Part shown: one piece after another, positions 1 through 64,000 of the stretch
How the letters are laid out: every line of letters begins with the position of its first letter
Numbering within the stretch: position 1 is the stretch's first letter
DNA from: Paenibacillus sp. FJAT-26967
Lineage (GTDB): Bacteria > Bacillota > Bacilli > Paenibacillales > NBRC-103111
NCBI RefSeq assembly: GCF_001541095.1
Contig: NZ_LMXH01000004.1
Coordinates: 62,001 to 126,000, forward strand
Reading direction: 5' to 3'
Length of the DNA: 64,000 bases
Notes under the pieces: generated by a model
The model's input: the letters and a program-made list of their open reading frames with translations, nothing else
The model's database searches: none
Told to the model about the DNA's origin: nothing
Translations under genes and position numbers: made by a program

Positions 1-525
1 AGGACCCGGAAAAGTACGTTTTCCATGAATGATGTACTTGGACGAGCCGTCAATCGGGATGGTACGGTAAATATTGTCCGGGTTATCATAAGAATACCGT
101 CCTCCCGGCACGTTCAGATCAAGCCAACTGCGTGGCGGGGTGTTTAACCAATATACTTTGGGGAAATACGGATCGTTGTTGACCGCTTTCTGAATTGCGC
201 TGAACGCGAGCTCGTTGATTGCGTTATTGAGACGGCTCTCCGCTTCTAGGCTCAATGAGCCGCCGTAGGCGAGCTTGTACGCCGCCTTGGCTTGGGCTTT
301 CAGCAAAGGATAACTGTTGCTCTGATTGATCTGAATGCTCAGTGCATCCAGTTCCTGTTGATCTGTGGTCGCCAGCACCGACGTAGACGCTTGAGCGTCC
401 TGCACCGTTACGGAGCTAAAGGACACGAAAACCAGCGCGATTAGCCCCAGTTTAAGCAACCTTTTATGAAGCTTTCGAAAAACGTTCCGCTTTTTCTGTA
501 AGTGAATATCCATATTAGTTAACAT
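1..525 (-). CDS. secreted DUF1214-like protein, 3' end cut by window edge
   Basis: An open frame of 175 codons runs from an ATG at 525 off the left edge of the window, so the C-terminus is missing. A strong GGAGGG site lies just upstream of the ATG. The N-terminus has a basic stretch (KKRNVFRKLHKRLLK), then a hydrophobic segment (LGLIALVFVSFSS) and an AQA-like cleavage region, as in a Sec signal peptide. The visible mature part is helical and then reads PGGRYSYDNPDNIYRTIPI, a pattern I associate with DUF1254/DUF1214-type proteins of unknown function. The family call is from memory of that motif and is moderate. The gene has its own 5' leader with a stable hairpin. Confidence 0.6.
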   Translation of the reverse strand, partial: MLTNMDIHLQKKRNVFRKLHKRLLKLGLIALVFVSFSSVTVQDAQASTSVLATTDQQELDALSIQINQSNSYPLLKAQAKAAYKLAYGGSLSLEAESRLNNAINELAFSAIQKAVNNDPYFPKVYWLNTPPRSWLDLNVPGGRYSYDNPDNIYRTIPIDGSSKYIIHGKRTFPGP

Positions 526-558
526 GCTCCCTCCAAATAAATTTTTTACAACGCTAAA

Positions 559-604
559 AGAGGCATACTTTGTTCACCCACATTAGTGGGATCAGCATGC
601 CTCT
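559..604 (-). promoter_or_regulatory. nested hairpin in the leader of the DUF1214-like gene
   Basis: An 8-bp outer stem (559-566 with 597-604, AGAGGCAT/ATGCCTCT) encloses a second stem CCCAC/GTGGG (577-581 with 586-590, loop ATTA). It ends about 25 bp upstream of the GGAGGG site of the gene to its left. No T-run follows, so it is not a standard terminator. It may be a structured leader or a protein-binding site; I could not match it to a known riboswitch class. Confidence 0.4.
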
Positions 605-755
605 GGTTAACCAGTCAGTGTATTAATTTAAATTTAATATAACAGATTCCTTTGGTTTAATTTATATTATTCCTACAGGTTTTGTCAACAAAAAAATTGG
701 ATTGAATTTTATAGTGTCTATTGAGTTCATCCCCCGTATCCTTCTTCTATGAACA

Positions 756-816
756 AGCAAATCCGGCATGTGATGACTGAATTCTCTCAGGGAACTCATC
801 ACATGCCGGATTTGCT
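756..816. terminator. perfect 21-bp inverted repeat downstream of sigZ
   Basis: Positions 756-776 are perfectly repeated in inverted form at 796-816, with a 19-base loop. The structure starts 8 bases past the stop codon of the sigma factor gene. There is no clean T-run on the sigZ side; a T-rich stretch lies on the plus side. It probably ends sigZ transcription or protects the 3' end. The long perfect arms are unusual for a simple terminator. Confidence 0.5.
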
Positions 817-823
817 ATTAATC

Positions 824-1375
824 TTACTTTTTCTTTGGTTTCGGTTCATCATGAATGACGGAGTATTCTACGATATTCCCGTAATGATCCGCTTCGATAG
901 CGCAGCAGCTTGTCATCATCTCTTTTACTAGCTCGCGGCCTCGCTGCACTCTGGATTTCGCTCCCGAATAGGAGATATTCAGATGTTCGCTTAACTGCTT
1001 CTGCGACATGCCCTGCAGCTCGGAAAGCTCAAGCGCCTCCCGATATTTATCGGGCATGCGAGTCAGGATGCTCATCATCCCTTTGGCGGCCTCCGAATTA
1101 CAATCTGCAACTGGTTCTTCCTCGACCATGTTCACGTTATCCGGGAGTACCTCCGTCTTTTTTTCCTTCCGGAAATGATCAACGATGCTGTTCCTTGCGA
1201 TTTGAAAAATCCATGCGCGTCTCTTTTCTTCATCCTGCAGACGGGAGATTCCTTCATAAGCTTTCATAAAGGTCATCTGTACAATGTCCTCGGTATCGGT
1301 GTGATGATTCGTTTTATTCAAAACGAAATTCCGGACGTGCTCATGGTATTCATCCCATAATTGCTCCAAATTCAT
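824..1375 (-). CDS. sigZ: ECF RNA polymerase sigma factor, SigZ type
   Basis: This gene directs RNA polymerase to a small set of alternative promoters. Region 2 is seen near the N-terminus (DTEDIVQMTFMKAYEGI, then RAWIFQIARNSIVDHFRKEK). Region 4 with its helix-turn-helix is near the C-terminus (MPDKYREALELSELQGMSQ then SYSGAKSRVQRGR). The tail carries a cysteine pair and a DHYGNIVEY stretch, typical of SigZ-like factors. I start at the ATG at 1375, because GGAGAGGGGG lies just upstream; an in-frame GTG at 1396 sits on that site itself. No anti-sigma gene is adjacent, as is usual for SigZ. It is divergent from the aldo/keto reductase gene. Confidence 0.85.
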   Translation of the reverse strand: MNLEQLWDEYHEHVRNFVLNKTNHHTDTEDIVQMTFMKAYEGISRLQDEEKRRAWIFQIARNSIVDHFRKEKKTEVLPDNVNMVEEEPVADCNSEAAKGMMSILTRMPDKYREALELSELQGMSQKQLSEHLNISYSGAKSRVQRGRELVKEMMTSCCAIEADHYGNIVEYSVIHDEPKPKKK

Positions 1376-1490
1376 CGGCGCGGTCCCCCTCTCCACGAAA
1401 TTTTATTCAAAATGTTTCTCTTATTTGCGTCCGTTCCGATTTGACTACGTCTCCATTAATATAAACCAAATATTGGAGGGAGTAAATACG

Positions 1491-2513
1491 ATGAAATACA
1501 ACTTGCTTGGCAATACGGGAGTGCTGGTATCGGAGATAGGATTGGGAACAATGACATTCGGCGGCGGTGAAAAGTGGGGTGTTTTCGGCGGTCTGGGCGA
1601 AAAGGAAGCCGGCAATCTGGTCGATCAAGCGATGGATGCCGGTGTGAATTTTTTCGATACGGCCAATGTATACTCGGACGGACAATCGGAAGAAATTCTC
1701 GGCAAGGCCCTGAAGAACAAAAGGCATCAGGCTCTGATCGCGACGAAGGTCAGAGGACGCACGGGATCTGGTCCGAATGAGCTGGGGTTATCTCGACTGC
1801 ATATCATTCAGCAAGTCGAAGCAAGCTTGAAGAGGCTCGGAACGGATTATATCGATCTGTATCAAGTCCATAATCCCGATCAATTGACGGACTGGGAAGA
1901 AACGCTTCGGGCTCTCGACGATCTGGTCCGGAGCGGGAAAGTTCGCTACATCGGCAATTCCAATATGACCGGGTGGAACATAATGAAAACCCGGGGTCTC
2001 TCGCAGCTTCACGGACTTCACGCTTTCAAGAGCAGCCAATCCTACTACTCTCTCGCCGCGCGCGAGATCGAACGGGAAATCATTCCGGTGCTTCAGGATC
2101 AAAATATGGGCTTAATCGTCTGGAGTCCGCTTTCCGGAGGCTTCTTGTCCGGCAAATACACGCGGGATAATCCGGGGACTGACAATGACCGGCATACGAA
2201 CGCTCCGTTCCCTCCGGTCGACAAGGATAAAGTATTTCCGATTATCGATACGCTTCGGGATATTGCGGCAGCACGCAAGACAACGGTGGCCGGAATCGCT
2301 CTTGCTTGGGTGCTGAATCAGAAAGCCGTAACGAGTGTCGTTATTGGTGCCAAACGACCCGATCAATTACGGGATAACCTTGCGGCAAGCGGGATTATTC
2401 TAACGAGTGATGAATTGCTCAGACTGGATGAGGTCAGCCGTATACCGGTCGAGTACCCGGCATGGCCATTCTTGGAGGGCGATGATTCTATCGTGAGGAA
2501 GCATGCGAAATAA
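1491..2513 (+). CDS. aldo/keto reductase
   Basis: A 340-residue NADPH-dependent oxidoreductase of the (beta/alpha)8 aldo/keto reductase family, expected to reduce aldehydes or ketones in the cytosol. The catalytic tetrad is visible as D56, Y61, K86 and H127 (FFDTANVYSDG, ALIATKVRG, LYQVHNPD). The nucleotide-binding end reads VVIGAKRPDQLRDNL. GGAGGG lies 11 bases before the ATG at 1491, which decides the start over an upstream in-frame codon at 1425. It resembles the IolS/YakC branch, but the natural substrate cannot be told. It is monocistronic and closed by a long hairpin at 2521-2574. Confidence 0.9.
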   Translation: MKYNLLGNTGVLVSEIGLGTMTFGGGEKWGVFGGLGEKEAGNLVDQAMDAGVNFFDTANVYSDGQSEEILGKALKNKRHQALIATKVRGRTGSGPNELGLSRLHIIQQVEASLKRLGTDYIDLYQVHNPDQLTDWEETLRALDDLVRSGKVRYIGNSNMTGWNIMKTRGLSQLHGLHAFKSSQSYYSLAAREIEREIIPVLQDQNMGLIVWSPLSGGFLSGKYTRDNPGTDNDRHTNAPFPPVDKDKVFPIIDTLRDIAAARKTTVAGIALAWVLNQKAVTSVVIGAKRPDQLRDNLAASGIILTSDELLRLDEVSRIPVEYPAWPFLEGDDSIVRKHAK

Positions 2514-2520
2514 CTAACTA

Positions 2521-2574
2521 GAGGCAAGAATAGATCGTCGGCGGCCAATGGCTGTCGACGATCTGTCTTGCCCT
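2521..2574. terminator. long bidirectional terminator
   Basis: AGGCAAGA and AGATCGTCG (2522-2540) pair with CGACGATCT and TCTTGCCCT (2556-2574), giving a long two-part stem between the convergent aldo/keto reductase and YndJ-like genes. No strong T-run follows. Confidence 0.6.
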
Positions 2575-2605
2575 CGTAAGCTTAGGCAGAGTCACGCAGT
2601 GATAA

Positions 2606-3550
2606 TCACCCGTGCTGCCCGCTGTTCTGAAATCTGGATTTCAAGAAGACCCATCCGATCAGCCCACATAAAACGAAACCAAACGCATATAGTGATCCGT
2701 AAATCGGAATAAAGTCGAGTATGGTTAAGGAAAATAGCTTTTTCAGTAACGGATAGCTTAAGGAAATAACGACAATCGTGTAAAAGGCCATGCAAGAAAT
2801 GACTAAAAAGAAGCTAGCCTTATTGTGTAAAGAGTTTTTTCTCAAATAAGTTAGCAGATAAGTGGTGTAAATCGCAATATTACAGGCGAACAAGGTGACC
2901 CCAATGTACTCAATCGGCTTCGAGAAAATCATACCGACAGCGATCAGAATGGGTCCAATGATATCGATGGCGACGATCCAGGGGTACCAGCTTTTCTTAG
3001 TCATGATCCGTCCCAGCATACCGATAAAAATCGGAACGATTGCAGATGAGAAATGGAAATGGACTGAACTCAGGCCATGTTTGTCAGGATTAATTTGGAG
3101 CATGTGAAATTGATACTGATACAGGGCAAACCAAATACCCCCGATAAAAAAGTAAACGAGCCCCGCGCCAATCGCTATTTCCTCTATTCTTCCCTTGCGA
3201 TTGACAATAACGGTCAGACCATAGATGCAGAGCAGTAAGGTAAACAGCAGCCACCCGAGGGAGAGAGCACCTGATAGGGCCGTGCTTCCTGGCGCCCATG
3301 TCTTGCTGCTCATTACAGAGGCTAAAGCAAGGAGTGCTGCGGGAAAATAAAGCAGCTTAATAGCCTTATAAAGAATCCTTTGATGTTTATTCTTCTTATC
3401 ATGGTTCAAAAGTAAAATCACAAGAGGTACAAGGACGAAAGCCGCAAACATGAGGAATTTTTCGATAAGATTAAATGCCAAGTAATCCAGAAGAAATATA
3501 AGGATTGTTAGGATTCCGCCAAGAATCGTTGGTAATATGGATGCTTTCAT
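2606..3550 (-). CDS. YndJ-like integral membrane protein
   Basis: A 314-residue protein made almost entirely of hydrophobic segments, about nine or ten predicted membrane helices, with short polar loops. The segment GLSSVHFHFSSAIVPIFIG contains closely spaced histidines in a membrane helix, a feature I associate with the YndJ family of Bacillus. The function of that family is unknown to me, and transport or sensing would be guesses. The start at 3550 is preceded by GGGGG. A palindrome, GAATGTTCATTC at 3576-3587, sits in the promoter region and suggests local repression by a TetR-type regulator. The gene stands alone. Confidence 0.6.
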   Translation of the reverse strand: MKASILPTILGGILTILIFLLDYLAFNLIEKFLMFAAFVLVPLVILLLNHDKKNKHQRILYKAIKLLYFPAALLALASVMSSKTWAPGSTALSGALSLGWLLFTLLLCIYGLTVIVNRKGRIEEIAIGAGLVYFFIGGIWFALYQYQFHMLQINPDKHGLSSVHFHFSSAIVPIFIGMLGRIMTKKSWYPWIVAIDIIGPILIAVGMIFSKPIEYIGVTLFACNIAIYTTYLLTYLRKNSLHNKASFFLVISCMAFYTIVVISLSYPLLKKLFSLTILDFIPIYGSLYAFGFVLCGLIGWVFLKSRFQNSGQHG

Positions 3551-3575
3551 TACTTGCCCCCAGTATGCTATTTAT

Positions 3576-3587
3576 GAATGTTCATTC
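3576..3587. promoter_or_regulatory. palindromic operator upstream of the YndJ-like gene
   Basis: GAATG-TT-CATTC, a palindrome with a 2-bp centre, 26 bp upstream of the start codon at 3550. The form resembles TetR/AcrR operators. The cognate regulator is not identified. Confidence 0.35.
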
Positions 3588-3945
3588 GTATGTGAAGCTA
3601 GTCTATGTATAGTGGGTAGATCCTTGTATTACTTTAACACATTTTGTGAGGACTAATCTCCTCTTCAGACGTAAGAACACGCTCTGCGGGCTAACGACGG
3701 CGCTCGGGTCCACTGACTGACATCGACGCCAAGACGCTTCACGGACGCCCCTCCGGCAATGATCGCTGTGCCTCGAAACGCTCGATTGTAGCCGCAACCC
3801 CGGGACCAGCGGGCGAAATTTGCGGCAGGGGGGATCCTCAGGTTATGCCGCCGCATTCAAGTCCAACCGTAGAGGAATTTACCTCCTCTCTGTCGAAAAT
3901 GAGGAGTTACCTGTGACTGGTGCTTCAGGCAAGGAAGGAGCCATT
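3588..3945. other. intergenic stretch with a G+C-rich island, no gene found
   Basis: About 360 bases between the YndJ-like gene and the SDR. The part from roughly 3665 to 3850 is clearly richer in G+C than its flanks. It is open on both strands over 60-65 codons, but none of these products is recognisable or has a convincing ribosome binding site. Near the end lies GAGGAATTTACCTCCTC, a short hairpin at about 3872-3888. The island may be a degenerate interspersed repeat; I see no transposase. Confidence 0.3.
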
Positions 3946-4806
3946 ATGCCTGCATACAGATTTCTTGAACGCTTCCTCTTCCCGCCGACATTGTTCAATG
4001 AGCGCAAGCTGGGGCGCCAATTGGAAGGAAAGACGATTCTTATTACGGGCGCTAGCTCGGGTATAGGAGAGCAGCTTGCTTATTTACTGGCTGATCTAAA
4101 GGTTCATTTAATCTTAGTGGCCAGGCGAGAAGACAGGCTTGCAGCTATGAAAGGCGCAATTGAGATGAAAGCCGCTCAAGTAAGCATATATCCGGCTGAT
4201 CTCCGCAATGAGGAGGAGATGGCAGGATTGTTACTCTTTCTTCACCGGCTTCCTGACGGGCTCGATATAGTTGTAAGCAATGCGGGACATTCCATTAAAC
4301 GTTCCATTCATCGTTCCCTGGACCGCTACCATGATTTTACTCGTACTATGGCGATTAACTACTCCGCACCTGTTCAATTACTTTTGTCGACGATTCCTCT
4401 TCTTGAGCAGAAACAAGGACACATCATTAACGTCTCGACAATCAACGTGTTGTTGCATCCTCTTCCCGGGTGGTCAGCCTATCAGGCATCCAAGGCAGCT
4501 TTCGACACTTGGTTTCTGTCTGTTGCACCGGAACTGAACGTGACAGGGATTTCCACGACCTCAGTCTATCTTCCCTTAGTTAGAACGCCTATGATTGTGC
4601 CAACGGCTTCTTATCAGACGTTACCCGCCATGTCCTCCCAGCACGTTGCCAGAATCATAGGCAAGTCTATGTATACTCACAAGAAAACCTACAAACCCTG
4701 GTGGCTGATTTTCGGACAGCTGACGTCTATTTTTTTCAGAAAATACATAGAGGTTTCAATGACTCGGAGGCTGAGAAAAAGGAGAGACAGCAATGAAGAT
4801 CTATAA
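3946..4806 (+). CDS. short-chain dehydrogenase/reductase paired with an acyl-CoA ligase
   Basis: A 286-residue classical SDR that reduces or oxidises a carbonyl/alcohol using NAD(P). The Rossmann motif TGASSGIG is at residues 34-41, NAG lies near residue 113, and the catalytic Ser164, Tyr179 and Lys183 are present (NVSTINV, YQASK). The last 40 residues carry a hydrophobic then very basic tail (RRLRKRRD), possibly for membrane association. GGAAGGAG precedes the ATG at 3946; the longer frame from 3820 has no such site. It overlaps the next gene by 14 bp, so the two are translationally coupled. The pairing suggests work on an activated fatty acid or a derived lipid. Confidence 0.85.
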   Translation: MPAYRFLERFLFPPTLFNERKLGRQLEGKTILITGASSGIGEQLAYLLADLKVHLILVARREDRLAAMKGAIEMKAAQVSIYPADLRNEEEMAGLLLFLHRLPDGLDIVVSNAGHSIKRSIHRSLDRYHDFTRTMAINYSAPVQLLLSTIPLLEQKQGHIINVSTINVLLHPLPGWSAYQASKAAFDTWFLSVAPELNVTGISTTSVYLPLVRTPMIVPTASYQTLPAMSSQHVARIIGKSMYTHKKTYKPWWLIFGQLTSIFFRKYIEVSMTRRLRKRRDSNEDL

Positions 4807-6337
4807 ACTGCTCTATGTTCTTAATCAAATTAAATTGCTATCGCCTCTAGCCTTGTTCCGGCTAATGGCTTCCATATATAAAAATGGAATCAATCTGATG
4901 ACACTTGTTCATTTCTCGGCAAAAAACTATGGGGAACGAATCGCCTTAGTAGACGAGCAGGAAACGCTGACTTATAGCCAGCTCTTTGCGCGATCCGATG
5001 AGCTTTCTTTAAGCTTGAGCCAAGAGTACCGGCTCGAAAGCGGGAAGAAAGTCGGTCTTGTTTGTAAGAATCACGCTTCATTAATTAAAACAATCTATGC
5101 CGTTTCTGCAACGGGAGCGGATATCTATTTGCTGAATGCCGAAATGAGCGAAGCTCAGTTGAGTAGTATTCTTGAGCGTCATCATTTCGACCTCTTGGTT
5201 ATTGATGAAGAACTAAGCTGGCTTGGGCTTGGTGGCGAGCAGTATGCGCATAGGGGAGCGATCCTGATGAGTTATCATCCTACGCTTCCGGCGATCAACA
5301 ACCTGCCTCCGGTAATTTATAACCGTACACAAAAACGAAGCCCCGCCTCTACAGGGAAACTGGTGCTATTAACGGGAGGAACTACAGGTTCCGCTAAGGA
5401 GGCGGCTCATAAGCCCTCGCTTTTTAATTATCTGGACCCCTTCTATGATTTTCTTATTCGATTAAAGATCCTCCACTATCATACTGCGTATATTGCAACG
5501 CCCATCTATCACGGCTATGGAATAGCGGTCTTGCTTTTATTCTGCGCCTTGGGTAAAAAAGTAGTTGTATGTCGTGGATTTAATGCGGAAATGGCATGCC
5601 GCTTGGTTCGGGAGCATCAGGTAGAAGTCGTAACGGTTGTACCGCTTATGCTGCATAGAATGCTGAGAACGAATGTGAGTGATTTGAAATCGCTGGCCTG
5701 CATTGCTTCCGGGGGAGCAGAGCTCAGCCCAAAGCTAGCCCAACAGACATTAAGTCAGTTGGGTGAGGTGCTGTACAATTTGTACGGCACCTCGGAAGCG
5801 GGGTTGAATATGATTGCAACACCACAAGATTTGATCTATTCCGCATGTACGCTAGGACGAAAGATTAAGGGTGTCGACCTTAAAATTCTAGATGATCATA
5901 AGAAAGAAGTTGAGGTTGGAAAAGTCGGTCAATTTTGTATTAAAAACAGGTGGTCTATGAGAAACGGATCTCAGATCTGGATCGAAACCGGGGATCTTGG
6001 TTACCGGGATGAGAACGGCTACTATTATCTATGTGGAAGAACGGACAGTATGATCGTTTCCGCGGGGGAAAATGTGTATCCGCTAGAAGTAGAGCGGGTG
6101 CTGCTGACTCATCCCCAAGTAGAAGACGCGGCTGTTATTGGAATTAGTGACGAGCTTTATGGGCAGCGATTGAAAGCTTTTGTCCTTATGAACCCTCGGG
6201 CCCATACGAATACAGAGGAACTCATCGACTGGCTGCGTCCCCGATTGGCACGATTTCAGCTCCCCAAAGAAATCGTTCTCGTCGACGATTTACCGTATAC
6301 CTCGTTAGGTAAACTGAATAAAAAGCTGCTTACATAG
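4793..6337 (+). CDS. AMP-forming acyl-CoA synthetase/ligase
   Basis: A 514-residue enzyme of the ANL superfamily that activates a carboxylic acid with ATP to an acyl-adenylate and passes it to CoA. The core motifs are in order: LLTGGTTGSAKEA (the phosphate loop, diverged from the common TSGTTGxPKG), LYGTSEAG, TGDLGYRDENGYYYLCGRTD, SAGENVYPLEVE, and the C-terminal catalytic lysine in SLGKLNKKL. The loop carries SAKE where most relatives have PKG, so substrate or kinetics may differ. It starts inside the SDR gene with a 14-bp overlap. A medium or long fatty acid is the likely substrate by family. No acyl carrier protein or condensing enzyme is near. Confidence 0.85.
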   Translation: MKIYKLLYVLNQIKLLSPLALFRLMASIYKNGINLMTLVHFSAKNYGERIALVDEQETLTYSQLFARSDELSLSLSQEYRLESGKKVGLVCKNHASLIKTIYAVSATGADIYLLNAEMSEAQLSSILERHHFDLLVIDEELSWLGLGGEQYAHRGAILMSYHPTLPAINNLPPVIYNRTQKRSPASTGKLVLLTGGTTGSAKEAAHKPSLFNYLDPFYDFLIRLKILHYHTAYIATPIYHGYGIAVLLLFCALGKKVVVCRGFNAEMACRLVREHQVEVVTVVPLMLHRMLRTNVSDLKSLACIASGGAELSPKLAQQTLSQLGEVLYNLYGTSEAGLNMIATPQDLIYSACTLGRKIKGVDLKILDDHKKEVEVGKVGQFCIKNRWSMRNGSQIWIETGDLGYRDENGYYYLCGRTDSMIVSAGENVYPLEVERVLLTHPQVEDAAVIGISDELYGQRLKAFVLMNPRAHTNTEELIDWLRPRLARFQLPKEIVLVDDLPYTSLGKLNKKLLT

Positions 6338-6403
6338 ACTCGTATAAGTGTTCGTCTGCCGTCTGCTTTTTGCCTGGAAGGCATCAGGCTACAAAAAAGG
6401 CAA

Positions 6404-6431
6404 TTGACAAACGAGGCACAGGTGTTATAGC
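6404..6431 (+). promoter_or_regulatory. promoter of the leuA T-box leader
   Basis: TTGACA (6404-6409), 16 bp, then TATAGC (6426-6431), preceded by a TG two bases before the -10 box. It lies about 45-50 bp before the first T-box sequences, the right place for the leader RNA. Confidence 0.55.
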
Positions 6432-6469
6432 ATGGCTTTAATATCCAATACGTTGAAAAGGAATAGTAC

Positions 6470-6732
6470 GCTTTTCTAAGCGCTCAGAGAGCTGTTGGTT
6501 GGTGCGAAACAGCCGCGAGGAAGAATGGAACTCACCTTGGAGTTGCCCGCTGAACCAGTGAAGTAGGCGGAGCCGGAATCCTGACCGTTATCATCAGGAG
6601 GATATGAGGTTACCAGTATGTCCGGGAACCCATATCCGCAGAGTGCATGCCGTCTATGGCGTGAATTCGGAGTGGTACCGCGTAAGATGTCACAGTCTTT
6701 CGTCTCTGTTAATGGAGACGGAAGGCTTTTTT
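6470..6732 (+). ncRNA. leucine-specific T-box leader of leuA
   Basis: The leader RNA senses uncharged tRNA-Leu and lets transcription continue into leuA. The T-box signature GGAGTGGTACCGCG is at about 6669-6682. The terminator stem is at 6696-6725 (CGTCTC with GAGACG as core), followed by six T. Stem I begins near 6476 and its specifier region reads GAACTCACC, giving the codon CTC (6531-6533) for leucine followed by the usual A. The left edge is approximate. A long open frame from 6604 crosses this structure and is not a gene. Confidence 0.9.
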
Positions 6733-6789
6733 GCGTTATGCCTGCCCTTTAATGACCCGTGTCAAAAAATGATGGAAGGATGGATACCT

Positions 6790-8466
6790 ATGAAAAACGT
6801 TGAAAAATACGCCAGAGGATACTTTATGCCGCAGGAGGCAAGCTTGAATTGGACCCGCAAGGAATATATTACAGAAGCCCCGATTTGGTGCAGTGTCGAC
6901 TTGCGTGATGGAAATCAGGCGTTGATCGTTCCGATGAATTTGGAGGAGAAGCTGGAATACTTCAAAATGCTGGTGGAGATCGGTTTCAAGGAAATCGAAG
7001 TCGGATTTCCCGCAGCGTCGGAAACGGAATTCACCTTCCTGCGCACATTGATCGAGCAGGATTTGATTCCGGATGATGTAACGATCCAAGTGCTTACCCA
7101 ATCGAGGGAGCATATTATCCGCAAAACCTTTGAGGCACTGAAAGGTACAAAAAAAGCAGTCGTACATTTGTACAACTCGACTTCTGTAGCACAGCGGGAA
7201 CAAGTATTCCGCAAATCGAAAGAGGAAATTATCGACATCGCCGTGAAAGGCGCCAAGCTGCTCAAGGAGTGCGCGTTTGAAACGGAGGGGAACTTTCAGT
7301 TCCAGTACTCCCCGGAAAGTTTTACAGGTACGGAGATTGATTTTGCGCTGGATATTTGCAACCAAGTGCTTGAAGTATGGGAGCCGACGGCGGAGAATCC
7401 GGTCATCATCAACCTGCCTGCAACGGTGTCCATGTCGATGCCTCATGTCTACGCCAGTCAGATGGAATATATGAGTGAACACTTGAATTACCGGGAGCAT
7501 GTTATTCTATCCCTTCACCCGCATAACGACAGAGGCACAGGCGTGGCTGATGCCGAGCTGGGGATGCTGGCCGGAGCCCAGCGTGTTGAAGGCACGTTAT
7601 TCGGTAACGGGGAACGGACGGGCAACGTAGACATTGTTACGCTGGCCCTGAACATGTACTCGCACGGGGTAGATCCTAAGCTGAATTTTGAGAACATTCC
7701 GGCAATCCTCTCCGTTTATGAACGGCTGACCAAAATGAGAGTGAGCGAAAGACATCCTTACGGCGGGGAGCTTGTGTTTACAGCTTTCTCCGGTTCGCAT
7801 CAGGATGCGATTGCCAAGGGCATGAAATGGCGCGAAGAGAAAGAGCCGCAGCATTGGTCGGTTCCCTATCTGTTGATCGATCCGCTGGATATCGGCAGAC
7901 AATACGAAGGTGATATTATCCGCATTAACAGCCAGTCGGGCAAGGGAGGAATCGGTTACGTGCTGCAGCAAAAGTATGGCCTCGATCTTCCCCAGAGCAT
8001 GCGCGAGCACTTCGGATATTGCATTAAAAACGTATCCGATCAGCAGCAAAAAGAGCTGCTACCGGACGAAATTTACGATATTTTCAATAAGGAATATGTA
8101 AATATTAATTCCCCTACCGAGCTGGTTAAATACCGGATTAACGAAGAGGAAGATTTCCAAACCACCGTGATTGTGCGCACGGATGACGGAGTTAAGGAAA
8201 TTACAGGTACGGGGAACGGAAGGCTTGATTCGGTCAGCAATGCCCTGCAGGCTTATCTTGGATTGGAATACAGCGATCTGGTCTACAAGGAGCACGCTTT
8301 GGAAATAGGCTCTAAATCGCAAGCGGTCTCTTATATCGGGATCACGGCCTCAGACAGCAAAGTATATTGGGGCTGCGGCATTGACGTTGATATTCTGACC
8401 TCTTCTATCAAAGCTTTGTTTAGTGCCGTGAATCAAATGAGCCGCCATATGAACAAGAACAATTAA
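6790..8466 (+). CDS. leuA: 2-isopropylmalate synthase, long form
   Basis: The first committed enzyme of leucine synthesis, joining acetyl-CoA and 2-oxoisovalerate. It has 558 residues, the long form of the family. The catalytic TIM barrel begins with VDLRDGNQ (residues 36-43) and carries the metal-binding HPHND (H243 and H245) followed by GTLFGNGERTGNVD. The last 120 residues form the allosteric domain that binds leucine. GGAAGGA precedes the ATG at 6790. No leuB, leuC, leuD or ilv genes are adjacent, so this is a detached copy; a second leuA may exist elsewhere. The T-box leader adds leucine control at transcription. Confidence 0.92.
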   Translation: MKNVEKYARGYFMPQEASLNWTRKEYITEAPIWCSVDLRDGNQALIVPMNLEEKLEYFKMLVEIGFKEIEVGFPAASETEFTFLRTLIEQDLIPDDVTIQVLTQSREHIIRKTFEALKGTKKAVVHLYNSTSVAQREQVFRKSKEEIIDIAVKGAKLLKECAFETEGNFQFQYSPESFTGTEIDFALDICNQVLEVWEPTAENPVIINLPATVSMSMPHVYASQMEYMSEHLNYREHVILSLHPHNDRGTGVADAELGMLAGAQRVEGTLFGNGERTGNVDIVTLALNMYSHGVDPKLNFENIPAILSVYERLTKMRVSERHPYGGELVFTAFSGSHQDAIAKGMKWREEKEPQHWSVPYLLIDPLDIGRQYEGDIIRINSQSGKGGIGYVLQQKYGLDLPQSMREHFGYCIKNVSDQQQKELLPDEIYDIFNKEYVNINSPTELVKYRINEEEDFQTTVIVRTDDGVKEITGTGNGRLDSVSNALQAYLGLEYSDLVYKEHALEIGSKSQAVSYIGITASDSKVYWGCGIDVDILTSSIKALFSAVNQMSRHMNKNN

Positions 8467-8523
8467 AATTGACATACAGACGCTAGAGCAGGCATACGAG
8501 GTGTAATGCATATTCTGTGATGA

Positions 8524-8551
8524 AAAGGCCATCCCGCAAAGGATGGCCTTT
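8524..8551 (+). terminator. terminator of leuA
   Basis: AAAGGCCATCC (8524-8534) pairs perfectly with GGATGGCCTTT (8541-8551), with a loop of CGCAAA. Confidence 0.8.
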
Positions 8552-8722
8552 CCAAGTTATTGTTATATGCAACGGGCAGAGCCGTGTCATAAGTGGCTGT
8601 AACGGTTGGGACTTGATGGCCGGGAACGGGCGTATAGTTAACAGAAAAATAAGGGTATACCAATGGGAATTTAGCGGATAATTGATATAGTACACCTAGT
8701 GGAAACAGATTGGAGAGGTAAT

Positions 8723-9325
8723 ATGGGAAATACGGATAAGTTCGAAATGATTGCTAATACATATGACACTCCTGAAAGAATCCAAATTGCAAAAGTATCA
8801 TCTGATGCCATACGTGAATATTTAGTTGACGCTAATAGCAAGAATGCTATTGATTTTGGGTGTGGAACGGGTCTTGTCGGAATGAACTTGGTGGACGATT
8901 TTAATTCTATGCTTTTTCTGGATACTTCACAGAACATGATTAATCAAATCAAGCAAAAAATTGCTGATTTTAATATTCAGAATGCAGATACGTTATGCTT
9001 TGATTTTGAAAAGGAAGGCCTATCAGATTTACATGCTGACTATATCTTTATGGCTCAGGTTCTACTCCATATTCATGATGTCGAATCCGTTTTATCAAGA
9101 TTATACGAGGTTCTAAATGAGGGAGGGCACTTGCTAATTGTAGATTTTGATGAAAATGAAAAAGTGGTTTCAGATCTCGTTCATAACGGATTTAATCGGA
9201 CAGAGCTAACTGACATGATGACCAAGATAGGGTACAGGAATATTCAATCCAAAACTTTCTATAGTGGAAGTAAAATATTCATGGGACAGGATGCATCTAT
9301 GTTTGTTCTGGATTCTCAAAAATAA
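8723..9325 (+). CDS. class I SAM-dependent methyltransferase
   Basis: A 200-residue methyltransferase. The SAM-binding motif I is IDFGCGTGLVG, followed by the acidic end of strand 2 (FLDTS) and the post-motif DYIFMAQVLLHI and GGHLLIVDF, typical of the Methyltransf_11/12 group. The substrate cannot be told from sequence. The ATG at 8723 has GGAGAGG six bases upstream, which makes it a better start than the GTG at 8699. The gene stands alone after the leuA terminator. The next 280 bases up to 9606 hold no gene I can support. Confidence 0.8.
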   Translation: MGNTDKFEMIANTYDTPERIQIAKVSSDAIREYLVDANSKNAIDFGCGTGLVGMNLVDDFNSMLFLDTSQNMINQIKQKIADFNIQNADTLCFDFEKEGLSDLHADYIFMAQVLLHIHDVESVLSRLYEVLNEGGHLLIVDFDENEKVVSDLVHNGFNRTELTDMMTKIGYRNIQSKTFYSGSKIFMGQDASMFVLDSQK

Positions 9326-9606
9326 ACTTTTAGCTGGAAAGTATCCGGTTAGCAGACTGGGAAGCATGTGAATGTGGTCATCCACGTGACATAACACCGG
9401 GGCAATGTGACCGCGATGCTGAGGCAGCAGGGAGATGCAGGATGCCCGACCGATTATATGTTTTATTTGATGGAGCGGCAGGAAGATGGGCGGTAAATGG
9501 AGCGGAGCGATGGGCGTCCCCATCCACCAAGGCCGTCATTGAAGAACAACAAGATGGTATCATATGGATGGAGACAAATGCGAGCCGATTCTCGACGGAA
9601 ACGTTT

Positions 9607-10107
9607 TCAGAAGGCCGAGGCTTGTTTAACAGTAGACCATTGAATGTGCGGAATTTGTTCGTCATTAACTGTAATTGTTCCTACACATATATTTGACCGG
9701 GCAGGATTTTCTAAGTAATGCTGAATTGTAAACCTGATGGCTTTTGAAATTTTCAGGTTTAATAATTCACTCTTATGAATCCAAAACAAGTCTCCTTCTT
9801 CTGAAGGGATAAAGTTTCTATGCGTTGTCTCCCCAAAATAAACGTATTGCTGCCTGATTTCACCATTACCATCTTCAATCAGAATGTATTTAAGTGTAAA
9901 ATTCTCTATCTCGTTCTCCTTAAAGCCTGTTTCCTCTTCGATTTCCCTGTAGCTTGCTTTCATCGGAAAGTTTAACTCCTCGTGCTCAAGATGCCCGCCG
10001 ATGCCTCCCCAAAACTCGAAATTAAAAATCTTGCTGTTGGCCTTCTTCATCATTAATACATATTCTTGATGGCTCAAGAATGCCGTTGCCATTTGTCTGA
10101 TTTCCAC
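9607..10107 (-). CDS. Nudix hydrolase
   Basis: A 166-residue hydrolase of nucleoside diphosphates linked to another group. The Nudix box is visible as GGHLEHEE, nine residues, then REIEEETGF. The usual spacing between the first glutamate and REUxEE is seven, so there is a two-residue insertion. The N-terminus VEIRQMATAFL..VLMMKK is typical of the fold. I choose the GTG at 10107, because GGAGG lies eight bases upstream; a TTG at 10143 in the same frame has no such site. The substrate is unknown. It is monocistronic. Confidence 0.85.
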   Translation of the reverse strand: MEIRQMATAFLSHQEYVLMMKKANSKIFNFEFWGGIGGHLEHEELNFPMKASYREIEEETGFKENEIENFTLKYILIEDGNGEIRQQYVYFGETTHRNFIPSEEGDLFWIHKSELLNLKISKAIRFTIQHYLENPARSNICVGTITVNDEQIPHIQWSTVKQASAF

Positions 10108-10198
10108 AATACTGCCCTCCGTAAAATTAGGATTAGTCTTCAATATAATTTTATCTTAATCCGCAAGTATCGGGAATGATTTCCACATACCCCAAAAA

Positions 10199-10223
10199 AG
10201 CACCCTCATATTATGAAGGTGCT
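10199..10223 (-). terminator. terminator of the hrt operon
   Basis: On the minus strand AGCACCTTCA pairs with TGAGGGTGCT and is followed by a run of T (10194-10198). It lies just past the hrtA stop codon. Confidence 0.75.
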
Positions 10224-10229
10224 TCTTCG

Positions 10230-10907
10230 TTATTGAATAATCAATCCATCTTTCATCGTGATGACATGATCTGCATAAGAGAGCATTTCTTCATCATGCG
10301 TTACGAGTAAGGTTGTAATGTTTAATTCTTTCGTCAAATTCCGGATGAGTGTCATGACATCCTTGGATCTTGTGGAGTCTAGACTTGCAGTGGGCTCATC
10401 GGCAAACAGCATTTTTGGCTTATGGATGATGGCACGTCCAATCGCAACCCGCTGTTTCTCTCCACCTGACAATGAGGCTGGATAGGCGTCTTTGCGATGG
10501 TCCATTCCGACCAATTTGAGTATCTTCAGGACTTCTTCTTTTTGCTCGCGTTTACTGATTTTGGTCTCTGACACATTAAGCATTAGCATGAGCTGATCTT
10601 CTACGGTAAGGAAAGGCACGAGATGAGAGGATTGAAAAATAAATCCGAACTGACTGGCGCGTATTTTGCGAATCTCTTCTTGCGTCATGTCGGTCATGTT
10701 CTTTCCCTCGAAAATGATTTGTCCGCCGGATGCGCGCTGAAGACCAGCAGCGATCGTAAGAAGCGTACTTTTGCCGGAACCTGAAGCACCTACGAGAGCC
10801 GTTATTTCTCCTTGCTGTTGAGTAAGGTTGATCCCGTTTAATACTTGTTCGTCGACTTCGCCATTCGTAAATGTTTTTCGTACGTCTTGTATTGTGAAGG
10901 TAGTCAT
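10230..10907 (-). CDS. hrtA: HrtA-like ABC transporter ATPase (haem efflux)
   Basis: The ATPase subunit of a MacB-type exporter, 225 residues. It shows Walker A GASGSGKSTLL, the Q-loop IFQSSHLVPFL, the signature LSGGEKQRVAIGRA, Walker B MLFADEPTASLD and the switch histidine in LLVTHDEEM. The start is the ATG at 10907, with AAGGAGATAT upstream, one base after the stop of the permease gene, so the two are co-translated. With the HrtB-like partner and the HssR-like box upstream, haem export is the likely role: such pumps relieve haem toxicity. The LolD/YknY branch would be the alternative. The sensor pair HssRS is not in this window. Confidence 0.78.
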   Translation of the reverse strand: MTTFTIQDVRKTFTNGEVDEQVLNGINLTQQQGEITALVGASGSGKSTLLTIAAGLQRASGGQIIFEGKNMTDMTQEEIRKIRASQFGFIFQSSHLVPFLTVEDQLMLMLNVSETKISKREQKEEVLKILKLVGMDHRKDAYPASLSGGEKQRVAIGRAIIHKPKMLFADEPTASLDSTRSKDVMTLIRNLTKELNITTLLVTHDEEMLSYADHVITMKDGLIIQ

Positions 10908-10908
10908 A

Positions 10909-11943
10909 TTAGATATCTCCTTGCTGTATGGCTTGCAGTGGCTCAACTTTGCGAATTTGAAGACCGGAAAGTGTTGCACCGATAAATCCAATAATTAAGA
11001 ATAAGATCGACAATGCAAGGGTTGTCCCAATCGTCAGACTAAAAGGCATGCCTTCCGGTGCGATCATATTAAAGCCCTGACTGAGTGCAATGGATAATAC
11101 AAGTGCGATTGCGGTGATGAAGAACATCTGAGTCCACATCATACGGAATAATGCGCTTGTTTTTACACCGATTGCTTTCAAGATCCCGTATAATCCGATC
11201 TTCTGCACATTCATCATATAGAAGAAAATTGCAAACAACATACCGCTAATGGCGACCAAGAACCAAATAATCATATTAAGAGACATTTGTTCTGCACTAT
11301 AGCTCGCGATGGTGTTCAGAAACTGTTTATTTGAAAAAGATTGTAATCCCTCAACAGACAGTGATTGATCCTGCCCTGGAATGAAAAGCAGCTGCATCGT
11401 ATTCACGCGGTAAATTTCTTTATAGTTATCCATATGGATAAAAGCAACGGGTGCGTGGCTGTATTTCTTCTGGTCCGCGAATCCGATGACTTTAAATTCC
11501 CCGCTGAACTGATTGTTTGTTAATACATCGCCTACTTGTATGCCGTCTTTCTCTAAGGAACGATCTAAGACAATTTCTCCGGGATTCACGTTCTCGAACA
11601 ATTTCGATTCGGTTGATGTCACAAAAGCAACGGAGTGCTGCTTGTCCTCCGCGTCATTCACAAATCCCATTTGAATGGAAAGTGCAGCTGCATCCTTATG
11701 CTCCTGTAGGATGTTCTTTTGTACATCCGGATCTATTTTGGAGAGATTGTACGTTTCATTGGCTTGCTCATTCATATAGAATTGACCGGCGGGCAGATCC
11801 TTGATTAAAGCTGCATTATCTTGAGATAGACCATTGGCGAGTCCCGATATGATAAAGGTTAAAAAACTAACTAAAAAAATGATTGAGCCTAAAATAACAA
11901 ACTTCGCTTTACTCTTCTTGATTTCTTTCCATGCCATATTCAT
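10909..11943 (-). CDS. hrtB: HrtB-like FtsX-family permease (haem efflux)
   Basis: A 344-residue permease with one N-terminal membrane helix (FVILGSIIFLVSFLTFIISG), a large extracytoplasmic domain and three C-terminal helices, the FtsX/MacB layout. The start region MNMAWKEIKKSKAKF and the segment SGLANGLSQDNAALIKDLP match my memory of HrtB from Gram-positive haem-detoxification systems. GGGAGG lies seven bases before the ATG at 11943. It is the first gene of a two-gene operon with hrtA. Its promoter carries five 11-bp repeats described separately, supporting activation by an HssR-like response regulator. Confidence 0.75.
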   Translation of the reverse strand: MNMAWKEIKKSKAKFVILGSIIFLVSFLTFIISGLANGLSQDNAALIKDLPAGQFYMNEQANETYNLSKIDPDVQKNILQEHKDAAALSIQMGFVNDAEDKQHSVAFVTSTESKLFENVNPGEIVLDRSLEKDGIQVGDVLTNNQFSGEFKVIGFADQKKYSHAPVAFIHMDNYKEIYRVNTMQLLFIPGQDQSLSVEGLQSFSNKQFLNTIASYSAEQMSLNMIIWFLVAISGMLFAIFFYMMNVQKIGLYGILKAIGVKTSALFRMMWTQMFFITAIALVLSIALSQGFNMIAPEGMPFSLTIGTTLALSILFLIIGFIGATLSGLQIRKVEPLQAIQQGDI

Positions 11944-11974
11944 GACTATGCCTCCCTTTCTCTCTTGCACTATG

Positions 11975-12045
11975 AGTATACTGCTGCAATATGAACTGTG
12001 GATGAACTGAGGATGAACGGAGTATGTACGGATTATGAATGGAGA
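11975..12045 (-). promoter_or_regulatory. hrtBA promoter with five 11-bp direct repeats (HssR-like box)
   Basis: Read on the minus strand from 12045, five consecutive 11-mers begin ATTCAT, GTACAT, GTTCAT, GTTCAT and GTTCAT. The last two fit the published staphylococcal HssR form GTTCATATT-N2-GTTCATATT, with the second copy complete (11988-11996). Ten bases after the last GTTCAT lies a -10 box TATACT (11975-11980), and there is no good -35 box. This is the geometry expected for an OmpR-family activator overlapping the -35 region. Confidence 0.75.
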
Positions 12046-12088
12046 GTTACAACTCCCTTTTTAGCTGCTCCTTGCGAAAACAAAAGAA

Positions 12089-12120
12089 AAAGAGCAGCTT
12101 CCTATAGGCAGCTGCTCTTT
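12089..12120 (-). terminator. terminator of the 12.2-13.1 kb gene pair
   Basis: AAAGAGCAGC (12089-12098) pairs with GCTGCTCTTT (12111-12120). On the minus strand it is followed by TTTTCTTTTG, so it most likely ends the gene pair whose stop codon is at 12167. Confidence 0.7.
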
Positions 12121-12166
12121 CTTTCGTTGAATAAGTTAGGAGAGGTTGTTTTCGCGTTTGCTTACT

Positions 12167-12646
12167 TTAATATTCCCCTTTAATTACAAAAAACGAGCCC
12201 CGAATAGTTCCGGCTAATTTAGACTTCTGCCTGGCAAACTTAAACTTCCCTTCTAACTCCCTGGGAACCTCCATCCCTTCGGCAAGCTTAAAACCGACAG
12301 CACGCTTCTTCGGGTCATCAACCGTATACATAACGTTAACCTCAAGGCCATCCTCATAAATGATATAGGCGAATTGGATATTATCCACTTGAAAACGCGA
12401 CGTTTCCAAAGGTTTGGCCGCAAACTCAATAGCACGTTCTTCTTTCAAAATCCGGTTCACGTAATGGAGGGTTTCCTGGCTTTCGCTGGCCGGTACAACC
12501 GTAAATTCATGCTTGTATTTGTTCATAAAGTAACGGGCTTCATTAGCTCGTAAACCGGCAAGCGCTTCTGCTACAGGTGAAGACTCTAGACCAACCGCAG
12601 ACACATCTTTAAAATCAACGATATAAGACAATTCCATTCCCCCCAT
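12167..12646 (-). CDS. conserved small protein coupled to a GyrI-like protein, function unknown
   Basis: About 159 residues, soluble, with no signal peptide. The start ATG at 12646 overlaps the stop codon of the preceding gene as TAATG, so translation is coupled; a second ATG three codons on has GGGGGG immediately before it. I do not recognise the family with certainty. The sequence is a mixed alpha/beta protein (KYKHEFTVVPASESQETL; FQVDNIQFAYIIYEDGLEV) of roughly the size of an effector-binding or tRNA-synthetase-beta-like fragment. Its partner is an effector-binding protein and both lie opposite a WYL regulator, so a small-ligand sensing role is possible. Confidence 0.6.
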   Translation of the reverse strand: MGGMELSYIVDFKDVSAVGLESSPVAEALAGLRANEARYFMNKYKHEFTVVPASESQETLHYVNRILKEERAIEFAAKPLETSRFQVDNIQFAYIIYEDGLEVNVMYTVDDPKKRAVGFKLAEGMEVPRELEGKFKFARQKSKLAGTIRGSFFVIKGEY

Positions 12647-13125
12647 TATTTCCTGACAACAGGAATCCACATCTCACCAACAAACAAACCGTTTCGCTGT
12701 CCCATCTCAACCGTTGCATTAGGACCGCCAACATAGGCATAATCTTGTGCTTCCGGCAGGACTTGGCCAAAGGCAATGCCGGTGAGCGTCTGACTCAATT
12801 CCTCGGCCGTGTTGCCTTCTCCTTTAACAACGAGGTATTCTCCTTTAGGAAATTGGATAACCCGGGTTGCTTCCGGTAAAGACGCCTCTGTCATTACGCC
12901 GGCATAGTACATCATCTTGTTATTCACCGCTTCGTTCACGGCAAAGATATAGTCATTGGCAGCAATGGCTTTTAAAGCGTCAAGCCTTCCATCTTGTTCC
13001 ACTGATTCCCAAAAGTCCGCCTTCTCTTTGTTTATGCCGGCATAGTCTGTGTAATGGCTCTGGAGCTCAGTTCCGATACCCAAAACGATAAAGCTGTTCT
13101 TTTCTTCTAGTGTATAATTTGTCAT
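12646..13125 (-). CDS. GyrI-like / AraC-type effector-binding domain protein
   Basis: A 159-residue stand-alone small-molecule-binding domain, as in AraC-family C-termini, SbmC/GyrI and Cass2-type proteins. The typical pattern is seen: a first strand IVLGIGTELQSHY, a helix with FWESVEQDG, then YAGVMTEASLPEATRVIQ, FPKGEYLVVKGEG, and an end with QRNGLFVGEMWIPVV. The ATG at 13125 has AAGGACGG upstream and is preferred over one at 13155. It is the first gene of a coupled pair and is divergent from the WYL regulator at 13235, which probably controls it. Confidence 0.75.
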   Translation of the reverse strand: MTNYTLEEKNSFIVLGIGTELQSHYTDYAGINKEKADFWESVEQDGRLDALKAIAANDYIFAVNEAVNNKMMYYAGVMTEASLPEATRVIQFPKGEYLVVKGEGNTAEELSQTLTGIAFGQVLPEAQDYAYVGGPNATVEMGQRNGLFVGEMWIPVVRK

Positions 13126-13234
13126 ATTCAATCCCGTCCTTTTCTTGAAATTCATTAATGATTTGTCTTTTCACTTGATGAGTTTATAATAGCCTTAAAT
13201 CATGTCAAAAAGTGATACTGTTTAGGGAGGCCCG

Positions 13235-14197
13235 ATGAAAAAAGTTGAACGGATTAATATCATCATGCGGTATATTAACAACCGCGCCAACTTTACCATT
13301 TCTGAAATCATGCGGGAATTTAATATCTCTCGTTCGACAGCTATTCGGGATATACGTGAAATTGAAGCCATGGGGATGCCGCTGGTAGCTGAAGTTGGAA
13401 GGGATGGGGGTTATTTCGTGATGAATAACTCTGTCCTGCCCACGGTCCGCTTTACCGATAATGAGATTAAAGCTCTTTTTATTGCCTTTATGGCGACAAG
13501 AAATCAACAACTTCCATATTTAAAGAGTCGTCAGTCTTTAGCTGAAAAATTACTGGGCCTCATTTCGCAAAATCAGCAAGATGACCTTGTTCTTTTAAAT
13601 GGAATCTTGCTTTTTGAAGGAACCAATCCCCATAATCCCGATCTGCTTGATCTGTCGGATTTGCCCCATCCTATGTTAGAAAAACTCATTCAAGCACTTC
13701 TTTCGGACCGCTATTTATTGGTTTCCATTCAAGAGGAGGAGGGAATAAAGTCTTATCCCATTTATCTCTTGCACCTTTATCGTGAGAAAAGTCAGTGGCA
13801 AATTGAAGGCTTTTACTTAAAGGATGAGAAAAGGATGGTTTTTCCTGTAGACAATCTCACTGATGTTAAGCCATATTCTGCGGAAAAAAGATTAAGTAAG
13901 AAAAAGATTTTAGAAAAACTGAGCAAGCAGGAAGAAGCAATTAATTTTGTCCTGGAGCTTGGTCCGAAGGCGATTGCCCAGTTCAAGAAATACCATCCTT
14001 TAAAAGTTTCGATTGCCTATACGAATCCTTACCAAACCACCGCTATCCTGAAGAATTTTATCCATGTTCATAATTCCGAAGAATTGACGGAGCTGACAAA
14101 TTGGCTGCTTTTCCTTGGCGGAGATATCAAGGTCAGGGAAGTGCCGGAAGAGATCTTAGAAGTTTTACAAGAAAGATTAGGTTTATTCTGCCCATGA
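13235..14197 (+). CDS. YafY/DeoR-type regulator with WYL domain
   Basis: A 320-residue transcriptional regulator. The N-terminal winged helix reads IMRYINNRANFTISEIM and FNISRSTAIRDIREIEAMG, followed by the wing VGRDGGYFV. The C-terminal two thirds holds a WYL-type ligand domain (KSYPIYLLHLYREKSQWQIEGFY) with the motif weakly kept, and a WCX-like end. GGGAGG lies upstream of the ATG at 13235. About 110 bp separate it from the divergent effector-binding gene pair, the usual arrangement for local regulation. Ligand unknown. Confidence 0.82.
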   Translation: MKKVERINIIMRYINNRANFTISEIMREFNISRSTAIRDIREIEAMGMPLVAEVGRDGGYFVMNNSVLPTVRFTDNEIKALFIAFMATRNQQLPYLKSRQSLAEKLLGLISQNQQDDLVLLNGILLFEGTNPHNPDLLDLSDLPHPMLEKLIQALLSDRYLLVSIQEEEGIKSYPIYLLHLYREKSQWQIEGFYLKDEKRMVFPVDNLTDVKPYSAEKRLSKKKILEKLSKQEEAINFVLELGPKAIAQFKKYHPLKVSIAYTNPYQTTAILKNFIHVHNSEELTELTNWLLFLGGDIKVREVPEEILEVLQERLGLFCP

Positions 14198-14307
14198 GCA
14201 GGGCTGTAATGAGGAGTAATGCGTCCCAATATAGGGCAGAAGCCTCTGTAATTCCCTGCCTCGCAGCTGCATACCGGGACCGGTCCGCGGTCGCCGGCAG
14301 TCAAAAA

Positions 14308-14336
14308 AAGAGTGAACGCGGGGTACGTTCACTCTT
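14308..14336. terminator. bidirectional terminator
   Basis: AAGAGTGAACG (14308-14318) pairs perfectly with CGTTCACTCTT (14326-14336). Runs of A precede it, so it works for the convergent nucleosidase operon; it also closes the WYL gene. Confidence 0.8.
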
Positions 14337-14353
14337 CACTCTTAGGTTGCCGC

Positions 14354-15289
14354 TTATACCGTCAATGTCTGAATAAAATGCTCCTGGAACCGCTTGGCGT
14401 CGACACCGGTGCAGACATTGACGTTCGGCCGGTCGGTACACCGCGGACGCAGATCGGCGATGGTTCGGCCATAGGAGTGAATGCCCTCCAGATCTACCTG
14501 GAGTACCATTGGCTGAACCTCGACCAGGCCCGGATCGATCGCAACGGCTACCGCTAACGGATCATGCAGGGCGCAGCCTTCCCGGTCGCCATAGGCTTGC
14601 CGGTAACCTCCGATATAGTAGGAGGTTATATCGGCCAAGAAGCGGGTCAGATCCGAATCCCGCTCTCTCCATCGCTGAACATCCTTCAGGCTGAGCTCGG
14701 TCTGCATGGTCACATCAAGTCCGACCAGCGTAATCGGAGCTCCGGATTGGAAGACGAGCTGGGCCGCTTCGGGATCGGAATATATATTCGCTTCCGCATG
14801 CATCCGGCAGTTGCCCGCTGCCCCCACGGCTCCGCCCATCACGATAATCTGCTGCACCAGCGATATAATCTCTGGGGCATGCACAATGGCCGCGGCCAGA
14901 TTGGTCAAAGGGCCGACACAGATTAGCGTCACTTGCTTGGGGTATCGCCTGATTTGATCCACCATGAAAGCCGCCGCGGGCGTTGACACGGGCCTGCCTT
15001 CCGGATCGGGGAACGTCAAGTCGCCAAGACCTTTCTCGCCATGAAATCGGGCGGGATAGGCTTTCATAGAGGGATGGAACAATGGGGCGGCTTCCCCAGC
15101 CGCGACAGGAATCCCGGTTGCTCCTAACCGTTCCAGCACATGAAGCGTATTGCGTGTTGCGTACTCCACCGGTACATTTCCGAAGCAGGTTGTAATCCCG
15201 ATGACATCCAGAGCCGAGGACCGGACAGCGTAGGCAATCGCCAGCGCATCGTCAACCCCTGTGTCCACATCCAATAATACTCGGTGCAT
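14354..15289 (-). CDS. nucleoside hydrolase (first of two paralogues)
   Basis: A 311-residue inosine-uridine preferring nucleoside hydrolase that splits a nucleoside into ribose and free base. The calcium and ribose-binding signature LDVDTGVDDA is at residues 6-15, with GNV, GPLTNLA, MGGAV, AEANIYSDPEAA and the C-terminal HDPLAV that carries the second calcium ligand. It is the last gene of the nucleoside operon, 27 bp after its paralogue, with an AGGAAGGAGG site. Having two diverged paralogues suggests different nucleosides. Families like this also include hydrolases of modified nucleosides, so the exact substrate is open. Confidence 0.88.
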   Translation of the reverse strand: MHRVLLDVDTGVDDALAIAYAVRSSALDVIGITTCFGNVPVEYATRNTLHVLERLGATGIPVAAGEAAPLFHPSMKAYPARFHGEKGLGDLTFPDPEGRPVSTPAAAFMVDQIRRYPKQVTLICVGPLTNLAAAIVHAPEIISLVQQIIVMGGAVGAAGNCRMHAEANIYSDPEAAQLVFQSGAPITLVGLDVTMQTELSLKDVQRWRERDSDLTRFLADITSYYIGGYRQAYGDREGCALHDPLAVAVAIDPGLVEVQPMVLQVDLEGIHSYGRTIADLRPRCTDRPNVNVCTGVDAKRFQEHFIQTLTV

Positions 15290-15316
15290 GAATCATCTTC
15301 CTCCTTCCTGTAACTG

Positions 15317-16264
15317 TTATGAAAGCACCGTGCGAATGTAATGCTGAAGGAATTCTTCTTCACGGACCTGCATGCATACGGAGGCGTTGGTCCGTGTCTG
15401 CGGATGTCTGAGGTCGACCAGCGTCGCTCCTGAGGAGACCGGTCCCTTGGTCTCGATATAGACGTAATAGTCCTCCATCTCCACAAGGGATGCATTCTCG
15501 GCGACAGCCAGTGCCAGCGGATCATGCATCAGCCGGTATTTCCCCTCGTTCAAGCGCTCGCTTGCCTCGAAGCTGAATGTGAACATATGATGCAGGAATG
15601 CTTGTAATTCTGCCTGTTCATCGGTAAAGCCGTTCATGAGTTCATGATAATGAGCTTGGCTGAATTTGGCCTTCGAGGTCACGTCGAGGCCTACCATCAC
15701 AATCGGAATCCCCGATTCGAACACCCGGTGCGCCGCTTCCGGATCTCCATGAATGTTGGCTTCGGACACGGGTGTCGTATTGCCAGGCACCTTGATGGCG
15801 CCTCCCATCAATACCAGCTTCGCCTTCTGCGCAATGGAGGGGTCCTTGGCGAGAGCGACCGCCAAATTGGTCAGCCTGCCGGTGAACACCAGGGTAATGT
15901 CATGTGCCTGTTCCCGCACCTTCCGCACGATGAAATCGGACGCCTTCTCGTCCACCGGCAGCTGGCGCGACTCAGGCAGTTCATAGCCCGCGAGACCGTT
16001 TGCCCCATGAATGGCGGTTACGTTCTCGCGGCGGGGGCGGAATAAAGGGGCGTCCGCTCCCATGGCAACCGGAATCTCGTAACGGGGTTGCACCAATTCC
16101 AGCACCCGAAGCGTATTATCCGTCGCCTGCTTCACATCCACGTTGCCGAATACCGTTGTGATGCCTTCTATATGCAGCCTATTGGATTTAACGGCGAAGA
16201 TGAGCGCCAGGGCATCATCCACGCCGGTATCCACATCCATCAGGATGTGCTTAACCTGCTCCAT
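15317..16264 (-). CDS. nucleoside hydrolase (second paralogue)
   Basis: A 315-residue member of the same family. The signature MDVDTGVDDALAL is at residues 9-21, with FGNVDVKQATDNT, GRLTNLA, LMGGAIKVPGN, SEANIHGDPEAAHR and MHDPLALAVAE. The binding-site residues next to the signature differ from the neighbour, so substrates probably differ. The ATG at 16264 has AGGGAGTG just upstream; an in-frame GTG at 16288 overlaps the stop of the upstream ATPase gene and is less likely. It is tightly packed with the ECF transporter genes, so the base it releases probably comes from nucleosides taken up by that transporter. Confidence 0.88.
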   Translation of the reverse strand: MEQVKHILMDVDTGVDDALALIFAVKSNRLHIEGITTVFGNVDVKQATDNTLRVLELVQPRYEIPVAMGADAPLFRPRRENVTAIHGANGLAGYELPESRQLPVDEKASDFIVRKVREQAHDITLVFTGRLTNLAVALAKDPSIAQKAKLVLMGGAIKVPGNTTPVSEANIHGDPEAAHRVFESGIPIVMVGLDVTSKAKFSQAHYHELMNGFTDEQAELQAFLHHMFTFSFEASERLNEGKYRLMHDPLALAVAENASLVEMEDYYVYIETKGPVSSGATLVDLRHPQTRTNASVCMQVREEEFLQHYIRTVLS

Positions 16265-16284
16265 ATCGTCACTCCCTTGTTCCC

Positions 16285-17091
16285 TCACTTATGTTTGGCA
16301 AGCTCGTCCGCAAGCTCCGGTATCGTCAGGATATTATGACCGATATCCAGGGAGTAGCCGAGTCTGCTGATATGCGGCTGCTTCAGCATCGCCTGCTCCA
16401 GCACATCCAGATTCCAGAAGATGGCCCGTTTATCGTCATCCGCAATAACTTGACGATTAGCCATGACGATGACCCGCTGGAAGTTGTTCACGACAAATTC
16501 CATATCATGCGTGATCGTGATAATGGTTTTTCCTTCTCCGCGTAATGTTTCGATCAGATGGGCGAGCGTTTTCATGGCCGGAATATCCTGGCCTGCTGTC
16601 GGCTCATCCAGAATGATGACACTGGAATCCATCGCAATCACGGAGGCAATGGTTACGAATTTACGCATGGAGTAAGGCAAATTGTACGGATTTTCCTTGA
16701 GAAACGGAACGACACCGGCCAGCTCCACCGCTTTCATGACGTTCGCTTTGACCTGTTCCTCCGGGAGACCCAGCTTGCGTGGGCCGAATTCGATCTCGCT
16801 GTACACATCATTATGGAAGATCTGGTCGTCCGGGTTCTGGAACACATAGCCGACCTTTCTCGATATTTGAGCGGTCGTATAATCACGCGTATTCCAGCCG
16901 TCGATGACAACATCACCCTCGGAAGGCTTGAGCAGTCCGTTCATCATCTTGACGGTGGTTGTTTTACCCGCCCCGTTCTGGCCGACAATCGCAACCGATT
17001 CGCCCTTACTGAAGGACATGTTAACCCGATCCACCGCTTTATAGCCGCCCGGATAAGCGAAGGAAACATTCGTCAAAGTCAGAAAGCTCAT
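16285..17091 (-). CDS. ECF transporter ATPase (EcfA-type) with degenerate signature motif
   Basis: One of two ATPases of an energy-coupling-factor transporter, 268 residues. Walker A is GQNGAGKTTTVK, the Q-loop YVFQNPDDQIF, Walker B SVIILDEPTAGQD and the switch TITHDMEF. The ABC signature, normally LSGGQ, reads LPYSMRKFVTIAS here, so one of the two ATP sites formed with its partner is probably weak or inactive. The start overlaps the stop of the partner ATPase gene by ATGA. The pair lies between EcfT and the nucleosidases in a single operon. Confidence 0.88.
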   Translation of the reverse strand: MSFLTLTNVSFAYPGGYKAVDRVNMSFSKGESVAIVGQNGAGKTTTVKMMNGLLKPSEGDVVIDGWNTRDYTTAQISRKVGYVFQNPDDQIFHNDVYSEIEFGPRKLGLPEEQVKANVMKAVELAGVVPFLKENPYNLPYSMRKFVTIASVIAMDSSVIILDEPTAGQDIPAMKTLAHLIETLRGEGKTIITITHDMEFVVNNFQRVIVMANRQVIADDDKRAIFWNLDVLEQAMLKQPHISRLGYSLDIGHNILTIPELADELAKHK

Positions 17092-17948
17092 ACTTTAACC
17101 TCCTTATTCATCCATGTCTTCACCGCTTTGATGGCTTCTTGTTCCGTTAACGGTATGCTGCCCAGATCCATCTGCCGCTTGCGCATTTCCATGCCGAACA
17201 GCGAATATTGGGGAAGAGCGGCCCCGAACGCAAGCGCACGCTCATCGGTAAGAATTTCTTTCGTGTTTCCTTGCATGGCCACTTCACCCTCGTTCAGCAG
17301 GATGATATAGTCCGCATATTCGGCAATCAGCTCAATTTTGTGCTCGACTAGAATGATAGTTTTTCCCTTGTTCTTCATCAGTTCGATAATCTTGAACACA
17401 TCTTCGGTGCCCTTAGGATCAAGCTGCGAGGTAGGCTCGTCAATCACCAGTACATCCGGCTCCATGACGATAATGGAAGCGAGGGCGACCCGCTGCTTCT
17501 GACCGCCGGAGAGCTCGAACGGGTTTTTATCCCGCAAATAATCGATTCCCAGCATTCCGATAACTTGATCCACCTTTTCCACGATGAGCCCGGGATCCAT
17601 TCCGAGATTTTCAAGACCGAATGCAATTTCTTCAAACACGTTGTCCTTCACGCCGCTAATTTGTGTAAAAGGGTTCTGGAAGACATAGCCGATTTTCTGG
17701 GAAAGCTCGCCCAGTTCCCATTCGCGGATATCCTTACCATCAATCAGCACCTCTCCGCGCAGATCCCCTTTATAGAAGTGGGGGATAAACCCGCGGATGA
17801 CATTGCACAGGGTTGTTTTCCCGCCCCCATTGGCACCAACCAGTGCGTACAGTTTGCCTTTTTCAATGGTTAGATTCACGCTCTTGAGTGCATCAGACTC
17901 GCTGATGGGATATTGGTACGATAAATTCTTGATGGTAATTATACTCAT
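17088..17948 (-). CDS. ECF transporter ATPase (EcfA-type), canonical
   Basis: The second ATPase, 286 residues, with all motifs intact: Walker A GANGGGKTTLC, Q-loop YVFQNPFTQI, signature LSGGQKQRVALAS, Walker B VLVIDEPTSQLD and switch ILVEHKIEL. The ATG at 17948 has GGAGAG upstream and overlaps the ecfT stop codon as ATGA. A further ATGA overlap joins it to the next ATPase gene. Because the other ATPase lacks a normal signature, the heterodimer should be asymmetric, with this subunit contributing the working signature. Confidence 0.9.
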   Translation of the reverse strand: MSIITIKNLSYQYPISESDALKSVNLTIEKGKLYALVGANGGGKTTLCNVIRGFIPHFYKGDLRGEVLIDGKDIREWELGELSQKIGYVFQNPFTQISGVKDNVFEEIAFGLENLGMDPGLIVEKVDQVIGMLGIDYLRDKNPFELSGGQKQRVALASIIVMEPDVLVIDEPTSQLDPKGTEDVFKIIELMKNKGKTIILVEHKIELIAEYADYIILLNEGEVAMQGNTKEILTDERALAFGAALPQYSLFGMEMRKRQMDLGSIPLTEQEAIKAVKTWMNKEVKV

Positions 17949-18694
17949 AGCGCAACTCTCCAAATAATTAGGATAGCAAGCAGTACAAACAGCAAAATTT
18001 GAACGAGCCGGTCATACTTTGTTTTCTCCAGTTTATAGATGCTGCTTTTTTTGACATTGGCTGAGAAAGCTCTCGATTCCAGCGTAAGTACCCGTTCCTC
18101 CGTGCTTGCCACCGATCCGAGAATTAGTGGACTAAGCGTCGGCAGGAAGGCCTTCACGCGGACAAACAGCTTGCCTTCGGTTTCAACGCCTCTTGTTTTT
18201 TGTGCGTCCATGATGACATGGGTCAGCTTTTTCATCTCCGGAATGAGCTGGAGTGTGGATAAGATGACATAGGTTACCTTGGGCGGCAAGCCGATCTGTT
18301 CGAGGGAATAGACCAAATCTTTGACCTTGGTGATTCGGAAGAACAGAATGAATGCCGATGCTATCGCCACGATTTTCGATGTGAGGAACAGGGCGAACTC
18401 AATTCCTTCCCGCTTGATGGAGAAGATGCTCCAACTCCACAAGATGTCATTGCCGGGATAGAAAAAGCTTTGCAGAATAAAGATGAACACCACAATCATC
18501 AGCAGGGCCTTAATCGTCAGATTGGAAAATTCCTTAAAGCAGCCGGCAAAGTAGGCCAGCATCATACAAATCGGCAGAATCGCGTAGCTGAATCCGTAGC
18601 CGGGTACTATAAAGGCCGCCAAACATAAAGTCATGGTAATCATAAACTTGCTGGTTGGATAAAGACGGGTCAACATGAACCGTTCATTTTTCAC
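17945..18694 (-). CDS. ECF transporter transmembrane component EcfT
   Basis: A 249-residue membrane protein that links the S component to the two ATPases. It has about five membrane helices and the two coupling motifs of EcfT: DAQKTRGVET and the shorter ESRAFS (both of the Ala-Arg-Gly type). The best start is a GTG at 18694, six bases after AGGAGGAGG; an ATG at 18721 overlaps that site and is rejected. It overlaps the next ATPase gene by four bases. Placing T, A and A genes next to the S gene marks a dedicated (group I) ECF system. Confidence 0.87.
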   Translation of the reverse strand: MKNERFMLTRLYPTSKFMITMTLCLAAFIVPGYGFSYAILPICMMLAYFAGCFKEFSNLTIKALLMIVVFIFILQSFFYPGNDILWSWSIFSIKREGIEFALFLTSKIVAIASAFILFFRITKVKDLVYSLEQIGLPPKVTYVILSTLQLIPEMKKLTHVIMDAQKTRGVETEGKLFVRVKAFLPTLSPLILGSVASTEERVLTLESRAFSANVKKSSIYKLEKTKYDRLVQILLFVLLAILIIWRVAL

Positions 18695-18738
18695 TAGAAC
18701 CTCCTCCTCCTGAAAGCGCATCCATTATTGATTGCAGA

Positions 18739-19338
18739 TTATTTCTTTTTTATGAAAATCGCGCCGTAGTTCAGCTTGGATAAGTATCTCGGAGACATTT
18801 TCATAACGATGACAAAGGCAATAATGTTACTGATGACTTTGTCGAAGCTTTCCACCAGAATTTTGGTCGAGAATACCGCCGTCCAGATCTTCTGTCCGGA
18901 AGCGAGGAATGTAGCGACCACGGCATCGGAGGAGTTGCCGGTCGCTCCGCCGAACATCAGCACCTGGATCGGCGATGCAACGATCAGCACGGCCAGTACA
19001 ACGGCAAATGAAGACAAGATCACTTTCCACAGCTTCGTATACATGCCTTTCATGGCCAGCAGGCCGACCACCAGACCAACGGCCATTTGTACAGGTGTAA
19101 ATGCGAACGAGACGGGGTTCGTTATTCCGACAACGAGATTGGTGCTGGCCCCTGTAACCATTCCGACCCAAGGACCGCCGATCATGGCTGTCAGTATCGT
19201 TCCGATGGTGTTCAAGTAGATCGGGAGCTTGAGCAGCAGCACAATTTGAGCACCGACAAAGTTGATCGCGATACCGATAGGAATTAATAAAATGGCCAGC
19301 AAAGAAAAATCATATTTAAGTCCGCGTTTAATTCCCAC
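18739..19338 (-). CDS. ECF transporter substrate-binding S component, predicted nucleoside or base specific
   Basis: A 199-residue membrane protein with about five or six helices and a basic C-terminal tail (YGAIFIKKK). The start is GTG at 19338 after AGGAGGAATTC. Segments such as LPIYLNTIGTILTAMIGGPW and GMVTGASTNLVVGIT have the small-residue helix pattern of S components, which dock on EcfT. I do not recognise it as a known vitamin family (RibU, ThiT, BioY, FolT). The operon holds only nucleoside enzymes otherwise, so a nucleoside, nucleobase or modified nucleoside is the inferred cargo. Confidence 0.78.
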   Translation of the reverse strand: MGIKRGLKYDFSLLAILLIPIGIAINFVGAQIVLLLKLPIYLNTIGTILTAMIGGPWVGMVTGASTNLVVGITNPVSFAFTPVQMAVGLVVGLLAMKGMYTKLWKVILSSFAVVLAVLIVASPIQVLMFGGATGNSSDAVVATFLASGQKIWTAVFSTKILVESFDKVISNIIAFVIVMKMSPRYLSKLNYGAIFIKKK

Positions 19339-19388
19339 TGAGAATTCCTCCTAGAGCATAGTTTGTCATAAAGCGATTCCATTAAAGA

Positions 19389-20099
19389 CTATTCGTCAGC
19401 CAAGATAGTATGGAGCGCGACCTCTACCATGTCATGGAAGGACTTCTCACTGTCATGATGGGATGAGCGTTCATTAGTCAGCAGATGACTGCCTACCGTT
19501 AAGATGGACAAGGCTTTTACGCCGTATTTGGCAGCAAGCGTGTACAGGGCGGCACTTTCCATCTCGACCGCGAGCACTCCAAAATCCATGAATTTATGAA
19601 GGCGGTCATAAGTTTCCCTATAGAATTCATCGGAATTGTATATATTACCGACAAATATATTTGCTTGCGTATCCTGAGCCAGTTGATAGGCTTTGCTTAA
19701 CATGCCATAATCAGCTGTCGGCGCGTAATTGCAGCCATAAAATATTTTTTCCATCAGATTGCTGTCCGAAGATACGGCTTGGGCCAGTACGATGTCGCGG
19801 ACCTGAAGTTCTTTTTGCATGGCGCCGCATGTACCGATGCGGATCAGCTTTTTGACCCCGTAATCCTGAATCAGCTCTGTCGCATAAATGCTCATGGTCG
19901 GGTTGCCCATTCCCGTACCTTGGACAGAAACCCGGGTCCCTTTATAAAGGCCGGTGTACCCATACATGCCTCTTACTTCGTTATAACAATACGCTTCCTC
20001 TAAAAAGTGCTCTGCTACAAACTTGGCCCGTAAAGGGTCGCCGGGCAGCAACACGCGTTCTGCGATTTCTCCTTGTTTGGCTCCTAGATGTATGCTCAT
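19389..20099 (-). CDS. deoD: purine-nucleoside phosphorylase, DeoD type
   Basis: A 236-residue hexameric purine nucleoside phosphorylase: purine nucleoside plus phosphate gives base and (deoxy)ribose-1-phosphate. The family start (IHLGAKQGEIAERVLLPGDP), the phosphate site GTGMGNPTMSIY, and the C-terminal AVEMESAALYTLA with ILTVGSHLLT, where the catalytic aspartate of most members would stand as SDH, are present; here SH replaces SD. The final NERSSHHDSEKSFHDM is standard. AGGAGGAG precedes the ATG. It is the first gene of the operon, upstream of the ECF transporter genes. Confidence 0.92.
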   Translation of the reverse strand: MSIHLGAKQGEIAERVLLPGDPLRAKFVAEHFLEEAYCYNEVRGMYGYTGLYKGTRVSVQGTGMGNPTMSIYATELIQDYGVKKLIRIGTCGAMQKELQVRDIVLAQAVSSDSNLMEKIFYGCNYAPTADYGMLSKAYQLAQDTQANIFVGNIYNSDEFYRETYDRLHKFMDFGVLAVEMESAALYTLAAKYGVKALSILTVGSHLLTNERSSHHDSEKSFHDMVEVALHTILADE

Positions 20100-20131
20100 C
20101 GGGCTCCTCCTGCTTACTGGCTTCCCTTTTA

Positions 20132-20189
20132 GGAAAGCGCTTTATTTTCTTTCTGTCTTCATCATAGTAAGAATCGGAGGGAGAACCAA
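20132..20189 (-). promoter_or_regulatory. nucleoside operon promoter with a possible cre site
   Basis: On the minus strand: TTGGTT (20184-20189), 17 bp, TATGAT (20161-20166). About 15 bases past the -10 box lies ATAAAGCGCTTTCC (20132-20145), which matches 11 of 14 positions of the ideal cre sequence TGAAAGCGCTTTCA. A CcpA block at this place would act as a roadblock, placing the operon under carbon control. Confidence 0.5.
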
Positions 20190-20239
20190 GACCAGAATGT
20201 TACGGAGCTTAACGGAAAAATACAACCATGCGCTGCAGG

Positions 20240-21685
20240 CTATATTAATTCCTGGCGGATATTTTCCAGATCCCGTTTGGTCGGTATCGTTGAAATGATG
20301 ACCACGGGTACCGAAGTCAGCTTAACGGGAAACGTGCTAATTACAAAATCAATGCCGTGCTTCCGGATTATCTCATCGGTAAGACCCTCCATAATGGAAG
20401 TGTTGATAATCAGCTCGTCGCCAATTTCATTCTTGATGAGCGTGGCTACGTAATGGCGGATTGAGAATTCCTCGCCGATCAGCAAAAACGCTTTTTTGCT
20501 GTTGTACCGCAAGCTGGAGCTGATCAATAGCGTCAGCTTGGTCAGATGATAGTCGTTATACAGAATACCGGGATAGCGCTGTGCCCATTTCTGCATGCAG
20601 TTCTGTACGCCTTGGTACAGGGGGCGGCATTCTCTTTGGACATATTCTGTCAGGCTGCTTGTCGAGATCGCTGTCATATCGGGAAGCGCATTTTCCAGCC
20701 GCAGTTTCTCGAAGAATTCCCCGATTTCCCAGATAAACCGATCGGTCATATCAATGGTAGGGTAAGCGTCGAGCGCCAGCATGAGGAAATGATTGACGAT
20801 TCTATATTTTTCTTCTTGGATCTGCACGAGATTTGCTTTCTCCAGCGATACCATTGTTCTGACCTTCGCGTCATCATAATAGTTATATTGGCTCAAACTA
20901 AACATAGCCTGAAGAAAACGGATTTCATCCAGCGGCAAATGAATGGAATAGCGCTGTTCAAGCGTTCGTGCCAGGGCGGTAACGGAAGAATGGAGCATGC
21001 TGCTCTCCCAGTCGTATTGACCTCTGGGGACGTCCGCATGTTTGTCCTGCAGCACTCTCGTAATAATGATAGCGGCCAGAAAGGATAAGCTTCTTTTGGC
21101 ATTGAGGAAATATACGATATCATTCTCCGACTCGACTGTCGTGATATATTCGTGGATTTGAGCCTGGTCCATGCCGGGGAACGGCCAGCCGGAGAATTCG
21201 TAAGCATCGTAATACAATTTCAAGTAAAAATAACGGATATTAATTTCACTGCCCTTGACCTCGGGCATGGAATACGCGATACGCAAATGGTATGGCTTCA
21301 ACTCATGGTTGTTTAACCGGATAATCAGCTTTTTCAGCGAGGAAGCGCTCATATACAGCTTGTCGGCCAGCTCTTCCAGTGAATAGCGCCCTCCCTCGGC
21401 GAAAAGCAGATCGAGCAGCCGATAAAAGGTTCTCTGCCTGTATATGGAGGAAATGACTTCGCCAATCGCCACATTCCGTTTTTCGTAATGGAGAATGACG
21501 CCTTTGCCCCGGGAAATTTCAATATGAATCGAAGGAGGCAACTCCTGCTTGGTTTCGTCAATGATTTTACGGATTGTTTTGTCTGAGACGCCAATCTGTT
21601 TTTCAATCTCGGCCAAGGTGAACCATCGATATTCGGAATCGAGCAGGGTCAACAGTTTTAGTGTCAATAGAAATTCCTTTTCCAT
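20240..21685 (-). CDS. Mga/BglG-like transcriptional regulator
   Basis: A 481-residue regulator. The N-terminus has a winged helix (WFTLAEIEKQIGVSDKTIRKII) followed by a second helix-turn-helix (YSLEELADKLYMSASSLKKLI), the double-HTH plan of Mga, AtxA and BglG-type activators. The middle is helical and PRD-like but with few conserved histidines. The C-terminus (KKAFLLIGEEFSIRHYVATLI, then DFVISTFPV) resembles a PTS EIIB-like domain. AGGGAGAG precedes the ATG. Its stop codon lies 140 bp from the start of deoD on the same strand, so it probably activates the nucleoside operon. The ligand is unknown. Confidence 0.75.
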   Translation of the reverse strand: MEKEFLLTLKLLTLLDSEYRWFTLAEIEKQIGVSDKTIRKIIDETKQELPPSIHIEISRGKGVILHYEKRNVAIGEVISSIYRQRTFYRLLDLLFAEGGRYSLEELADKLYMSASSLKKLIIRLNNHELKPYHLRIAYSMPEVKGSEINIRYFYLKLYYDAYEFSGWPFPGMDQAQIHEYITTVESENDIVYFLNAKRSLSFLAAIIITRVLQDKHADVPRGQYDWESSMLHSSVTALARTLEQRYSIHLPLDEIRFLQAMFSLSQYNYYDDAKVRTMVSLEKANLVQIQEEKYRIVNHFLMLALDAYPTIDMTDRFIWEIGEFFEKLRLENALPDMTAISTSSLTEYVQRECRPLYQGVQNCMQKWAQRYPGILYNDYHLTKLTLLISSSLRYNSKKAFLLIGEEFSIRHYVATLIKNEIGDELIINTSIMEGLTDEIIRKHGIDFVISTFPVKLTSVPVVIISTIPTKRDLENIRQELI

Positions 21686-21783
21686 GCGTTTGTTCTCTCC
21701 CTTCCCGAAAGAATCGGTTAGATGTTAGTTGTCTCACAAGTTGATAAACCCAGATAGGAGATGGAGTGAACATATCTATAAAT

Positions 21784-21836
21784 AGCCGCGTAAAACGTTG
21801 TAGAAGACGTCTCGTTTCGCGCGGCTTACAGTCCAT
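21784..21836. other. hairpin between the regulator and the haem operon
   Basis: AGCCGCG (21784-21790) pairs with CGCGGCT (21830-21836), with an inner AAACG/CGTTT pair. It lies about 100 bp upstream of the Mga-like gene. It could be a leader structure of that gene or the end of a lost transcript; there is no clear T-run. Confidence 0.35.
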
Positions 21837-22004
21837 GTGATTTTCTAATTTTAATAAGTATGTCCCAGGACAAGTATCCTTATCTTATATGTAATCGTAA
21901 TGTGCTTTGAAGTTTTAATCAATCGCTATATCAAGACTAATAAAATAACACCAAAATAGAATTCCGTTGCATGGAAGTCGTATCTATGATAGTCTATCTA
22001 ACAT

Positions 22005-22024
22005 TGAGAATGATTATCATTATT
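22005..22024 (+). promoter_or_regulatory. Fur box of the haem-import operon
   Basis: TGAGAATGATTATCA (22005-22019) matches the 7-1-7 Fur motif TGATAATNATTATCA at all but one base and continues into TTATT. It lies 20 bp before the start of the lipoprotein gene, so iron should repress the operon. Confidence 0.85.
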
Positions 22025-22043
22025 AAAGGAGTAGAATAACATT

Positions 22044-23054
22044 ATGAATTCATCGTACAAAAAAGCATCGCTTCTCCTTGTTTCCATACTAGCTCTTAAT
22101 ATCTTGGCAGCATGCGGCAACAACAATAATGCATCACCGGCGTCCAGCCCTGCTGCGGGTCAATCTGCTAGTCCTTCCGCTACGGCTCCGGCAAGCGCAC
22201 AACCTGCTGCCTTGACTGTCGATGAAACGAAAGCGAAGGAGCTGCAAGCTAAGTTCGGCGACAAGAAGCCGGAGAAGGTTGTCGTCACTTCTGTCGCGCT
22301 TGCCGAGATGCTCGATGTGCTCGGGGTCATGCCGGCCGGCATACCTACTTCGAAGACGGCTCTTCCTGCAGCATTCGAGGGCGTCACTCAGATTGGTTCG
22401 GCGCTTAAGCCTGATGCGGAGATTATTGCCAGTCTGAAACCGGATGTCGTGTTAGGTCCGAAATCGATCGAGGACAGCCTGAACAAACAGTTGGGCTCCG
22501 CAAACCTCAATTTGCGCTATCTGCCGACAGATTCGCTTGAAGATTTAAAGCTGTCCCTGGTTGTACTCAGCCGTGTGTTCGGCCAAGAAGAGAAAGCAAG
22601 CGCGCTTATCGAACGTCTGACACAAGAAGAAGCGGCAGCAGTCAAGCAGGCGGAAGGGAAAGCCGCGCCTAAGGTTATGTTCCTGTTCGGATCGGCGGAA
22701 TCATTCATGCTGATGAATGAGAGCACATTTCCTGGCAGCCTGGCCAAAAAACTGGGAGCCACAAACATTGTATCAGCGACGCTGAAAAGCAAGGAAACTT
22801 ACGTGCCGCTCGATATGGAGAGTGTCGTGGCGGCTAATCCGGATGCCATTCTGCTTGTCGCGCACGGAGATCCGGAAGCGGCTAAGAAAGCGTTTGAGGA
22901 AGACGTGAAGAAAAATGGCGCATGGGAGAAGCTTAATGCTTTCCGGAACAACCGTGTTGAAGCGCTCGATTACAACTTGTTCGGTGTAGCATCCATCGTG
23001 AAAGCTCCTTCGGCCTACAAAGAGATAGCAAACAAGCTATTCCCGACTAACTAA
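22044..23054 (+). CDS. IsdE-like haem-binding lipoprotein of an ABC importer
   Basis: A 336-residue class III substrate-binding protein. The lipobox is LAAC at residues 21-24, followed by a long Ser/Ala/Pro linker, so it is tethered to the outer face of the membrane. Several stretches match my memory of staphylococcal IsdE: GIPTSKTALP, ASLKPDVVL, VAHGDP and LFGVASIVKAP. The histidine of VAHGDP corresponds to the axial haem ligand of IsdE. The methionine ligand seems to be replaced by leucine (GSALKPD), so coordination may differ. AAAGGAG precedes the ATG. It leads a five-gene Fur-boxed operon. Confidence 0.8.
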   Translation: MNSSYKKASLLLVSILALNILAACGNNNNASPASSPAAGQSASPSATAPASAQPAALTVDETKAKELQAKFGDKKPEKVVVTSVALAEMLDVLGVMPAGIPTSKTALPAAFEGVTQIGSALKPDAEIIASLKPDVVLGPKSIEDSLNKQLGSANLNLRYLPTDSLEDLKLSLVVLSRVFGQEEKASALIERLTQEEAAAVKQAEGKAAPKVMFLFGSAESFMLMNESTFPGSLAKKLGATNIVSATLKSKETYVPLDMESVVAANPDAILLVAHGDPEAAKKAFEEDVKKNGAWEKLNAFRNNRVEALDYNLFGVASIVKAPSAYKEIANKLFPTN

Positions 23055-23076
23055 CAGCAACCGGAGGAACAAGAAG

Positions 23077-24072
23077 ATGAAATCCGCGACATTGCGATCG
23101 TCTAGTAAAATTATCGAGATCATCACCTTTGTCCTGCTAGTGATCGTTGTTATCGTCTCGATTGGTCTGGGCAGTGTCAAAATTCCATTCGGAGAGCTGC
23201 TCAGTACGTTGTTTGGAAATTCAACGGGCCAATACGACACGATTATGTGGGATATCCGTATACCCCGGGTGCTGCTGGCACTCTTCATCGGGGCTAATCT
23301 GGCTATCTCCGGAGCGATGCTTCAAGCGGTTATGAACAATCCGCTCGCAGATCCCGGTCTAACCGGCGTGTCGAGCGGCGCCGCCGTAGCCGCATTGTTC
23401 ATTCTGCTCGTTATGCCCGGGCTGAGCTCTGTGCTGCCGATTGCGGCAATTGGCGGTGGCGCTGTTGCTTCGGCTATGGTTTACCTGCTCTCATGGAACA
23501 AACGGGGAATCACGCCGATTCGCGTCATTCTGTCCGGTGTCGCCGTGAACGCTATCTTCGGCGGCTTTATCGGTCTCATGTCGATTTTGTACAGCGACAA
23601 GCTCCCGGGCGCCCTACAATGGCTGAACGGCAGTTTGTCCGGCAAAGGCATGGGAGATGCCCTGACTATCGTTCCTTACTCGGCCGTTGGCTGGATAGCC
23701 GCATTCTTCTGTATCCGCAAAGCGAATACGCTGCGGCTCGGGGAGCAAGTGGCCGTCAATCTGGGGGAGAGCATGACCAAGGTTCGGATTCTGCTCTCTC
23801 TTGTGGCGGTCTATCTTGCGGCCGTATCCGTATCCGTCGTCGGCTTGATCGGTTTTATCGGTCTCGTTGTGCCGCATATGGCTCGTATTTTCGTCGGATC
23901 CAACTACAGCCGGCTAATCCCCATGAGTCTCATGCTCGGCGCGATCGTCCTGGTCGTTGCCGATACGGCGGGGCGCACGTTGTTTGCTCCGCTGGATATA
24001 CCGGCTGGAATCATAATGGCGATTGCGGGTGGTCCGTACTTCTTGTATCTGATGCGTAAAGGAGAGGTATGA
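23077..24072 (+). CDS. FecCD-family permease of the haem importer
   Basis: A 331-residue membrane permease with about nine or ten helices, of the BtuC/FecCD family. Family segments are clear: WDIRIPRVLLALFIGANLAI, GLTGVSSGAAVAA, GLIGFIGLVVPHMAR and LDIPAGIIMAIAGGPYFLYL. Only one permease gene is present, so it should act as a homodimer, as for IsdF and HmuU. The start ATG has CGGAGGAAC upstream, 22 bp after the lipoprotein gene, and its stop is followed at once by the ATPase gene. Confidence 0.9.
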   Translation: MKSATLRSSSKIIEIITFVLLVIVVIVSIGLGSVKIPFGELLSTLFGNSTGQYDTIMWDIRIPRVLLALFIGANLAISGAMLQAVMNNPLADPGLTGVSSGAAVAALFILLVMPGLSSVLPIAAIGGGAVASAMVYLLSWNKRGITPIRVILSGVAVNAIFGGFIGLMSILYSDKLPGALQWLNGSLSGKGMGDALTIVPYSAVGWIAAFFCIRKANTLRLGEQVAVNLGESMTKVRILLSLVAVYLAAVSVSVVGLIGFIGLVVPHMARIFVGSNYSRLIPMSLMLGAIVLVVADTAGRTLFAPLDIPAGIIMAIAGGPYFLYLMRKGEV

Positions 24073-24073
24073 C

Positions 24074-24895
24074 ATGATCGAGGCACAGTCCGTCGCTATC
24101 AAGTATGAAGGGCGAACGATTATAGACAACATCACGCTGCAAGTGCAAGAAGGCGAGATCGTATCCATTATCGGTCCTAACGGATCAGGCAAGTCAACGT
24201 TACTCAAGAGCATGTCCCGCTTGATTCCGTGCGAACAAGGCTGCGTCCGTATTGCCGGACAGGAGATCGGAACACTTAGCAGCAAGCGAGTCGCCCAACT
24301 GCTCTGTATGCTGTGTCAGGCCAATCAGACACCTGCGGATATGACCGTCGAGGAACTCGTATCTTATGGCAGGATGCCTCATAAAAAATGGTACGAGCGG
24401 CTCGATGCAAGCGACCACGAGGTCGTAGATTGGGCGCTGGATTGTACGGGGCTTGTTACTTACCGCGAGCGATTAGTCGCTTCGCTGTCGGGAGGCGAAG
24501 CCCAGCGGGCATGGATTGCCATGGCGCTGGCGCAACGGCCGAAAATCTTGATGCTTGATGAACCGACCACATATCTCGATATCGCACACCAGCTTGAAGT
24601 GCTTGAACTGATTCGTTCGATTAACCGGGAGTTAGGCATTACCGTCGTGATGGTCTTACACGACCTGAACCAAGCGAGTGCGTACAGCGATCGGATCTGT
24701 GTGCTCCGGGGCGGCAATCTGACGATGACCGGCAGTCCGAGGGAAGTATTGACGCCCGAGCTGATCCGAGACGTATATGGTGTTGAAGCGGAAGTTACGC
24801 TTGACGCTGCGGACGAAAGCCTGCGTATCCATATTCATAAAAGAACGGAAGTTACGAGTGCTCGTGCGCAGCTGACTTCCCTACCACTATACTAG
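24074..24895 (+). CDS. ATPase of the haem/siderophore importer
   Basis: A 273-residue FecE/HmuV-type ATPase. Walker A is GPNGSGKSTLL, the Q-loop LCQANQTPADM, signature LSGGEAQRAWIAMA, Walker B ILMLDEPTTYLD and switch MVLHDLNQA. It starts one base after the permease stop with GGAGAGG upstream, so expression is coupled. The C-terminal 30 residues beyond the usual end (HIHKRTEVTSARAQLT) are an extension of unknown role. Confidence 0.9.
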   Translation: MIEAQSVAIKYEGRTIIDNITLQVQEGEIVSIIGPNGSGKSTLLKSMSRLIPCEQGCVRIAGQEIGTLSSKRVAQLLCMLCQANQTPADMTVEELVSYGRMPHKKWYERLDASDHEVVDWALDCTGLVTYRERLVASLSGGEAQRAWIAMALAQRPKILMLDEPTTYLDIAHQLEVLELIRSINRELGITVVMVLHDLNQASAYSDRICVLRGGNLTMTGSPREVLTPELIRDVYGVEAEVTLDAADESLRIHIHKRTEVTSARAQLTSLPLY

Positions 24896-24907
24896 GAGGC
24901 AACAATT

Positions 24908-25414
24908 ATGAAACAACTGAATATTGATGAAATCAGACAACGGTTCGTGAACTTCGTCACCAGCCGCAAATCACTCGTGATCAGCTCCCAGGACGAGCAT
25001 GGCGTGCCTTTCATCAGCTATGCTCCGTACGTTCATCTGAATAATAGGCTGTACATCTACATTAGCCGCATTTCGGATCACTATCGTTACGTAGAGACCG
25101 GCCCCAAAGTCCATGTTATGCTCATCAACGACGAGTCGGAGGCTCAGAACATTTTTGCCAGAGAGCGTGCGCGTTGGGTTTGTACGACCGAAAACTTAGG
25201 CAATGAAGGGCAAGAGGAAATTTTTGCGGCCTTTGATAACGCGTTCGGGGATAAAATGATGGGCATGCTTCGCGGTCTCGACTTCTCCTTATTCGAGTTG
25301 ACGCCTCTGGAAGGGCGTTACGTCATCGGGTTCGGACAAGCGTTTGACGTTGATTTGAGCGGCGACCGCTTTGAGCATGTCGTTGTTGATAAAAAAGACG
25401 GAAGCAGGGACTAA
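24908..25414 (+). CDS. HugZ-like haem-degrading protein (pyridoxamine phosphate oxidase fold)
   Basis: A 168-residue split-barrel protein of the HugZ/HutZ group, which binds and opens the haem ring to free iron. The barrel is seen as LVISSQDEHGVPFISYAPYV, LYIYISRISDHYRYV and VHVMLINDESEAQNIF. The typical C-terminal end GRYVIGFGQAFDVDL is followed by FEHVVVDKK, with a histidine in the region that ligates haem in HugZ. AGGAGG precedes the ATG. It directly follows the ABC importer genes, supporting haem rather than a siderophore as the cargo. Confidence 0.85.
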   Translation: MKQLNIDEIRQRFVNFVTSRKSLVISSQDEHGVPFISYAPYVHLNNRLYIYISRISDHYRYVETGPKVHVMLINDESEAQNIFARERARWVCTTENLGNEGQEEIFAAFDNAFGDKMMGMLRGLDFSLFELTPLEGRYVIGFGQAFDVDLSGDRFEHVVVDKKDGSRD

Positions 25415-25418
25415 GGGT

Positions 25419-25877
25419 ATGAGTTATGAAGGGATTCATCCCGTATGGCGTACCGTTCGCGACCGGTACCAGAGAATGGTACAAGGCTTGCCGGAAGGAG
25501 ATCTAGGCCTGCGCCTGTCCCCGGATGCATCTTCGATCGGGCATATGATCCGGCATAACGCGGAAGTGGAATACATGTTCGCGAGCTGGTTTTTCGGCAG
25601 GCCCGTTCCTGAAGGCGTCGAATATGTTGCCGGCGGCAAAGGCGGGGCCGGTAACGAAGCGGTGCTTACGCTTGAGAAGCTGATCGCGTTCTCCGCCGCT
25701 TCCGATGCCCATCTCACGAATGCGATGCGCGAGCTGCCGGAGGATGCGTGGGACATCGCCGTGGATTCCCCGATAGGTTCTTCAACACCCCGGGAAGCGT
25801 TAGGGCGGACGCTGTACCACACCGGCCTGCATGCAGGCCAAATCTCGCTAATCTGCAAGCATGCACAGAGAGAATAG
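25419..25877 (+). CDS. DinB-like metal-dependent four-helix protein
   Basis: A 152-residue DinB/YfiT-type protein. The three metal-binding histidines appear in SIGHMIRHNAEVEY and LYHTGLHAGQISL, the standard DinB pattern. Members include bacillithiol and mycothiol S-transferases. I start at the ATG at 25419, five bases after the HugZ gene; a start at 25371 would overlap it by 44 bp. Being last in a Fur-boxed haem operon is unusual for this family, and a thiol-based role in haem or iron handling would be a guess. Confidence 0.75.
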   Translation: MSYEGIHPVWRTVRDRYQRMVQGLPEGDLGLRLSPDASSIGHMIRHNAEVEYMFASWFFGRPVPEGVEYVAGGKGGAGNEAVLTLEKLIAFSAASDAHLTNAMRELPEDAWDIAVDSPIGSSTPREALGRTLYHTGLHAGQISLICKHAQRE

Positions 25878-25944
25878 CCGATTAATGCTTGGATTGTTCA
25901 TCTTACTCTGTTAAGCAGAACCAATAACAATATACATTTTGCTG

Positions 25945-25989
25945 CGACTGTTTCTCGGGTTTCTGCCGGAGGACAGTCGTTTTCTTTTT
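25945..25989 (+). terminator. terminator of the haem operon
   Basis: CGACTGT (25945-25951) pairs with ACAGTCG (25973-25979), followed by TTTTCTTTTT. Confidence 0.75.
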
Positions 25990-26148
25990 ATATGAAAGCG
26001 CTGCATACTGTGCGTATGGCATGAGTTCGTGGTAGGCAAAACAACACGCGAAGAAGATGTACAAGATGCATCGGTTTATCAGGACTCCATGAAAAAAAAG
26101 GTATTGGTACTGGTTCAATAAATGCCGCGTTATGGAATATCGAATGAG

Positions 26149-26182
26149 AAGAACCTCCATATAAGCTGCTAAGGAGGTTCTT
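26149..26182 (-). terminator. terminator of the MFS gene
   Basis: AAGAACCTCC (26149-26158) pairs with GGAGGTTCTT (26173-26182), 15 bases past the stop of the minus-strand MFS gene. Confidence 0.7.
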
Positions 26183-26196
26183 GGTTATGTACGATT

Positions 26197-27474
26197 CTAA
26201 ATACCTTCTGAGGCGACTGATTTCCTTATTCTGTTAGCAGGAGTACGATCCCGTTTGCGGGTTGTGTATAGGAAGAAATATCCGAGTGCTACGAGCGTAC
26301 ACATAAAGACATTGACACCGATCAAGACTTGATAATTGTTAAAGTAGTCAAAGGAAATGCCCCCGGTTAACGAGCCAAGAACACCTCCTCCATGATGGAT
26401 AAGAAGCAGCCAGCCTGTATGTTTACCTTTTCCTTGTGAGTATTCATTGACGATTAAGAGTCCTCCCGGCAGTGCACTTAAATAGGTAATGCCGAACGCT
26501 ACGGCGAATAATACCGGTGACCATTCAAGATGCATGAAGAGCAGGGAGAATCCTATAATCCGTATCGCATACAAGAGAGACATCATGATCAGTTTGTTGC
26601 TTTTATCCATCCAATAGCCCACGATGAGTGACCCGGCAATTTCCATAATTCCAAGTACGCTCATGGATAACGCGATCATGGCGGGCGATACACTGGCCAA
26701 CTGGTTAATAGCAACCAAGTTCATCTCTGTGGTCGACATATTGAAGCCGCAGGTGAACAAAGCGATTGCCACTATAATGAAGATAGGGAGATGAGCGTTT
26801 TTTCCGTGGAGAGGAGAACGTACGGTTGTTTGCTCTTCTTGGCCGTGCTCTACAGGGGGGCCGGTTACCTCTGTTTCTGCAACTGTATTGCCTCGCGGCT
26901 TTATTCCCTTAATACCAAAGAATATAACGGGCAGCGTAACGACGATGTTGAGTACGAAAGAGGCTAAGAAAGCATCCTTCCATGTCAATGAGCTTGCAGC
27001 AACGAAGACCGGTGTGATTATCGCTATCCCTAAAGAGGAAGCGCTCGCCAGCAGTCCTGTCGCCTTGGCCCGGTGATGTTGAAACCAATTAAACATCAAC
27101 ATGTAGTTCGTAGTGGTTCCTATGCCGGCGAACCCTGCTATGACCCCGTATCCAATAAAAAAGCCGATGTCATGGTGTCCAAATACGACGATCCCCATAC
27201 CGACAATTCCAATGATTGCGCTGACCAGCATGACTCTCTTCGGCCCGTATCGATCCGCTAGCCATCCTCCCAGCGGTGCACATAAGGCTGTGATCAGCAT
27301 GTTTGTAGACCAGGCAGTTGAAATGAACCCTCTACTAATGCCTAAATCTTCGGATATTTGAACTTGAAAAAAAGCGACACTAAATCTCATTAACGAACCG
27401 ATAAATGCAATGATCCACAGAGAGCCCAATCCAATCCATGCGTATTTAGGTTCTTTAAACCAAGTCGTCCCCAT
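26197..27474 (-). CDS. MFS transporter
   Basis: A 425-residue major facilitator with 12 predicted helices and a central polar loop (EHGQEEQTTVRSP). The conserved loop after helix 2 reads GGWLADRYGPKRV, matching the MFS motif. The family resembles the oxalate/formate antiporter and monocarboxylate group, but the substrate is not determined. GGGGGA precedes the ATG. It is divergent from a TetR regulator, with a shared operator palindrome between them, so the regulator probably controls it as an efflux or uptake pump. Confidence 0.85.
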   Translation of the reverse strand: MGTTWFKEPKYAWIGLGSLWIIAFIGSLMRFSVAFFQVQISEDLGISRGFISTAWSTNMLITALCAPLGGWLADRYGPKRVMLVSAIIGIVGMGIVVFGHHDIGFFIGYGVIAGFAGIGTTTNYMLMFNWFQHHRAKATGLLASASSLGIAIITPVFVAASSLTWKDAFLASFVLNIVVTLPVIFFGIKGIKPRGNTVAETEVTGPPVEHGQEEQTTVRSPLHGKNAHLPIFIIVAIALFTCGFNMSTTEMNLVAINQLASVSPAMIALSMSVLGIMEIAGSLIVGYWMDKSNKLIMMSLLYAIRIIGFSLLFMHLEWSPVLFAVAFGITYLSALPGGLLIVNEYSQGKGKHTGWLLLIHHGGGVLGSLTGGISFDYFNNYQVLIGVNVFMCTLVALGYFFLYTTRKRDRTPANRIRKSVASEGI

Positions 27475-27507
27475 TGTTCGTCCCCCAGCAATGCAGATTA
27501 TTTTTCC

Positions 27508-27531
27508 AAAAGATACCGATCGGTATTTTTT
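27508..27531. promoter_or_regulatory. TetR operator between the MFS and TetR genes
   Basis: The perfect 14-bp palindrome ATACCGATCGGTAT (27513-27526) lies within a longer A/T-flanked dyad. It is placed 34 bp upstream of the MFS start and about 55 bp upstream of the divergent TetR gene, ideal for control of both. Confidence 0.75.
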
Positions 27532-27582
27532 TTAATATAGCATATGTGATCGTTTATCGAAAGCAAATTTTCATATGATATA

Positions 27583-28227
27583 ATGAAAGGAATCATTCCG
27601 CATGTCATTAAGGGGGGATTGGCAATAGTAAAGGGAGAAAACACCCGCAAACATATTATCGCGAAGTCCGCCGAGTTGTTTAACCAGAGGGGTTATGCAG
27701 GCTCCTCCTTGTCGGACATTACCGCGTTAACGGGTATTAAGAAGGGCGGCATTTACCGCTACTTTACCAGCAAGGATGAAATCGCCGTTGAGGCTTATCG
27801 ATATGCAGGAAGTATCGTGGGTCATAAAATCAAATCGGCGCTCGATAAAGAATCAACTGCGATAGGCAAGCTGCTCGTCTATCTGCAGGTGTATGGGAAC
27901 GTCGTCGAAGCTCCCCCTTTTATAGGAGGCTGTCCCTTGCTCAACTTGGCAACCGAGAGCGATGACAGTCATCCGGTTCTGCGTGATGTAGCCCTGAGGG
28001 GGCTGGAGAGTACACTCGGTACCATGAAAAGGATCATCTTGGAAGGTATTCAATCCGGTGAGTTCAAAGAGGATCTTGATGTCGATGCATTAGCAACCTT
28101 CACGCTATCCGTTATGCAAGGCGGGATCATGATCAGCAAGCTGGAGGGAAATAACCGGCATGTCCGCATGAACATTGAAAGCTTGACGGCGTACTTGAAA
28201 GGGATGTGCTTACGCGACAAGGAGTAG
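27583..28227 (+). CDS. TetR/AcrR-family repressor
   Basis: A repressor of about 200 residues. The HTH reads SLSDITALTGIKKGGIYRYF, followed by the linker helix TSKDEIAVEAYRYA; the C-terminal ligand domain has GGCPLLNLATESDD, as in the YvdT/TetR_C_11-like group. The start is uncertain. The ATG at 27583 lies within a TATAAT sequence and has no ribosome binding site. A strong GGGGGG (27612-27617) is followed seven bases later by ATA (27625), and one base later by TTG (27619). The real start may be a rare AUA or the TTG, giving the usual VKGENTRKHI beginning. Confidence 0.82.
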   Translation: MKGIIPHVIKGGLAIVKGENTRKHIIAKSAELFNQRGYAGSSLSDITALTGIKKGGIYRYFTSKDEIAVEAYRYAGSIVGHKIKSALDKESTAIGKLLVYLQVYGNVVEAPPFIGGCPLLNLATESDDSHPVLRDVALRGLESTLGTMKRIILEGIQSGEFKEDLDVDALATFTLSVMQGGIMISKLEGNNRHVRMNIESLTAYLKGMCLRDKE

Positions 28228-28277
28228 CTTTCTTTAACGGCCCCTGCAACGGATCTTGAATTCTCCTATTTATAAAA

Positions 28278-28297
28278 GAGGCTGTCTCAAAAGTCAT
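28278..28297. repeat. solitary IS-end-like sequence, copy 1
   Basis: GAGGCTGTCTCAAAAGTCAT resembles terminal inverted repeats of IS1182/IS4-like elements in Bacillales. A nearly identical sequence occurs at 54338-54358. No transposase or matching partner end was found nearby, so this is a relic or a regulatory reuse of an IS end. The surrounding 300 bases up to 28466 hold otherwise only the hairpin at 28342-28388. Confidence 0.35.
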
Positions 28298-28341
28298 TTT
28301 AAGAAAATTCAGTCCCCACTTTTTACGTGATATTGGGTTAA

Positions 28342-28388
28342 AAAAGAACCTTTAGATCCACTTTTATAGTGGTTTTGAAGGTTCTTTT
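28342..28388. terminator. hairpin, terminator-like
   Basis: AAAAGAACCTT (28342-28352) pairs with AAGGTTCTTTT (28378-28388), with an inner CCACT/AGTGG stem. It has A before and T after, so it could end transcripts from both sides, including the TetR gene. Confidence 0.65.
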
Positions 28389-28466
28389 GCAAATATTTTA
28401 GGATTACCTCACTGAGGTACCCTTTTCTATTTGCATACGGTACAGTCACTTCACGGAGTCCAACTC

Positions 28467-28523
28467 TTGACAAGAGGGGTTTACTGCAATAGACTCATAA
28501 ACATAAGGTTTACTGCAATAAAC
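28467..28523 (+). promoter_or_regulatory. promoter with twin BlaI-type operators
   Basis: TTGACA (28467-28472), 17 bp, TAGACT (28490-28495). Two copies of the dyad GTTTACTGCAATARAC lie at 28479-28494 and 28508-28523, 29 bp apart; the second is a near-perfect palindrome (GTTTA-C-TGCA-A-TAAAC). The first covers the -10 box and the second the transcript start. They are likely bound by the BlaI-type repressor encoded just downstream. Confidence 0.8.
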
Positions 28524-28540
28524 TATAAAGGAGAAACAGA

Positions 28541-28900
28541 ATGGAACCATACAAATTGTTCGACGCCGAATATAAATTCGCCTGTCTGATATGGGATAAT
28601 GAACCCATCAATTCTACAGATCTTGTAAAGTTAAGCCTGCAAAAGCTTGGCTGGAAGAAGTCCACGACCTATACCGTACTGAGAAAGCTGTGTGAACGGG
28701 GAATTCTTAGGAACGAGGAAGCAACGGTTACTGCTATCGTTAAAAAGACAGAGGCTCAGAAGTACGAAAGTCAGACAGTTATAGAAAAAGCCTTCAATGG
28801 GTCTTTGCCGCAGTTTTTAACCGCCTTTCTGGGCGAAAAAAAATTGTCTGAGAAGGAGGCTGAAGAATTGAAGAGGATTATTGAGGAGGCAACAAGATGA
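28541..28900 (+). CDS. BlaI/MecI-type repressor
   Basis: A 119-residue winged-helix repressor. The recognition helix region is KKSTTYTVLRKLCERGILR, followed by a C-terminal dimer helix (SEKEAEELKRIIEEA). AAAGGAG precedes the ATG. It overlaps the next gene, an M56 membrane protease, by four bases (ATGA), the standard BlaI-BlaR1 arrangement: the sensor protease leads to loss of the repressor. No beta-lactamase or PBP gene is adjacent, so the regulated output is either the operon itself or genes elsewhere. Confidence 0.87.
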   Translation: MEPYKLFDAEYKFACLIWDNEPINSTDLVKLSLQKLGWKKSTTYTVLRKLCERGILRNEEATVTAIVKKTEAQKYESQTVIEKAFNGSLPQFLTAFLGEKKLSEKEAEELKRIIEEATR

Positions 28901-30336
28901 CGAATCTATTTGTTGTTATCCTTAATATGAGTATTACGGCAAGTTACGTGGCAATTGCAGTTATCATAGCGAGATTTCTTCTGAAGCGTGCTCCTAAGAT
29001 ATTCTCCTATATTCTATGGTCGGCCGTAATCGTCAGGCTGGTCATCCCCGTTAGTTTCACTTCAAGCTTCAGTTTATTACGACTGGTACAGCCTCAGGGC
29101 AAAGCCGGCACAGGCGTCATGGAGTTTGTCCCGCAGGATATCGGGATGCAGCTGAAGCCTGTTATGGATGCTGGTATTAGCGGGATAAGAAACTTTGTAA
29201 ATACATCCCTTCCAGCTGCTGCCCCCATGGCAAGTGCGAATCCGATCCAAATCATATTGTGGACCGGAAGTATGATTTGGCTGACAGGTGCAGCAATTCT
29301 CCTTCTTTACAGCGTCCTATCGTACTTGAGAATATTGGACAGAGTCCGGACTGCAACCCTCGTCAAGGATAATATTTTTGAGACTGACCAGATTGCTACG
29401 CCCTTTGTTTGCGGTTTTGTGAAGCCGAAAATATACATTCCGACCGGAATGGGCGAGCATGAGCTGGCTTACATCTTACTGCATGAGCGAACTCATATTA
29501 GGAGACGAGATTATCTGATCAAGCCTTTTGCATTCATGATGCTTATCATCCACTGGTTTAATCCGCTGATGTGGCTGTCTTATGCGCTCATGAGTAAAGA
29601 TATGGAAATGTCTTGCGATGAAAGTGTCGTGAAGAAGATGGGCCACCAGATTAAAGGAAGCTACTCCGCCTCCCTGCTTTCTCTTTCAGTGAGCAGAAGC
29701 GGTTTACTAAACGGTAGTCCGCTTGCCTTTGGCGAGAGTAATGTTAAGGCAAGAATTAAAAATATTCTCGCTTATCGTCAGCCCTCTTCCTGGATGATCG
29801 CATTCTCTTTGCTCGTTATTGCAGCCTTGGTTGTAGGATGTACAGCCAACCCTAAGCCTCTACAGCAATCGTCACAGCCTGTGCATTCGGAAGATGCCGT
29901 GGATAAACTTATGAAGAACAAAACACTATACGTGGGTAATCATATCAAGGTTGGCGGCCTTATCGGGGGAACGCCCAAGCCAATAGGTTTGGAAGTCAAA
30001 GACATTGAACTTCAAACGAAAGCTCCGCCTTATGGATTGACCATCAATTATATAATGAATGACTCTGCTGGTGTGATGAGAGAGGGAGCAATCAGCGGCG
30101 AACCCTTCTATCGCAATTCGATTCTGCTCTTCAGCCTGATTGATAACGTCGATCATATAACCTATTCGATTGTTGACAACACGGGTCAATATGATAGCGC
30201 ACCTTATATCTTTACGTTTACAAGAGAACAGGTCGACAAGCTGCTTGGAGAGGATGTCCGGCTTCATGCCGCGGATAAAGAGAGCCTGCGTCAACTGATG
30301 GATCGTTTAGACAGCCTGTCCTTAGTGAACCAGTAA
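28897..30336 (+). CDS. BlaR1-type M56 membrane metalloprotease with DUF4825-like sensor
   Basis: A 479-residue integral membrane protease. Helices lie near residues 5-25, 35-50 and 110-145, followed by the zinc motif HERTH at about residues 196-200, with ARRRDYL-like context (IRRRDYLIKP) and the third ligand region SCDESV. A fourth helix is near 300-320 and ends at a lipobox-like VVGC. The extracytoplasmic part (about 330-475) resembles DUF4825, not the penicillin-binding sensor of BlaR1. So the signal is not obviously a beta-lactam. It overlaps blaI by four bases. Confidence 0.82.
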   Translation: MTNLFVVILNMSITASYVAIAVIIARFLLKRAPKIFSYILWSAVIVRLVIPVSFTSSFSLLRLVQPQGKAGTGVMEFVPQDIGMQLKPVMDAGISGIRNFVNTSLPAAAPMASANPIQIILWTGSMIWLTGAAILLLYSVLSYLRILDRVRTATLVKDNIFETDQIATPFVCGFVKPKIYIPTGMGEHELAYILLHERTHIRRRDYLIKPFAFMMLIIHWFNPLMWLSYALMSKDMEMSCDESVVKKMGHQIKGSYSASLLSLSVSRSGLLNGSPLAFGESNVKARIKNILAYRQPSSWMIAFSLLVIAALVVGCTANPKPLQQSSQPVHSEDAVDKLMKNKTLYVGNHIKVGGLIGGTPKPIGLEVKDIELQTKAPPYGLTINYIMNDSAGVMREGAISGEPFYRNSILLFSLIDNVDHITYSIVDNTGQYDSAPYIFTFTREQVDKLLGEDVRLHAADKESLRQLMDRLDSLSLVNQ

Positions 30337-30510
30337 CAGCGATTAATGATTGCTGAGAATAATATTCCAAAAGAGCGGTGTTTTTGTTCATGAAACTTGC
30401 CGTTATAGCCAGCGCGGCGAGCCGTATCATAAAGGATGGAAATGGGCAGACTTAGTTTAACCTTCCTTTAATGTTGTGCATCGAAAAGCCAGTGCTAATA
30501 AGCATATGAA

Positions 30511-30543
30511 GAAGAGGGGAGAGTGTACAGACCCCTCTTCTTT
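30511..30543 (+). terminator. terminator
   Basis: GAAGAGGGG (30511-30519) pairs with CCCCTCTTC (30532-30540), followed by TTT. It lies 175 bp past the M56 gene. The rest of 30337-30654 holds nothing I can name. Confidence 0.7.
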
Positions 30544-30654
30544 GGCGTTCCGCTTCCGGTGCCGGAAATAAACGGAAAAAGCTTGAATTGAGTGAATTTT
30601 AGCAATTCATGTTCTCCATTGCACTAGAATAAATTCTTTGATACTATTTAGACG

Positions 30655-30679
30655 TATAATATTTCGATATCTAAATATT
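30655..30679 (+). promoter_or_regulatory. MarR-type palindrome next to a -10 box
   Basis: AATATTTCGATATCTAAATATT (30658-30679) is a near-perfect palindrome with one mismatched pair. It adjoins TATAAT (30655-30660). It lies 160 bp upstream of the MFS-SDR-SDR genes, which are followed by a MarR gene, the likely ligand. The long leader up to 30838 has no open frame of note. Confidence 0.5.
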
Positions 30680-30838
30680 ATGTGAACATTTTTTTGCGTG
30701 TATCATTCAGTTTCTCAGGAAAGGAGCCTCGAATATTGGAGAGAATGATCAGCATGGGTAGTACTGAGCCATTATTGGTACAGTGCGATAAGAGTTACGA
30801 TCTGCACCGGACATGAAGAATGAGGAGCGAAAAAAGTT

Positions 30839-32104
30839 ATGAACCAAAACAAAAGGAAAATTCACTATGCCTGGTGGATTTTGCTGGGACTTTGCATTAT
30901 GGTCGGTTTGGGAAAAGGCAGCTTAAATAACTCTGCGGGTCTTTTCTTAAAGCAAGTGTCGAACGACCTGGGTGTCGGAATAGGGAGCTTATCCCTCTAT
31001 TTTAGTGTCTCGGCCATTATTACCATGGTCTTTTTGCCGATTGGCGGAAAACTCATGGCGAAGTATGATACCCGGATGATCCTCATCGCCGCAATCATTC
31101 TGCAAGCCGGAGCATTTGCTCTGTTTGGTTTGATGAATTCGGTATGGGGCTGGTACGTTCTTGCTATTCCACTGGCTGTGGGCGGAGTGTTTATTACCGT
31201 AATAGCAGGTCCTGTATTAATCAATCAGTGGTTCAAAAAGAGTAAAGGTCTGGCGCTTGGAATTATGGGAGCTGCAGGCGGTGCTATCGGTGCTATTTCC
31301 CAGCCCGTTATCGGCAATCTGATCGCCAATCAAGGATGGAGAACCTCCTATATTATTGTAGGTATTACAGTAATGATTATTGTCGTTCCCATCGTCCTGC
31401 TACTCATCAGGAAGTCACCTCAAGAAAAGAAAACGCTTCCTTATGGAGCGGGGGTTGCAGGTGATAAAGGTGGAACGGTAAGTGAGGAAGGGGATAATAA
31501 AGGGGTAGCACTGGCTGCCGCCAAAAAATCCTCTGCTTTCTATGCGCTCATTACATTCTTCTTCCTGATCACATCTGCGGCAAGCTTTTCGATGCACATC
31601 CCGACTTATCTGATGAACAAGGGCTTCGATGTATCCTTCGCAGGTAACGTCATGGCCACCAATATGATCGGTGTGCTGATTGGCTCATTGGTGATTGGAT
31701 ATGCCAGCGATAAATTCGGCACCAAGAACACAACGTTCCTGGTCATGCTGCTCGGCGTGGTAGCGATGAGTCTGTTGTTGTTCTCGGCATCAAGCACGCT
31801 TCTCATCTCGCTAGCTGTCGGACTGTTCGGTCTTGTATCAGCCTCCATCGGGACATTAGGACCGGCTCTTACATCAAGCTTGTTCGGGAATAAGGAATAC
31901 AGTCAGATTTATTCCAATGCGTCCCTGGGATTGGCGATATCATCGGTCGTGGCTCTGCCGGCTTACGGGTTTGTGTTCGATATTACAGGCAGCTATACCC
32001 CTGTGCTGTATGCCATCATTGTCATGCTTATCATTAATATCGTTTGTGTAGGCATTGCTTTTAAAGGGAAGAAGAAACTGGAACAAGCGGGTTTGTGGAA
32101 TTAA
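30839..32104 (+). CDS. MFS transporter, oxalate/formate antiporter-like
   Basis: A 421-residue transporter with 12 predicted helices. It carries WWILLGLCIMVGLGKG at the N-terminus, GGKLMAKYDTR in the first loop and GYASDKFGTKN in the repeated loop of the second half. A charged central loop (GDKGGTVSEEGDNKG) separates the halves. GAGGAG precedes the ATG. It heads a three-gene set with two SDRs, so it may import or export the substrate or product of those enzymes, probably an organic acid or polyol; this is inference. Confidence 0.85.
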   Translation: MNQNKRKIHYAWWILLGLCIMVGLGKGSLNNSAGLFLKQVSNDLGVGIGSLSLYFSVSAIITMVFLPIGGKLMAKYDTRMILIAAIILQAGAFALFGLMNSVWGWYVLAIPLAVGGVFITVIAGPVLINQWFKKSKGLALGIMGAAGGAIGAISQPVIGNLIANQGWRTSYIIVGITVMIIVVPIVLLLIRKSPQEKKTLPYGAGVAGDKGGTVSEEGDNKGVALAAAKKSSAFYALITFFFLITSAASFSMHIPTYLMNKGFDVSFAGNVMATNMIGVLIGSLVIGYASDKFGTKNTTFLVMLLGVVAMSLLLFSASSTLLISLAVGLFGLVSASIGTLGPALTSSLFGNKEYSQIYSNASLGLAISSVVALPAYGFVFDITGSYTPVLYAIIVMLIINIVCVGIAFKGKKKLEQAGLWN

Positions 32105-32134
32105 ATCAAATTCGAGGAAATGAGGCTATCGCAA

Positions 32135-32884
32135 ATGAGGTTAAAAGGTAAAGTTGCGATCATAACCGGCAGCGCTTCGGGAATCGGCCGCGGTATTGCG
32201 CTTGCAATGGCTAAAGAAGGAGCCCATATCGCCATCGTCGATGTGAACGAACAGAAAGGAAAAGAAACACTTGCCGAAGTCAATCAATACACTGAAGGTA
32301 GCCTGTTTATCAGAGATATCTCCGTCCAAGAAAATGTGTATGAAATTGTTGCGGAAGTTACTAAAACATTCGGCAAGCTGGACATTCTCGTTAATAATGC
32401 GCATGCATCCAGACAGGCTTCTTTTGTGGATACGACGCAGGATCTGTTGGATTTATCTTTCGGAACAGGCTTCTATCCAACCTTTCATTTTATGCAGGCG
32501 GCTTACCCTGAACTGAAGAAATCGCGGGGTAAGGTAATCAACTTTGCATCGGGAGCCGGGCTTGACGGACAAGTTACCCAAACCTCATATGCGGCAGCTA
32601 AGGAAGCGATCCGTGCGATTTCCCGCGTTGCTGCCAATGAGTGGGGGCCGGACGGCATCAATGTCAATCTGATCTCACCAATCGCGTTAACACCAGGCGT
32701 GGAACAATGGCGGGACAGTGCTCCAGATTTATATGATGCCATGATTAACAGAATTCCGCTCCGCCGTCTGGGTGACCCGGAACAAGATATCGGTCGTGTT
32801 GCTTTATTCTTGGCAAGCGATGACTCAAATTATATAACGGGGCAAACCATAATGGTGGACGGCGGTTCAATCAAATTACGTTAG
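32135..32884 (+). CDS. short-chain dehydrogenase/reductase
   Basis: A 249-residue classical SDR. Rossmann motif TGSASGIG near residue 12, DILVNNAHAS in place of the usual NNAG, catalytic Tyr and Lys in TSYAAAKEAI, and the C-terminal GQTIMVDGGS. The serine is in NFASGAG. I use the ATG at 32135 (MRLKGKVAII), which has ATGAGG nine bases upstream; the ATG at 32120 has GAGG only two bases before it. It lies between an MFS gene and a second SDR. The NNAH variant is within family variation. Confidence 0.85.
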   Translation: MRLKGKVAIITGSASGIGRGIALAMAKEGAHIAIVDVNEQKGKETLAEVNQYTEGSLFIRDISVQENVYEIVAEVTKTFGKLDILVNNAHASRQASFVDTTQDLLDLSFGTGFYPTFHFMQAAYPELKKSRGKVINFASGAGLDGQVTQTSYAAAKEAIRAISRVAANEWGPDGINVNLISPIALTPGVEQWRDSAPDLYDAMINRIPLRRLGDPEQDIGRVALFLASDDSNYITGQTIMVDGGSIKLR

Positions 32885-32895
32885 GAGAATGTAAA

Positions 32896-33630
32896 ATGGG
32901 AAAATTGGATAACAAAGTAGCGATTATTACTGGCGGGGCTTCAGGTATCGGTGAAAAAATGGTTGATTTGTTCGCACAGGAAGGCGCCATTGTTATTGCC
33001 GCGGATATTAATGAGGCAGCTCTTGAGAAAGCCAGTCAGAAAGAGAATGTACACGGAATGAAACTGAATGTTGCCTCGGATGAAGATTGGGCGGCGCTGG
33101 CTCAGGAAGTTAACGAGCGTTTCGGCAAAATCGATATCCTGGTCAATAACGCAGGTATCTCTTCCGAGAAGCCATTCAAGGAAATCAATGCGGAAGACTG
33201 GCAGAAAATGCTCACCATTAACGGCTTCGGTCCTTTCGCTGGCATTAAGCATGTGGCTCCCTATATGGCGGCTAACAAGCAAGGCTCCATTATTAACATT
33301 TCTTCGTACACCGCTTTAATCGGCCAAGGCTTTAATCACTACTCGGCTTCCAAAGGTGCGGTACGCGCATTATCCAAAGCGGCTGCAACAACTTTCGGCC
33401 GTCAAGGCGTTCGGGTTAATGCCCTGTTCCCGGGGATCATTGAAACACCAATGACCCAGACATTAAGCGCTTCGAAGGAACTGCTGGGTCAACTGATCCA
33501 AGCTACCCCTCTGCAGCGTCTGGGTCAACCCAACGACATTGCCCAAGCGGCACTGTTCCTGGCTTCGGATGACTCTTCGTATATCACAGGATCTGAGTTA
33601 GTGATTGACGGTGGATTCTCCGCTCAATAG
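32896..33630 (+). CDS. short-chain dehydrogenase/reductase
   Basis: A 244-residue classical SDR with all signatures: TGGASGIG near residue 12, DILVNNAGIS, INISSYTALIG, catalytic HYSASKGAV and the C-terminal GSELVIDGG. The FabG-like glucose/polyol dehydrogenase group is likely. AGGAGA precedes the ATG. It is 11 bp after the first SDR, with which it shares only general family identity. A terminator at 33644-33680 follows, so the operon ends here, before the MarR gene. Confidence 0.88.
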   Translation: MGKLDNKVAIITGGASGIGEKMVDLFAQEGAIVIAADINEAALEKASQKENVHGMKLNVASDEDWAALAQEVNERFGKIDILVNNAGISSEKPFKEINAEDWQKMLTINGFGPFAGIKHVAPYMAANKQGSIINISSYTALIGQGFNHYSASKGAVRALSKAAATTFGRQGVRVNALFPGIIETPMTQTLSASKELLGQLIQATPLQRLGQPNDIAQAALFLASDDSSYITGSELVIDGGFSAQ

Positions 33631-33643
33631 CGTGTAAGATTAT

Positions 33644-33680
33644 GACAGCCCTTAATTTTAATTAGGGGCTGTCGTTTTAT
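33644..33680 (+). terminator. terminator of the MFS-SDR-SDR operon
   Basis: GACAGCCCTTAAT (33644-33656) pairs with ATTAGGGGCTGTC (33661-33673), followed by GTTTTATTTTT. Confidence 0.85.
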
Positions 33681-33712
33681 TTTTAACAAGGAGCAAGGAG
33701 GATTGAGATATT

Positions 33713-34132
33713 GTGGAAGAACAGACCGTTTTTGAACTCATACATAACATGGATAAGTTTACAAATAAATTGATCGTCCAGTGGAACAAAACCTTTAATG
33801 AGGACCTTGGCGTTTCTCATGTTCTTGTGCTCGGCCATCTCAAGCAGAACGGAAAAAGCCGGCCTTCGGACATTGCGAAAATATTGGGACTTACCCCGCC
33901 TACGCTCAGTTATTTATCGGAAAAACTTGTAAAGAAGAAATTGGCCGTCAGAATGTCGGATGAGTCTGATCGCCGAATTATTTATTTGGGCATTACCGAC
34001 AAAGGTGCGGATGTCCTTAAAAGAGCAAGTCTGGAGGGGCAAAGGCTGCGCAGAAATTTATTTGAGAAATTGAACGAGCAGGAGAGGGCGGAGTTAGCCA
34101 ACCTTTATAAAAAGCTGAACAGTGAAGGATAG
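33713..34132 (+). CDS. MarR-family regulator
   Basis: A 139-residue winged-helix regulator: RPSDIAKILGLTPPTLSYLSEKLVKKKLA forms the recognition region and DESDRRIIYLGIT the wing. The start is GTG at 33713, eleven bases after AGGAGG. It lies just past the terminator of the MFS-SDR-SDR genes; read-through or its own promoter must express it. It probably binds the palindrome at 30658-30679. Confidence 0.83.
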   Translation: MEEQTVFELIHNMDKFTNKLIVQWNKTFNEDLGVSHVLVLGHLKQNGKSRPSDIAKILGLTPPTLSYLSEKLVKKKLAVRMSDESDRRIIYLGITDKGADVLKRASLEGQRLRRNLFEKLNEQERAELANLYKKLNSEG

Positions 34133-34140
34133 ACCAGTAT

Positions 34141-34176
34141 AAGAACCTCCTCAATAATTTTTTGAGGAGGTTTCTT
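34141..34176. terminator. terminator
   Basis: AAGAACCTCCTCA (34141-34153) pairs with TGAGGAGGTTTCTT (34163-34176). It closes the MarR gene. The next 237 bases up to 34413 contain no gene I can support. Confidence 0.8.
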
Positions 34177-34413
34177 GATTAGAGGGTTTACAACGGGAGC
34201 GAGTATCGCGTGCGGGATCTTGACGTTAAAGCCCGGGATTTCTTTGGCCTTCAGCAGATCCGTCTCATCGTATAGTTTGTTTGGCATAATGGAATTTTAT
34301 AAGCAATGGAATTAAAGAAGTTCTGAGTAAAAGCCGATAAATTTAACATAACAAGTTTCCAGGTCTCTGTGTAAACACGTAAACTGGCGGAACTTTGACT
34401 GGGAGATATCATA

Positions 34414-36516
34414 TTGAACGATAATGTATTAGTACAAATCCAAAAGTATATTGAAAATAATGCTATAGAGGATGCTTTAAACCTTATTTTATCTAAGGAA
34501 AAGGACTATGAGCATAATGCGGACTTTTGGAATTTAAAAGGTGTCCTTTGTTATAAAGCGGCTGAGGTGGCTGTGGCAGTGTCTTGTTTTGCTAGAGCCG
34601 TTGAGTTAGATCCTAATCACGAAGAAGCTCAAGAAAACCTTACTTATTCCAGAGCTTTGTTGTCAGATGGTGCGGACAAGGATTCGTATGCACTGAATGA
34701 CGAGGAATTCGTTATTACAAAAGTTGATATATTGGATAACGTGATTATAGAAGTGGAAACTTTCATTAAAGGTATAAATACGGATAATTCAAATACCGAT
34801 ATGACTATACTTAAAAATGTTCAAGATGTAATGAAAGCGTATGGTCAGGAAATGACAAGATTAAAGGCAGTGGTGCCTTCACGTTTTATGCCAAATGTTT
34901 TTGAGAACGTTTTACTTTGCTTAGAAGATTGCTTGGGGGATTTTAGCCCTCCTAATGACGGCAGGAAATTATCAATACTGGTGGAGTTTACTCTGTATTC
35001 CTTGTTGAAGGAATTACGCGAAGAGATTTACTTCTTTGGCTCCATATTTCCTGACACCGGCAAAATGGATAGCTACTACAAAAAAGCATTTGCGAAAGCA
35101 AATGCCAATCAATACGCGCAACAGTCTTTACAGACCGGCAAATTCAAATATCCGGTTTCTATATTGGTGCCTGCATACAACAAACTGGAATTCAGTAAGC
35201 AGTGCATTGAATCCATTTTAAGATACACGAAGGACGTAGAATTTGAACTTATTTTAGTTAATGACGGTTCTAGTGATGGAACTAAAGATTACTTTAACAG
35301 CGTACCGCATGATAATAAAAAAGTTATTAATTTATACAAGAATACGGGTCCGACACTTGCCTACCTGATAGGCATGCGCGCGGCTGAAGGTCGTGTCCTT
35401 GCTACAGTTTCAAATGATGTGATTGTCACAGAGAGTTGGCTGGAAAATCTTCTTACTTGTTTAGATTCAGATTCAAATATTGGGATAGTTGTGCCGGCGA
35501 CAGGTAATATTTCTAATGGCCAGGATATTTCGGTATCGTATCAAACAATAGAAGAGATGCAACGATTTTCCCGTAACTATAATGTTTCTGACCGTAGCAA
35601 ATGGTTTGAACGAGAAAGGCTCTGTCCATTTCTAAATGTAATCCCTATGGAAGTATTCGGGAAGGGTCTTTGTCCGGATCGCTTATATCAATATGCCGAG
35701 TTTTCTGATGATGACTTTTCATTACAACTTCGTTTACAAGGGTACAAGCTTATACTTGCGAAGGATACATTCTGTCATCATTTTGGAAGCATATCCCTGG
35801 GCGAGGCTCAACGAGAAAATGATTCACTTCAAATAAGCAGGGCGTTATTCAAACAAAAAAATAAAGTAGATGCATGGCATGATTCTCAAGATTTCGGTGC
35901 TGATTTACTTAAAAATCTTGATATGAAAGAAAGTGAATCGATAAATGTTTTATGCATTGATCCGGGTTTTGGAATGATACCTTATCAAATAACAAATCAA
36001 TATAAACAAAATAGGGGTACCCATGTTAGAGTTCACAACTTTTCTACGCTAACGGAATTTTTAGATATCTCCAGTAAAATCCTTGATAACTATACATCAG
36101 CCGACACAACAGCTGATCTAATATCTGTATATGAAGGAATGACATTTGATTATATTTTGCTGTGCAGACCGCTTGATGAATATGAAGATAGTGATTTGCT
36201 GCTGCGTATAAAAAAACTTTTATCAAACGAAGGCGAAATTCGGTTCTTGATAAACAATCCATGCAGCGGGCAGATGATCATTGATTTACTTTCACTGAAT
36301 ACGCAATCGTTTAAGAAGATTCTATCCAGCCATGCCGTCACAAATTTACTTATAGCTGCAGGATTCACGGATGTGAGAAAGGTCGGTATAGCTGCAGATA
36401 GTTTAAAACTCGTCCAAACAATTAAGAAATTGGCAGCTTCTCTGGATATCCAACTAGACCACAATCATGAAGTATTATATGGTTCCGATGCATTGTTGTT
36501 CATTGCTAAAGGTTAA
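34414..36516 (+). CDS. multidomain TPR - GT2 glycosyltransferase with C-terminal Rossmann-like domain
   Basis: A 700-residue cytosolic protein. Residues 1-80 form TPR-like repeats (FWNLKGVLCYKAAEVAVAV, then ARAVELDPNHEEA). A helical region follows to about 240. Residues 245-480 form a GT-A glycosyltransferase: VSILVPAYNKLEF, VNDGSSDGT, NTGPTLAYLIGMRAAEG and a divalent metal site region VSNDVIV. The last 200 residues look like a degenerate methyltransferase/Rossmann domain (INVLCIDPGFGMIPYQIT). The start is TTG with GGGAG upstream. It heads a five-gene set of sugar-modification enzymes; the TPR suggests a protein acceptor such as flagellin or a spore or surface glycoprotein. Confidence 0.8.
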   Translation: MNDNVLVQIQKYIENNAIEDALNLILSKEKDYEHNADFWNLKGVLCYKAAEVAVAVSCFARAVELDPNHEEAQENLTYSRALLSDGADKDSYALNDEEFVITKVDILDNVIIEVETFIKGINTDNSNTDMTILKNVQDVMKAYGQEMTRLKAVVPSRFMPNVFENVLLCLEDCLGDFSPPNDGRKLSILVEFTLYSLLKELREEIYFFGSIFPDTGKMDSYYKKAFAKANANQYAQQSLQTGKFKYPVSILVPAYNKLEFSKQCIESILRYTKDVEFELILVNDGSSDGTKDYFNSVPHDNKKVINLYKNTGPTLAYLIGMRAAEGRVLATVSNDVIVTESWLENLLTCLDSDSNIGIVVPATGNISNGQDISVSYQTIEEMQRFSRNYNVSDRSKWFERERLCPFLNVIPMEVFGKGLCPDRLYQYAEFSDDDFSLQLRLQGYKLILAKDTFCHHFGSISLGEAQRENDSLQISRALFKQKNKVDAWHDSQDFGADLLKNLDMKESESINVLCIDPGFGMIPYQITNQYKQNRGTHVRVHNFSTLTEFLDISSKILDNYTSADTTADLISVYEGMTFDYILLCRPLDEYEDSDLLLRIKKLLSNEGEIRFLINNPCSGQMIIDLLSLNTQSFKKILSSHAVTNLLIAAGFTDVRKVGIAADSLKLVQTIKKLAASLDIQLDHNHEVLYGSDALLFIAKG

Positions 36517-36530
36517 AAGACGGAGGAATT

Positions 36531-37229
36531 ATGAAGGTAGCCATCATGCAACCCTATTTTTTGCCGTATATCGGATACTTTCAGTTGATCCATGCGGTGG
36601 ATGTCTTTGTTGTCTACGATAATATACAATATACCAAAAAAGGCTGGATCAACCGAAATCGATTTCTTCAGAACGGCAAAGACTCCTATTTTAGTGTCGC
36701 TGTTCAAAAGGACTCGGATTATTTAAACGTTAATGATCGTACGATTGCGTTAGATTTTAATAGAAACAAGCCACTTAATCAGATCAGAGAAGCTTATAAG
36801 AAAGCTCCTAATTTCGTAGAGGGATTTAAAATATTCGAGAATGTTGTCTTACATGAGGATACCAATTTATTCAACTACATCTATTATTCTTTAGACACAG
36901 TCGTTAAAAAACTTAACATAGAAACTAAAATTGTTGTTTCGTCTTCAATTAATATGGATCATTCTTTGAAGTCCCAGGACAAAGTTCTGGCGATTTGTAA
37001 AGAATTGGGTGCTCATACTTATATGAATGCCATCGGTGGAAAAGATCTTTATTCAAAAGAAGAGTTTGCTGCGAATGGAGTGGAGTTGTGCTTTGTGAGG
37101 TCAAAGCCCATTCAATATAAGCAATTCGATCAAGCGTTTGTGCCGTGGCTCTCCATAATAGATGTTATGATGTTTAATGATTGGAATACCATTATCGGGA
37201 TGCTGGAGCAATATGAGGTGATTAGGTGA
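36531..37229 (+). CDS. WbqC-family protein
   Basis: A 232-residue protein of the WbqC family, found in O-antigen and glycan gene clusters and thought to take part in modifying amino sugars. The family start is distinctive: KVAIMQPYFLPYIGYFQLI followed by VDVFVVYDNIQYTKKGWINR. The later INAIGGKDLY-like segment (MNAIGGKDLYSKEEF) and the C-terminal VPWLSIIDVMMFNDW are also typical. The precise reaction is not established as far as I know. GGAGG precedes the ATG, 14 bp after the glycosyltransferase. The next gene overlaps its stop codon. Confidence 0.85.
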   Translation: MKVAIMQPYFLPYIGYFQLIHAVDVFVVYDNIQYTKKGWINRNRFLQNGKDSYFSVAVQKDSDYLNVNDRTIALDFNRNKPLNQIREAYKKAPNFVEGFKIFENVVLHEDTNLFNYIYYSLDTVVKKLNIETKIVVSSSINMDHSLKSQDKVLAICKELGAHTYMNAIGGKDLYSKEEFAANGVELCFVRSKPIQYKQFDQAFVPWLSIIDVMMFNDWNTIIGMLEQYEVIR

Positions 37230-37669
37230 CTCATGACCTAGTAAGAATTACCGCTGTAGCTGAAATTACAGAGATCTTAAAGCATTTCAATGACTACTTC
37301 CCGCGTTCTATTGAAAGTCGGGTTGGGAACTTAGTTTCATACGCAGAGAAACTTGCGGCACATGCTTATATATATGTAACCAAAGCTATCGGTTTAATTT
37401 CCGGAGTGGTTATATTCTATGCGAACGATTTATTGAGCAGGATAGCCTATCTTACTGTTATAGCCGTATCTGTGGAACATCGGCACCAAGGAGTAGGCAG
37501 CTTGTTATTGCAGCAATGCTGCGCACTCTCTAAAAGATACGGTATGACCCAAATAAAACTAGAGGTTGATAAATCAAATTCTAAGGCGATCGCTCATTAT
37601 GAACACCATGGCTTTAATACCGTCCATAATGGGGCTGCAGAATCACAGACTATGATAAAGGAACTGTAA
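37226..37669 (+). CDS. GNAT-family acetyltransferase
   Basis: A 147-residue acyl-CoA transferase. The acetyl-CoA binding motif is VSVEHRHQGVGSLLLQQC, followed by the typical IKLEVDKSNSKAIAHYEHHGF. The start is GTG at 37226 overlapping the WbqC stop as GTGA, with GAGGTGAT upstream. In this context it probably acylates the amino group made by the aminotransferase at 38724, or the product of the WbqC step. Confidence 0.85.
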   Translation: MTHDLVRITAVAEITEILKHFNDYFPRSIESRVGNLVSYAEKLAAHAYIYVTKAIGLISGVVIFYANDLLSRIAYLTVIAVSVEHRHQGVGSLLLQQCCALSKRYGMTQIKLEVDKSNSKAIAHYEHHGFNTVHNGAAESQTMIKEL

Positions 37670-37680
37670 GGGGCTGGATT

Positions 37681-38679
37681 ATGTATAAACTATTAATATT
37701 TGGTCACGGCGGTTTGTGGAGTGTCATCAAAGAAAACATTGATTTTAAGAAAGTAGAAATTGTTGCGTTTATTAATAGCGACCTTAATCAAGCAGCCAAT
37801 TCCTTCGAAGGTAGTCCAATTATAACTCCTGATAAAATTAAATTTATGGAATATGATTTTATTATTCTAGCAAGTGGACAATATGATAATTTGAAGGCTC
37901 AAATTGAAAGTTTAGAGGTGCCTCACAATAAAATTATTGCCTTTAAACTCAATGAATCCAAACGTTTCGCTTCTTTGCAGAGTGAAGTGAATGAGAATTT
38001 AAGGCAAGAAGGAAATCATTCCTTTTTTGAATTATTTTCCAAACGTGAAGTCGATCACTTTCATTTATGCAATATGAATCTGCTAGGAAGGAATCGAAGA
38101 ATCTCCTTCCATGATAATAGTGTGGATTATATAAGATTGTCCTCACTTGAACTTATCGCAGAGGAAATCTACGCCAATCAAGTTTCGGGTAATGTAGCGG
38201 AACTGGGAGTATATAAAGGCGAATTTTCTAAACATATTAATGCTGCTTTTCCTGATAGAAAGCTGTATCTGTTCGATACTTTTGCAGGGTTTGATACCAG
38301 AGACGTGAGTTTTGATCTTACCAATCAGTTTTCTATTCAAACCAACCAATTTGCCGACACAGAGGTCGAGTCAGTCTTAAATAAAATGCCGTACTCAGAA
38401 AACGTGATCCTAAGGAAAGGCTATTTTCCTCAAACGTCTATTGGTATAGAAGATAAATTTGCTTTCGTCAGTATAGACACGGATTTATATAAGCCGATCT
38501 ATGATGGATTAACGTTTTTTTATCCCAGGCTGACGAAACGGGGGTATATTTTCATACATGACTATAACAATTCTATTTTCAAAGGAGCTAGAGAGGCCGT
38601 AAGACAGTTCTGTTCTGAGCAAAATATACCTTATGTCCCGATTAGTGATAACCAGGGAACCGTAATTATTTCTAAATAA
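37681..38679 (+). CDS. PglD_N-like domain fused to a TylF/MycF-type O-methyltransferase
   Basis: A 332-residue protein in two parts. Residues 1-95 look like a small Rossmann domain (KLLIFGHGGLWSVIKE, DFIILASGQYDNLKAQI) as seen at the N-terminus of sugar-modifying enzymes. Residues 130-330 match TylF/MycF macrocin-type methyltransferases, with VAELGVYKGEFSKHI, KLYLFDTFAGFD, FVSIDTDLYKPI and GGYIFIHDYNN-like (RGYIFIHDYNN) metal and SAM motifs. These enzymes O-methylate sugar hydroxyls. AAGGGGC precedes the ATG. It supports a methylated amino sugar as the product of the cluster. Confidence 0.82.
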   Translation: MYKLLIFGHGGLWSVIKENIDFKKVEIVAFINSDLNQAANSFEGSPIITPDKIKFMEYDFIILASGQYDNLKAQIESLEVPHNKIIAFKLNESKRFASLQSEVNENLRQEGNHSFFELFSKREVDHFHLCNMNLLGRNRRISFHDNSVDYIRLSSLELIAEEIYANQVSGNVAELGVYKGEFSKHINAAFPDRKLYLFDTFAGFDTRDVSFDLTNQFSIQTNQFADTEVESVLNKMPYSENVILRKGYFPQTSIGIEDKFAFVSIDTDLYKPIYDGLTFFYPRLTKRGYIFIHDYNNSIFKGAREAVRQFCSEQNIPYVPISDNQGTVIISK

Positions 38680-38723
38680 AAGTAGGAATTTCGTTAATTA
38701 ATTATTCTTTACTGAGGTGAATT

Positions 38724-39821
38724 ATGCAAATCCATGTGACACAGTCTTCACTCCCGCCCTTTGAAGAATATATAGACGAAATCCGATCTATATGGGGAAC
38801 AAAATGGCTTACCAATATGGGTGAGAAACATCTTCAGTTTGAGCAAGAGCTGGAGGCCTATTTGGAAGTTCCTTTTATTTCTCTTTTTACGAATGGCCAT
38901 TTGGCGCTTGAAACGGCTATAGAGGCGCTTGAGTTAACGGGGGAAGTTATCACAACTCCTTTTACATTTGCTTCAACCACCCACGCAATTACCAGATATG
39001 GATTGACTCCGGTATTTTGTGATATTAGACCAGACGACTATACGTTGGATGTCGATAAGATCGAATCTCTAATAACAGAAAAAACATCGGCTATTATTGC
39101 TGTTCATGTATATGGAAACGTATGTAATATTCAAGAGATTAATAGAATTGCTAATAAGTATAATTTAAAAGTTATTTATGATGCGGCACATGCATTTGGT
39201 GTTACAGTAAACGGGCAGGGCATTGGAAATTTTGGTGATATTTCGATGTTTAGTTTTCATGCTACAAAAGTTTTTAACTCTATTGAAGGTGGAGCATTAA
39301 CCTTTTCCGATGAAGCATACAAAAATAAACTTTACCAAATAAAAAACTTTGGGATTGTTTCTCCTGAAGCTGTAGTCTATGCCGGTGGCAATGGTAAAAT
39401 GAATGAATTTTCAGCAGCTATGGGGATTTGTAACATACGTTATATTGATCAGAATATTGAAAGTCGTAAGGCAGCTGTCGAGCGTTACAAAGAACGGTTA
39501 CAAGGAGTTAAAGGCCTGAGATTACTGCAAGAGCAAGAGGGTGTCACTTCAAATTATGCCTATTTCCCCGTGATCTTCGATGAAAACATTCTCAAGAGAA
39601 CCCGGGACGAGGTTAGTTTGGCGCTTGCCCAACAAAATATAATGGCGCGAAAATATTTTTATCCGCTGACCAATGATTATGAATGCTACAGTGGAAGATT
39701 TGACTCAAGTACAACACCAGTAGCCCGATATATTGCGGAAAGGGTCCTCACTTTACCCTTGTATGCAGAGCTTGCTCCACGAGACATTGATCGGATCTGT
39801 GATATCATATTGGGACAATAG
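38724..39821 (+). CDS. DegT/DnrJ/EryC1/StrS-family sugar aminotransferase
   Basis: A 365-residue PLP enzyme that transfers an amino group to a keto-sugar nucleotide. Motifs: SLFTNGHLALETAIEAL, TPFTFASTTHAI, the PLP-contacting YDAAHAFGV, and the Schiff-base lysine in SFHATKVFNSIEGG. Such enzymes make 3- or 4-amino-deoxy sugars (VioA, FdtB, WecE types). GAGGTG precedes the ATG. It is the last gene of the cassette. The dTDP-sugar supply genes (RmlA/RmlB types) are not in the window, so precursor must come from elsewhere. Confidence 0.9.
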   Translation: MQIHVTQSSLPPFEEYIDEIRSIWGTKWLTNMGEKHLQFEQELEAYLEVPFISLFTNGHLALETAIEALELTGEVITTPFTFASTTHAITRYGLTPVFCDIRPDDYTLDVDKIESLITEKTSAIIAVHVYGNVCNIQEINRIANKYNLKVIYDAAHAFGVTVNGQGIGNFGDISMFSFHATKVFNSIEGGALTFSDEAYKNKLYQIKNFGIVSPEAVVYAGGNGKMNEFSAAMGICNIRYIDQNIESRKAAVERYKERLQGVKGLRLLQEQEGVTSNYAYFPVIFDENILKRTRDEVSLALAQQNIMARKYFYPLTNDYECYSGRFDSSTTPVARYIAERVLTLPLYAELAPRDIDRICDIILGQ

Positions 39822-39896
39822 GAGCTATTCTCCAGTCGGATCAAGGCTTGAGTGCTTTTAGTGCATTATGACTGGATTGGGAGCACGATTTTGTCT

Positions 39897-39928
39897 AAAA
39901 ACCTTTTCTCTTCGAGAAGAGGTTTTTT
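39897..39928 (+). terminator. terminator of the glycan cassette
   Basis: AACCTTTTCTC (39900-39910) pairs with GAGAAGAGGTT (39914-39924), followed by a T-run. Confidence 0.85.
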
Positions 39929-40258
39929 AGTATCCGAACGAGAGTACAAACCTGAACAAATGGACAGAGCTTATTATTGTATGATTAAGTTAAGAGGCTC
40001 TTTAAACCGTTTGATCCGCGGGAAATAAGGCTCCGGCCATTACAGGTCCATAGGATACATAGCATTGGTTGGTTGCGCTTGCCTTGCAGATGCGTGTGAT
40101 TTGTGCCTGGAAAGGGTATTATACACTATAGAAAGGCAGGATTTCGGCTTAGAAAAGCTGCATGCAGGAATAGGGCAAGTAAATACCTACAAACGTGATA
40201 TAGCCTAGGAGTTTACAGGTGATATAAAAGTAAAATACCCAGGACAGGAGGGAACAAA
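39929..40258. other. intergenic region before selO, nothing recognised
   Basis: About 330 bases with no open frame of note. It must contain the selO promoter; TATTAT at about 40118 is a possible -10 box, but I see no good partner. GGAGGG just before 40259 is the selO ribosome binding site. Confidence 0.4.
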
Positions 40259-41734
40259 GTGACAGACAAACATGCAGGAGCAGTGATAGGCTGGAACTTT
40301 GATAATAGTTACGCCCGGTTGCCGGAAACTTTTTTTACCCGGCTTAATCCGACCCCCGCAGCTTCGCCGCAATTGGCTATTCTTAATAATGTACTGGCAG
40401 AATCTCTGGGGCTGAATAACCAGGTGCTGGAGAGTGAAGAAGGGGTGGAAGTGCTGGCAGGCAACCGGGTCCCGGAGGGTGCATTGCCGCTTGCCCAAGC
40501 TTATGCGGGGCATCAGTTCGGTTATTTCAACATGCTGGGGGACGGCCGGGCTATCCTGCTTGGCGAACAGATCACCCCTCGTGGCGAGCGGGTTGATATT
40601 CAGCTCAAAGGCCCGGGCCGAACACCATATTCCCGCCGCGGCGACGGTCGTGCGGGACTGGGACCTATGCTGCGGGAATACATCATTAGTGAAGCCATGC
40701 ACGGGTTAGGTATTCCTACCACACGCAGCTTGGCGGTGGTGACGACCGGGCAGGCGGTCATCCGTGAAGAAGAGCAGCCCGGCGCAGTGCTAACCCGTGT
40801 GGCTGCCAGTCATCTGCGGGTCGGTACTTTTCAGTATGCGGCCAGATGGGGCAGCCTGGACGAGCTCCGGGCTTTAGCCGACTACACCTTGCAAAGACAT
40901 TTTCCGGAAGTTGGCGCTGGGGAGAACCGCTATCTTGCTTTATTACAGGGAGTAATCAAACGTCAGGCCGCGCTGATTGCCAAATGGCAGCTCGTTGGCT
41001 TTATCCATGGCGTGATGAATACGGATAATATGGCCCTGAGCGGAGAAACCATTGATTACGGTCCGTGCGCCTTCATGGATGCCTATGATCCGGCAACGGT
41101 GTTCAGCTCCATTGACAGCAGCGGACGCTATGCTTACGGCAATCAGCCGAATATTGCCGCGTGGAATCTCGCAAGATTCGCTGAAAGCCTGCTGCCCCTG
41201 CTGCATCCTGATGAAGAGCAAGCAGTCAAACAGGCCGAGGATGCGATAGGGAGTTTTTTTGAGCTGTACAACCGCAATTGGCTTGCGGGAATGAGAGCAA
41301 AGCTGGGGATTTTTGATGAGGAGCCGGAGGATCAGGCCCTTATAGAGGAACTGCTTGGTACGATGCAAAAGTATGGTGCCGATTATACGAACACGTTCCG
41401 GGCGTTGACTTTTGATAAGCTGGAGGGCGAGCCCTTGTATGGCACGCCGGAATTTGCCCGGTGGCAAGAGACGTGGCAGGCGAGACTGGGCAGACAGCAG
41501 GAAACTCCTGCTTCTTCGCAACAGTTGATGCGCAGCAGCAACCCGGCAGTGATCCCACGTAACCACCGGGTCGAAGAAGCGCTGGAGGCCGCGGTAAGCC
41601 GTGGAGATTATAGCGTAATGAATCGGCTTCTGGATGTGCTTTCGAGTCCCTATGAGCACTCTTCCGAACAGGCGGATTACGCCGCACTGCCTCCGGAATC
41701 GCTTCGTCCTTACCAAACTTATTGCGGTACCTGA
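40259..41734 (+). CDS. selO: SelO-family protein adenylyltransferase (UPF0061/YdiU)
   Basis: A 491-residue pseudokinase-fold enzyme that transfers AMP to protein side chains. Family segments are clear: [77 protein letters not shown] and [13 protein letters not shown]. The C-terminus ends TYCGT, placing a cysteine at the antepenultimate position, where selenocysteine occurs in the eukaryotic relatives. The start is GTG at 40259 with AGGAGGGAAC upstream. It stands alone and ends before a strong terminator. Confidence 0.93.
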
Positions 41735-41793
41735 TCAAAAAGCCCAGTTGCCAGACAGCAACAAGGCATGGACAGCAGTTTCAATGTACAGTC

Positions 41794-41826
41794 AAAAAGG
41801 CATCCGCCGATAGCGGGTGCCTTTTT
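41794..41826. terminator. bidirectional terminator after selO
   Basis: AAAAAGGCATCCGC (41794-41807) pairs with GCGGGTGCCTTTTT (41813-41826), with one mismatch. It serves selO and the convergent operon. Confidence 0.88.
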
Positions 41827-41855
41827 GACTTGAAACCAAATTCAACACGGTTAAA

Positions 41856-42152
41856 TTAACGATTCACAGCCTCGCCGCTGAATACTTTAAGATCCATAGG
41901 TGCAGCCATGAAAAGGGGAGCTTTCTGAACAAAAGCTGTAAAATGAGCACTTGAGTTATGTGAAGCAGTCGCCTCAACATCTTTCCACAGCTCGACCATC
42001 GTGTAGTGATGTTCTTTCTCTGTGTTTTTCATTAGATCATAACTGATATTGCCTTCTTCTGCTCTTGTCAGAGGAAGCAGATTTTTCATTTCTTCAAGAA
42101 ATGCCTGTTCTTGGTCGGGTTTCACTTGAAGGTGGGCATGAATTATAATCAT
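41856..42152 (-). CDS. antibiotic biosynthesis monooxygenase (ABM) domain protein
   Basis: A 98-residue dimeric ferredoxin-like fold protein of the YgiN/ABM type. The start IIIHAHLQVKPDQEQAFLEE, the middle TRAEEGNISYDLMKN and the HYTMVELWKDVEA segment are typical. Members oxidise quinols or polyketides without cofactor, or merely bind them. It is the last gene after a MarR regulator and a nitroreductase, a common set for defence against electrophiles or quinones. Confidence 0.83.
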   Translation of the reverse strand: MIIIHAHLQVKPDQEQAFLEEMKNLLPLTRAEEGNISYDLMKNTEKEHHYTMVELWKDVEATASHNSSAHFTAFVQKAPLFMAAPMDLKVFSGEAVNR

Positions 42153-42178
42153 GGGTAATCATCCTTTATCTTGTTTTT

Positions 42179-42610
42179 TTAAAATTCACTAATGTTGTTC
42201 TGCATCCTGCTGAGCATAGCCGTCAGCAGGTCAAGTTCCTCTTTGCTGAAATCCGTTAGCATTTTATTAACGAAGCTCATTTTTTCTTCCTTGTAGCCTA
42301 GCAGCCGATTGCGGCCTTCCCCGGTTAAACGGACCAGGGTGACACGGTTATCCGAAGCGATTTTGCTTCTTGCCACCATCCCGTCGGATTCAAGCTGCTT
42401 CAAATGACGGGTGATTGCCGCACTATCGATGTTTACGGCCTTTTGCAAGGTGGTCTGGTTTACTTCATCAGCTTGATAAAGATGATACAACAGTTCATAA
42501 CGTGATGAACTAATGCCTGTGCAACGTTCGAATTTAGGATTGATTTGGTTACTAAGTCCCTTAAGCAGATGCAAGATCTTTTCTTGATCCGAAAATAAAC
42601 ATGACATCAT
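42179..42610 (-). CDS. MarR-family regulator
   Basis: A 143-residue winged-helix regulator. The DNA-binding part reads VNQTTLQKAVNIDSAAITRHLKQLESDGMV and the wing SKIASDNRVTLVRLT. An ATG at 42610 or 42607 follows GGAGG. It lies between the nitroreductase and the ABM gene in one operon and most likely represses it through the palindrome at 43341-43352. Confidence 0.85.
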   Translation of the reverse strand: MMSCLFSDQEKILHLLKGLSNQINPKFERCTGISSSRYELLYHLYQADEVNQTTLQKAVNIDSAAITRHLKQLESDGMVARSKIASDNRVTLVRLTGEGRNRLLGYKEEKMSFVNKMLTDFSKEELDLLTAMLSRMQNNISEF

Positions 42611-42652
42611 GGACCTCCGAAGTGCATTAGTGGGATTTTACCCGATACGCTA

Positions 42653-43291
42653 TTATTTCCACGTCGTCACAGTTTCAACAGGCAGCCGATATGTTTGGAA
42701 GCCTTCACTTGCCGCTTTACCGATTGAAATCAGCATAACAGGAATATAGCGGTTATCATCGAGGCCGAATGTTTTCGCTATTTGACCCTTCTCATAGCCG
42801 CCGATGGGGTTCGTGTCATAGCCGTGCGCGCGTGCAACGAGCATGAGCTGCATAGAGACGAGGCCAGCGTCAAGTATGATGGAATCTCTTAGATTTGCCT
42901 CGGGCATACCTGCATAAATGGGCTTAAATGCATTCAATTGCATCTCTTTTATTTCAGCAGGCATGTATCCCAGCTCAACGGATTTCCCATAAATCTCTTC
43001 GGCATAGTCGAAGCTATTCTTATCCGCAAAGACAGCAATTACCGCGGACGAACTTAACACTTTATCTTTATTAAATTTAGCAAGATCGCCAAGCGTTTTT
43101 TTTCCTTCATCGCTGTCAATGACTATGAAACGCCAAGGCTGCAAGTTGATTGAAGACGGTGCACGGGTGGCCTCCGCTAATATCTCCGTCATTTCCTCGC
43201 GGCTAATTTTTATGCTTGGATCATAATTTTTAATGGATCGGCGTCCATATACAATTTCGTTGAAATCATTTGTTTTTTGAAAGTTACTCAT
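42653..43291 (-). CDS. nitroreductase-family flavoprotein
   Basis: A 212-residue FMN-dependent NAD(P)H oxidoreductase. The FMN site is visible as GRRSIKNYDPSIKIS at the N-terminus and ATRAPSSINLQPWRFIVI; the C-terminal GGYEKGQIAKTFGLDDNRYIPVMLISIGKA is also typical of the YdgI/NfsB group. It should reduce nitro compounds, quinones or similar electrophiles. It heads the operon with marR and the ABM protein. Confidence 0.9.
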   Translation of the reverse strand: MSNFQKTNDFNEIVYGRRSIKNYDPSIKISREEMTEILAEATRAPSSINLQPWRFIVIDSDEGKKTLGDLAKFNKDKVLSSSAVIAVFADKNSFDYAEEIYGKSVELGYMPAEIKEMQLNAFKPIYAGMPEANLRDSIILDAGLVSMQLMLVARAHGYDTNPIGGYEKGQIAKTFGLDDNRYIPVMLISIGKAASEGFQTYRLPVETVTTWK

Positions 43292-43340
43292 AACTGTTGC
43301 CCTGCCTTTCTTGTTGCTAATATATTTGACCCATCAATAG

Positions 43341-43352
43341 TTGATATATCAA
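43341..43352. promoter_or_regulatory. operator of the nitroreductase-MarR operon
   Basis: The perfect palindrome TTGATATATCAA, followed by AATATAATA, 50 bp upstream of the nitroreductase start. A related ATATTTGAC half-site lies about 20 bp closer to the gene. It fits a MarR dimer. Confidence 0.6.
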
Positions 43353-43519
43353 ATATAATACAAGCGAAGTTCCGACGCAATGCCCGGAATTATTTACCAC
43401 AGGAAAAGGCCGAAGAGCTTAAAAAGTCAGCACCCCCCTGCTAATGAAAATGAAACCCCCTTACTGCAATTTTTCGATTTGAAGTGAGCCATGTTCTTGA
43501 AATAGTAGAGTGAACTTTC

Positions 43520-43562
43520 AACGTTTAAGCCGCCGCTATTTGTTGGCGGCTTTTCAAACGTT
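43520..43562. terminator. hairpin between the nitroreductase operon and the next gene
   Basis: AAGCCGCC (43527-43534) pairs with GGCGGCTT (43545-43552), with outer arms AACGTTT/AAACGTT. TTTT follows the inner stem. There is no upstream plus-strand gene, so it may be a relic. The stretch 43420-43515 (C-rich, AATGAAACCCCCTT) resembles nothing I can name with confidence. Confidence 0.5.
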
Positions 43563-43662
43563 CAAGATAAAATGCGAGATTTTCTAATGAAAGAGAATAG
43601 CTCTTTTTTTTAATTATTAAAAAATTCTGATAATATAAAATAAAAGGGGGGAGGAAGAAGTA

Positions 43663-44487
43663 ATTATTTATAAAACGGCGCCTTATATTTTAATACTCGG
43701 AATTATTATTATTGTGTCAGATGGTCTCTGGGTTGTGGATACCTATAATCGGAATATTACTTATCCGAAAGAAGCCTTCATCTATTTGATGATCGGAATA
43801 GGCTTGACGATTGCTGCTTATTTGATTATTCAGTGCGAAAGGAATCGAGGTACGCTAGTAAAGGATAAGAACGGCCCGGGGATAGGTAAGGATAATCGAA
43901 TTTTCATCAATAAGATGTGGGAACAAAGGGAGAAAATCGGAAGCGGGATGATCGTATTTCTTTTTATTATGCTGGTCGTCGTTTCTATTTTTGATTTTGC
44001 CAAAGCGCTTGGTCTGATCCAGCCCCTTATATTGACGGGAATGACCGGGTATTCGTTTCTTCATATTATGCGTGACGAAGACGAGGAAATGAAGGAGACC
44101 AATCTCCAGCCCCGAAACCCGAAAATTCGGTGTTTCCTGCGACTGATCGATTACAGAGAGCATCTTTTTAGCATACCGCTGCTCTTGTTTATTATCATTG
44201 TTATGACATTTTTGCTGTCTAAGCACTTTGGATTGATGCTGAGCCTAGAGACAAGCGGCAATCCCAGGTATGTGATGAGTTTGCCAACGAGTGCTTGGAT
44301 TACAGCGGCATTAGTTTTTGCCTGCGCATTTATGTACATCATTCAGCATTGTAATTTCTTCGGGATTCACCGAGCCGAGCAGGGTGAGTATAAGGTGATT
44401 CAGATTCACTTTGCCGAAATTATCGTTTGCGGGGCCACTTTTTTAATTTGGTTAGTAGTCCTGGTATTGGCATTATTCACAAGCTAA
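43663..44487 (+). CDS. integral membrane protein of unknown function, likely AUU start
   Basis: About 274 residues with seven predicted helices and no family I recognise. Between the in-frame stop at 43636 and the GTG at 43714 there is no ATG, GTG or TTG. A very strong GGGGGGAGG (43646-43654) lies eight bases before an ATT at 43663. Starting there adds YKTAPYILILGIIIIVSDG, a full membrane helix that the GTG start would cut in half. The GTG has no ribosome binding site. I therefore infer an AUU start; a sequencing error is the alternative. Later segments include a loop MRDEDEEMKETN and a final helix pair. Confidence 0.6.
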   Translation: MIYKTAPYILILGIIIIVSDGLWVVDTYNRNITYPKEAFIYLMIGIGLTIAAYLIIQCERNRGTLVKDKNGPGIGKDNRIFINKMWEQREKIGSGMIVFLFIMLVVVSIFDFAKALGLIQPLILTGMTGYSFLHIMRDEDEEMKETNLQPRNPKIRCFLRLIDYREHLFSIPLLLFIIIVMTFLLSKHFGLMLSLETSGNPRYVMSLPTSAWITAALVFACAFMYIIQHCNFFGIHRAEQGEYKVIQIHFAEIIVCGATFLIWLVVLVLALFTS

Positions 44488-44549
44488 CAAAGGGGGCACT
44501 CGCTAGCGGCGAATGCCTTTTTCAGTTTATAGCGGGTCGTACATGTCCT

Positions 44550-45113
44550 TTATTTTTTTGCGTAACTTAGGAATTCTTCTATATCATGATTTAGTAATAA
44601 TGGTATAGCCTTTTCGATCTCGCTTAGTTTCCAGTCCCACCATTTTATTTCCAGTAAACGATCTATAAATGGTTGTTGGAACCTATATTTAATGATTTGT
44701 GCCGGGTTACCGGCTGCAATTGCATAGGGCGGGACATCTTTGCTGACTAAAGAGTGTGCTCCTATTACGGCTCCGTCTCCTATCTCCACGCCGGATAATA
44801 TCGTTACCCCGGAAGCGATCCATACATCATTACCAATCGTCACATTCCCTTTGCTCTTGGGATGTCCTTGAATGCCGGAATATTCGTTTAACAAGGCATT
44901 GAAAGGATACGTTGTGATCCAATCACTGCGGTGCTCGCCTCCCAAGAAGATGGACACTTTATCAGCTATCGAGCAAAACTTGCCTATTGTTAAAACCGTG
45001 TCTTCTCCCCAAGATCTTACTTCAGGAGTTCCATATGTGAATGAACCAATGAATGTTTTTCCATTCGGACTTTTCCTTTCTGGTAATTCTTTGTGCAGCC
45101 TGTGTATGGCCAA
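44550..45113 (-). CDS. CatB-type xenobiotic O-acetyltransferase (hexapeptide repeat)
   Basis: About 187 residues of the Vat/CatB left-handed beta-helix family, which acetylates antibiotics or other small alcohols. The hexapeptide core is VTIGNDVWIASGVTILSG, VEIGDGAVIGAHSLV and SKDVPPYAIAAGNPAQIIKY; the catalytic histidine is in GGEHRSDW. The best start is a TTG at 45113, ten bases after AAGGAGG; a GTG at 45200 has no binding site. No resistance claim can be made from sequence alone. Confidence 0.8.
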   Translation of the reverse strand: MAIHRLHKELPERKSPNGKTFIGSFTYGTPEVRSWGEDTVLTIGKFCSIADKVSIFLGGEHRSDWITTYPFNALLNEYSGIQGHPKSKGNVTIGNDVWIASGVTILSGVEIGDGAVIGAHSLVSKDVPPYAIAAGNPAQIIKYRFQQPFIDRLLEIKWWDWKLSEIEKAIPLLLNHDIEEFLSYAKK

Positions 45114-45368
45114 TGTAATTGCTCCTCCTTGAGAATAGTGTGTATCCCTTCGAGCCTCGTATATCGTATGCGAACAAACAAAATCAGCCAACTCAGCCAC
45201 TCAAAAGATTCCGAATATAGAGCGTCTTTATCCTGATGGTACCTTGCAAGTTTGCCGCTTCTCTATTGCGTTTAATAAAAGATAGAACGCATCTCTATGC
45301 TAATCGCAGCATAAAGAACTGGATACTTGTTGCAATTAAGACTGCCAAAAAACCAATGAGGTGATAAT

Positions 45369-45860
45369 ATGTCTACAACGCATGAGGCAAACCAAGAAGC
45401 TATTGAGAAGGTCAGAGATTTAATCAAAGGAATCGACGTCGCCATGCTCACTACGATAAATGATCAAGGATTGGTTTCCCGGCCTATGAGCACCCAAGAA
45501 GTCGAATTTGACGGGGATCTGTGGTTTATAACCAAAAAAGACAAGAGTGTCTATCAGGAGCTTCTTCAAAATTCGAAAGTGAATGTGGCATACGCAGATA
45601 AATCTTATGTGTCCATACGCGGCGAGGCAGAATTAGTGGAGGACAGAACGAAAGTCGAGGAGTTCTGGAATCGTTCTTACGAGATGTTCTTCGATACTAC
45701 TTCCGATGATCCGAGTTTGGTACTTATCAAAATCAAGGCCGAAACGGCAGAGTATTGGGAAGCGGGTAACAAAACGAAGATGGTCAAGAATCTGTTGAGA
45801 AAAATCACGGGAAAAGACTCAGATGACATGGATTTGAACAAAACAGTCGAATTGGGTTAA
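45369..45860 (+). CDS. general stress protein 26-like flavin-binding split-barrel protein
   Basis: A 163-residue pyridoxamine 5'-phosphate oxidase-like protein. Motifs are VAMLTTINDQGLVSRPMST, LWFITKKDKSVYQELL, VNVAYADKSYVSIRGEAELV and IKIKAETAEYWEAG, typical of the GSP26/YzzA group that binds FMN or FAD. The reaction is not known for most members. GAGGTG precedes the ATG. It stands alone with a strong terminator after it. Confidence 0.88.
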   Translation: MSTTHEANQEAIEKVRDLIKGIDVAMLTTINDQGLVSRPMSTQEVEFDGDLWFITKKDKSVYQELLQNSKVNVAYADKSYVSIRGEAELVEDRTKVEEFWNRSYEMFFDTTSDDPSLVLIKIKAETAEYWEAGNKTKMVKNLLRKITGKDSDDMDLNKTVELG

Positions 45861-45901
45861 GCATGCACAGCATTAATAATCCTTCCTATAGATCCAAACA
45901 G

Positions 45902-45927
45902 GCCTAGTCCACAGGGACTAGGCTTTT
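45902..45927. terminator. terminator
   Basis: GCCTAGTCC (45902-45910) pairs with GGACTAGGC (45915-45923), followed by TTTT. Confidence 0.85.
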
Positions 45928-45948
45928 CTGCGAGATCAAGATTCCGTA

Positions 45949-46383
45949 TCAATAAAAAACCTTGCGGTGAAGAAGGTCAAGCGCACGCTCGATTTCCTGC
46001 AGCTCTTCCTCGGAAACATGCCCGAGCCGTTCAACAAAGCGGGACTCAATGTGCCGGAAAGTCTCGTTCATCAGCGCCATCCCCTTACCGGAAAGCCGAA
46101 TCAATTGCTTGCGCCGGTCTTCCTCATCGGTAATTTTCTCGCACAGTTGTTTCTCGGTTAGTTTTCTCAGCTCGCGGCTTGTATTCGGCATGGACATATG
46201 CATGCATTCACTAATCTCACTTAGCGTTACAGGCTGGCTGACGGCAAGATATTCTAGAATCTTATATTGAACAGGCGTAATCGCTCCGGATTTCGCATCT
46301 TTTGTCATATCATTCGTTATCTGATGCACAGCGGCCGTAAAGGCCACAAATTTCTGAAATATGGCGTTTGTGTTCTTATCCAC
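45949..46383 (-). CDS. MarR-family regulator
   Basis: A 144-residue winged-helix regulator: VTLSEISECMHMSMPNTSRELRKLTEKQL and the wing EEDRRKQLIRLS. The GTG at 46383 lies three bases after AGAGGTGATCC, an almost complete match to the 16S rRNA tail; the longer frame to 46431 has no site. It is divergent from a quinone-reductase-like gene, with two TTATCA-type dyads between them, so it should control both. Confidence 0.85.
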   Translation of the reverse strand: MDKNTNAIFQKFVAFTAAVHQITNDMTKDAKSGAITPVQYKILEYLAVSQPVTLSEISECMHMSMPNTSRELRKLTEKQLCEKITDEEDRRKQLIRLSGKGMALMNETFRHIESRFVERLGHVSEEELQEIERALDLLHRKVFY

Positions 46384-46430
46384 AGGATCACCTCTAGGGG
46401 AAACGATAACAAATTTATTGTCCGAAAACA

Positions 46431-46487
46431 ATTATCATTTGACAACTAAATAGAGGGCGTGCTACTATTTGCTTATCAAATGATAAG
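46431..46487. promoter_or_regulatory. MarR operators between divergent genes
   Basis: CTTATCA-AA-TGATAAG (46472-46487) is a perfect dyad 17 bp before the quinone-reductase start. ATTATCATTTGACAAC (46431-46446) is a second, weaker copy closer to the MarR gene. Confidence 0.7.
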
Positions 46488-46503
46488 TAAAGGGGCTGTT
46501 AAA

Positions 46504-47091
46504 ATGAACATGCTAATTATCTATACACATCCAAATCACCAAAGTTTAAGCTATGCTTTTCTAAATGAAGTCATTCTGGGCGGCAAAGAGAACTCTGTTA
46601 TAGAGGAGATACAAGTATTGGATTTGTATGAGGAAGGATTTAATCCGATTTTGGTTTTTAATGAGAAGAAACGCCGAAGGGATATGCACACAGATCCGGA
46701 TTTCGCTAAATACAGGGATCAGCTTATGTGGGCCGACAAAATTGTTCTCGTATACCCGCTTTGGTGGGGGCGTCCTCCGGCTATGCTTATGGGGTATATC
46801 GATCAGATGTTTGCTTCGGGATTTGCGTATAAGGATACGGGCGGACTTCTGCCGCAAGGACTGCTGAAGGGGAAATCTGTGGTTTGCATTTCGACTATGA
46901 AGGGGCCGGCTCATTATCCGTTGTTATGGCTGAATAACGCACATAAAGCTTTAATGCGTAAAGCGTTGTTTAATTATGTAGGGATCAAGAAAGTGAAGTT
47001 CTTTGAATTTGGCAGCATGGAGAGTCCGCGGGGCCGGCATCCAAGTAAATTGAACAAGATCTACCGTTATTTTAAGAGCGTCCGTCATTAG
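46504..47091 (+). CDS. flavodoxin-fold NAD(P)H dehydrogenase (quinone)
   Basis: A 195-residue flavoprotein of the NQO1/KefF/MdaB type. LIIYTHPNHQSLSYAFLNE is the FMN/FAD phosphate site and DKIVLVYPLWWGRPPAMLMGYIDQMF the conserved centre. It should reduce quinones or azo compounds by two electrons. AAGGGGC precedes the ATG at 46504; a start at 46459 would overlap the operator. Control by the divergent MarR gene is likely. Confidence 0.88.
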   Translation: MNMLIIYTHPNHQSLSYAFLNEVILGGKENSVIEEIQVLDLYEEGFNPILVFNEKKRRRDMHTDPDFAKYRDQLMWADKIVLVYPLWWGRPPAMLMGYIDQMFASGFAYKDTGGLLPQGLLKGKSVVCISTMKGPAHYPLLWLNNAHKALMRKALFNYVGIKKVKFFEFGSMESPRGRHPSKLNKIYRYFKSVRH

Positions 47092-47170
47092 TAAATTAGA
47101 AGAGGACCTGAGCATGCAGCCCGGTCCACGGTATGGATTAGTAAGAAGCTATTTGAAGGCAGGAGGAAGC

Positions 47171-48061
47171 TTAGTCTTCTTCCGGAACAATTACCTCGAT
47201 ATGTCGGGGCATAGTGCTGAGGTTGATCGGTAGAGGCGGTCCCTCTTCGCCGTCTACATTGGTCCTGACGGCTTCCGCCGAGCTCACAGTTACATGCTTC
47301 GCCGTAAAGTAAATAACGTCTTTATGATTCTTCAGGCTGCCAAACAGCAGAGATAGGCTGGCTGTAAGGGTATTGAATAAATGAAGATCCTTTATAATGA
47401 AACAGTGAAGCAGGCCATCATCCACAGCCGCATCCGGCGCAAGTTTCTCAAATCCCCCGACCGAGTTGGTCAGAGCGGCTAGAAAGAGCGGCGATTCTCC
47501 TTCCCATGTCTGGTCATCATAACGAATGTGCAGAGGATGGGCGTGGCTGCTCATCAATTCTTTAATGCCTTCCTTCAAGTAGGCAAAGGCGCCCAGTTTG
47601 GATTTATCCTCTGACGTTACGGAAGAAAGCGACTCAGCGATGGAGCCCGCGGCGACGACATTGACGAATAACCGGCCGTTCAATCGACCCATATCTACCG
47701 TTTGTACTCTGGATGAAGTGAGTGTCTGGATTGCTTTCTCGGGCTGGAGTGGAATTTGTAGGGCGCGTGCGAAATCATTGACGGTCCCAAGAGGGACGAT
47801 ACCGAGTCTCGGACGGTGGTCTTGGTCAATAAATCCATTGATCGTTTCATGGAGCGTCCCATCGCCTCCGATAGAAACCACCAGATCGCAGCTTTGCTCA
47901 CAGGCCGTTATACAGAAATTGGTTGCATCCCGTTCTTTTTCCGTTTCCTTGACCGTAACCTCGTATCCTTGGGCCAGCAGAATATCTTTCACGCTGCTGA
48001 CATGTTTCAGCGCGTTTTCTTTACCCGATGAGGGATTCATAATGATCATGGCTTGTTTCAT
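47171..48061 (-). CDS. diacylglycerol/lipid kinase family protein
   Basis: A 296-residue lipid kinase of the DagK/YegS type that phosphorylates a lipid alcohol using ATP. The nucleotide loop SIGGDGTLHETINGF is clear, with IIMNPSSGK at the start, GIVPLGTVNDFARAL, and the C-terminal NVDGEEGPPLP, all standard. The ATG at 48061 is nine bases after GAGAGGAC; an ATG at 48067 is too close. It stands alone. Confidence 0.9.
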   Translation of the reverse strand: MKQAMIIMNPSSGKENALKHVSSVKDILLAQGYEVTVKETEKERDATNFCITACEQSCDLVVSIGGDGTLHETINGFIDQDHRPRLGIVPLGTVNDFARALQIPLQPEKAIQTLTSSRVQTVDMGRLNGRLFVNVVAAGSIAESLSSVTSEDKSKLGAFAYLKEGIKELMSSHAHPLHIRYDDQTWEGESPLFLAALTNSVGGFEKLAPDAAVDDGLLHCFIIKDLHLFNTLTASLSLLFGSLKNHKDVIYFTAKHVTVSSAEAVRTNVDGEEGPPLPINLSTMPRHIEVIVPEED

Positions 48062-48148
48062 ACACATCGTCCTCTCTATTGGGTAGTAGCAGCATCATGT
48101 ACTTACTATTTACCCGAAAAGACAGTCTTGCACCTCAGCTTGAGAAAA

Positions 48149-48535
48149 TTAGCGGGCTTCTTTCTGCGCTTTATTCAAGTTTACGAACATGTTAATCGCA
48201 AAAATAACGGTTGCCAACACTACAATCGTTCCGCCCGCACTCATAAACGGAACACCCAAACCTTCATTACCGGCAGCGAAGGCAATCATGCCAAGCAGCA
48301 TAAGCGGCAGGCCTATGTTGTGGAGCCAAAAGTGAGCAGTGGCCAGCTTCCCTATTGCGGACTGGGGAAACACGTGATAAATCAAGCCGAACAAAGCCAT
48401 CGATACCCAGCCGAGCAGGTTGATATGCGCATGCGCGGACGTGTAACGGAAAGAGTCTGTCATTCCCATGACTATCCCTAGAATAACGCCACCAACAAAA
48501 TAAAGGCTGCCAATTTTAATAAACCGAATACCCAT
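48149..48535 (-). CDS. small CcoN-like haem-copper-oxidase-related membrane protein
   Basis: A 128-residue protein with four membrane helices. The segment SAHAHINLLGWVSMALFGLIYHVFP has the histidine pattern of a helix in cbb3 oxidase subunit I and NnrS-type proteins, but the protein is far shorter than an oxidase subunit. It might bind haem or copper, or act in assembly. GAGAGAGG precedes the ATG. It follows a DUF2798 gene by 21 bp and both share a TetR-controlled promoter. Function unknown. Confidence 0.75.
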   Translation of the reverse strand: MGIRFIKIGSLYFVGGVILGIVMGMTDSFRYTSAHAHINLLGWVSMALFGLIYHVFPQSAIGKLATAHFWLHNIGLPLMLLGMIAFAAGNEGLGVPFMSAGGTIVVLATVIFAINMFVNLNKAQKEAR

Positions 48536-48556
48536 TTGAAATCACGATCCTCTCTC

Positions 48557-48772
48557 TTATTTTACGATTAGACGTACAATTCTAGTGGCCAACGGAAAGG
48601 CTAAGAATGCGACCGGTATCGAAACGCAAGTGCCGATTAACGCACTCATCAGAAAGGCTTCCATGAAAATTTCGGTAAAGCCGACGTTTACTGCGGTCAT
48701 AACGAATGACATCGGGACGCTCATGAAGATAGACATTAAGACGGAAAACAAAATAGGTTCGATTTTCTTCAA
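48557..48772 (-). CDS. DUF2798-type small membrane protein
   Basis: A protein of about 71 residues with two membrane helices (ILFSVLMSIFMSVPMSFVM and ALIGTCVSIPVAFLAFPLA), matching the short DUF2798 family of unknown role. I use the TTG at 48772, nine bases after GGAG. A TTG at 48787 in the same frame would lie at or next to the predicted transcript start. It is the first gene of a two-gene operon with the CcoN-like gene. Confidence 0.7.
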   Translation of the reverse strand: MKKIEPILFSVLMSIFMSVPMSFVMTAVNVGFTEIFMEAFLMSALIGTCVSIPVAFLAFPLATRIVRLIVK

Positions 48773-48793
48773 ATCCTTCAACTCCAATCTTAT

Positions 48794-48811
48794 ATTATAT
48801 AAACTGGTCTA
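48794..48811 (-). promoter_or_regulatory. TetR-type operator and promoter of the DUF2798 operon
   Basis: On the minus strand TAGACC (48806-48811), six bases, TATAAT (48794-48799). The same TAGACC-N6-TATAAT layout occurs before the adjacent TetR gene (49540-49557). TAGACC is the half-site of LmrA/YxaF operators as I remember them. Confidence 0.65.
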
Positions 48812-48833
48812 CATAAAACAAATAAAAAATAAT

Positions 48834-48872
48834 ATCGGATTACGTCCTGGGTGGTTTCGTCCATAATCCGAT
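48834..48872 (-). terminator. terminator of the TetR gene
   Basis: ATCGGATTA (48834-48842) pairs with TAATCCGAT (48864-48872). On the minus strand a T-rich tail (ATTATTTTTTATT) follows. Confidence 0.8.
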
Positions 48873-48925
48873 AGTTACTTTGAAAGCATCTCTCCATGCT
48901 GCCCCCTACCGTCTGTGAGCAGCGG

Positions 48926-49522
48926 TCACGATCCTACCGTTCCACCCTCACTCTTCCTCAGTAAAACCGGTATATGTGCCGACAAGGTGAGCAGAGGTTT
49001 GTTGTCTCTTAGTGTAATCATCAGCAGCATGGCGCCTTCGATCATCGAGACGAGTAAAAGGCCGAGTTCCGCTGCTTTGATCTTGTTGAATCCCGCCGCG
49101 ATCAGCTTCTCGGCATAGATGTTCTGCCAGTCTTCAAAAGCGGTTTGACTGGCCATCCGTAATGCTTCGCTTACAGCGGCAGTCTCAGCCGATGCCCAAT
49201 ACCCGATGGGCATAGGTTCTTTGTACTTACAATCTGCAGCTTCTTCTGCCAGTCTTCGGAGAAGCGATTGTACGGCAAGAACGGGATCGGCTATTGGAGC
49301 AAAGGTTTCCCTCAGCTGATCTTGAACGAATAGATTGGCCCGCTTGATGCATTCCAGTGCGAGCTCTTCTTTACCGTTAGGAAAATAATAATAAAGCGAG
49401 CCCTTAGGAGAACCGCTCTCTGAAATAATCTGGTTTAATCCGGTTGCGTGATAACCTTGAACAATGAAAAGACGAGCAGCCGTATTTACTATGTTTTCAT
49501 AAGAGCTGGGTTTGGTAGCCAT
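48926..49522 (-). CDS. TetR-family repressor, LmrA/YxaF-like
   Basis: A 198-residue repressor. The N-terminal HTH reads ATGLNQIISESGSPKGSLYYYFPNGKEELA, very typical of LmrA/YxaF; the C-terminal domain (VSMIEGAMLLMITLRDNKPL) also fits. The ATG at 49522 has GAGTGAT upstream; a GTG at 49531 would be near the transcript start. Its own promoter and that of the next operon share TAGACC-N6-TATAAT, so it likely represses itself and the DUF2798/CcoN-like pair. Confidence 0.85.
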   Translation of the reverse strand: MATKPSSYENIVNTAARLFIVQGYHATGLNQIISESGSPKGSLYYYFPNGKEELALECIKRANLFVQDQLRETFAPIADPVLAVQSLLRRLAEEAADCKYKEPMPIGYWASAETAAVSEALRMASQTAFEDWQNIYAEKLIAAGFNKIKAAELGLLLVSMIEGAMLLMITLRDNKPLLTLSAHIPVLLRKSEGGTVGS

Positions 49523-49539
49523 CTTTATCACTCGCAGTC

Positions 49540-49557
49540 ATTATAACGTTCGGTCTA
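49540..49557 (-). promoter_or_regulatory. operator and promoter of the TetR gene
   Basis: On the minus strand TAGACC (49552-49557), six bases, TATAAT (49540-49545), within ATATAGACCGAACGTTATA, an imperfect dyad. Confidence 0.65.
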
Positions 49558-49639
49558 TATATGTAATAGCATGAAAGCTTTCCTTGTGTCAATTCACTAA
49601 TTTTGGCTCTCGTATCGGGGAGCTGTTAACACGGCACTC

Positions 49640-50566
49640 CTACATGAAATCGAAAAAATAACGGATCACGTGGAAAAAAACCGGAGAGGTGTAGGTCAAG
49701 CTATCGACCCGGCTCAAGTAGCTTTGTTTCAAAGCATCGAACTTCTCGTCATCGCCGATCAGCAAATCGCGCTTCAACACGGACACGGTCAAGCTGCCGA
49801 AGAAGCCGCTCAAACTGATTAGCATGCCTGACAAGATCCCGAAGACCGGGCCAAACGGCGTCAAGTAAGGATAGATCAGATACGAAGCCCCGGTTGTGAC
49901 AAGAAAAGCGCATGCGAAGCCTTCCCAAGTCAAATTCGGGTTGGAGGTCGGAACCACTTTTCGCTTGCCGAAATAGATTGACGCCAGATAGTGTGCAACA
50001 TCGTTGAGCTGCGTCAGAACCACCAGGAAGAGCACAAGTCCCGCCCCGTACTGCGGCGTTGCAAATTGAAAATAAGCCAGGTGGCTAAGGCCGAACACCA
50101 TCAGCATGAGTCCCCACTGGGTGGAGCTGACGTTACGCAGAAAACCGACCGTTCCTTTGCTGATTAAGCGCGGGATCGGCAGGAACAAGAAGATATAAAT
50201 CGGAATAAACACAATGAACATTCCGTACCACTCGATATAAATCCAATAAAATTGCACGGGAATCGACAAGTACGCCCACAGAAACAATCTACGGTCGGCT
50301 TTTCTTGTCCGGATCATAGAGAAATACTCTTTCAGAGCGAAGAAGGTGAGCACCATCAGAGATAATAGAGAAACGACCGGGTTAAACAAGGTTGCCAAAC
50401 AGAAGATGAAGAACATACCCCACCAGGTTTTGATGCGGAGTCCGATACCCGAATAGTCTTTGTGCGACTCCTTCCTGCTCATTACATAATACATACAATG
50501 AACAAGCGATAAAACGATGAAAATAAGAACTAACGTGAACAGAGAGCTATCTATGATAATCACCAA
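49640..50566 (-). CDS. phosphatidate cytidylyltransferase-like membrane protein
   Basis: A 308-residue membrane protein with eight predicted helices. The C-terminal half has the CdsA plan: TQLNDVAHYLASIYFGKRKV, SNPNLTWEG, then SVLKRDLLIGDDEKF and LSRVDSLTYTSPVFF. The CDS signature is recognisable but relaxed (HGG is absent). It should make CDP-diacylglycerol or a similar nucleotide-activated lipid. The start is uncertain: TTG at 50566 or GTG at 50563, both without a good ribosome binding site. Divergent from the YiiX-like gene. Confidence 0.8.
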   Translation of the reverse strand: MVIIIDSSLFTLVLIFIVLSLVHCMYYVMSRKESHKDYSGIGLRIKTWWGMFFIFCLATLFNPVVSLLSLMVLTFFALKEYFSMIRTRKADRRLFLWAYLSIPVQFYWIYIEWYGMFIVFIPIYIFLFLPIPRLISKGTVGFLRNVSSTQWGLMLMVFGLSHLAYFQFATPQYGAGLVLFLVVLTQLNDVAHYLASIYFGKRKVVPTSNPNLTWEGFACAFLVTTGASYLIYPYLTPFGPVFGILSGMLISLSGFFGSLTVSVLKRDLLIGDDEKFDALKQSYLSRVDSLTYTSPVFFHVIRYFFDFM

Positions 50567-50649
50567 CTTATTGTGGAGTACAATCTAGTAAAGGCATTAT
50601 ATGTTATTATAAAGCAATAGTTGAAACTTAATAAGGGGAACATCCGTAA

Positions 50650-51192
50650 ATGGCAGCAGATCGATCGGTCTTTATCTTGCTTACGAATACCGGAACGCTT
50701 TTTACAAAAGTTATCCAAAGCTACACGAAAGCCCCTTACAATCATGCCTCCATATCCTTTAACCGGGAACTTTCGGAGCTGTACAGCTTCGGGCGCAAGC
50801 ATCCTAACAACCCGCTGAATGGCGGCTTTGTCAGAGAAGATATCCGGACAGGCACGTTCAGCAAATATCCGGATACGACGTGCGTCATTTACGAGCTTCA
50901 AGTGTCGGAACGCGAAGTGGAGAAAATGAAGCGGGTCCTGCAGATCTTCATCCGCAGGGACAGGAAGTACTTCTACAACATTCTAGGCGTAATCGGAATT
51001 ACCGTAAAAGAACCGGTTGAATTCAGTAACGCTTACTTTTGCTCGCAGTTTGTCGCGGAAATTCTGCACCGGTCCGGCATCAAGATATGGAATAAGCTGC
51101 CTGCGCTCGTCACGCCGGATGATTTTCGGCAAAGCGACCGGCTGCGGTTGATTTATGAGGGGAAGCTGAGCGATTATGCTCCTCGGAACTGA
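50650..51192 (+). CDS. YiiX-like permuted NlpC/P60 papain-fold protein
   Basis: A 180-residue protein of the permuted papain-fold family, presumed cysteine hydrolases or acyltransferases acting on lipids or peptides. The histidine is in YNHASISFN near residue 32 and the cysteine in NAYFCSQFVAEIL near residue 138, the circularly permuted order. There is no signal peptide. AAGGGGA lies 12 bases before the ATG. A terminator follows. The substrate is not known. Confidence 0.82.
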   Translation: MAADRSVFILLTNTGTLFTKVIQSYTKAPYNHASISFNRELSELYSFGRKHPNNPLNGGFVREDIRTGTFSKYPDTTCVIYELQVSEREVEKMKRVLQIFIRRDRKYFYNILGVIGITVKEPVEFSNAYFCSQFVAEILHRSGIKIWNKLPALVTPDDFRQSDRLRLIYEGKLSDYAPRN

Positions 51193-51229
51193 GGAGGATG
51201 CGCGAAGTTACTAGTTCGTTGTACGCAGG

Positions 51230-51257
51230 GCCGTCCAATCTTGGATGGCTTAATTTT
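51230..51257 (+). terminator. terminator of the YiiX-like gene
   Basis: GCCGTCCAA (51230-51238) pairs with TTGGATGGC (51241-51249), followed by TTAATTTTT. Confidence 0.75.
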
Positions 51258-51318
51258 TGTTGGTAAGTTTCCTAGCATAAGGGAAGTATATAATCGGGGA
51301 ACAAGAAAGGACATCCTT

Positions 51319-52155
51319 ATGAAAAAACGAAGTATAGATATCCTGATCATTATGGCAGGAGCGCTGATTTTTGCCTTAGCCATCAATTTATTTGTGATTC
51401 CTAATGAGTTCGGAGAAGGCGGGGTAACAGGGATCACCATCATTCTCTATTATTTATTCGGGTGGTCACCCGGACTGGTGAGTCTGGTCTTCAACTCTGT
51501 TCTATTGGCGATCGGCCATAAATTTCTGGATAGGACCACAACGGTGTATACGATTATCGCGGTCTTGTTCAACTCGGTGTTCTTGTATCTGACCGAAGAT
51601 TGGCATATTGCATCCGATGAACCTATGATCAATGCTATTTTTGGGGGAATATTTGCGGGCGTCGGGATCGGTTTGATTATACGGGTTGGCGGAACTACGG
51701 CAGGGACGACGATTCTGGCGCGAATGATGAATAAGTACATGGATTGGAATATCAGCTACGCCCTTTTATTTTTTGATTTGATCGTTGCGTTCTCCTCCTA
51801 TTTTATTATCGGTGCCCAAAGCCTGATGTTTACCATTGTGATGCTCTATATCGGGACTAAGGTGATGGACTTTATTATCGAGGGAATCAGTTCTAAAAAA
51901 GCAGTCACGATTATATCCAAAGAGCAGAATAAAATTGCGGAGCAGGTGAATGTAGTCATGGACCGGGGGGTTACGGTCTTGTATGGACAGGGGCATTACA
52001 CCAAAGCGCCAAAAGAAATCTTATATATTGTGATCAGTAAACCGGAAGTAAGCACGCTTAAGAAGATCGTTAAATCAATCGACAAAGAGGCATTCATCAC
52101 CATTCATGATGTACGTGATGTATTCGGAGAAGGATTCGTGGATATTGCGAAGTGA
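51319..52155 (+). CDS. YitT-family membrane protein
   Basis: A 278-residue protein with five or six membrane helices (DUF161) and a C-terminal cytosolic DUF2179 domain. The core FALAINLFVIPNEFGEGGVTG and GGIFAGVGIGLIIRVGGTTAGTT are standard. The tail GVTVLYGQGHYTKAPKEILY is the usual DUF2179 part. Transport of an unknown solute is presumed for the family. AAAGGA precedes the ATG at 51319. A TATAAT box at 51289-51294 provides a promoter after the preceding terminator. Confidence 0.9.
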   Translation: MKKRSIDILIIMAGALIFALAINLFVIPNEFGEGGVTGITIILYYLFGWSPGLVSLVFNSVLLAIGHKFLDRTTTVYTIIAVLFNSVFLYLTEDWHIASDEPMINAIFGGIFAGVGIGLIIRVGGTTAGTTILARMMNKYMDWNISYALLFFDLIVAFSSYFIIGAQSLMFTIVMLYIGTKVMDFIIEGISSKKAVTIISKEQNKIAEQVNVVMDRGVTVLYGQGHYTKAPKEILYIVISKPEVSTLKKIVKSIDKEAFITIHDVRDVFGEGFVDIAK

Positions 52156-52237
52156 GAAAGGGCGTTCGTGACCCGGTATTATTTTCCCGTCCTGAGCATA
52201 CTACATGTAAAAAATTGTGTTCTCAGCAGGAGGAGAT

Positions 52238-52885
52238 ATGAAGATGAGAAGGGCTGTTTACGCATGCTTGATTGCGTTACTCCTTATAATCCCGGGACGA
52301 GCAGTCTTAGCGGCAGACAGTACAGCGATAGCCAGTCGGCGGGTGAGCCCGGAGTTACTAAATTCCTTGCGCGAGGGCGGGTACATCTTGTTCGTCAGGC
52401 ATGGAGAAGCAACAGTAGGTGAAGATCATCCGAACCTCGTATTCAGTGATTGTTCTACCCAAAGAAATCTTTCGGAGGAAGGAAAAAGAAATGCCTCATT
52501 GTTCGGGAAGGCGCTGAGGAGCTTACGAATTCCTATTCGGACCCCGGTTTCGGCAAGTCCCTTTTGTCGAACAAGAGAATCGGCAGAACTGGCTTTCGGC
52601 AAAGAAAGCGTCCAACCGGATCCATTCTGGATTAGAATCTACAATTTAAGCGGTAAGGTGACTACGGAAGAGAAGGACGGTACATTAAAGGACTTGACTT
52701 CCGTGTTAGAGAAGGCTCCGCCTTCCGGTACCAATCAGGTTATCGTGGCCCATAGCTTCCCTAAAGGAGTTGGCTTAGGAGAGATTCCTTACTTAGGGAC
52801 CGTAGTTGTAAAACCAAGAGGCCAGGGCAAAGGCTTCGATGTTGTAGACAAATTCTCTATAGATGAACTTTTAAATTCGCACTGA
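52238..52885 (+). CDS. secreted histidine phosphatase
   Basis: A 215-residue phosphatase. A signal peptide is visible (MKMRRAVYACLIALLLIIPG then AVLAADS). The mature enzyme has the catalytic RHG motif (FVRHGEAT), SASPFCRTRESAELAFG and the second histidine in VIVAHSFPKG. The family hydrolyses phosphate esters outside the membrane. AGGAGGAG precedes the ATG at 52238. It stands alone. Confidence 0.88.
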   Translation: MKMRRAVYACLIALLLIIPGRAVLAADSTAIASRRVSPELLNSLREGGYILFVRHGEATVGEDHPNLVFSDCSTQRNLSEEGKRNASLFGKALRSLRIPIRTPVSASPFCRTRESAELAFGKESVQPDPFWIRIYNLSGKVTTEEKDGTLKDLTSVLEKAPPSGTNQVIVAHSFPKGVGLGEIPYLGTVVVKPRGQGKGFDVVDKFSIDELLNSH

Positions 52886-52963
52886 GAATATACAGAAATT
52901 AATGACGGGTAATCCGTATAAGAGGTCAGTAATTGTTTGGTGAAACCGTAAATTACCACCTCA

Positions 52964-53923
52964 TCAGCGGCCTTCACGCCGTCTGTTACTGGAAGCGGCA
53001 TAAGCGGCATGGCGGAACTGAAGAATCGGATCATCGGATAAGGCCATCCCTTCCGTTACGGCAGTGGGGTCCATGACCAGTCCCTCGGGCTCTTCTATGT
53101 ACTCGGTGATGTACAAACGGCCGAGGTTAATCCGCTGGCGGTCGTCCGGCCAGGCGCGGGTAGGATCATCCGTAGGATCGCTTTCTTCGCCGAGAATTGC
53201 GGTGAGCTGGAATACGGCAGGCGCATTGTTCAAGCGGAGCCGCAGCTCATCTTCCAAATAATCATCCGGCTGCTTAGCCGCATCCGTAACGGATATAGTG
53301 TGGACGCCATCACCCGGTATCCACTCAAATTTTACAGGTCGTGCGCTTCCTTGGCGGTTCGTCAAAAAGTAAGCATGAATACAGTAATAGTGGCAAGCGG
53401 CGTAGCTGGCAGGAGGCTTCAGGTGTTTTATTGCCAGGAAGCTTTCTTTACTTTCGGAAAAATGCGTCGTGATTTCTTTGAAAAGGTCTATCGGGCCCAG
53501 ATTACCTTCTTGTGCCCGGTGCGCAGCCCGAATCATATCCAGGAACGATTCTGGAGTGCGCGCGAAAAAGACCGGCACCGTAACACCGACCAAATTCGTA
53601 ATGCCGCCGTCCGGCAAAGTGAATTGAACGGCCATTCCCTTAGCCGGAGATAAAGCATCGGCAAGTGCGGGATCGGTGGAGCTGCCCGAGAAGCGGACGA
53701 CTGCCTCTATTTCCTGCTCCTGGAGATGGGGGGCGGTAGTGAGCGCGGCGGCAAGACCACTCGGGCGGAAGACGGCACGGCAGCAGATTCCCTTGGCATG
53801 CGCACGGCGGTAACCGGGATGAGTGCCGGATAAATCCTCGATAGCATCAACTGCTTGTCCTGCGAGGTCTGTTGGTCCCGAATTCAGTGCGGGATGTTCG
53901 TTACTTGGATCGAGCCGGGTCAT
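52964..53923 (-). CDS. small catalase-family haem peroxidase
   Basis: A 319-residue protein of the reduced catalase family (SrpA-like), shorter than clade 1-3 catalases. The distal histidine is in GYRRAHAKGICC; FRPSGLAAALTTAPHLQ, VRFSGSSTDPALADA, KGMAVQF and TNLVGVTVPVFFARTPESF follow in the family order. These enzymes act on peroxides with weak catalase activity or bind haem for other uses. The proximal region near INLGRLYITEYIEEPE is less clear. It stands alone. Confidence 0.8.
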   Translation of the reverse strand: MTRLDPSNEHPALNSGPTDLAGQAVDAIEDLSGTHPGYRRAHAKGICCRAVFRPSGLAAALTTAPHLQEQEIEAVVRFSGSSTDPALADALSPAKGMAVQFTLPDGGITNLVGVTVPVFFARTPESFLDMIRAAHRAQEGNLGPIDLFKEITTHFSESKESFLAIKHLKPPASYAACHYYCIHAYFLTNRQGSARPVKFEWIPGDGVHTISVTDAAKQPDDYLEDELRLRLNNAPAVFQLTAILGEESDPTDDPTRAWPDDRQRINLGRLYITEYIEEPEGLVMDPTAVTEGMALSDDPILQFRHAAYAASSNRRREGR

Positions 53924-54337
53924 AACGGTTTCCTCCTCTTGTCATGTAACACATTTATTTCCGGACGTGCTTTTATCTATACTACCACGGGAGTGCTGGC
54001 TTTAAACTCCAAGAGGCATTTAGGGTTCACGTAAGACAGATACTGGTCATTAAAATTTGGAATTTGCGCAGATGTTTGACGATATGGCTCTTCTGTAAGA
54101 AAGCATCTGAATTGAATATGGCGTATCCGGCCTCGCTGATGATGTCCTTCGATCAGACAAAGCTAGAAAATAATGATACGGCGGCCATTTTCTGTTACGA
54201 TAAAGCGAACAAAACCCGTTTGAGCCGGACGGAACAGCCACAAGAGCAGAAGCCGTAACGATATTATGAATTTGCTGCATGTAAAGAAGTAATCATTGTG
54301 TGTCTAGCTATACATGGAGTTAGGAAGTGCATTATAC
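53924..54337. other. intergenic region, no gene found
   Basis: About 410 bases between the catalase-family gene and the IS-end-like sequence. Short open frames (for example 54064-54258 on the plus strand) have no ribosome binding site and no recognisable product. No terminator or promoter stands out. Confidence 0.4.
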
Positions 54338-54358
54338 GAGGGCTGTCCCAAAAGTCAT
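54338..54358. repeat. solitary IS-end-like sequence, copy 2
   Basis: GAGGGCTGTCCCAAAAGTCAT matches copy 1 at 28278-28297 at nearly all positions. GGGGCAGC about 30 bases later can pair with its GCTGTCCC, followed by TTCTTTTTTAT, so the end may have been reused as a terminator. No transposase is near. Confidence 0.4.
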
Positions 54359-54470
54359 GACAGATGACGGAGGGGCAGCTTCTTTTTTATTTGGATGAAT
54401 AGCATCATGACCTCCCTTTTCTGTTGAAATTTTATACCGGTTTACTTGGTTATTTCCGCTTCCGTCCATT

Positions 54471-54503
54471 GTTCAGAAGTCGTTCAGAGGCTCGGTTTAT
54501 ACT
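54471..54503 (+). promoter_or_regulatory. SLH operon promoter with 11-bp direct repeats
   Basis: GTTCAG occurs at 54471-54476 and again at 54482-54487, 11 bp apart. Ten bases later lies TATACT (54498-54503). There is no recognisable -35 box. The layout is the same as at the hrtBA promoter (GTTCAT, 11-bp spacing, 10 bases, TATACT). An OmpR-family activator is the likely ligand. Confidence 0.6.
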
Positions 54504-54568
54504 TAAGGGTAAACTTCGAGACAAGGATGAGGACAAGCTCTCCATCCAATCATAGGGAGGTCAAGATA

Positions 54569-57500
54569 ATGAATCCGGAATGGAATAAATGGCTTCTAGC
54601 CACTGCAATTTTGAGCATGACAATAGGCTCTGCACCAGTTGGTGCTGCCGGTACTGCGGAACGTACCATACAAAGCGCAATAGGGTTCAGCGATCAAGGG
54701 TCCATATCCCCGGCCAAACGTGCTGCGGTGGAGGAGGCTGTAAAGCAGGGTTTGCTGTCCGGCTATCCGGATGCTTCTTTTCGTCCGAATCAGCTTTTAA
54801 CGAGGCAGGAGCTTGCCGTCTTGTTGGTCAAAGCCCTGCACCTGGAGCCTAAACAGGGGGCATCCTCGTCTTTTGCCGATTTGAAGGATGGCTGGGCAGT
54901 CCCGTATGTCGAGGCTCTAGTCGAAGCGGGTTTGATTAATGGGGATGAATCGAGCAGATATAGACCCTCCGAACCCGTAACTCGCGAAGAATTGGCAGCT
55001 GTGTTCGTCCGGGCGATTAACGGGGTAGATGCCAGAGGCGGGAATGAAGTTATACTGGCCGATGGCAGCAATATTAGCCCTTGGGCGGATAAAGCCGTAA
55101 GTCTGGCCCTGCATCTGGGTCTGATGAATGCGGAGGGTAATGCATTTAATCCTCGCGGAAATGTGGAACGGCAGGATATCGCTGCTTATTTATTAGATAT
55201 TTTCCAAACTCGGGAACAGTCGGCTGCGATTAACCGGATCGATGGAGATATGGTCATCATTGACGGTAAACCGTACTTGATTAGCGGCGCATTGAAAGAC
55301 CTGCTGGGCGAACGGAATCAAGATGCCCTAGAGGGCGCGGTTCTCAAATACAAATCAGTTAATCATAACGTAAATGATCTGTTGCGGATCGAACTTACAA
55401 AAGGCGGAACTGCGGGAAAACCTGCTAAGCTGGATTTAAAAGGTACATCTTTCAAAGGAGAATTAGCTATTGCTGCGGACCATATTGCAGTAGATGGGGA
55501 CTCTCTTACCCAGGTTGTCTTAAAGCCGGGAGCAGGGACACTGGTACTAAATGCAAAGATTGCTCAAGTCTTGGTGGATACCGACAGCCCATTGAAGGTT
55601 GAAGGAAACGGGACGTGGGGAGAACTTAAAATCGCTGATCCGGATGCCAATCTCAAGCTGGGCCCGAATCTGACCATAGATAAGCTGCAAGGACCTGAGG
55701 GAATACCGGCAGATAAGCTGATTGCTAATTATGATGAGGTTAAAAAACAGATTGCAGGCGGGGCTGCCTCTGGCGGGACGCCGGCAACGCCGGGATCTTC
55801 GGGTTCGGGTTCATCTGGTTCATCAGGCTCATCGGATTCCCCCTCTAACAGCAACCGTAACCCGGTGGTTGTGAATGCTCTCGCACCATTGACACATGCA
55901 GTGGATGACGGTCCGAAGACGTTAAGTTTGGCCGGCGTGTTTGCGGATGCGGACGGCGATGTGCTGACGCACACGGCGCTCTCCTCGGATACGGGAGTCG
56001 CGACAGCATCGGTCAGCGGAACGGATCTGACGATCACGCCAGTGAATGCGGGAACGTCCACGATCACGGTAACGGCAGACGATGGTAAAGGCGGCACGAA
56101 GTCTCTGACGTTTATCGTGACCTTTCAGGCCCCGGCCCCGGTGAACGAAGCGCCTGTGATCTCGAACCCGATTTCGAACATCACGGAAAGCGTGACGGCA
56201 GGCGTCCAGACGGTAAGTCTGGCGCGTGTATTCTATGATGCGGACGGCGATGCGCTGACGCACACGGCAGTCTCATCGGATACAGGAGTCGCGACAGTTT
56301 CGGTCAGCGGGACGGATCTGACGATCACGCCAGTGAATGCGGGAACGTCCACGATCACCGTGACGGCAGACGACGGCAAAGGCGGCACGAAGTCTCTGAC
56401 GTTTACCGTGACCTTCCAGGCACCCGCGCCGGTGAACGAAGCGCCTGTGATCTCGAATCCGATTTCCAACCTCACGGAAAGCGTGACGGCAGGCGTCCAG
56501 ACGGTAAGTCTGGCACGTGTATTCTATGATGCGGACGGCGATGCGCTGACGCACACGGCAGGCTCATCGGATACGGGAGTCGCGACAGCATCGGTCAGCG
56601 GAACGGATCTGACGATCACGCCAGTGAATGCGGGAACGTCCACGATCACCGTGACGGCAGACGACGGCAAAGGCGGCACGAAGTCTCTGACGTTTACCGT
56701 GACTTTCCAGGCACCGGCGCCGGTGAACGAGGCGCCCGTGATCTCGAATCCGATTTCCAACCTCACGGAAAGCGTGGCGGCAGGCGTCCAGACGGTAAGA
56801 CTGGCGCGTGTATTCTATGATGCGGACGGCGATGCGCTGACGCACACGGCAGTCTCATCGGATACGGGAGTCGCAACAGCATCGGTCAGCGGAACGGATC
56901 TGACGATCACGCCAGTGAATGCGGGAACGTCCACGATCACGGTGACGGCAGACGATGGCAAAGGCGGCACGAAGTCTCTGACGTTCACTGTGACTTTCCA
57001 GGCCCCGGTGCCGGCAAACGAAGCGCCTGTGATTTCGAACCCGATTTCCAACATCACGGAAAGCGTGACGGCAGGCGTCCAGACGGTAAGTCTGGCACGT
57101 GTATTCTATGATGCGGACGGCGATGCGCTGACGCACACGGCAGTCTCATCGGATACGGGAGTCGCGACAGCATCGGTCAGCGGAACGGATCTGACGATCA
57201 CGCCAGTGAATGCGGGAACGTCCACGATCACGGTAACGGCAGACGATGGTAAAGGCGGCACGAAGTCTCTGACGTTCACTGTGACTTTCCAGGCCCCGGT
57301 GCCGGCAAACGAAGCGCCCGTGATTTCGAATCCGATTTCCAACATCACGGAAAGCGTGACGGCAGGCGTCCAGACGGTAAGTCTGGCGCGTGTATTCTAT
57401 GATGCGGACGGCGATGTGCTGACGCACACGGCGGTCTCATCGGATACGGGAGTCGCAACAGCATCGGTCAGCGGAACGGATCTGACGATCACGCCAGTGA

Positions 57501-58039
57501 ATGCGGGAACGTCCACGATCACCGTGACGGCAGACGATGGCAAAGGCGGTACGAAGTCTCTGACGTTCAATGTAACTATCACGGCTGCTGCTCCGACGGG
57601 ACTTTTCATTTCCGAGACGCTTTATGCGAGCGACGATATCGAATTTGGACTGCAGGCCATAGAACTGTACAACCCGACCAATGAGGATATAGATGGAGAT
57701 AAAGTTAAAATCGTCCGTTCAGACGGCATAGAAGATATTGTTTTGAATAGCCAAACATTGCGGGCGAACTCCACCTTTGTAATTATGGAAGCATTTTATA
57801 GCGGGCCTATTCAATCCGATTTTCCATGGCCGATGATGTTTTATGATGATCCGGCAACACCCGTCCAGCTTTCCCTTTATTATAACGATCAGCTATTGGA
57901 TATCGCTTATATCTATCCTCATCAAACGTTTATAAGAAAAGCAACCGTAACTAAAGGAAACAACACGGCTTACGATGGTGCCGAATGGATCGGCAAAGGA
58001 AAGGATTTTGTGGATGACATCGGAAAATTCAACAAGTAG
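54569..58039 (+). CDS. SLH-domain surface protein with six cadherin/Ig-like repeats and lamin-tail-like end
   Basis: A 1156-residue secreted protein. The signal peptide ends near GAAG. Three SLH domains (about residues 38-92, 99-152 and 163-218) carry the cell-wall-polymer motif as TRQE, TREE and a degenerate ERQD, so it should bind pyruvylated wall polymer. A beta-rich, probably beta-helical stretch follows to 400, then a Gly/Ser linker. Six repeats of 95-97 residues (about 430-1010) resemble cadherin/Ig-like folds with calcium-binding DADGD. The last 150 residues (LFISETLYASDD..AIELYNPTN) look like a lamin-tail domain. GGGAGG precedes the ATG. It has a 17-bp gap to a paralogous partner gene. 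Confidence 0.85.
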   Translation: MNPEWNKWLLATAILSMTIGSAPVGAAGTAERTIQSAIGFSDQGSISPAKRAAVEEAVKQGLLSGYPDASFRPNQLLTRQELAVLLVKALHLEPKQGASSSFADLKDGWAVPYVEALVEAGLINGDESSRYRPSEPVTREELAAVFVRAINGVDARGGNEVILADGSNISPWADKAVSLALHLGLMNAEGNAFNPRGNVERQDIAAYLLDIFQTREQSAAINRIDGDMVIIDGKPYLISGALKDLLGERNQDALEGAVLKYKSVNHNVNDLLRIELTKGGTAGKPAKLDLKGTSFKGELAIAADHIAVDGDSLTQVVLKPGAGTLVLNAKIAQVLVDTDSPLKVEGNGTWGELKIADPDANLKLGPNLTIDKLQGPEGIPADKLIANYDEVKKQIAGGAASGGTPATPGSSGSGSSGSSGSSDSPSNSNRNPVVVNALAPLTHAVDDGPKTLSLAGVFADADGDVLTHTALSSDTGVATASVSGTDLTITPVNAGTSTITVTADDGKGGTKSLTFIVTFQAPAPVNEAPVISNPISNITESVTAGVQTVSLARVFYDADGDALTHTAVSSDTGVATVSVSGTDLTITPVNAGTSTITVTADDGKGGTKSLTFTVTFQAPAPVNEAPVISNPISNLTESVTAGVQTVSLARVFYDADGDALTHTAGSSDTGVATASVSGTDLTITPVNAGTSTITVTADDGKGGTKSLTFTVTFQAPAPVNEAPVISNPISNLTESVAAGVQTVRLARVFYDADGDALTHTAVSSDTGVATASVSGTDLTITPVNAGTSTITVTADDGKGGTKSLTFTVTFQAPVPANEAPVISNPISNITESVTAGVQTVSLARVFYDADGDALTHTAVSSDTGVATASVSGTDLTITPVNAGTSTITVTADDGKGGTKSLTFTVTFQAPVPANEAPVISNPISNITESVTAGVQTVSLARVFYDADGDVLTHTAVSSDTGVATASVSGTDLTITPVNAGTSTITVTADDGKGGTKSLTFNVTITAAAPTGLFISETLYASDDIEFGLQAIELYNPTNEDIDGDKVKIVRSDGIEDIVLNSQTLRANSTFVIMEAFYSGPIQSDFPWPMMFYDDPATPVQLSLYYNDQLLDIAYIYPHQTFIRKATVTKGNNTAYDGAEWIGKGKDFVDDIGKFNK
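55859..57598 (+). repeat. 291-bp tandem repeats inside the first SLH gene
   Basis: Five near-identical units begin at 56144, 56435, 56726, 57017 and 57308, spaced exactly 291 bp (97 codons), after one more diverged 285-bp unit from 55859. Only scattered bases differ between units, so identity is at DNA level and not only protein level. Such arrays expand and contract by recombination and may be misassembled from short reads. Confidence 0.95.
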
Positions 58040-58055
58040 AGCAGGGAGACACACT

Positions 58056-61000
58056 ATGAAATCATCCTCTTTAAAAAACAGCATGCTCGCCGGACTTCTC
58101 GTCACGGCGCTGCTTACTCCTTCGGGAATAAGCAGTGCCGCTGCTTCTCCGGCAAAGTTTTTAGCACAGGGAATTCAGCCGGAGGCATTCCTGGATCTTA
58201 CAACAGTGTCGGCTGATCGATTACAATCCATCCGCAAAGCTCTGGCTCTCGGGCTCCTGGAAGGAGACGGTGAAGGCCAATTCAGACCCGATGATCTGCT
58301 TACACGCCAGGAACTGGCTACCTTGCTGACCAGGGCGCTTCAGTTGTCTATTCCTGACCGGCAAGATTCGTTTAAAGATGTGCAGTCCCAATTGTGGAGC
58401 AGCCCTTACATAGCTGCTGTTAAAGCTGCCGGGATTATGGAAGGGGATGACCTGGGGAAGTTTCGCCCTTATGATGTGATTACCCGCGAAGAGATTGCCG
58501 TTACGCTCGTAAGAGCCTCCCAAATGGCGCTCGAACTCGAGTCGGTTCCTGCTTCCATATCGGATTGGAAGGGTGTCAGCTCCTGGGCGCAAGCTTTTGT
58601 CCGGACAGCATTGGAAGAGGATATTATGTCACCCGAACAGGGCAAATTCGCACCTCAAGAACATGTTCTTCGGGCGGATGTGGCGGAAATGCTGATTTCG
58701 GCATTTTTTCCTACTGACAAGGCATCTGTACTCCAGGATATACAAGGGAATCATGTACGCATCAATGGTGTTACCTACGTACTTTCCGAGCATGTGAAGG
58801 GCATTCTGCAAGAGAGCAACCGAGAGGTATTGCAAGGAGCCAGGCTTAAATTCCGTTTTAAAGGCAGGACTCTGGAAACTCTTACGGATCTGCAGCTCTC
58901 TGCCAAAGGGGATGCTACCCGTGAAGGGGAAGAGGAGTTCAGCCGCAACTTGGTGCTTAATGGTCACGGGGCGGTACTGGACGGTAATTTAACGGTTTCT
59001 GGAGACTATACTTCTATTGCCGATCTAACGGTAAAAGGCAGCCTGCACATCAGCAAGGAATTGCAGAATGATTTCCTGGCCGCCAAACTCATCGTTGAAG
59101 GCAATACAATCATAGACGGCGGGGACCGGAATACCGTTGTTTTTCAAGAATCAAGTCTACAAACGGTTGATGTAAATAAGCAAGATGTTCATGTTATTAC
59201 CAAACAGGGCACGACTGTTCAAACGATGAATGTGAATTCGAATGCATCCATTACGGCAGACGATGCCGCCTTGAGCCAAGTGACACTTGCAAATGGAGCC
59301 CGGGCAGTGGAATTGCAGGGCACTCTTCCTCAAGTCACAGTAACAGCTGTACAACCGGTTGTTTTGAGCGGAGGCTCCAACATCGGTCAGTTAGCGGTGA
59401 ACAGCCCTGTTGAGCTGACGCTGAATGGTACCGGAACCGTGACACAATTGCAGCTTAACAACGCGGATGCAACAGTAATCGTCGGGTCGGACTCTAAGGT
59501 TACGACAGTAGCTGTAACGAATGGAGCATCAGCTTCTTCGGTTAAGAACATGCCACCTGCCTCTTCGACCTCCGGTTCTACCAATAGCCCGCCGAGGTAT
59601 GAGATCCCCATCGCAGATCCCAAGCTATCCGTTGGCGATCCGGCGGTCACGATTGACTTGTCTGCGCATTTCAAGGACTCGGAACAAACGAGTTTGAAAT
59701 TCACGGCCGTTTCTTTAAAAAGCGCGGTGATGAAAGCTTCGATGTCGGGCAACATCTTGACTCTTACGCCTGTCGCCAGAGGAACCGCAACGATTAAAAT
59801 GGGCGCGAATGATTTGAACGGCGGCAACATCAATGCGGATATGGTCGTGACAGTTAACGATCCGCCCAAGGTCAGCAATGTTCCTTTGCCCATGCTGTTA
59901 ACGATAAACCAGGGAGATGGCACACTCGATCTTGCTACGGTCTTCGAAGACGCAGATCAGGATAACCTGACCTATGAGGTGCAGTCGTCTGATCCTTCTA
60001 TTGCCATCGTCAGCGAAAGCGCCGGTCAGTTAACGGTCAAGGCGGTTGCATCGGGCAGTACAGTTATACAGCTCTCGGCTTCAGACGGCAGCAGCTGGAA
60101 AGCATCGACTACCTTTAATGTAGTGGTGAATCAGGCACCGTCGCTGCTTGAGGTTCCGGAGCAGTTCATACAGCTTGGCGGCGGAAACCAGGAGCTGGAC
60201 CTTGCCTCCTATATCAATGATTTGGATAATGATCCGTTTATCGTCACCGCTGAATCGGACTCGCCTGATGTAGCGGGCGTGAGCGTGAGCGGCAGCAAGC
60301 TGACTCTGACCCCGGCTAAGGCGGGACAAGCGAAGATCAGGGTGACCGTCACGGATCAGCGCGGGGGAATTAGCGCAAGGGACATCACAGTTACGGTCAA
60401 TAGGCTTCCGGTTGTGCAGAATCCGCTGACGGACCTTCAATTGACAGTCGGGAATCCGGATGGGACTACGGACCTGTCTACTGTGTTTAAAGACGAAGAT
60501 CAGGATATATTTACTTACGAAGTAAGCTCCAGTAATCCTTCCGTGGCAACGGCTTCAGAGACTGGGGGGCAGTTGAAAGTGCATGCGTTGGCGTCGGGTA
60601 CCGCTACGATTACGGTAAAAGCCAAAGACGGTAAGAACGGAGAGATCATTTCTAGTTTTCAAGTAATCGTAAATGAAGCCCCCTTGCTCTCCACTATACC
60701 GGTACAGTATTTGCAGCTTGGAGCGCCCGTACAGGAACTGGATCTGAGTCCGTATGTACAGGACCCGGAAAATGATACTTGGAGCTTTACCGTAGATTCA
60801 TTGTCAGACCCCATTATCAATGTGAACAGCAAAGCTGGAACTTCTAAGCTGATGCTGACACCTGTTGCCGCAGGGAAGACGGAAGTCAGGCTTTCCTTCC
60901 ATGATAGCCGTGGCGGCATAACGCAAGGAATTGTTTACGTAGAAGTCAATACAGCGCCGGTAGTCGCACAGCAGGTTTCCAATTTAGTGGTAACAGCCGG

Positions 61001-63935
61001 TCAGACGCCTGGTGTAGTGGATCTTGGTCCTGCATTTACAGATGCCGATCAGGATACTTTAACCTACGAGGTGATATCTTCTCACCCTGCTCTGGCTATA
61101 GGAACTGAAGCCGGCGGCCTGCTGTCGGTCAAGGGCCTGGCTCCTGGTATGGCTACGATTACAGTTAAAGCCAAGGATGGAAGGGGCGGCGAGGCGAGCA
61201 TGAGCTTCGGCGTCGAGGTGAATGCAGCACCCGCGATATCAGCCATACCGGAGCAGTTGATTCAACTGGCCGGATCGCCGCTGGAGCTTGATTTGCTGCC
61301 CTATATTCAGGATCTTGAGCATGATGGTATGACCTTGCAGGCGGTTACGAACAATACGACTCTTGCATCCGTTCAAGTGGACGGCTTCAAGTTGACGATT
61401 TCCCCCGTTAATGCCGGGCTTGCTCAAATAAACGTAACAGTTACGGACAGCCGTGGCGGACAATCAAAGGCTAGCTTTGTAGTGAGAATCAACTCAGCCC
61501 CCTCACTGACCCAGCAGTTTGGGCCGCAGGCTCTGACGGCAGGTCAGCAGGATGGCATAACGGATCTGTCGGTTATGTTCACGGATCCGGATGTGGACCC
61601 GCTGACATACAGCGCAGTGTCATCCGATCCGTCTATTGTGACGGTTCAGGAATCCGGAGGAATCCTGAGAACGCATGCCGTAGCATCCGGAACGGCAACG
61701 ATAAGTGTAACAGCTTCTGACGGCCGTGGAGGACATACGGATTCATCGTTCACTGTGGTGGTGAATGAGGCGCCGGACGTTACTACGATTCCTTTACAAA
61801 AGCTGGCCCTGCCGGGAAGCCCGCGAATCCTTGATCTATCAAGTTATTTGTCCGATAAGGAGCAGGATACGCTAAGCGTAACAGATATCACGTATGACCA
61901 GACTATCGCATCGCTTTCAATAAATGATCTGCAGTTGACTATGACTCCGCTTAGTCTCGGCGAAACGACTGTGACCATGTCTGTCTATGACAGTCGTGGA
62001 GGTACTACCCAATCCTCTTTCCGCTTGAAGGTGACACTTCCGAATCAGAGTCCGGTCGTTCAACAGCCGATGGCTCCTTCAGTTCTAACGGTAGGTCAGC
62101 CTGACAGCATCTTGAATCTGGATGCGATTTTCTCTGACCCCGATCTGGACAGCACGTTGACGTACGAGGTCAGCTCAAGTGATCCGTCGGTCGCCACGGC
62201 AGTTGTTGCAGGCAACCAAATGACTGTACAGGCAGTTGCTTCAGGCAATGCGGATATCACGCTTAAAGCCAGTGACGGAGAAGGAGGGGAGGTCACTTCG
62301 ATATGGAAGGTGACGGTTAACGAGCCTCCGGTTATCAGTCCGATTGCCAGTCCCGTTATCTGGATGCATGAAGGAGATCAAGAACTTGATCTGACTGCCT
62401 TTATATCCGATCCGGATGCGGGGGATATTCCGAATCTGTCCATTTCTGCAATCTCATCTGCTGCCGACAAGGCTTCGGTTGTGGTATCCGGCAAGAAGCT
62501 GACCATCAAGCCGGAGGCGCCGGGAACCGCGCAGATCGAGCTTACGGTGAAAGACGGACGCGGCGGCAAAACGACCGCCAGCCTGACGGTCACAATCAAG
62601 CAGAATAAGCCTCCGCAGATTACGGCAATCCCGGAGCAGGTTGTGAAAGTGGGCGACATCCAGAACGTCGACTTGTCGCCTTATCTGTCAGATCCGGATC
62701 CGGAGGATACACAAAGCTTGACGGTTTCTATCTCCGCACAGCCGGATCAAAGCGTAGCCAGTGTGAGTATAACCGGCAAGACGTTGACCATCGTCCCTGT
62801 ATCGACAGGCAAGACGTCTGTGCAGCTTACTGTAAGCGATGGCCGTGGCGGCACGGCGGCAGCCAACGTGGCGATTACAGTCAACCCGGCTAAGGTCAAC
62901 GCTGCACCGTCGGCTGTAAGCATGATTTATGAGCAGGTGCTCACACCGGGAGTCACCAACGCCCGTACGTTTGACTTGAGCCAGTTGTTCAGCGACCCGG
63001 ACGGTGATCCGCTCACGTTCACGGCGGTCTCTGCCTCCGGGGCGGCAGCGGCTGCATCCGTAGCCGGCGACATGCTGACGCTGACACCAGGCACAGGAAG
63101 CGGCAGTACGAAGGTCACGATAACTGCTGACGATGGCAATGGAGGCACGGGAACTTACGAGTTAACGGTCAGGACTGCACAGCTAGTGGCGAATGGGCAG
63201 ATCAACGTGACAACCAAGCAGGGTGTCAAGGAAGCTGTAACCTACGATCTGTCTGCGCTGTTCCCGAATCAAACCAGCTTCAAAATCTACGAAGGGACAC
63301 CGGACTCCACATTTACGGGTCCGACTGAACTTAACGGCAAAACTTTGACGCTGCTAAACCCGAATCTCGGTTTGTATACCTGGGTTGTAGGTGCCGATGG
63401 CCGCGCGGCTGTTTTTCAGTTCTCTTCCAAAACGCAGGGGACACCTGAGCGGTTTTTCTCCGAATACATGGACGGCGGGGATGGAAGAATTGCTCTGGAG
63501 GTCAGCTATTCCGGCACAGGCGACCCTACCGCAGCGATGAAAGGCTATACAATCGAGGTCCATCAGTACATGAAGAAGACTCAACAGAAGAAAGTGTACT
63601 CGAAGGCTCTTTTTGAGCAATACGTGGATCCGTATATTTTTATTGATACTATCTTCTATGATGCAATGGATCTTACGAATATTACGTATTTTAATGATGA
63701 GCTCTCCATATATAATCCGAGCGAGTTTAATACCGTAGCCTTGGTGCTGAAAAGAAACGGTCAGGTCGTGGATGTACTGGGCGACCCGAATTCTACGGCT
63801 CAGTTTATGCCAAGCGGCGGAACGCTGGTACGCAAATCAGGCATTTACACCGGATCTGCCGCATTTTCCCAGTATGGGGAATGGAACACCCATCCGAAGG
63901 GATCTTATCAATATTTAGGAAGCCATACGAAGTAA
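58056..63935 (+). CDS. giant SLH-domain surface protein with 13 alternating Ig-like repeats and lamin-tail end
   Basis: A 1959-residue secreted protein, paralogous to its upstream neighbour. A signal peptide (LAGLLVTALLTPSGISSAAA) is followed by three SLH domains (wall-binding motifs TRQE, TREE, LRAD), a beta-helical-looking stretch with LNGHGAVLDGNLTVSGDY, then 13 repeats of about 90 residues. These alternate between two subtypes (TDLSxxFxDxDxDxLTYE and LDLSxYxxDxExD), each ending in a GRGG-type turn. Unlike in the neighbour, the DNA of the repeats is well diverged. The end (FFSEYMDGGDGRIALEVSY, VVDVLGDPNS) is a lamin-tail domain. AGGGAG precedes the ATG. Confidence 0.87.
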   Translation: MKSSSLKNSMLAGLLVTALLTPSGISSAAASPAKFLAQGIQPEAFLDLTTVSADRLQSIRKALALGLLEGDGEGQFRPDDLLTRQELATLLTRALQLSIPDRQDSFKDVQSQLWSSPYIAAVKAAGIMEGDDLGKFRPYDVITREEIAVTLVRASQMALELESVPASISDWKGVSSWAQAFVRTALEEDIMSPEQGKFAPQEHVLRADVAEMLISAFFPTDKASVLQDIQGNHVRINGVTYVLSEHVKGILQESNREVLQGARLKFRFKGRTLETLTDLQLSAKGDATREGEEEFSRNLVLNGHGAVLDGNLTVSGDYTSIADLTVKGSLHISKELQNDFLAAKLIVEGNTIIDGGDRNTVVFQESSLQTVDVNKQDVHVITKQGTTVQTMNVNSNASITADDAALSQVTLANGARAVELQGTLPQVTVTAVQPVVLSGGSNIGQLAVNSPVELTLNGTGTVTQLQLNNADATVIVGSDSKVTTVAVTNGASASSVKNMPPASSTSGSTNSPPRYEIPIADPKLSVGDPAVTIDLSAHFKDSEQTSLKFTAVSLKSAVMKASMSGNILTLTPVARGTATIKMGANDLNGGNINADMVVTVNDPPKVSNVPLPMLLTINQGDGTLDLATVFEDADQDNLTYEVQSSDPSIAIVSESAGQLTVKAVASGSTVIQLSASDGSSWKASTTFNVVVNQAPSLLEVPEQFIQLGGGNQELDLASYINDLDNDPFIVTAESDSPDVAGVSVSGSKLTLTPAKAGQAKIRVTVTDQRGGISARDITVTVNRLPVVQNPLTDLQLTVGNPDGTTDLSTVFKDEDQDIFTYEVSSSNPSVATASETGGQLKVHALASGTATITVKAKDGKNGEIISSFQVIVNEAPLLSTIPVQYLQLGAPVQELDLSPYVQDPENDTWSFTVDSLSDPIINVNSKAGTSKLMLTPVAAGKTEVRLSFHDSRGGITQGIVYVEVNTAPVVAQQVSNLVVTAGQTPGVVDLGPAFTDADQDTLTYEVISSHPALAIGTEAGGLLSVKGLAPGMATITVKAKDGRGGEASMSFGVEVNAAPAISAIPEQLIQLAGSPLELDLLPYIQDLEHDGMTLQAVTNNTTLASVQVDGFKLTISPVNAGLAQINVTVTDSRGGQSKASFVVRINSAPSLTQQFGPQALTAGQQDGITDLSVMFTDPDVDPLTYSAVSSDPSIVTVQESGGILRTHAVASGTATISVTASDGRGGHTDSSFTVVVNEAPDVTTIPLQKLALPGSPRILDLSSYLSDKEQDTLSVTDITYDQTIASLSINDLQLTMTPLSLGETTVTMSVYDSRGGTTQSSFRLKVTLPNQSPVVQQPMAPSVLTVGQPDSILNLDAIFSDPDLDSTLTYEVSSSDPSVATAVVAGNQMTVQAVASGNADITLKASDGEGGEVTSIWKVTVNEPPVISPIASPVIWMHEGDQELDLTAFISDPDAGDIPNLSISAISSAADKASVVVSGKKLTIKPEAPGTAQIELTVKDGRGGKTTASLTVTIKQNKPPQITAIPEQVVKVGDIQNVDLSPYLSDPDPEDTQSLTVSISAQPDQSVASVSITGKTLTIVPVSTGKTSVQLTVSDGRGGTAAANVAITVNPAKVNAAPSAVSMIYEQVLTPGVTNARTFDLSQLFSDPDGDPLTFTAVSASGAAAAASVAGDMLTLTPGTGSGSTKVTITADDGNGGTGTYELTVRTAQLVANGQINVTTKQGVKEAVTYDLSALFPNQTSFKIYEGTPDSTFTGPTELNGKTLTLLNPNLGLYTWVVGADGRAAVFQFSSKTQGTPERFFSEYMDGGDGRIALEVSYSGTGDPTAAMKGYTIEVHQYMKKTQQKKVYSKALFEQYVDPYIFIDTIFYDAMDLTNITYFNDELSIYNPSEFNTVALVLKRNGQVVDVLGDPNSTAQFMPSGGTLVRKSGIYTGSAAFSQYGEWNTHPKGSYQYLGSHTK

Positions 63936-63951
63936 GAATGAGCAGAGCTTC

Positions 63952-63999
63952 AGCTCCTGAAAGGCACTGGGTCCAACGGCCCGGCTCCTTTTAGGAGCT
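63952..63999 (+). terminator. terminator of the SLH operon, cut at the window end
   Basis: AGCTCCT (63952-63958) pairs with AGGAGCT (63993-63999), with GAAAGG/CCTTTT and GGG/CCC inside. The expected T-run would lie beyond the window. Confidence 0.65.
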
Positions 64000-64000
64000 T

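Follow-up and report, generated by a model that had tools for sequence, protein, structure and literature searches.

ECF transporters have been described mainly for vitamins and metals. In the 64,000 bp stretch of Paenibacillus sp. FJAT-26967 DNA analysed here (the window), the genes of an ECF transporter lie among genes for nucleoside-cleaving enzymes, which raises the question of what this transporter carries. A sequence-only reading of the locus had proposed a dedicated transporter for purine nucleosides or for a modified nucleoside such as queuosine.

Operon organization

Gene families of the operon were assigned with Pfam and NCBIfam. The seven genes named in that reading, encoding an S, a T and two A components, DeoD and two nucleoside hydrolases, were all recovered on the minus strand at 20099-14354, tightly packed in the order DeoD-like, S, T, A, A', NH1, NH2. 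The features of the locus are:

20240..21685, minus strand: MafR/AcpB/EbpR-type (Mga-like) transcriptional regulator (NF053736, 176.8 bits, cut-off 130)
20161..20189, minus strand: candidate promoter TTGGTT-17-TATGAT (picked by eye; the -35 element is weak and the intergenic region well conserved)
20132..20145, minus strand: candidate site for CcpA, a CRE-like box ATAAAGCGCTTTCC whose core AAAGCGCTTT is palindromic
19389..20099, minus strand: DeoD-type nucleoside phosphorylase variant (NF004489, 336.6 bits, cut-off 230)
18739..19338, minus strand: ECF S component (NF045596, 119.8 bits, cut-off 180; S-component fold; tree)
17945..18721, minus strand: ECF T component, CbiQ/EcfT family (PF02361, E 5.6e-24)
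17088..17963, minus strand: ECF ATPase A (best match TIGR04520, 229.7 bits, below the cut-off of 315)
16285..17091, minus strand: ECF ATPase A' (best match TIGR04521, 222 bits, below the cut-off of 330)
15317..16288, minus strand: nucleoside hydrolase NH1 (PF01156, 293 bits)
14354..15289, minus strand: nucleoside hydrolase NH2 (PF01156, 326 bits)
14307..14337, minus strand: intrinsic terminator, probable end of the operon (13-pair stem and T-run just 3' of NH2)

From deoD to NH2 the genes are separated by gaps of 50 and 17 bp, overlap by 19, 4 and 4 bp and end with a gap of 27 bp. Since all spacings are overlaps or gaps of at most 50 bp and a hairpin follows NH2, the seven genes likely form one transcript. 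The same gene order was found in eight other Paenibacillus genomes (76-99% identity) with very low dN, so the arrangement is not due to chance. At the 3' end, the operon is faced by an HTH_11/DeoR-type regulator gene on the plus strand (13235-14197).

Two other ECF T genes are present in the genome, one in a set beside BioY and one with an S component of the riboflavin/PF12822 type. As these sets carry S components of their own, the module in the window, with its own S, T and two A genes in one operon, is a dedicated one, as the earlier reading had it. The features of a group I ECF transporter were found in the S-component fold and in the T component and two ATPases encoded in the S operon; ATP-driven uptake of the bound substrate, the remaining property of this group, is predicted.

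The S component

Upon comparison of the S protein with NCBIfam, the only good match was NF045596, the CD3073 family of putative ECF S components, of which it is not a member at 119.8 bits against a curated cut-off of 180. The score with the FolT family was 15.3 bits (E 0.012, cut-off 60) and with the general family PF12822 24.9 bits (cut-off 30.7), and none of the vitamin S families in the NCBIfam and Pfam profiles exceeded its cut-off. By these profile scores the S protein is outside every known vitamin S family, which bears out the suggestion that it does not represent a known vitamin class. The window protein itself resembles FolT only marginally, its branch as a whole more clearly (profile E 2.5e-11 to 5d0y). 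Conserved residues of the S protein include Asn26, Thr133 and Asp138.

An AlphaFold model of the S protein (mdc92fe5c1174, built from 44 homologues, pLDDT 86) has the S-component fold and superimposes on ThiT with a VIA Z of 14.3 and an rmsd of 3.0 over 159 aligned residues. After structural re-ranking, the top 19 VIA entries were all solved S components of several vitamins. ThiT, FolT and RibU were tied in the fold search with none clearly closest, and thus the fold alone does not reveal the cargo. These three proteins share the fold (Z 13-14), but are only 14-23% identical to the window protein in structural alignments, have other cargo and lack nucleoside enzyme partners.

The S protein is also weakly similar to 5TMR-LYT (PF07694) receptor domains, in agreement with the published link between the S-component fold and LytS-type sensors (PMC11109136); this was noted along with matches of about 580-660 aa in the search of the class. 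In two relatives, an N-terminal S-component-like domain is part of proteins of about 1180 and 1240 aa (L106:4995-8522 and L108:7977-11684), each followed by a protein of about 400 aa belonging to one family; these long proteins are possibly receptors rather than transporters.

Relatives of the S component and their gene neighbourhoods

Relatives of the S protein were gathered from 398 Bacillota genomes, 198 genomes of the order, 398 of the class and a named genome collection, and 8-18 kb was read around most of them. Genes for nucleoside hydrolases, uridine phosphorylases and DeoD were counted as nucleoside-cleaving partners if they lay on the strand of S and no more than 7 kb away. For S proteins at least 40% identical to that of the window, T and A genes of their own were present in all 22 loci and such a partner in 21, counts that are inflated by near copies. 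The lone exception is locus L098, where a 720-aa ADP-ribosylglycohydrolase-like protein heads the S-T-A-A' operon (8600-10762) and the S protein is 51% identical to that of the window; an ADP-ribosyl compound or another N-glycoside is a possible substrate there.

The nearest named family, CD3073 (NF045596), has the same fold, and in many of its loci S is accompanied by T and two A genes, as in the window. It differs in its partner: for CD3073 proper this is a TudS-related desulfidase (17 of 21 loci; nucleoside-cleaving gene in one), whereas the branch of the window pairs with nucleoside-cleaving enzymes, and the desulfidase is absent from all window-like loci read. The difference in nucleoside-cleaving partners between all window-like loci and the CD3073 loci gave a Fisher p of 3.5e-7, with loci that are not independent. 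A maximum likelihood tree of the S proteins separates the CD3072/TudS-related desulfidase loci from nearly all nucleoside-cleavage loci, a split by partner type that takes one change of label and has weak branch support. True CD3073 S genes stand directly beside the CD3072/TudS-related desulfidase gene in L091-L097, L101, L110 and others, a pairing that suggests import of a thio-base or thio-nucleoside by these ECF systems.

Members of the window's branch occur in Paenibacillus, Shimazuella, Vagococcus, Enterococcus and in many further families. S proteins of this branch are also found next to uridine phosphorylases as well as RihA-like hydrolases, and a ribokinase and an RbsR-like LacI repressor are recurrent extra partners, as in the order RbsR-NH-S-T-A-A'-RbsK of L218 and L222. 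Against a nucleoside importer speaks that among the more distant window-like S proteins (below 40% identity) only 20 of 39 loci hold a nucleoside-cleaving gene, leaving about half with none nearby; no convincing further enzyme partners were seen in the loci without a nucleoside hydrolase or uridine phosphorylase. A second S copy in genome G854 (L227:3733-8462) is accompanied by a GntR/UTRA regulator and a BtpA-family protein and by no nucleoside enzyme.

Taken as gene neighbourhoods, these data indicate that the importers of the whole window branch carry nucleosides, not vitamins. That an ordinary vitamin importer came to lie next to nucleoside genes by chance would agree with the mostly vitamin or metal cargo of characterised ECF transporters and with the distant similarity to FolT. 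We consider it most improbable, as the association with nucleoside enzymes recurs over many Bacillota families and is absent from the sister branch, and as the window protein scores below the cut-off of every vitamin family.

Exchange of the ECF module with NupC

The DeoD protein of the window was searched in 104 Paenibacillaceae genomes, and close orthologues (78-83%) of the variant were found in other genomes of this set. The S gene was not found in three genomes of the same genus carrying such an orthologue. All 11 loci of this kind that were read matched the window in regulator and DeoD variant, with NupC where the window has the ECF and nucleoside hydrolase genes. The arrangement Mga-DeoD variant-ECF-NH-NH was present in all nine ECF loci (the window and L058-L065), and NupC was absent there; NupC and the ECF module thus never occurred together in these 20 Mga-DeoD variant loci. 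In the DeoD tree the ECF loci form one group and the NupC loci another, with moderate to weak support (80/95, 72/9). In one NupC locus (L160:8698-10008, genome G599), a gene for a xanthine/uracil-type permease separates the DeoD variant from NupC, a hint that the base set free may be exported or imported there.

NupC is the classical nucleoside symporter. The two types of loci have the regulator, the DeoD variant and the role of the locus in common, but the NupC loci have an ion-driven secondary transporter and no nucleoside hydrolases, whereas the window has an ATP-driven ECF complex. Since ECF and NupC alternate beside the same enzyme and regulator, this exchange is the strongest evidence for a nucleoside cargo; it is also a natural control that makes the nucleoside claim directly testable. 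The gene context makes a nucleoside cargo very probable, and we hold with good confidence that the ECF transporter of the window is a dedicated (group I) one and that it serves nucleosides. A standard cdd-nupC-drm-deoD cluster is already present in the genome, next to an rbsR-rbsK-NH-DcuC-like cluster elsewhere in it; the first counts against this conclusion, the need for a second importer being unexplained.

Import of free ribose or a free base, with the enzymes acting on nucleosides that enter otherwise, is very unlikely. It would fit the RbsR-like and ribokinase neighbours in the relatives, and the TudS-type desulfidase of the sister CD3073 branch may act on a thio-base. The commonest partners are, however, hydrolases and uridine phosphorylases, and the transporter exchanged at the locus is the nucleoside carrier NupC.

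If true, import of nucleosides as sources of carbon and bases by an entire branch would add to the cargo known for ECF transporters, and the superfamily formed by CD3073 and its sister, which has just a placeholder name, would receive its first substrate class. A literature search on CD3073, or on ECF transporters with nucleosides, uridine phosphorylase or desulfidase, returned nothing specific; most subscription journals lay outside this search, and an earlier prediction of this cargo is possible.

The DeoD variant and the nucleoside hydrolases

Asp204 and Arg217 of DeoD-type phosphorylases (E. coli numbering) protonate N7 of the purine. The DeoD protein of the window, to which this numbering applies with no offset, has Ser at both positions. 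The DeoD label thus holds for the family score, which is well above the cut-off, and fails for the catalytic pair. Ser204 and Ser217 were found in all 20 Mga-linked copies, against Asp and Arg in all canonical Paenibacillaceae copies tabulated, while the phosphate and ribose residues His4, Gly20, Arg24, Arg43, Arg87, Glu179 and Glu181 are kept in both. In comparison with the copy of L065, the dN of DeoD is 0.059, among the lowest of the operon (S 0.056), with dS saturated; given this low dN, the variant is maintained. In Paenibacillus sp. DMB20 (L059:8251-8960) it is split over two overlapping frames, by a frameshift or a sequencing error. Gln-x-Arg is the uracil-recognition motif of uridine phosphorylases, and it was not seen in the window DeoD in the alignment.

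In both NH1 and NH2 the PF01156 score and the Ca-binding DxDxxxDD and HDP motifs of IU nucleoside hydrolases were found, in NH1 as DVDTGVDD and HDPLA. The nearest solved structure to NH1 is 6zk1, labelled RihA, and that to NH2 is 6ba1.

In the E. coli enzyme, the double mutation Asp204Ala/Arg217Ala lowers the activity on adenosine about 400-fold and raises that on 7-methylguanosine (m7Guo), whose cleavage requires no protonation, about 5-fold (PMC6193948). With Ser204 and Ser217 in the variant, this gain makes cationic nucleosides such as m7Guo a testable option for its substrate; ordinary nucleosides may be cleaved poorly by it. The subfamily is the natural counterpart of a double mutant made in the laboratory, whose specificity is altered, and might uncover a pathway by which methylated nucleosides of RNA are salvaged.

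For the importer itself, a modified or cationic nucleoside is a possible cargo. That it takes positively charged nucleosides, either m7Guo from RNA turnover or nicotinamide riboside, and that the DeoD variant dropped the proton-donating residues as no protonation is needed, is a tentative reading that we consider doubtful. The strict conservation of the two serines, the retained ribose and phosphate residues, the very low dN and the behaviour of the E. coli mutant all argue for it. On the other hand, the window's replacement is Ser and that of the mutant Ala, the uridine phosphorylases and RihA-like hydrolases beside the window-like S branch fit ordinary ribonucleosides, and the presence of the variant in the NupC loci as well makes it uninformative about S. 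Unlikely, too, is the wider proposal of a new ECF nucleoside class, widespread in Bacillota, whose Paenibacillus version serves modified, cationic nucleosides (m7Guo, for example), cleaved by a DeoD that lacks Asp204/Arg217 and is inactive on ordinary purine nucleosides. A plain alternative is that the DeoD variant would be nearly inactive on purines, with NH1 and NH2 doing the cleavage.

Of the purine nucleosides proposed in the sequence-only reading, the nucleoside part is supported by the enzyme partners and the exchange with NupC. Purine in particular is not established, because the DeoD protein lacks Asp204 and Arg217 and the relatives occur with uridine phosphorylases and RihA-like hydrolases.

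For the preferred nucleoside importer, we infer the ligand, the direction of import, the enzyme activities and the regulation as follows. The S protein would bind a nucleoside outside the cell with a probably high affinity, and the T component and two ATPases would power its import. In the cytoplasm, NH1 and NH2 would hydrolyse the nucleoside to base and ribose, and the DeoD variant would cleave it by phosphorolysis. Ribose would enter carbon metabolism through a ribokinase encoded elsewhere in the genome and the released base would be salvaged. The MafR/Mga-type regulator upstream probably activates the operon, and CcpA probably represses it at the CRE-like box.

Queuosine as a candidate cargo

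In Clostridioides difficile, queuosine is salvaged through a QueK-QrtT-QueL operon, of which QrtT is reported to import preQ1, Q and queuine (PMC11477304). The general layout is the same as in the window, a nucleoside hydrolase, in that case QueK, accompanying an ECF S component. QrtT is described as relying on core ECF components encoded elsewhere and on a preQ1 riboswitch (PMC11477304), whereas the window has a dedicated module and CRE-like control. QueC, together with a QueE-like radical SAM protein, is encoded in the genome, and a partner of the QueL type was not seen. Queuosine, put forward earlier, was rejected as unlikely on these grounds, and on the lack of any match to QueT/QrtT (PF06177) in the whole genome and of any Rfam riboswitch at gathering scores, preQ1 included, in 12000-24000. 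As the CRE-like control and the ribokinase partners moreover point to carbon use, salvage of queuosine or queuine by this system is extremely improbable.

Regulation

Neither the regulator gene upstream of deoD nor the CRE-like box figured in the sequence-only reading. The regulator gene, whose product scores above the cut-off of the MafR/AcpB/EbpR family, is in the same position in the nine ECF and 11 NupC loci, and the protein is the probable regulator of the operon. The promoter at 20161..20189 is a weak candidate: promoter-like matches in a sigma-70 scan were not above those in shuffled sequences, and the promoter picked by eye falls below the scan threshold.

In all nine Paenibacillus loci the CRE-like box AAAGCGCTTT occupies the same place, about 33-46 bp 5' of deoD, one copy reading TTAAGCGCTTT. 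The box of the window has three mismatches on the operon strand and two on the other, and CRE-like boxes with one or two mismatches lie upstream of S in L066 and L068-L070 (Shimazuella, Vagococcus and two Enterococcus); in random 150-bp pieces, two mismatches or fewer occur in 5% and one or fewer in 0.7%. From its sequence, the box is a putative binding site of CcpA. The conserved box and the ribokinase partners suggest the use of ribose as a catabolite-repressed carbon source.

Follow-up and report, generated by a model that had tools for sequence, protein, structure and literature searches.

ChiW of Paenibacillus sp. FPU-7 consists of SLH domains, a CBM-54 beta-helix, a GS-rich loop, Ig domains and a GH18 domain, and its structure is deposited as PDB 5gzt (PMC5132251). 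ChiW is cut between Asn282 and Ser283, with Asp262 nearby, and the two parts remain bound, whilst the authors leave the involvement of a protease open (PMC5132251). Lamin-tail domains (LTDs), filed in Pfam as PF00932, are found in bacterial proteins such as the ExeM nuclease. DNA binding is one published view on these domains (PMC4486849) and an anchoring role has been proposed in Planctomycetes (PMC6461901), whilst a further report describes direction to the membrane and a slight influence on the activity of the nuclease (PMC6085458). In the same report ExeM without its LTD still degraded DNA in vivo (PMC6085458), suggesting that an LTD can be a minor accessory. In cellulosome-type systems cohesin and dockerin domains with SLH anchors hold a glycoside hydrolase cargo, and tandem-95 and Big_9 repeat proteins are recorded in NCBIfam. 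Here a pair of adjacent Paenibacillus genes, A and B, is compared with these systems on evidence that is computational throughout.

Gene layout and domain plan

The window, which is the whole stretch of 64,000 nucleotides analysed (C13:62001-126000 within a 5.46-Mb genome), carries genes A (1156 aa) and B (1959 aa) on the same strand, with a 16-nt gap between the stop of A and the start of B (Table 1). Longer starts were listed by the ORF caller at TTG 54446 for A and ATG 57975 for B, but these are less likely because the Shine-Dalgarno-like GGGAGG and GGGAG sit right before the two ATGs. With this spacing and a terminator-like site 3' of B, A and B form a predicted two-gene unit. No Rfam element was found within window positions 53000-64000.

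A gene for a 319-aa catalase-family protein (PF00199, 2.4e-31; window 52964-53923, minus strand) adjoins gene A in the opposite orientation, and this neighbour is also kept in Paenibacillus lutrae (L019), the nearest named relative among the loci compared (95% over the B tip). The segment at window 54325-54410 was taken by eye to resemble a mobile-element end and has one other partial match in the genome (C13:52328-52371, 80% over about 45 bases). Genome-wide, 94 SLH-domain matches were above cut-off, corresponding to some tens of SLH proteins. A shared operon containing an enzyme was considered and rejected, recurrent flanking genes being mainly confined to one genus or species group.

Table 1. 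Positions in the window of genes A and B, their domains and nearby signals
Feature	Position	Strand	Evidence
Shine-Dalgarno-like GGGAGG of gene A	54555..54560	+	sequence
Gene A: signal peptide (by eye), SLH x3, beta-helix, Gly/Ser-rich linker, Ig x6, lamin-tail-type C-terminus	54569..58039	+	Pfam and profiles
A: three SLH domains	54701..55198	+	Pfam PF00395 1.8e-30; phmmer to SLH part of S-layer protein Sap, 3pyw, 5.9e-13
A: short beta-helix lacking the cleavage-motif block	55214..55750	+	profile-profile match to B helix, 99.8% over 174 columns
A: Gly/Ser-rich linker	55751..55852	+	sequence
A: six Ig/cadherin-like repeats, 97 aa each, inner ones near-identical	55853..57577	+	Pfam, profiles, DNA repeat
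A: C-terminal lamin-tail-type domain	57596..58036	+	profile match to bacterial LTD 98.3%; Pfam LTD under the cut-off, at 24.8 bits
Shine-Dalgarno-like GGGAG of gene B, inside the A-B gap	58044..58048	+	sequence
Gene B: signal peptide (by eye), SLH x3, beta-helix, linker, Ig x13 and one degenerate Ig-like domain, divergent lamin-tail-type C-terminus	58056..63935	+	
B: three SLH domains	58188..58700	+	Pfam PF00395 4.3e-26; 3pyw 7.1e-15
B: right-handed beta-helix, ChiW CBM-54-like	58728..59549	+	AlphaFold2 pLDDT 90.8; 5gzt_B Z 13.5; hmmsearch best match 5gzt_A, E 0.0059
B: motif GGDRNTV, residues 355-361; predicted cleavage Asn359/Thr360	59118..59138	+	sequence comparison
B: thirteen diverged Ig/tandem-95 repeats; units 2, 4, 6, 8 and 10 of one subtype	59586..63188	+	Pfam, NCBIfam, profiles
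B: degenerate Ig-like domain preceding the tip	63189..63425	+	AlphaFold2; VIA-align Z up to 6.3 to Ig folds, mostly model residues 9-93
B: C-terminal tip, a divergent member of the lamin-tail superfamily; conserved loop of its own, FYDxFD..Y.N.D	63426..63932	+	profiles, AlphaFold2
Terminator-like stem-loop after B, T tail running beyond the window end	63983..63999	+	sequence

An earlier note on this DNA had described two adjacent paralogues, each with SLH domains, a beta-helix, Ig repeats and a lamin-tail-type end. The ORFs lie as it described, and Pfam places three SLH stretches in each protein (PF00395; 105.1 bits in A, 91.0 bits in B) together with Ig-type domains (Big_9 at 3.6e-43 and 3.4e-48 in A and B, plus Cadherin_5). 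The linker is Gly/Ser-rich in A and short and Ser-rich in B. No cohesin or dockerin domain was found by Pfam in A or B, in which the pair itself differs from cellulosome-type systems, and no nuclease domain was found in either protein by the same means. The LTD of ExeM-type proteins sits with a nuclease, whereas the tips of A and B cap a stalk with no nuclease adjoining.

Stalks, tips and conservation of the pair

Profiles made for this analysis gave Ig counts of six for A and 13 for B, the same stalk lengths as had been read from the sequence earlier. The A array is a tandem repeat at the DNA level (291 bp x 5.6, 95% matches). The tandem-95 model NF012211 (cut-off 90 bits) includes B, at 113.5 bits, and not A, at 76.3 bits; the repeats of A and B are of the same type as those of NCBIfam tandem-95/Big_9 proteins, a generic stalk module that does not define the A/B system. 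Between the window and P. lutrae the 13 units of B are positional orthologues, with DNA identities of 91-98% on the diagonal and 50-64% elsewhere. The inner units of A have no positional match in this comparison (about 0.89-0.93 to all) and the unit count changes from six in the window to five in P. lutrae, indicating that the A array is turning over whilst the B array is fixed. Whether stalk lengths vary across relatives had been put forward for checking, and they do vary. In L126 (7013-11052; G245) B is split into two ORFs within the stalk, through either a real frameshift or an assembly error, and L199 (Paenibacillus sp. BJ-4) appears to be the same contig.

The A tip of the window scored below the PF00932 cut-off of 34.3 bits (24.8 bits, or 28.3 in the genome search) and the B tip gave no match, and these tips are therefore not filed as PF00932 members. 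Profile comparison with bacterial LTDs gave 98.3% (E 2.6e-14) for the A tip and 93.4% (E 2.5e-7) for the B tip, against 0.1-5.2% for six control profiles, and the two tip profiles matched each other at 98.2% (E 4e-14). By similarity to curated bacterial LTD profiles, both tips thus belong to the lamin tail superfamily. A-tip matches in several pair genomes exceed the Pfam LTD cut-off, for example at 51.9 bits in G127, and weak B-tip matches coincide with PF00932 matches over the cut-off in G106, G110, G114, G117 and G121. Relative to PF00932 LTDs the B tip carries an extra conserved loop.

The B tip was predicted as a confident beta-sandwich (AlphaFold2, pLDDT 91.6 for a model that includes the preceding Ig-like domain). 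A fold search with this model returned generic Ig/FN3 matches, mostly on the preceding domain, with no lamin tail among the matches listed, and this absence is no evidence against a lamin-tail fold. Membership of the lamin-tail superfamily is a conclusion from sequence profiles, since the fold search gave generic Ig/FN3 folds. A solved relative of the tips was also sought, but the best PDB sequence matches were unconvincing, at E 0.2 and 0.34 for the two tip alignments. The lamin-tail end named in the earlier note therefore stands as a profile similarity of both tips and falls short at the Pfam cut-off, whilst the structure prediction that it had suggested for the C-terminus yielded for the B tip a beta-sandwich that the fold search did not assign to lamin tails in particular.

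Among 45 B proteins the tip was the most conserved domain, with a median identity of 54.7% compared with 41.6% for the SLH part and 42.0% for the helix, exceeding the SLH part in 34 and the helix in 37 of them. The median for the A tip was 37.0%, under the 46.6% of the SLH part (32 A proteins); all these medians leave out the window, P. lutrae (L019, L184) and repeated named loci. It is therefore the B tip that stays constant, and A looks like an accessory.

Within 392 genomes drawn from the order, the A tip was found in 34 and the B tip in 74. In 31 of the 34 genomes with an A tip, the next gene downstream of A is of B type and has the same orientation, and the gaps were mostly -4 to 104 nt, so that the expected keeping together of the pair in relatives was borne out. 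The exceptions were G095, in which both genes are on separate contigs and that of B ends within B, G185, in which A and B are both present and not adjacent, and G130, in which a weak A-tip match falls in a different protein. The partner of A in G271 is B-type by its N-terminus; its C-terminal end lies beyond the sequence compared, and the B-tip matches listed include none at this place. L144 (G271, 5596-6722) also holds two short ORFs, with fragments of SLH-Ig and of a B-type tip, that resemble a decayed second copy. Five genomes represent the genus of the window, two with the pair and three with B alone, and single-gene hybrids joining the N-terminal half of A to a B tip were found in L146, L147, L149 and L153.

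The strict order and tight spacing of the genes and the homology of the tips would be expected of a heterodimer in which the A and B tips stand side by side. The number of Ig units is nevertheless greater in B than in A in all 31 complete distinct pairs (medians 3 for A and 7 for B; L039, L198 and L201 with A cut, L126/L199 with B split, L143 with B cut and repeated loci were left out), which argues against such an arrangement, although L201 is a partial exception, with 15 units or more in its incomplete A and 13 in B. The Spearman and Wilcoxon values computed for these pairs make no correction for common ancestry. As B alone is also common, we consider a heterodimer quite improbable. Equal twins were likewise not favoured, given the unequal stalks and the frequent occurrence of B without A. 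The suggestion that the two are equivalent thus gave way to an unequal pair, in which B has the conserved tip and a ChiW-like cleavage site absent from A and occurs without it; that a stalk presents a terminal lamin-tail-type domain, as a linked pair, was supported.

The beta-helix of B and its predicted self-cleavage

Residues 213-515 of B, aligned with 24 relatives, gave a confident beta-helix model (AlphaFold2, pLDDT 90.8, pTM 0.87). Of 611 PDB chains compared with this model, 106 reached a Z of 8 or more, and the top rows had Z values of 9.9 to 13.8 and are for the most part beta-helix proteins. ChiW (5gzt_B) was the second structural match, with Z 13.5, an rmsd of 3.6 over 160 residues and 15% identity; Foldseek alone gave no match to the model at E <= 0.001. 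The best PDB match of the sequence profile of the B helix was the N-terminal fragment of ChiW (5gzt_A, hmmsearch E 0.0059), and the HMMER alignment stops at the last residue of this fragment, which is the cleavage Asn of ChiW.

A right-handed beta-helix between the SLH domains and the linker, as in a CBM-54 of the ChiW type, is thus present in B, and from the fold and these matches it follows that the order of SLH, helix, linker and Ig is the plan of ChiW, with a like helix fold, similar domain boundaries and a cleavage neighbourhood aligned up to the cleavage Asn. The four-part plan had been called uncommon, a description that does not hold for its first three parts, which are those reported for ChiW (PMC5132251). 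ChiW has a GH18 domain where A and B instead have a long Ig stalk and a lamin-tail-type tip, and it is the tip and the long stalk that set the pair apart from the ChiW plan. The beta-helix of A is supported through profile homology to that of B (99.8-99.9%), in an alignment with a gap exactly over the block that bears the motif.

In the alignment with ChiW, Asn359/Thr360 of B fall at the cleavage site and Asp339 takes the place of Asp262. Asp339, Gly355, Gly356, Thr360 and Lys375 are invariant in all 25 sequences of the helix alignment, these counts spanning every sequence in it, and residue 359 is Asn in 19, Asp in five and His in one. The Thr-form expression GG[DS]x[NDH]T[VI], picked after the ChiW alignment had been seen, occurs in 47/47 distinct B proteins, 0/34 A proteins and none of five distinct proteins that join an A helix to a B tip. 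The ChiW motif G-G-G-X-[NQDH]-S-[VI] occurs in 0/113 proteins, a count that includes repeated loci; GGDxNT of B differs from GGGxxS of ChiW at two positions (GGD, and T for S).

From this comparison the B helix is predicted to self-cleave between Asn359 and Thr360, after which a non-covalent clasp would keep stalk and tip attached to the SLH stub, as in ChiW. The motif might instead be merely a structural turn of the beta-helix with no cleavage, a serious possibility, if the lesser one, and one consistent with the changes of GGG to GGD and of S to T and with the view of the ChiW authors that most conserved residues around the site serve helix stability (PMC5132251). The nucleophile of C. difficile CwpV is however a Thr, as noted in the same paper (PMC5132251), both Thr360 and the Asp262 equivalent are among the invariant residues, and the motif block is absent from A as one unit, all of which argue for cleavage. 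Such a clasp is not required for a B tip, because the helix hybrids lack the motif.

Anchors of the B-type tip and proposed working

The B-type tip subtype was found in Paenibacillus, Tumebacillus, Cohnella, Brevibacillus, Bacillus, Domibacillus, Metabacillus and Clostridium records. The 55 named loci comprise 16 A+B pairs, 12 single tip proteins with SLH domains and 16 dockerin-tip proteins that have a cohesin gene next to them or close by, the rest being one dockerin-tip protein without cohesin (L210), one tip protein with a cohesin neighbour and no dockerin found (L233), eight tip proteins in which an anchor was not detected (some truncated where the contig stops) and one unreadable locus. 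SLH domains are within the tip protein itself in 28 of the 55 (the L199 gene being split). When all loci are taken without repeats there are 21 dockerin-tip proteins, 20 of them with a cohesin gene in the same stretch. Pfam detected Dockerin_1 in 21/21 of these proteins and Cohesin in 21/21 cohesin-labelled neighbours, of which 20 partner dockerin-tip proteins and the other is that of L233; 14 have SLH domains and three an LPXTG motif. This confirmation by Pfam was in full for dockerin and cohesin and for sampled proteins in other domains. Architectures and Ig counts derive from our own profiles, with few seeds and E 0.01, so that an isolated weak label, such as IG preceding DOC, is uncertain.

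In L049, L045, L214 and L236 (four Pfam tables) residues 115-192 hold the dockerin and the tip is C-terminal, so the polarity of anchor, stalk and tip is the same in the dockerin form, which occurs outside the window. By these domain assignments the tip is kept while anchors are exchanged, and its conservation on an anchor of another, plug-and-socket kind suggests that the function of these proteins resides in it. The use of Dockerin_1 with neighbouring Cohesin-SLH or Cohesin-LPXTG proteins recalls the cellulosome, but the cargo here is an Ig stalk and LTD, usually with one cohesin. Three dockerin proteins, one with a B-type tip, precede a protein with two cohesins and three SLH domains in Domibacillus enclensis (L214:8600-18895), making a small scaffold without a recognised enzyme. 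A B-type tip follows six Shr-like haemoglobin-interacting-type domains in Brevibacillus fluminis (L232:7934-10477).

SLH domains bind secondary wall polymer. A and B would be exported and attached through their SLH trimers to this polymer, and the Ig stalk may project the tip some tens of nanometres. The B tip would then bind a conserved extracellular ligand such as a matrix polymer, a glycan or another cell, which would make B adhesin-like, and A would be a shorter, faster-changing accessory, nearly always alongside B. We lean, by a little, towards this reading of A and B as secreted, wall-anchored surface fibres with a ligand-binding B tip, an accessory A and a self-cleaved B helix.

Tips that serve as docking or assembly modules, holding enzymes, S-layer or matrix proteins or contacting the envelope, would accord with the proposals that LTDs direct proteins to membrane-associated structures (PMC6085458, PMC6461901) and with LTDs that adjoin nuclease and phosphatase modules, as also here in a 2688-aa protein with LTD, endonuclease/phosphatase, metallophosphatase, 5'-nucleotidase and SLH domains (L053:376-8442; G030). 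In either anchor design, however, the tip sits at the opposite end of the protein from the anchor and points outwards, and the Pfam families listed for A and B, together with 25 of 27 for the 21 dockerin proteins, included no recognised catalytic domain, making docking rather unlikely. More doubtful still is a nucleic-acid role of the tip in binding extracellular DNA, which the presence of LTDs in secreted DNases and ExeM would recommend (PMC4486849, PMC6085458); the lack of a nuclease domain in A and B and the dispensability of the LTD of ExeM noted above both speak against it.

Searches of the available literature on lamin tails with SLH or dockerin domains, on CBM-54 cleavage and on cohesin-dockerin in Paenibacillus and Cohnella found no description of the A/B pair or of the dockerin form. 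Within the fibre reading we offer, as a tentative idea with the balance against it, that the B-type tip may be the business end of a widespread Bacillota fibre joined non-covalently to its anchor by two unrelated routes, a self-cleaved helix clasp with a Thr nucleophile and a cohesin-dockerin plug. If so, both routes would provide a joint, detachable or load-limited, between the tip and its wall anchor, though not a universal one, because the five helix hybrids lack the motif. B is a candidate for a Thr-dependent self-cleaving beta-helix for which gene A, in the same operon, provides an uncut natural control, and the relatives point to cohesin-dockerin pairs used without a recognisable enzyme. 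To our knowledge bacterial lamin-tail domains have no settled role, and the conservation of one subtype as the tip of a long fibre, with the anchor swapped, would make the question of that role testable.
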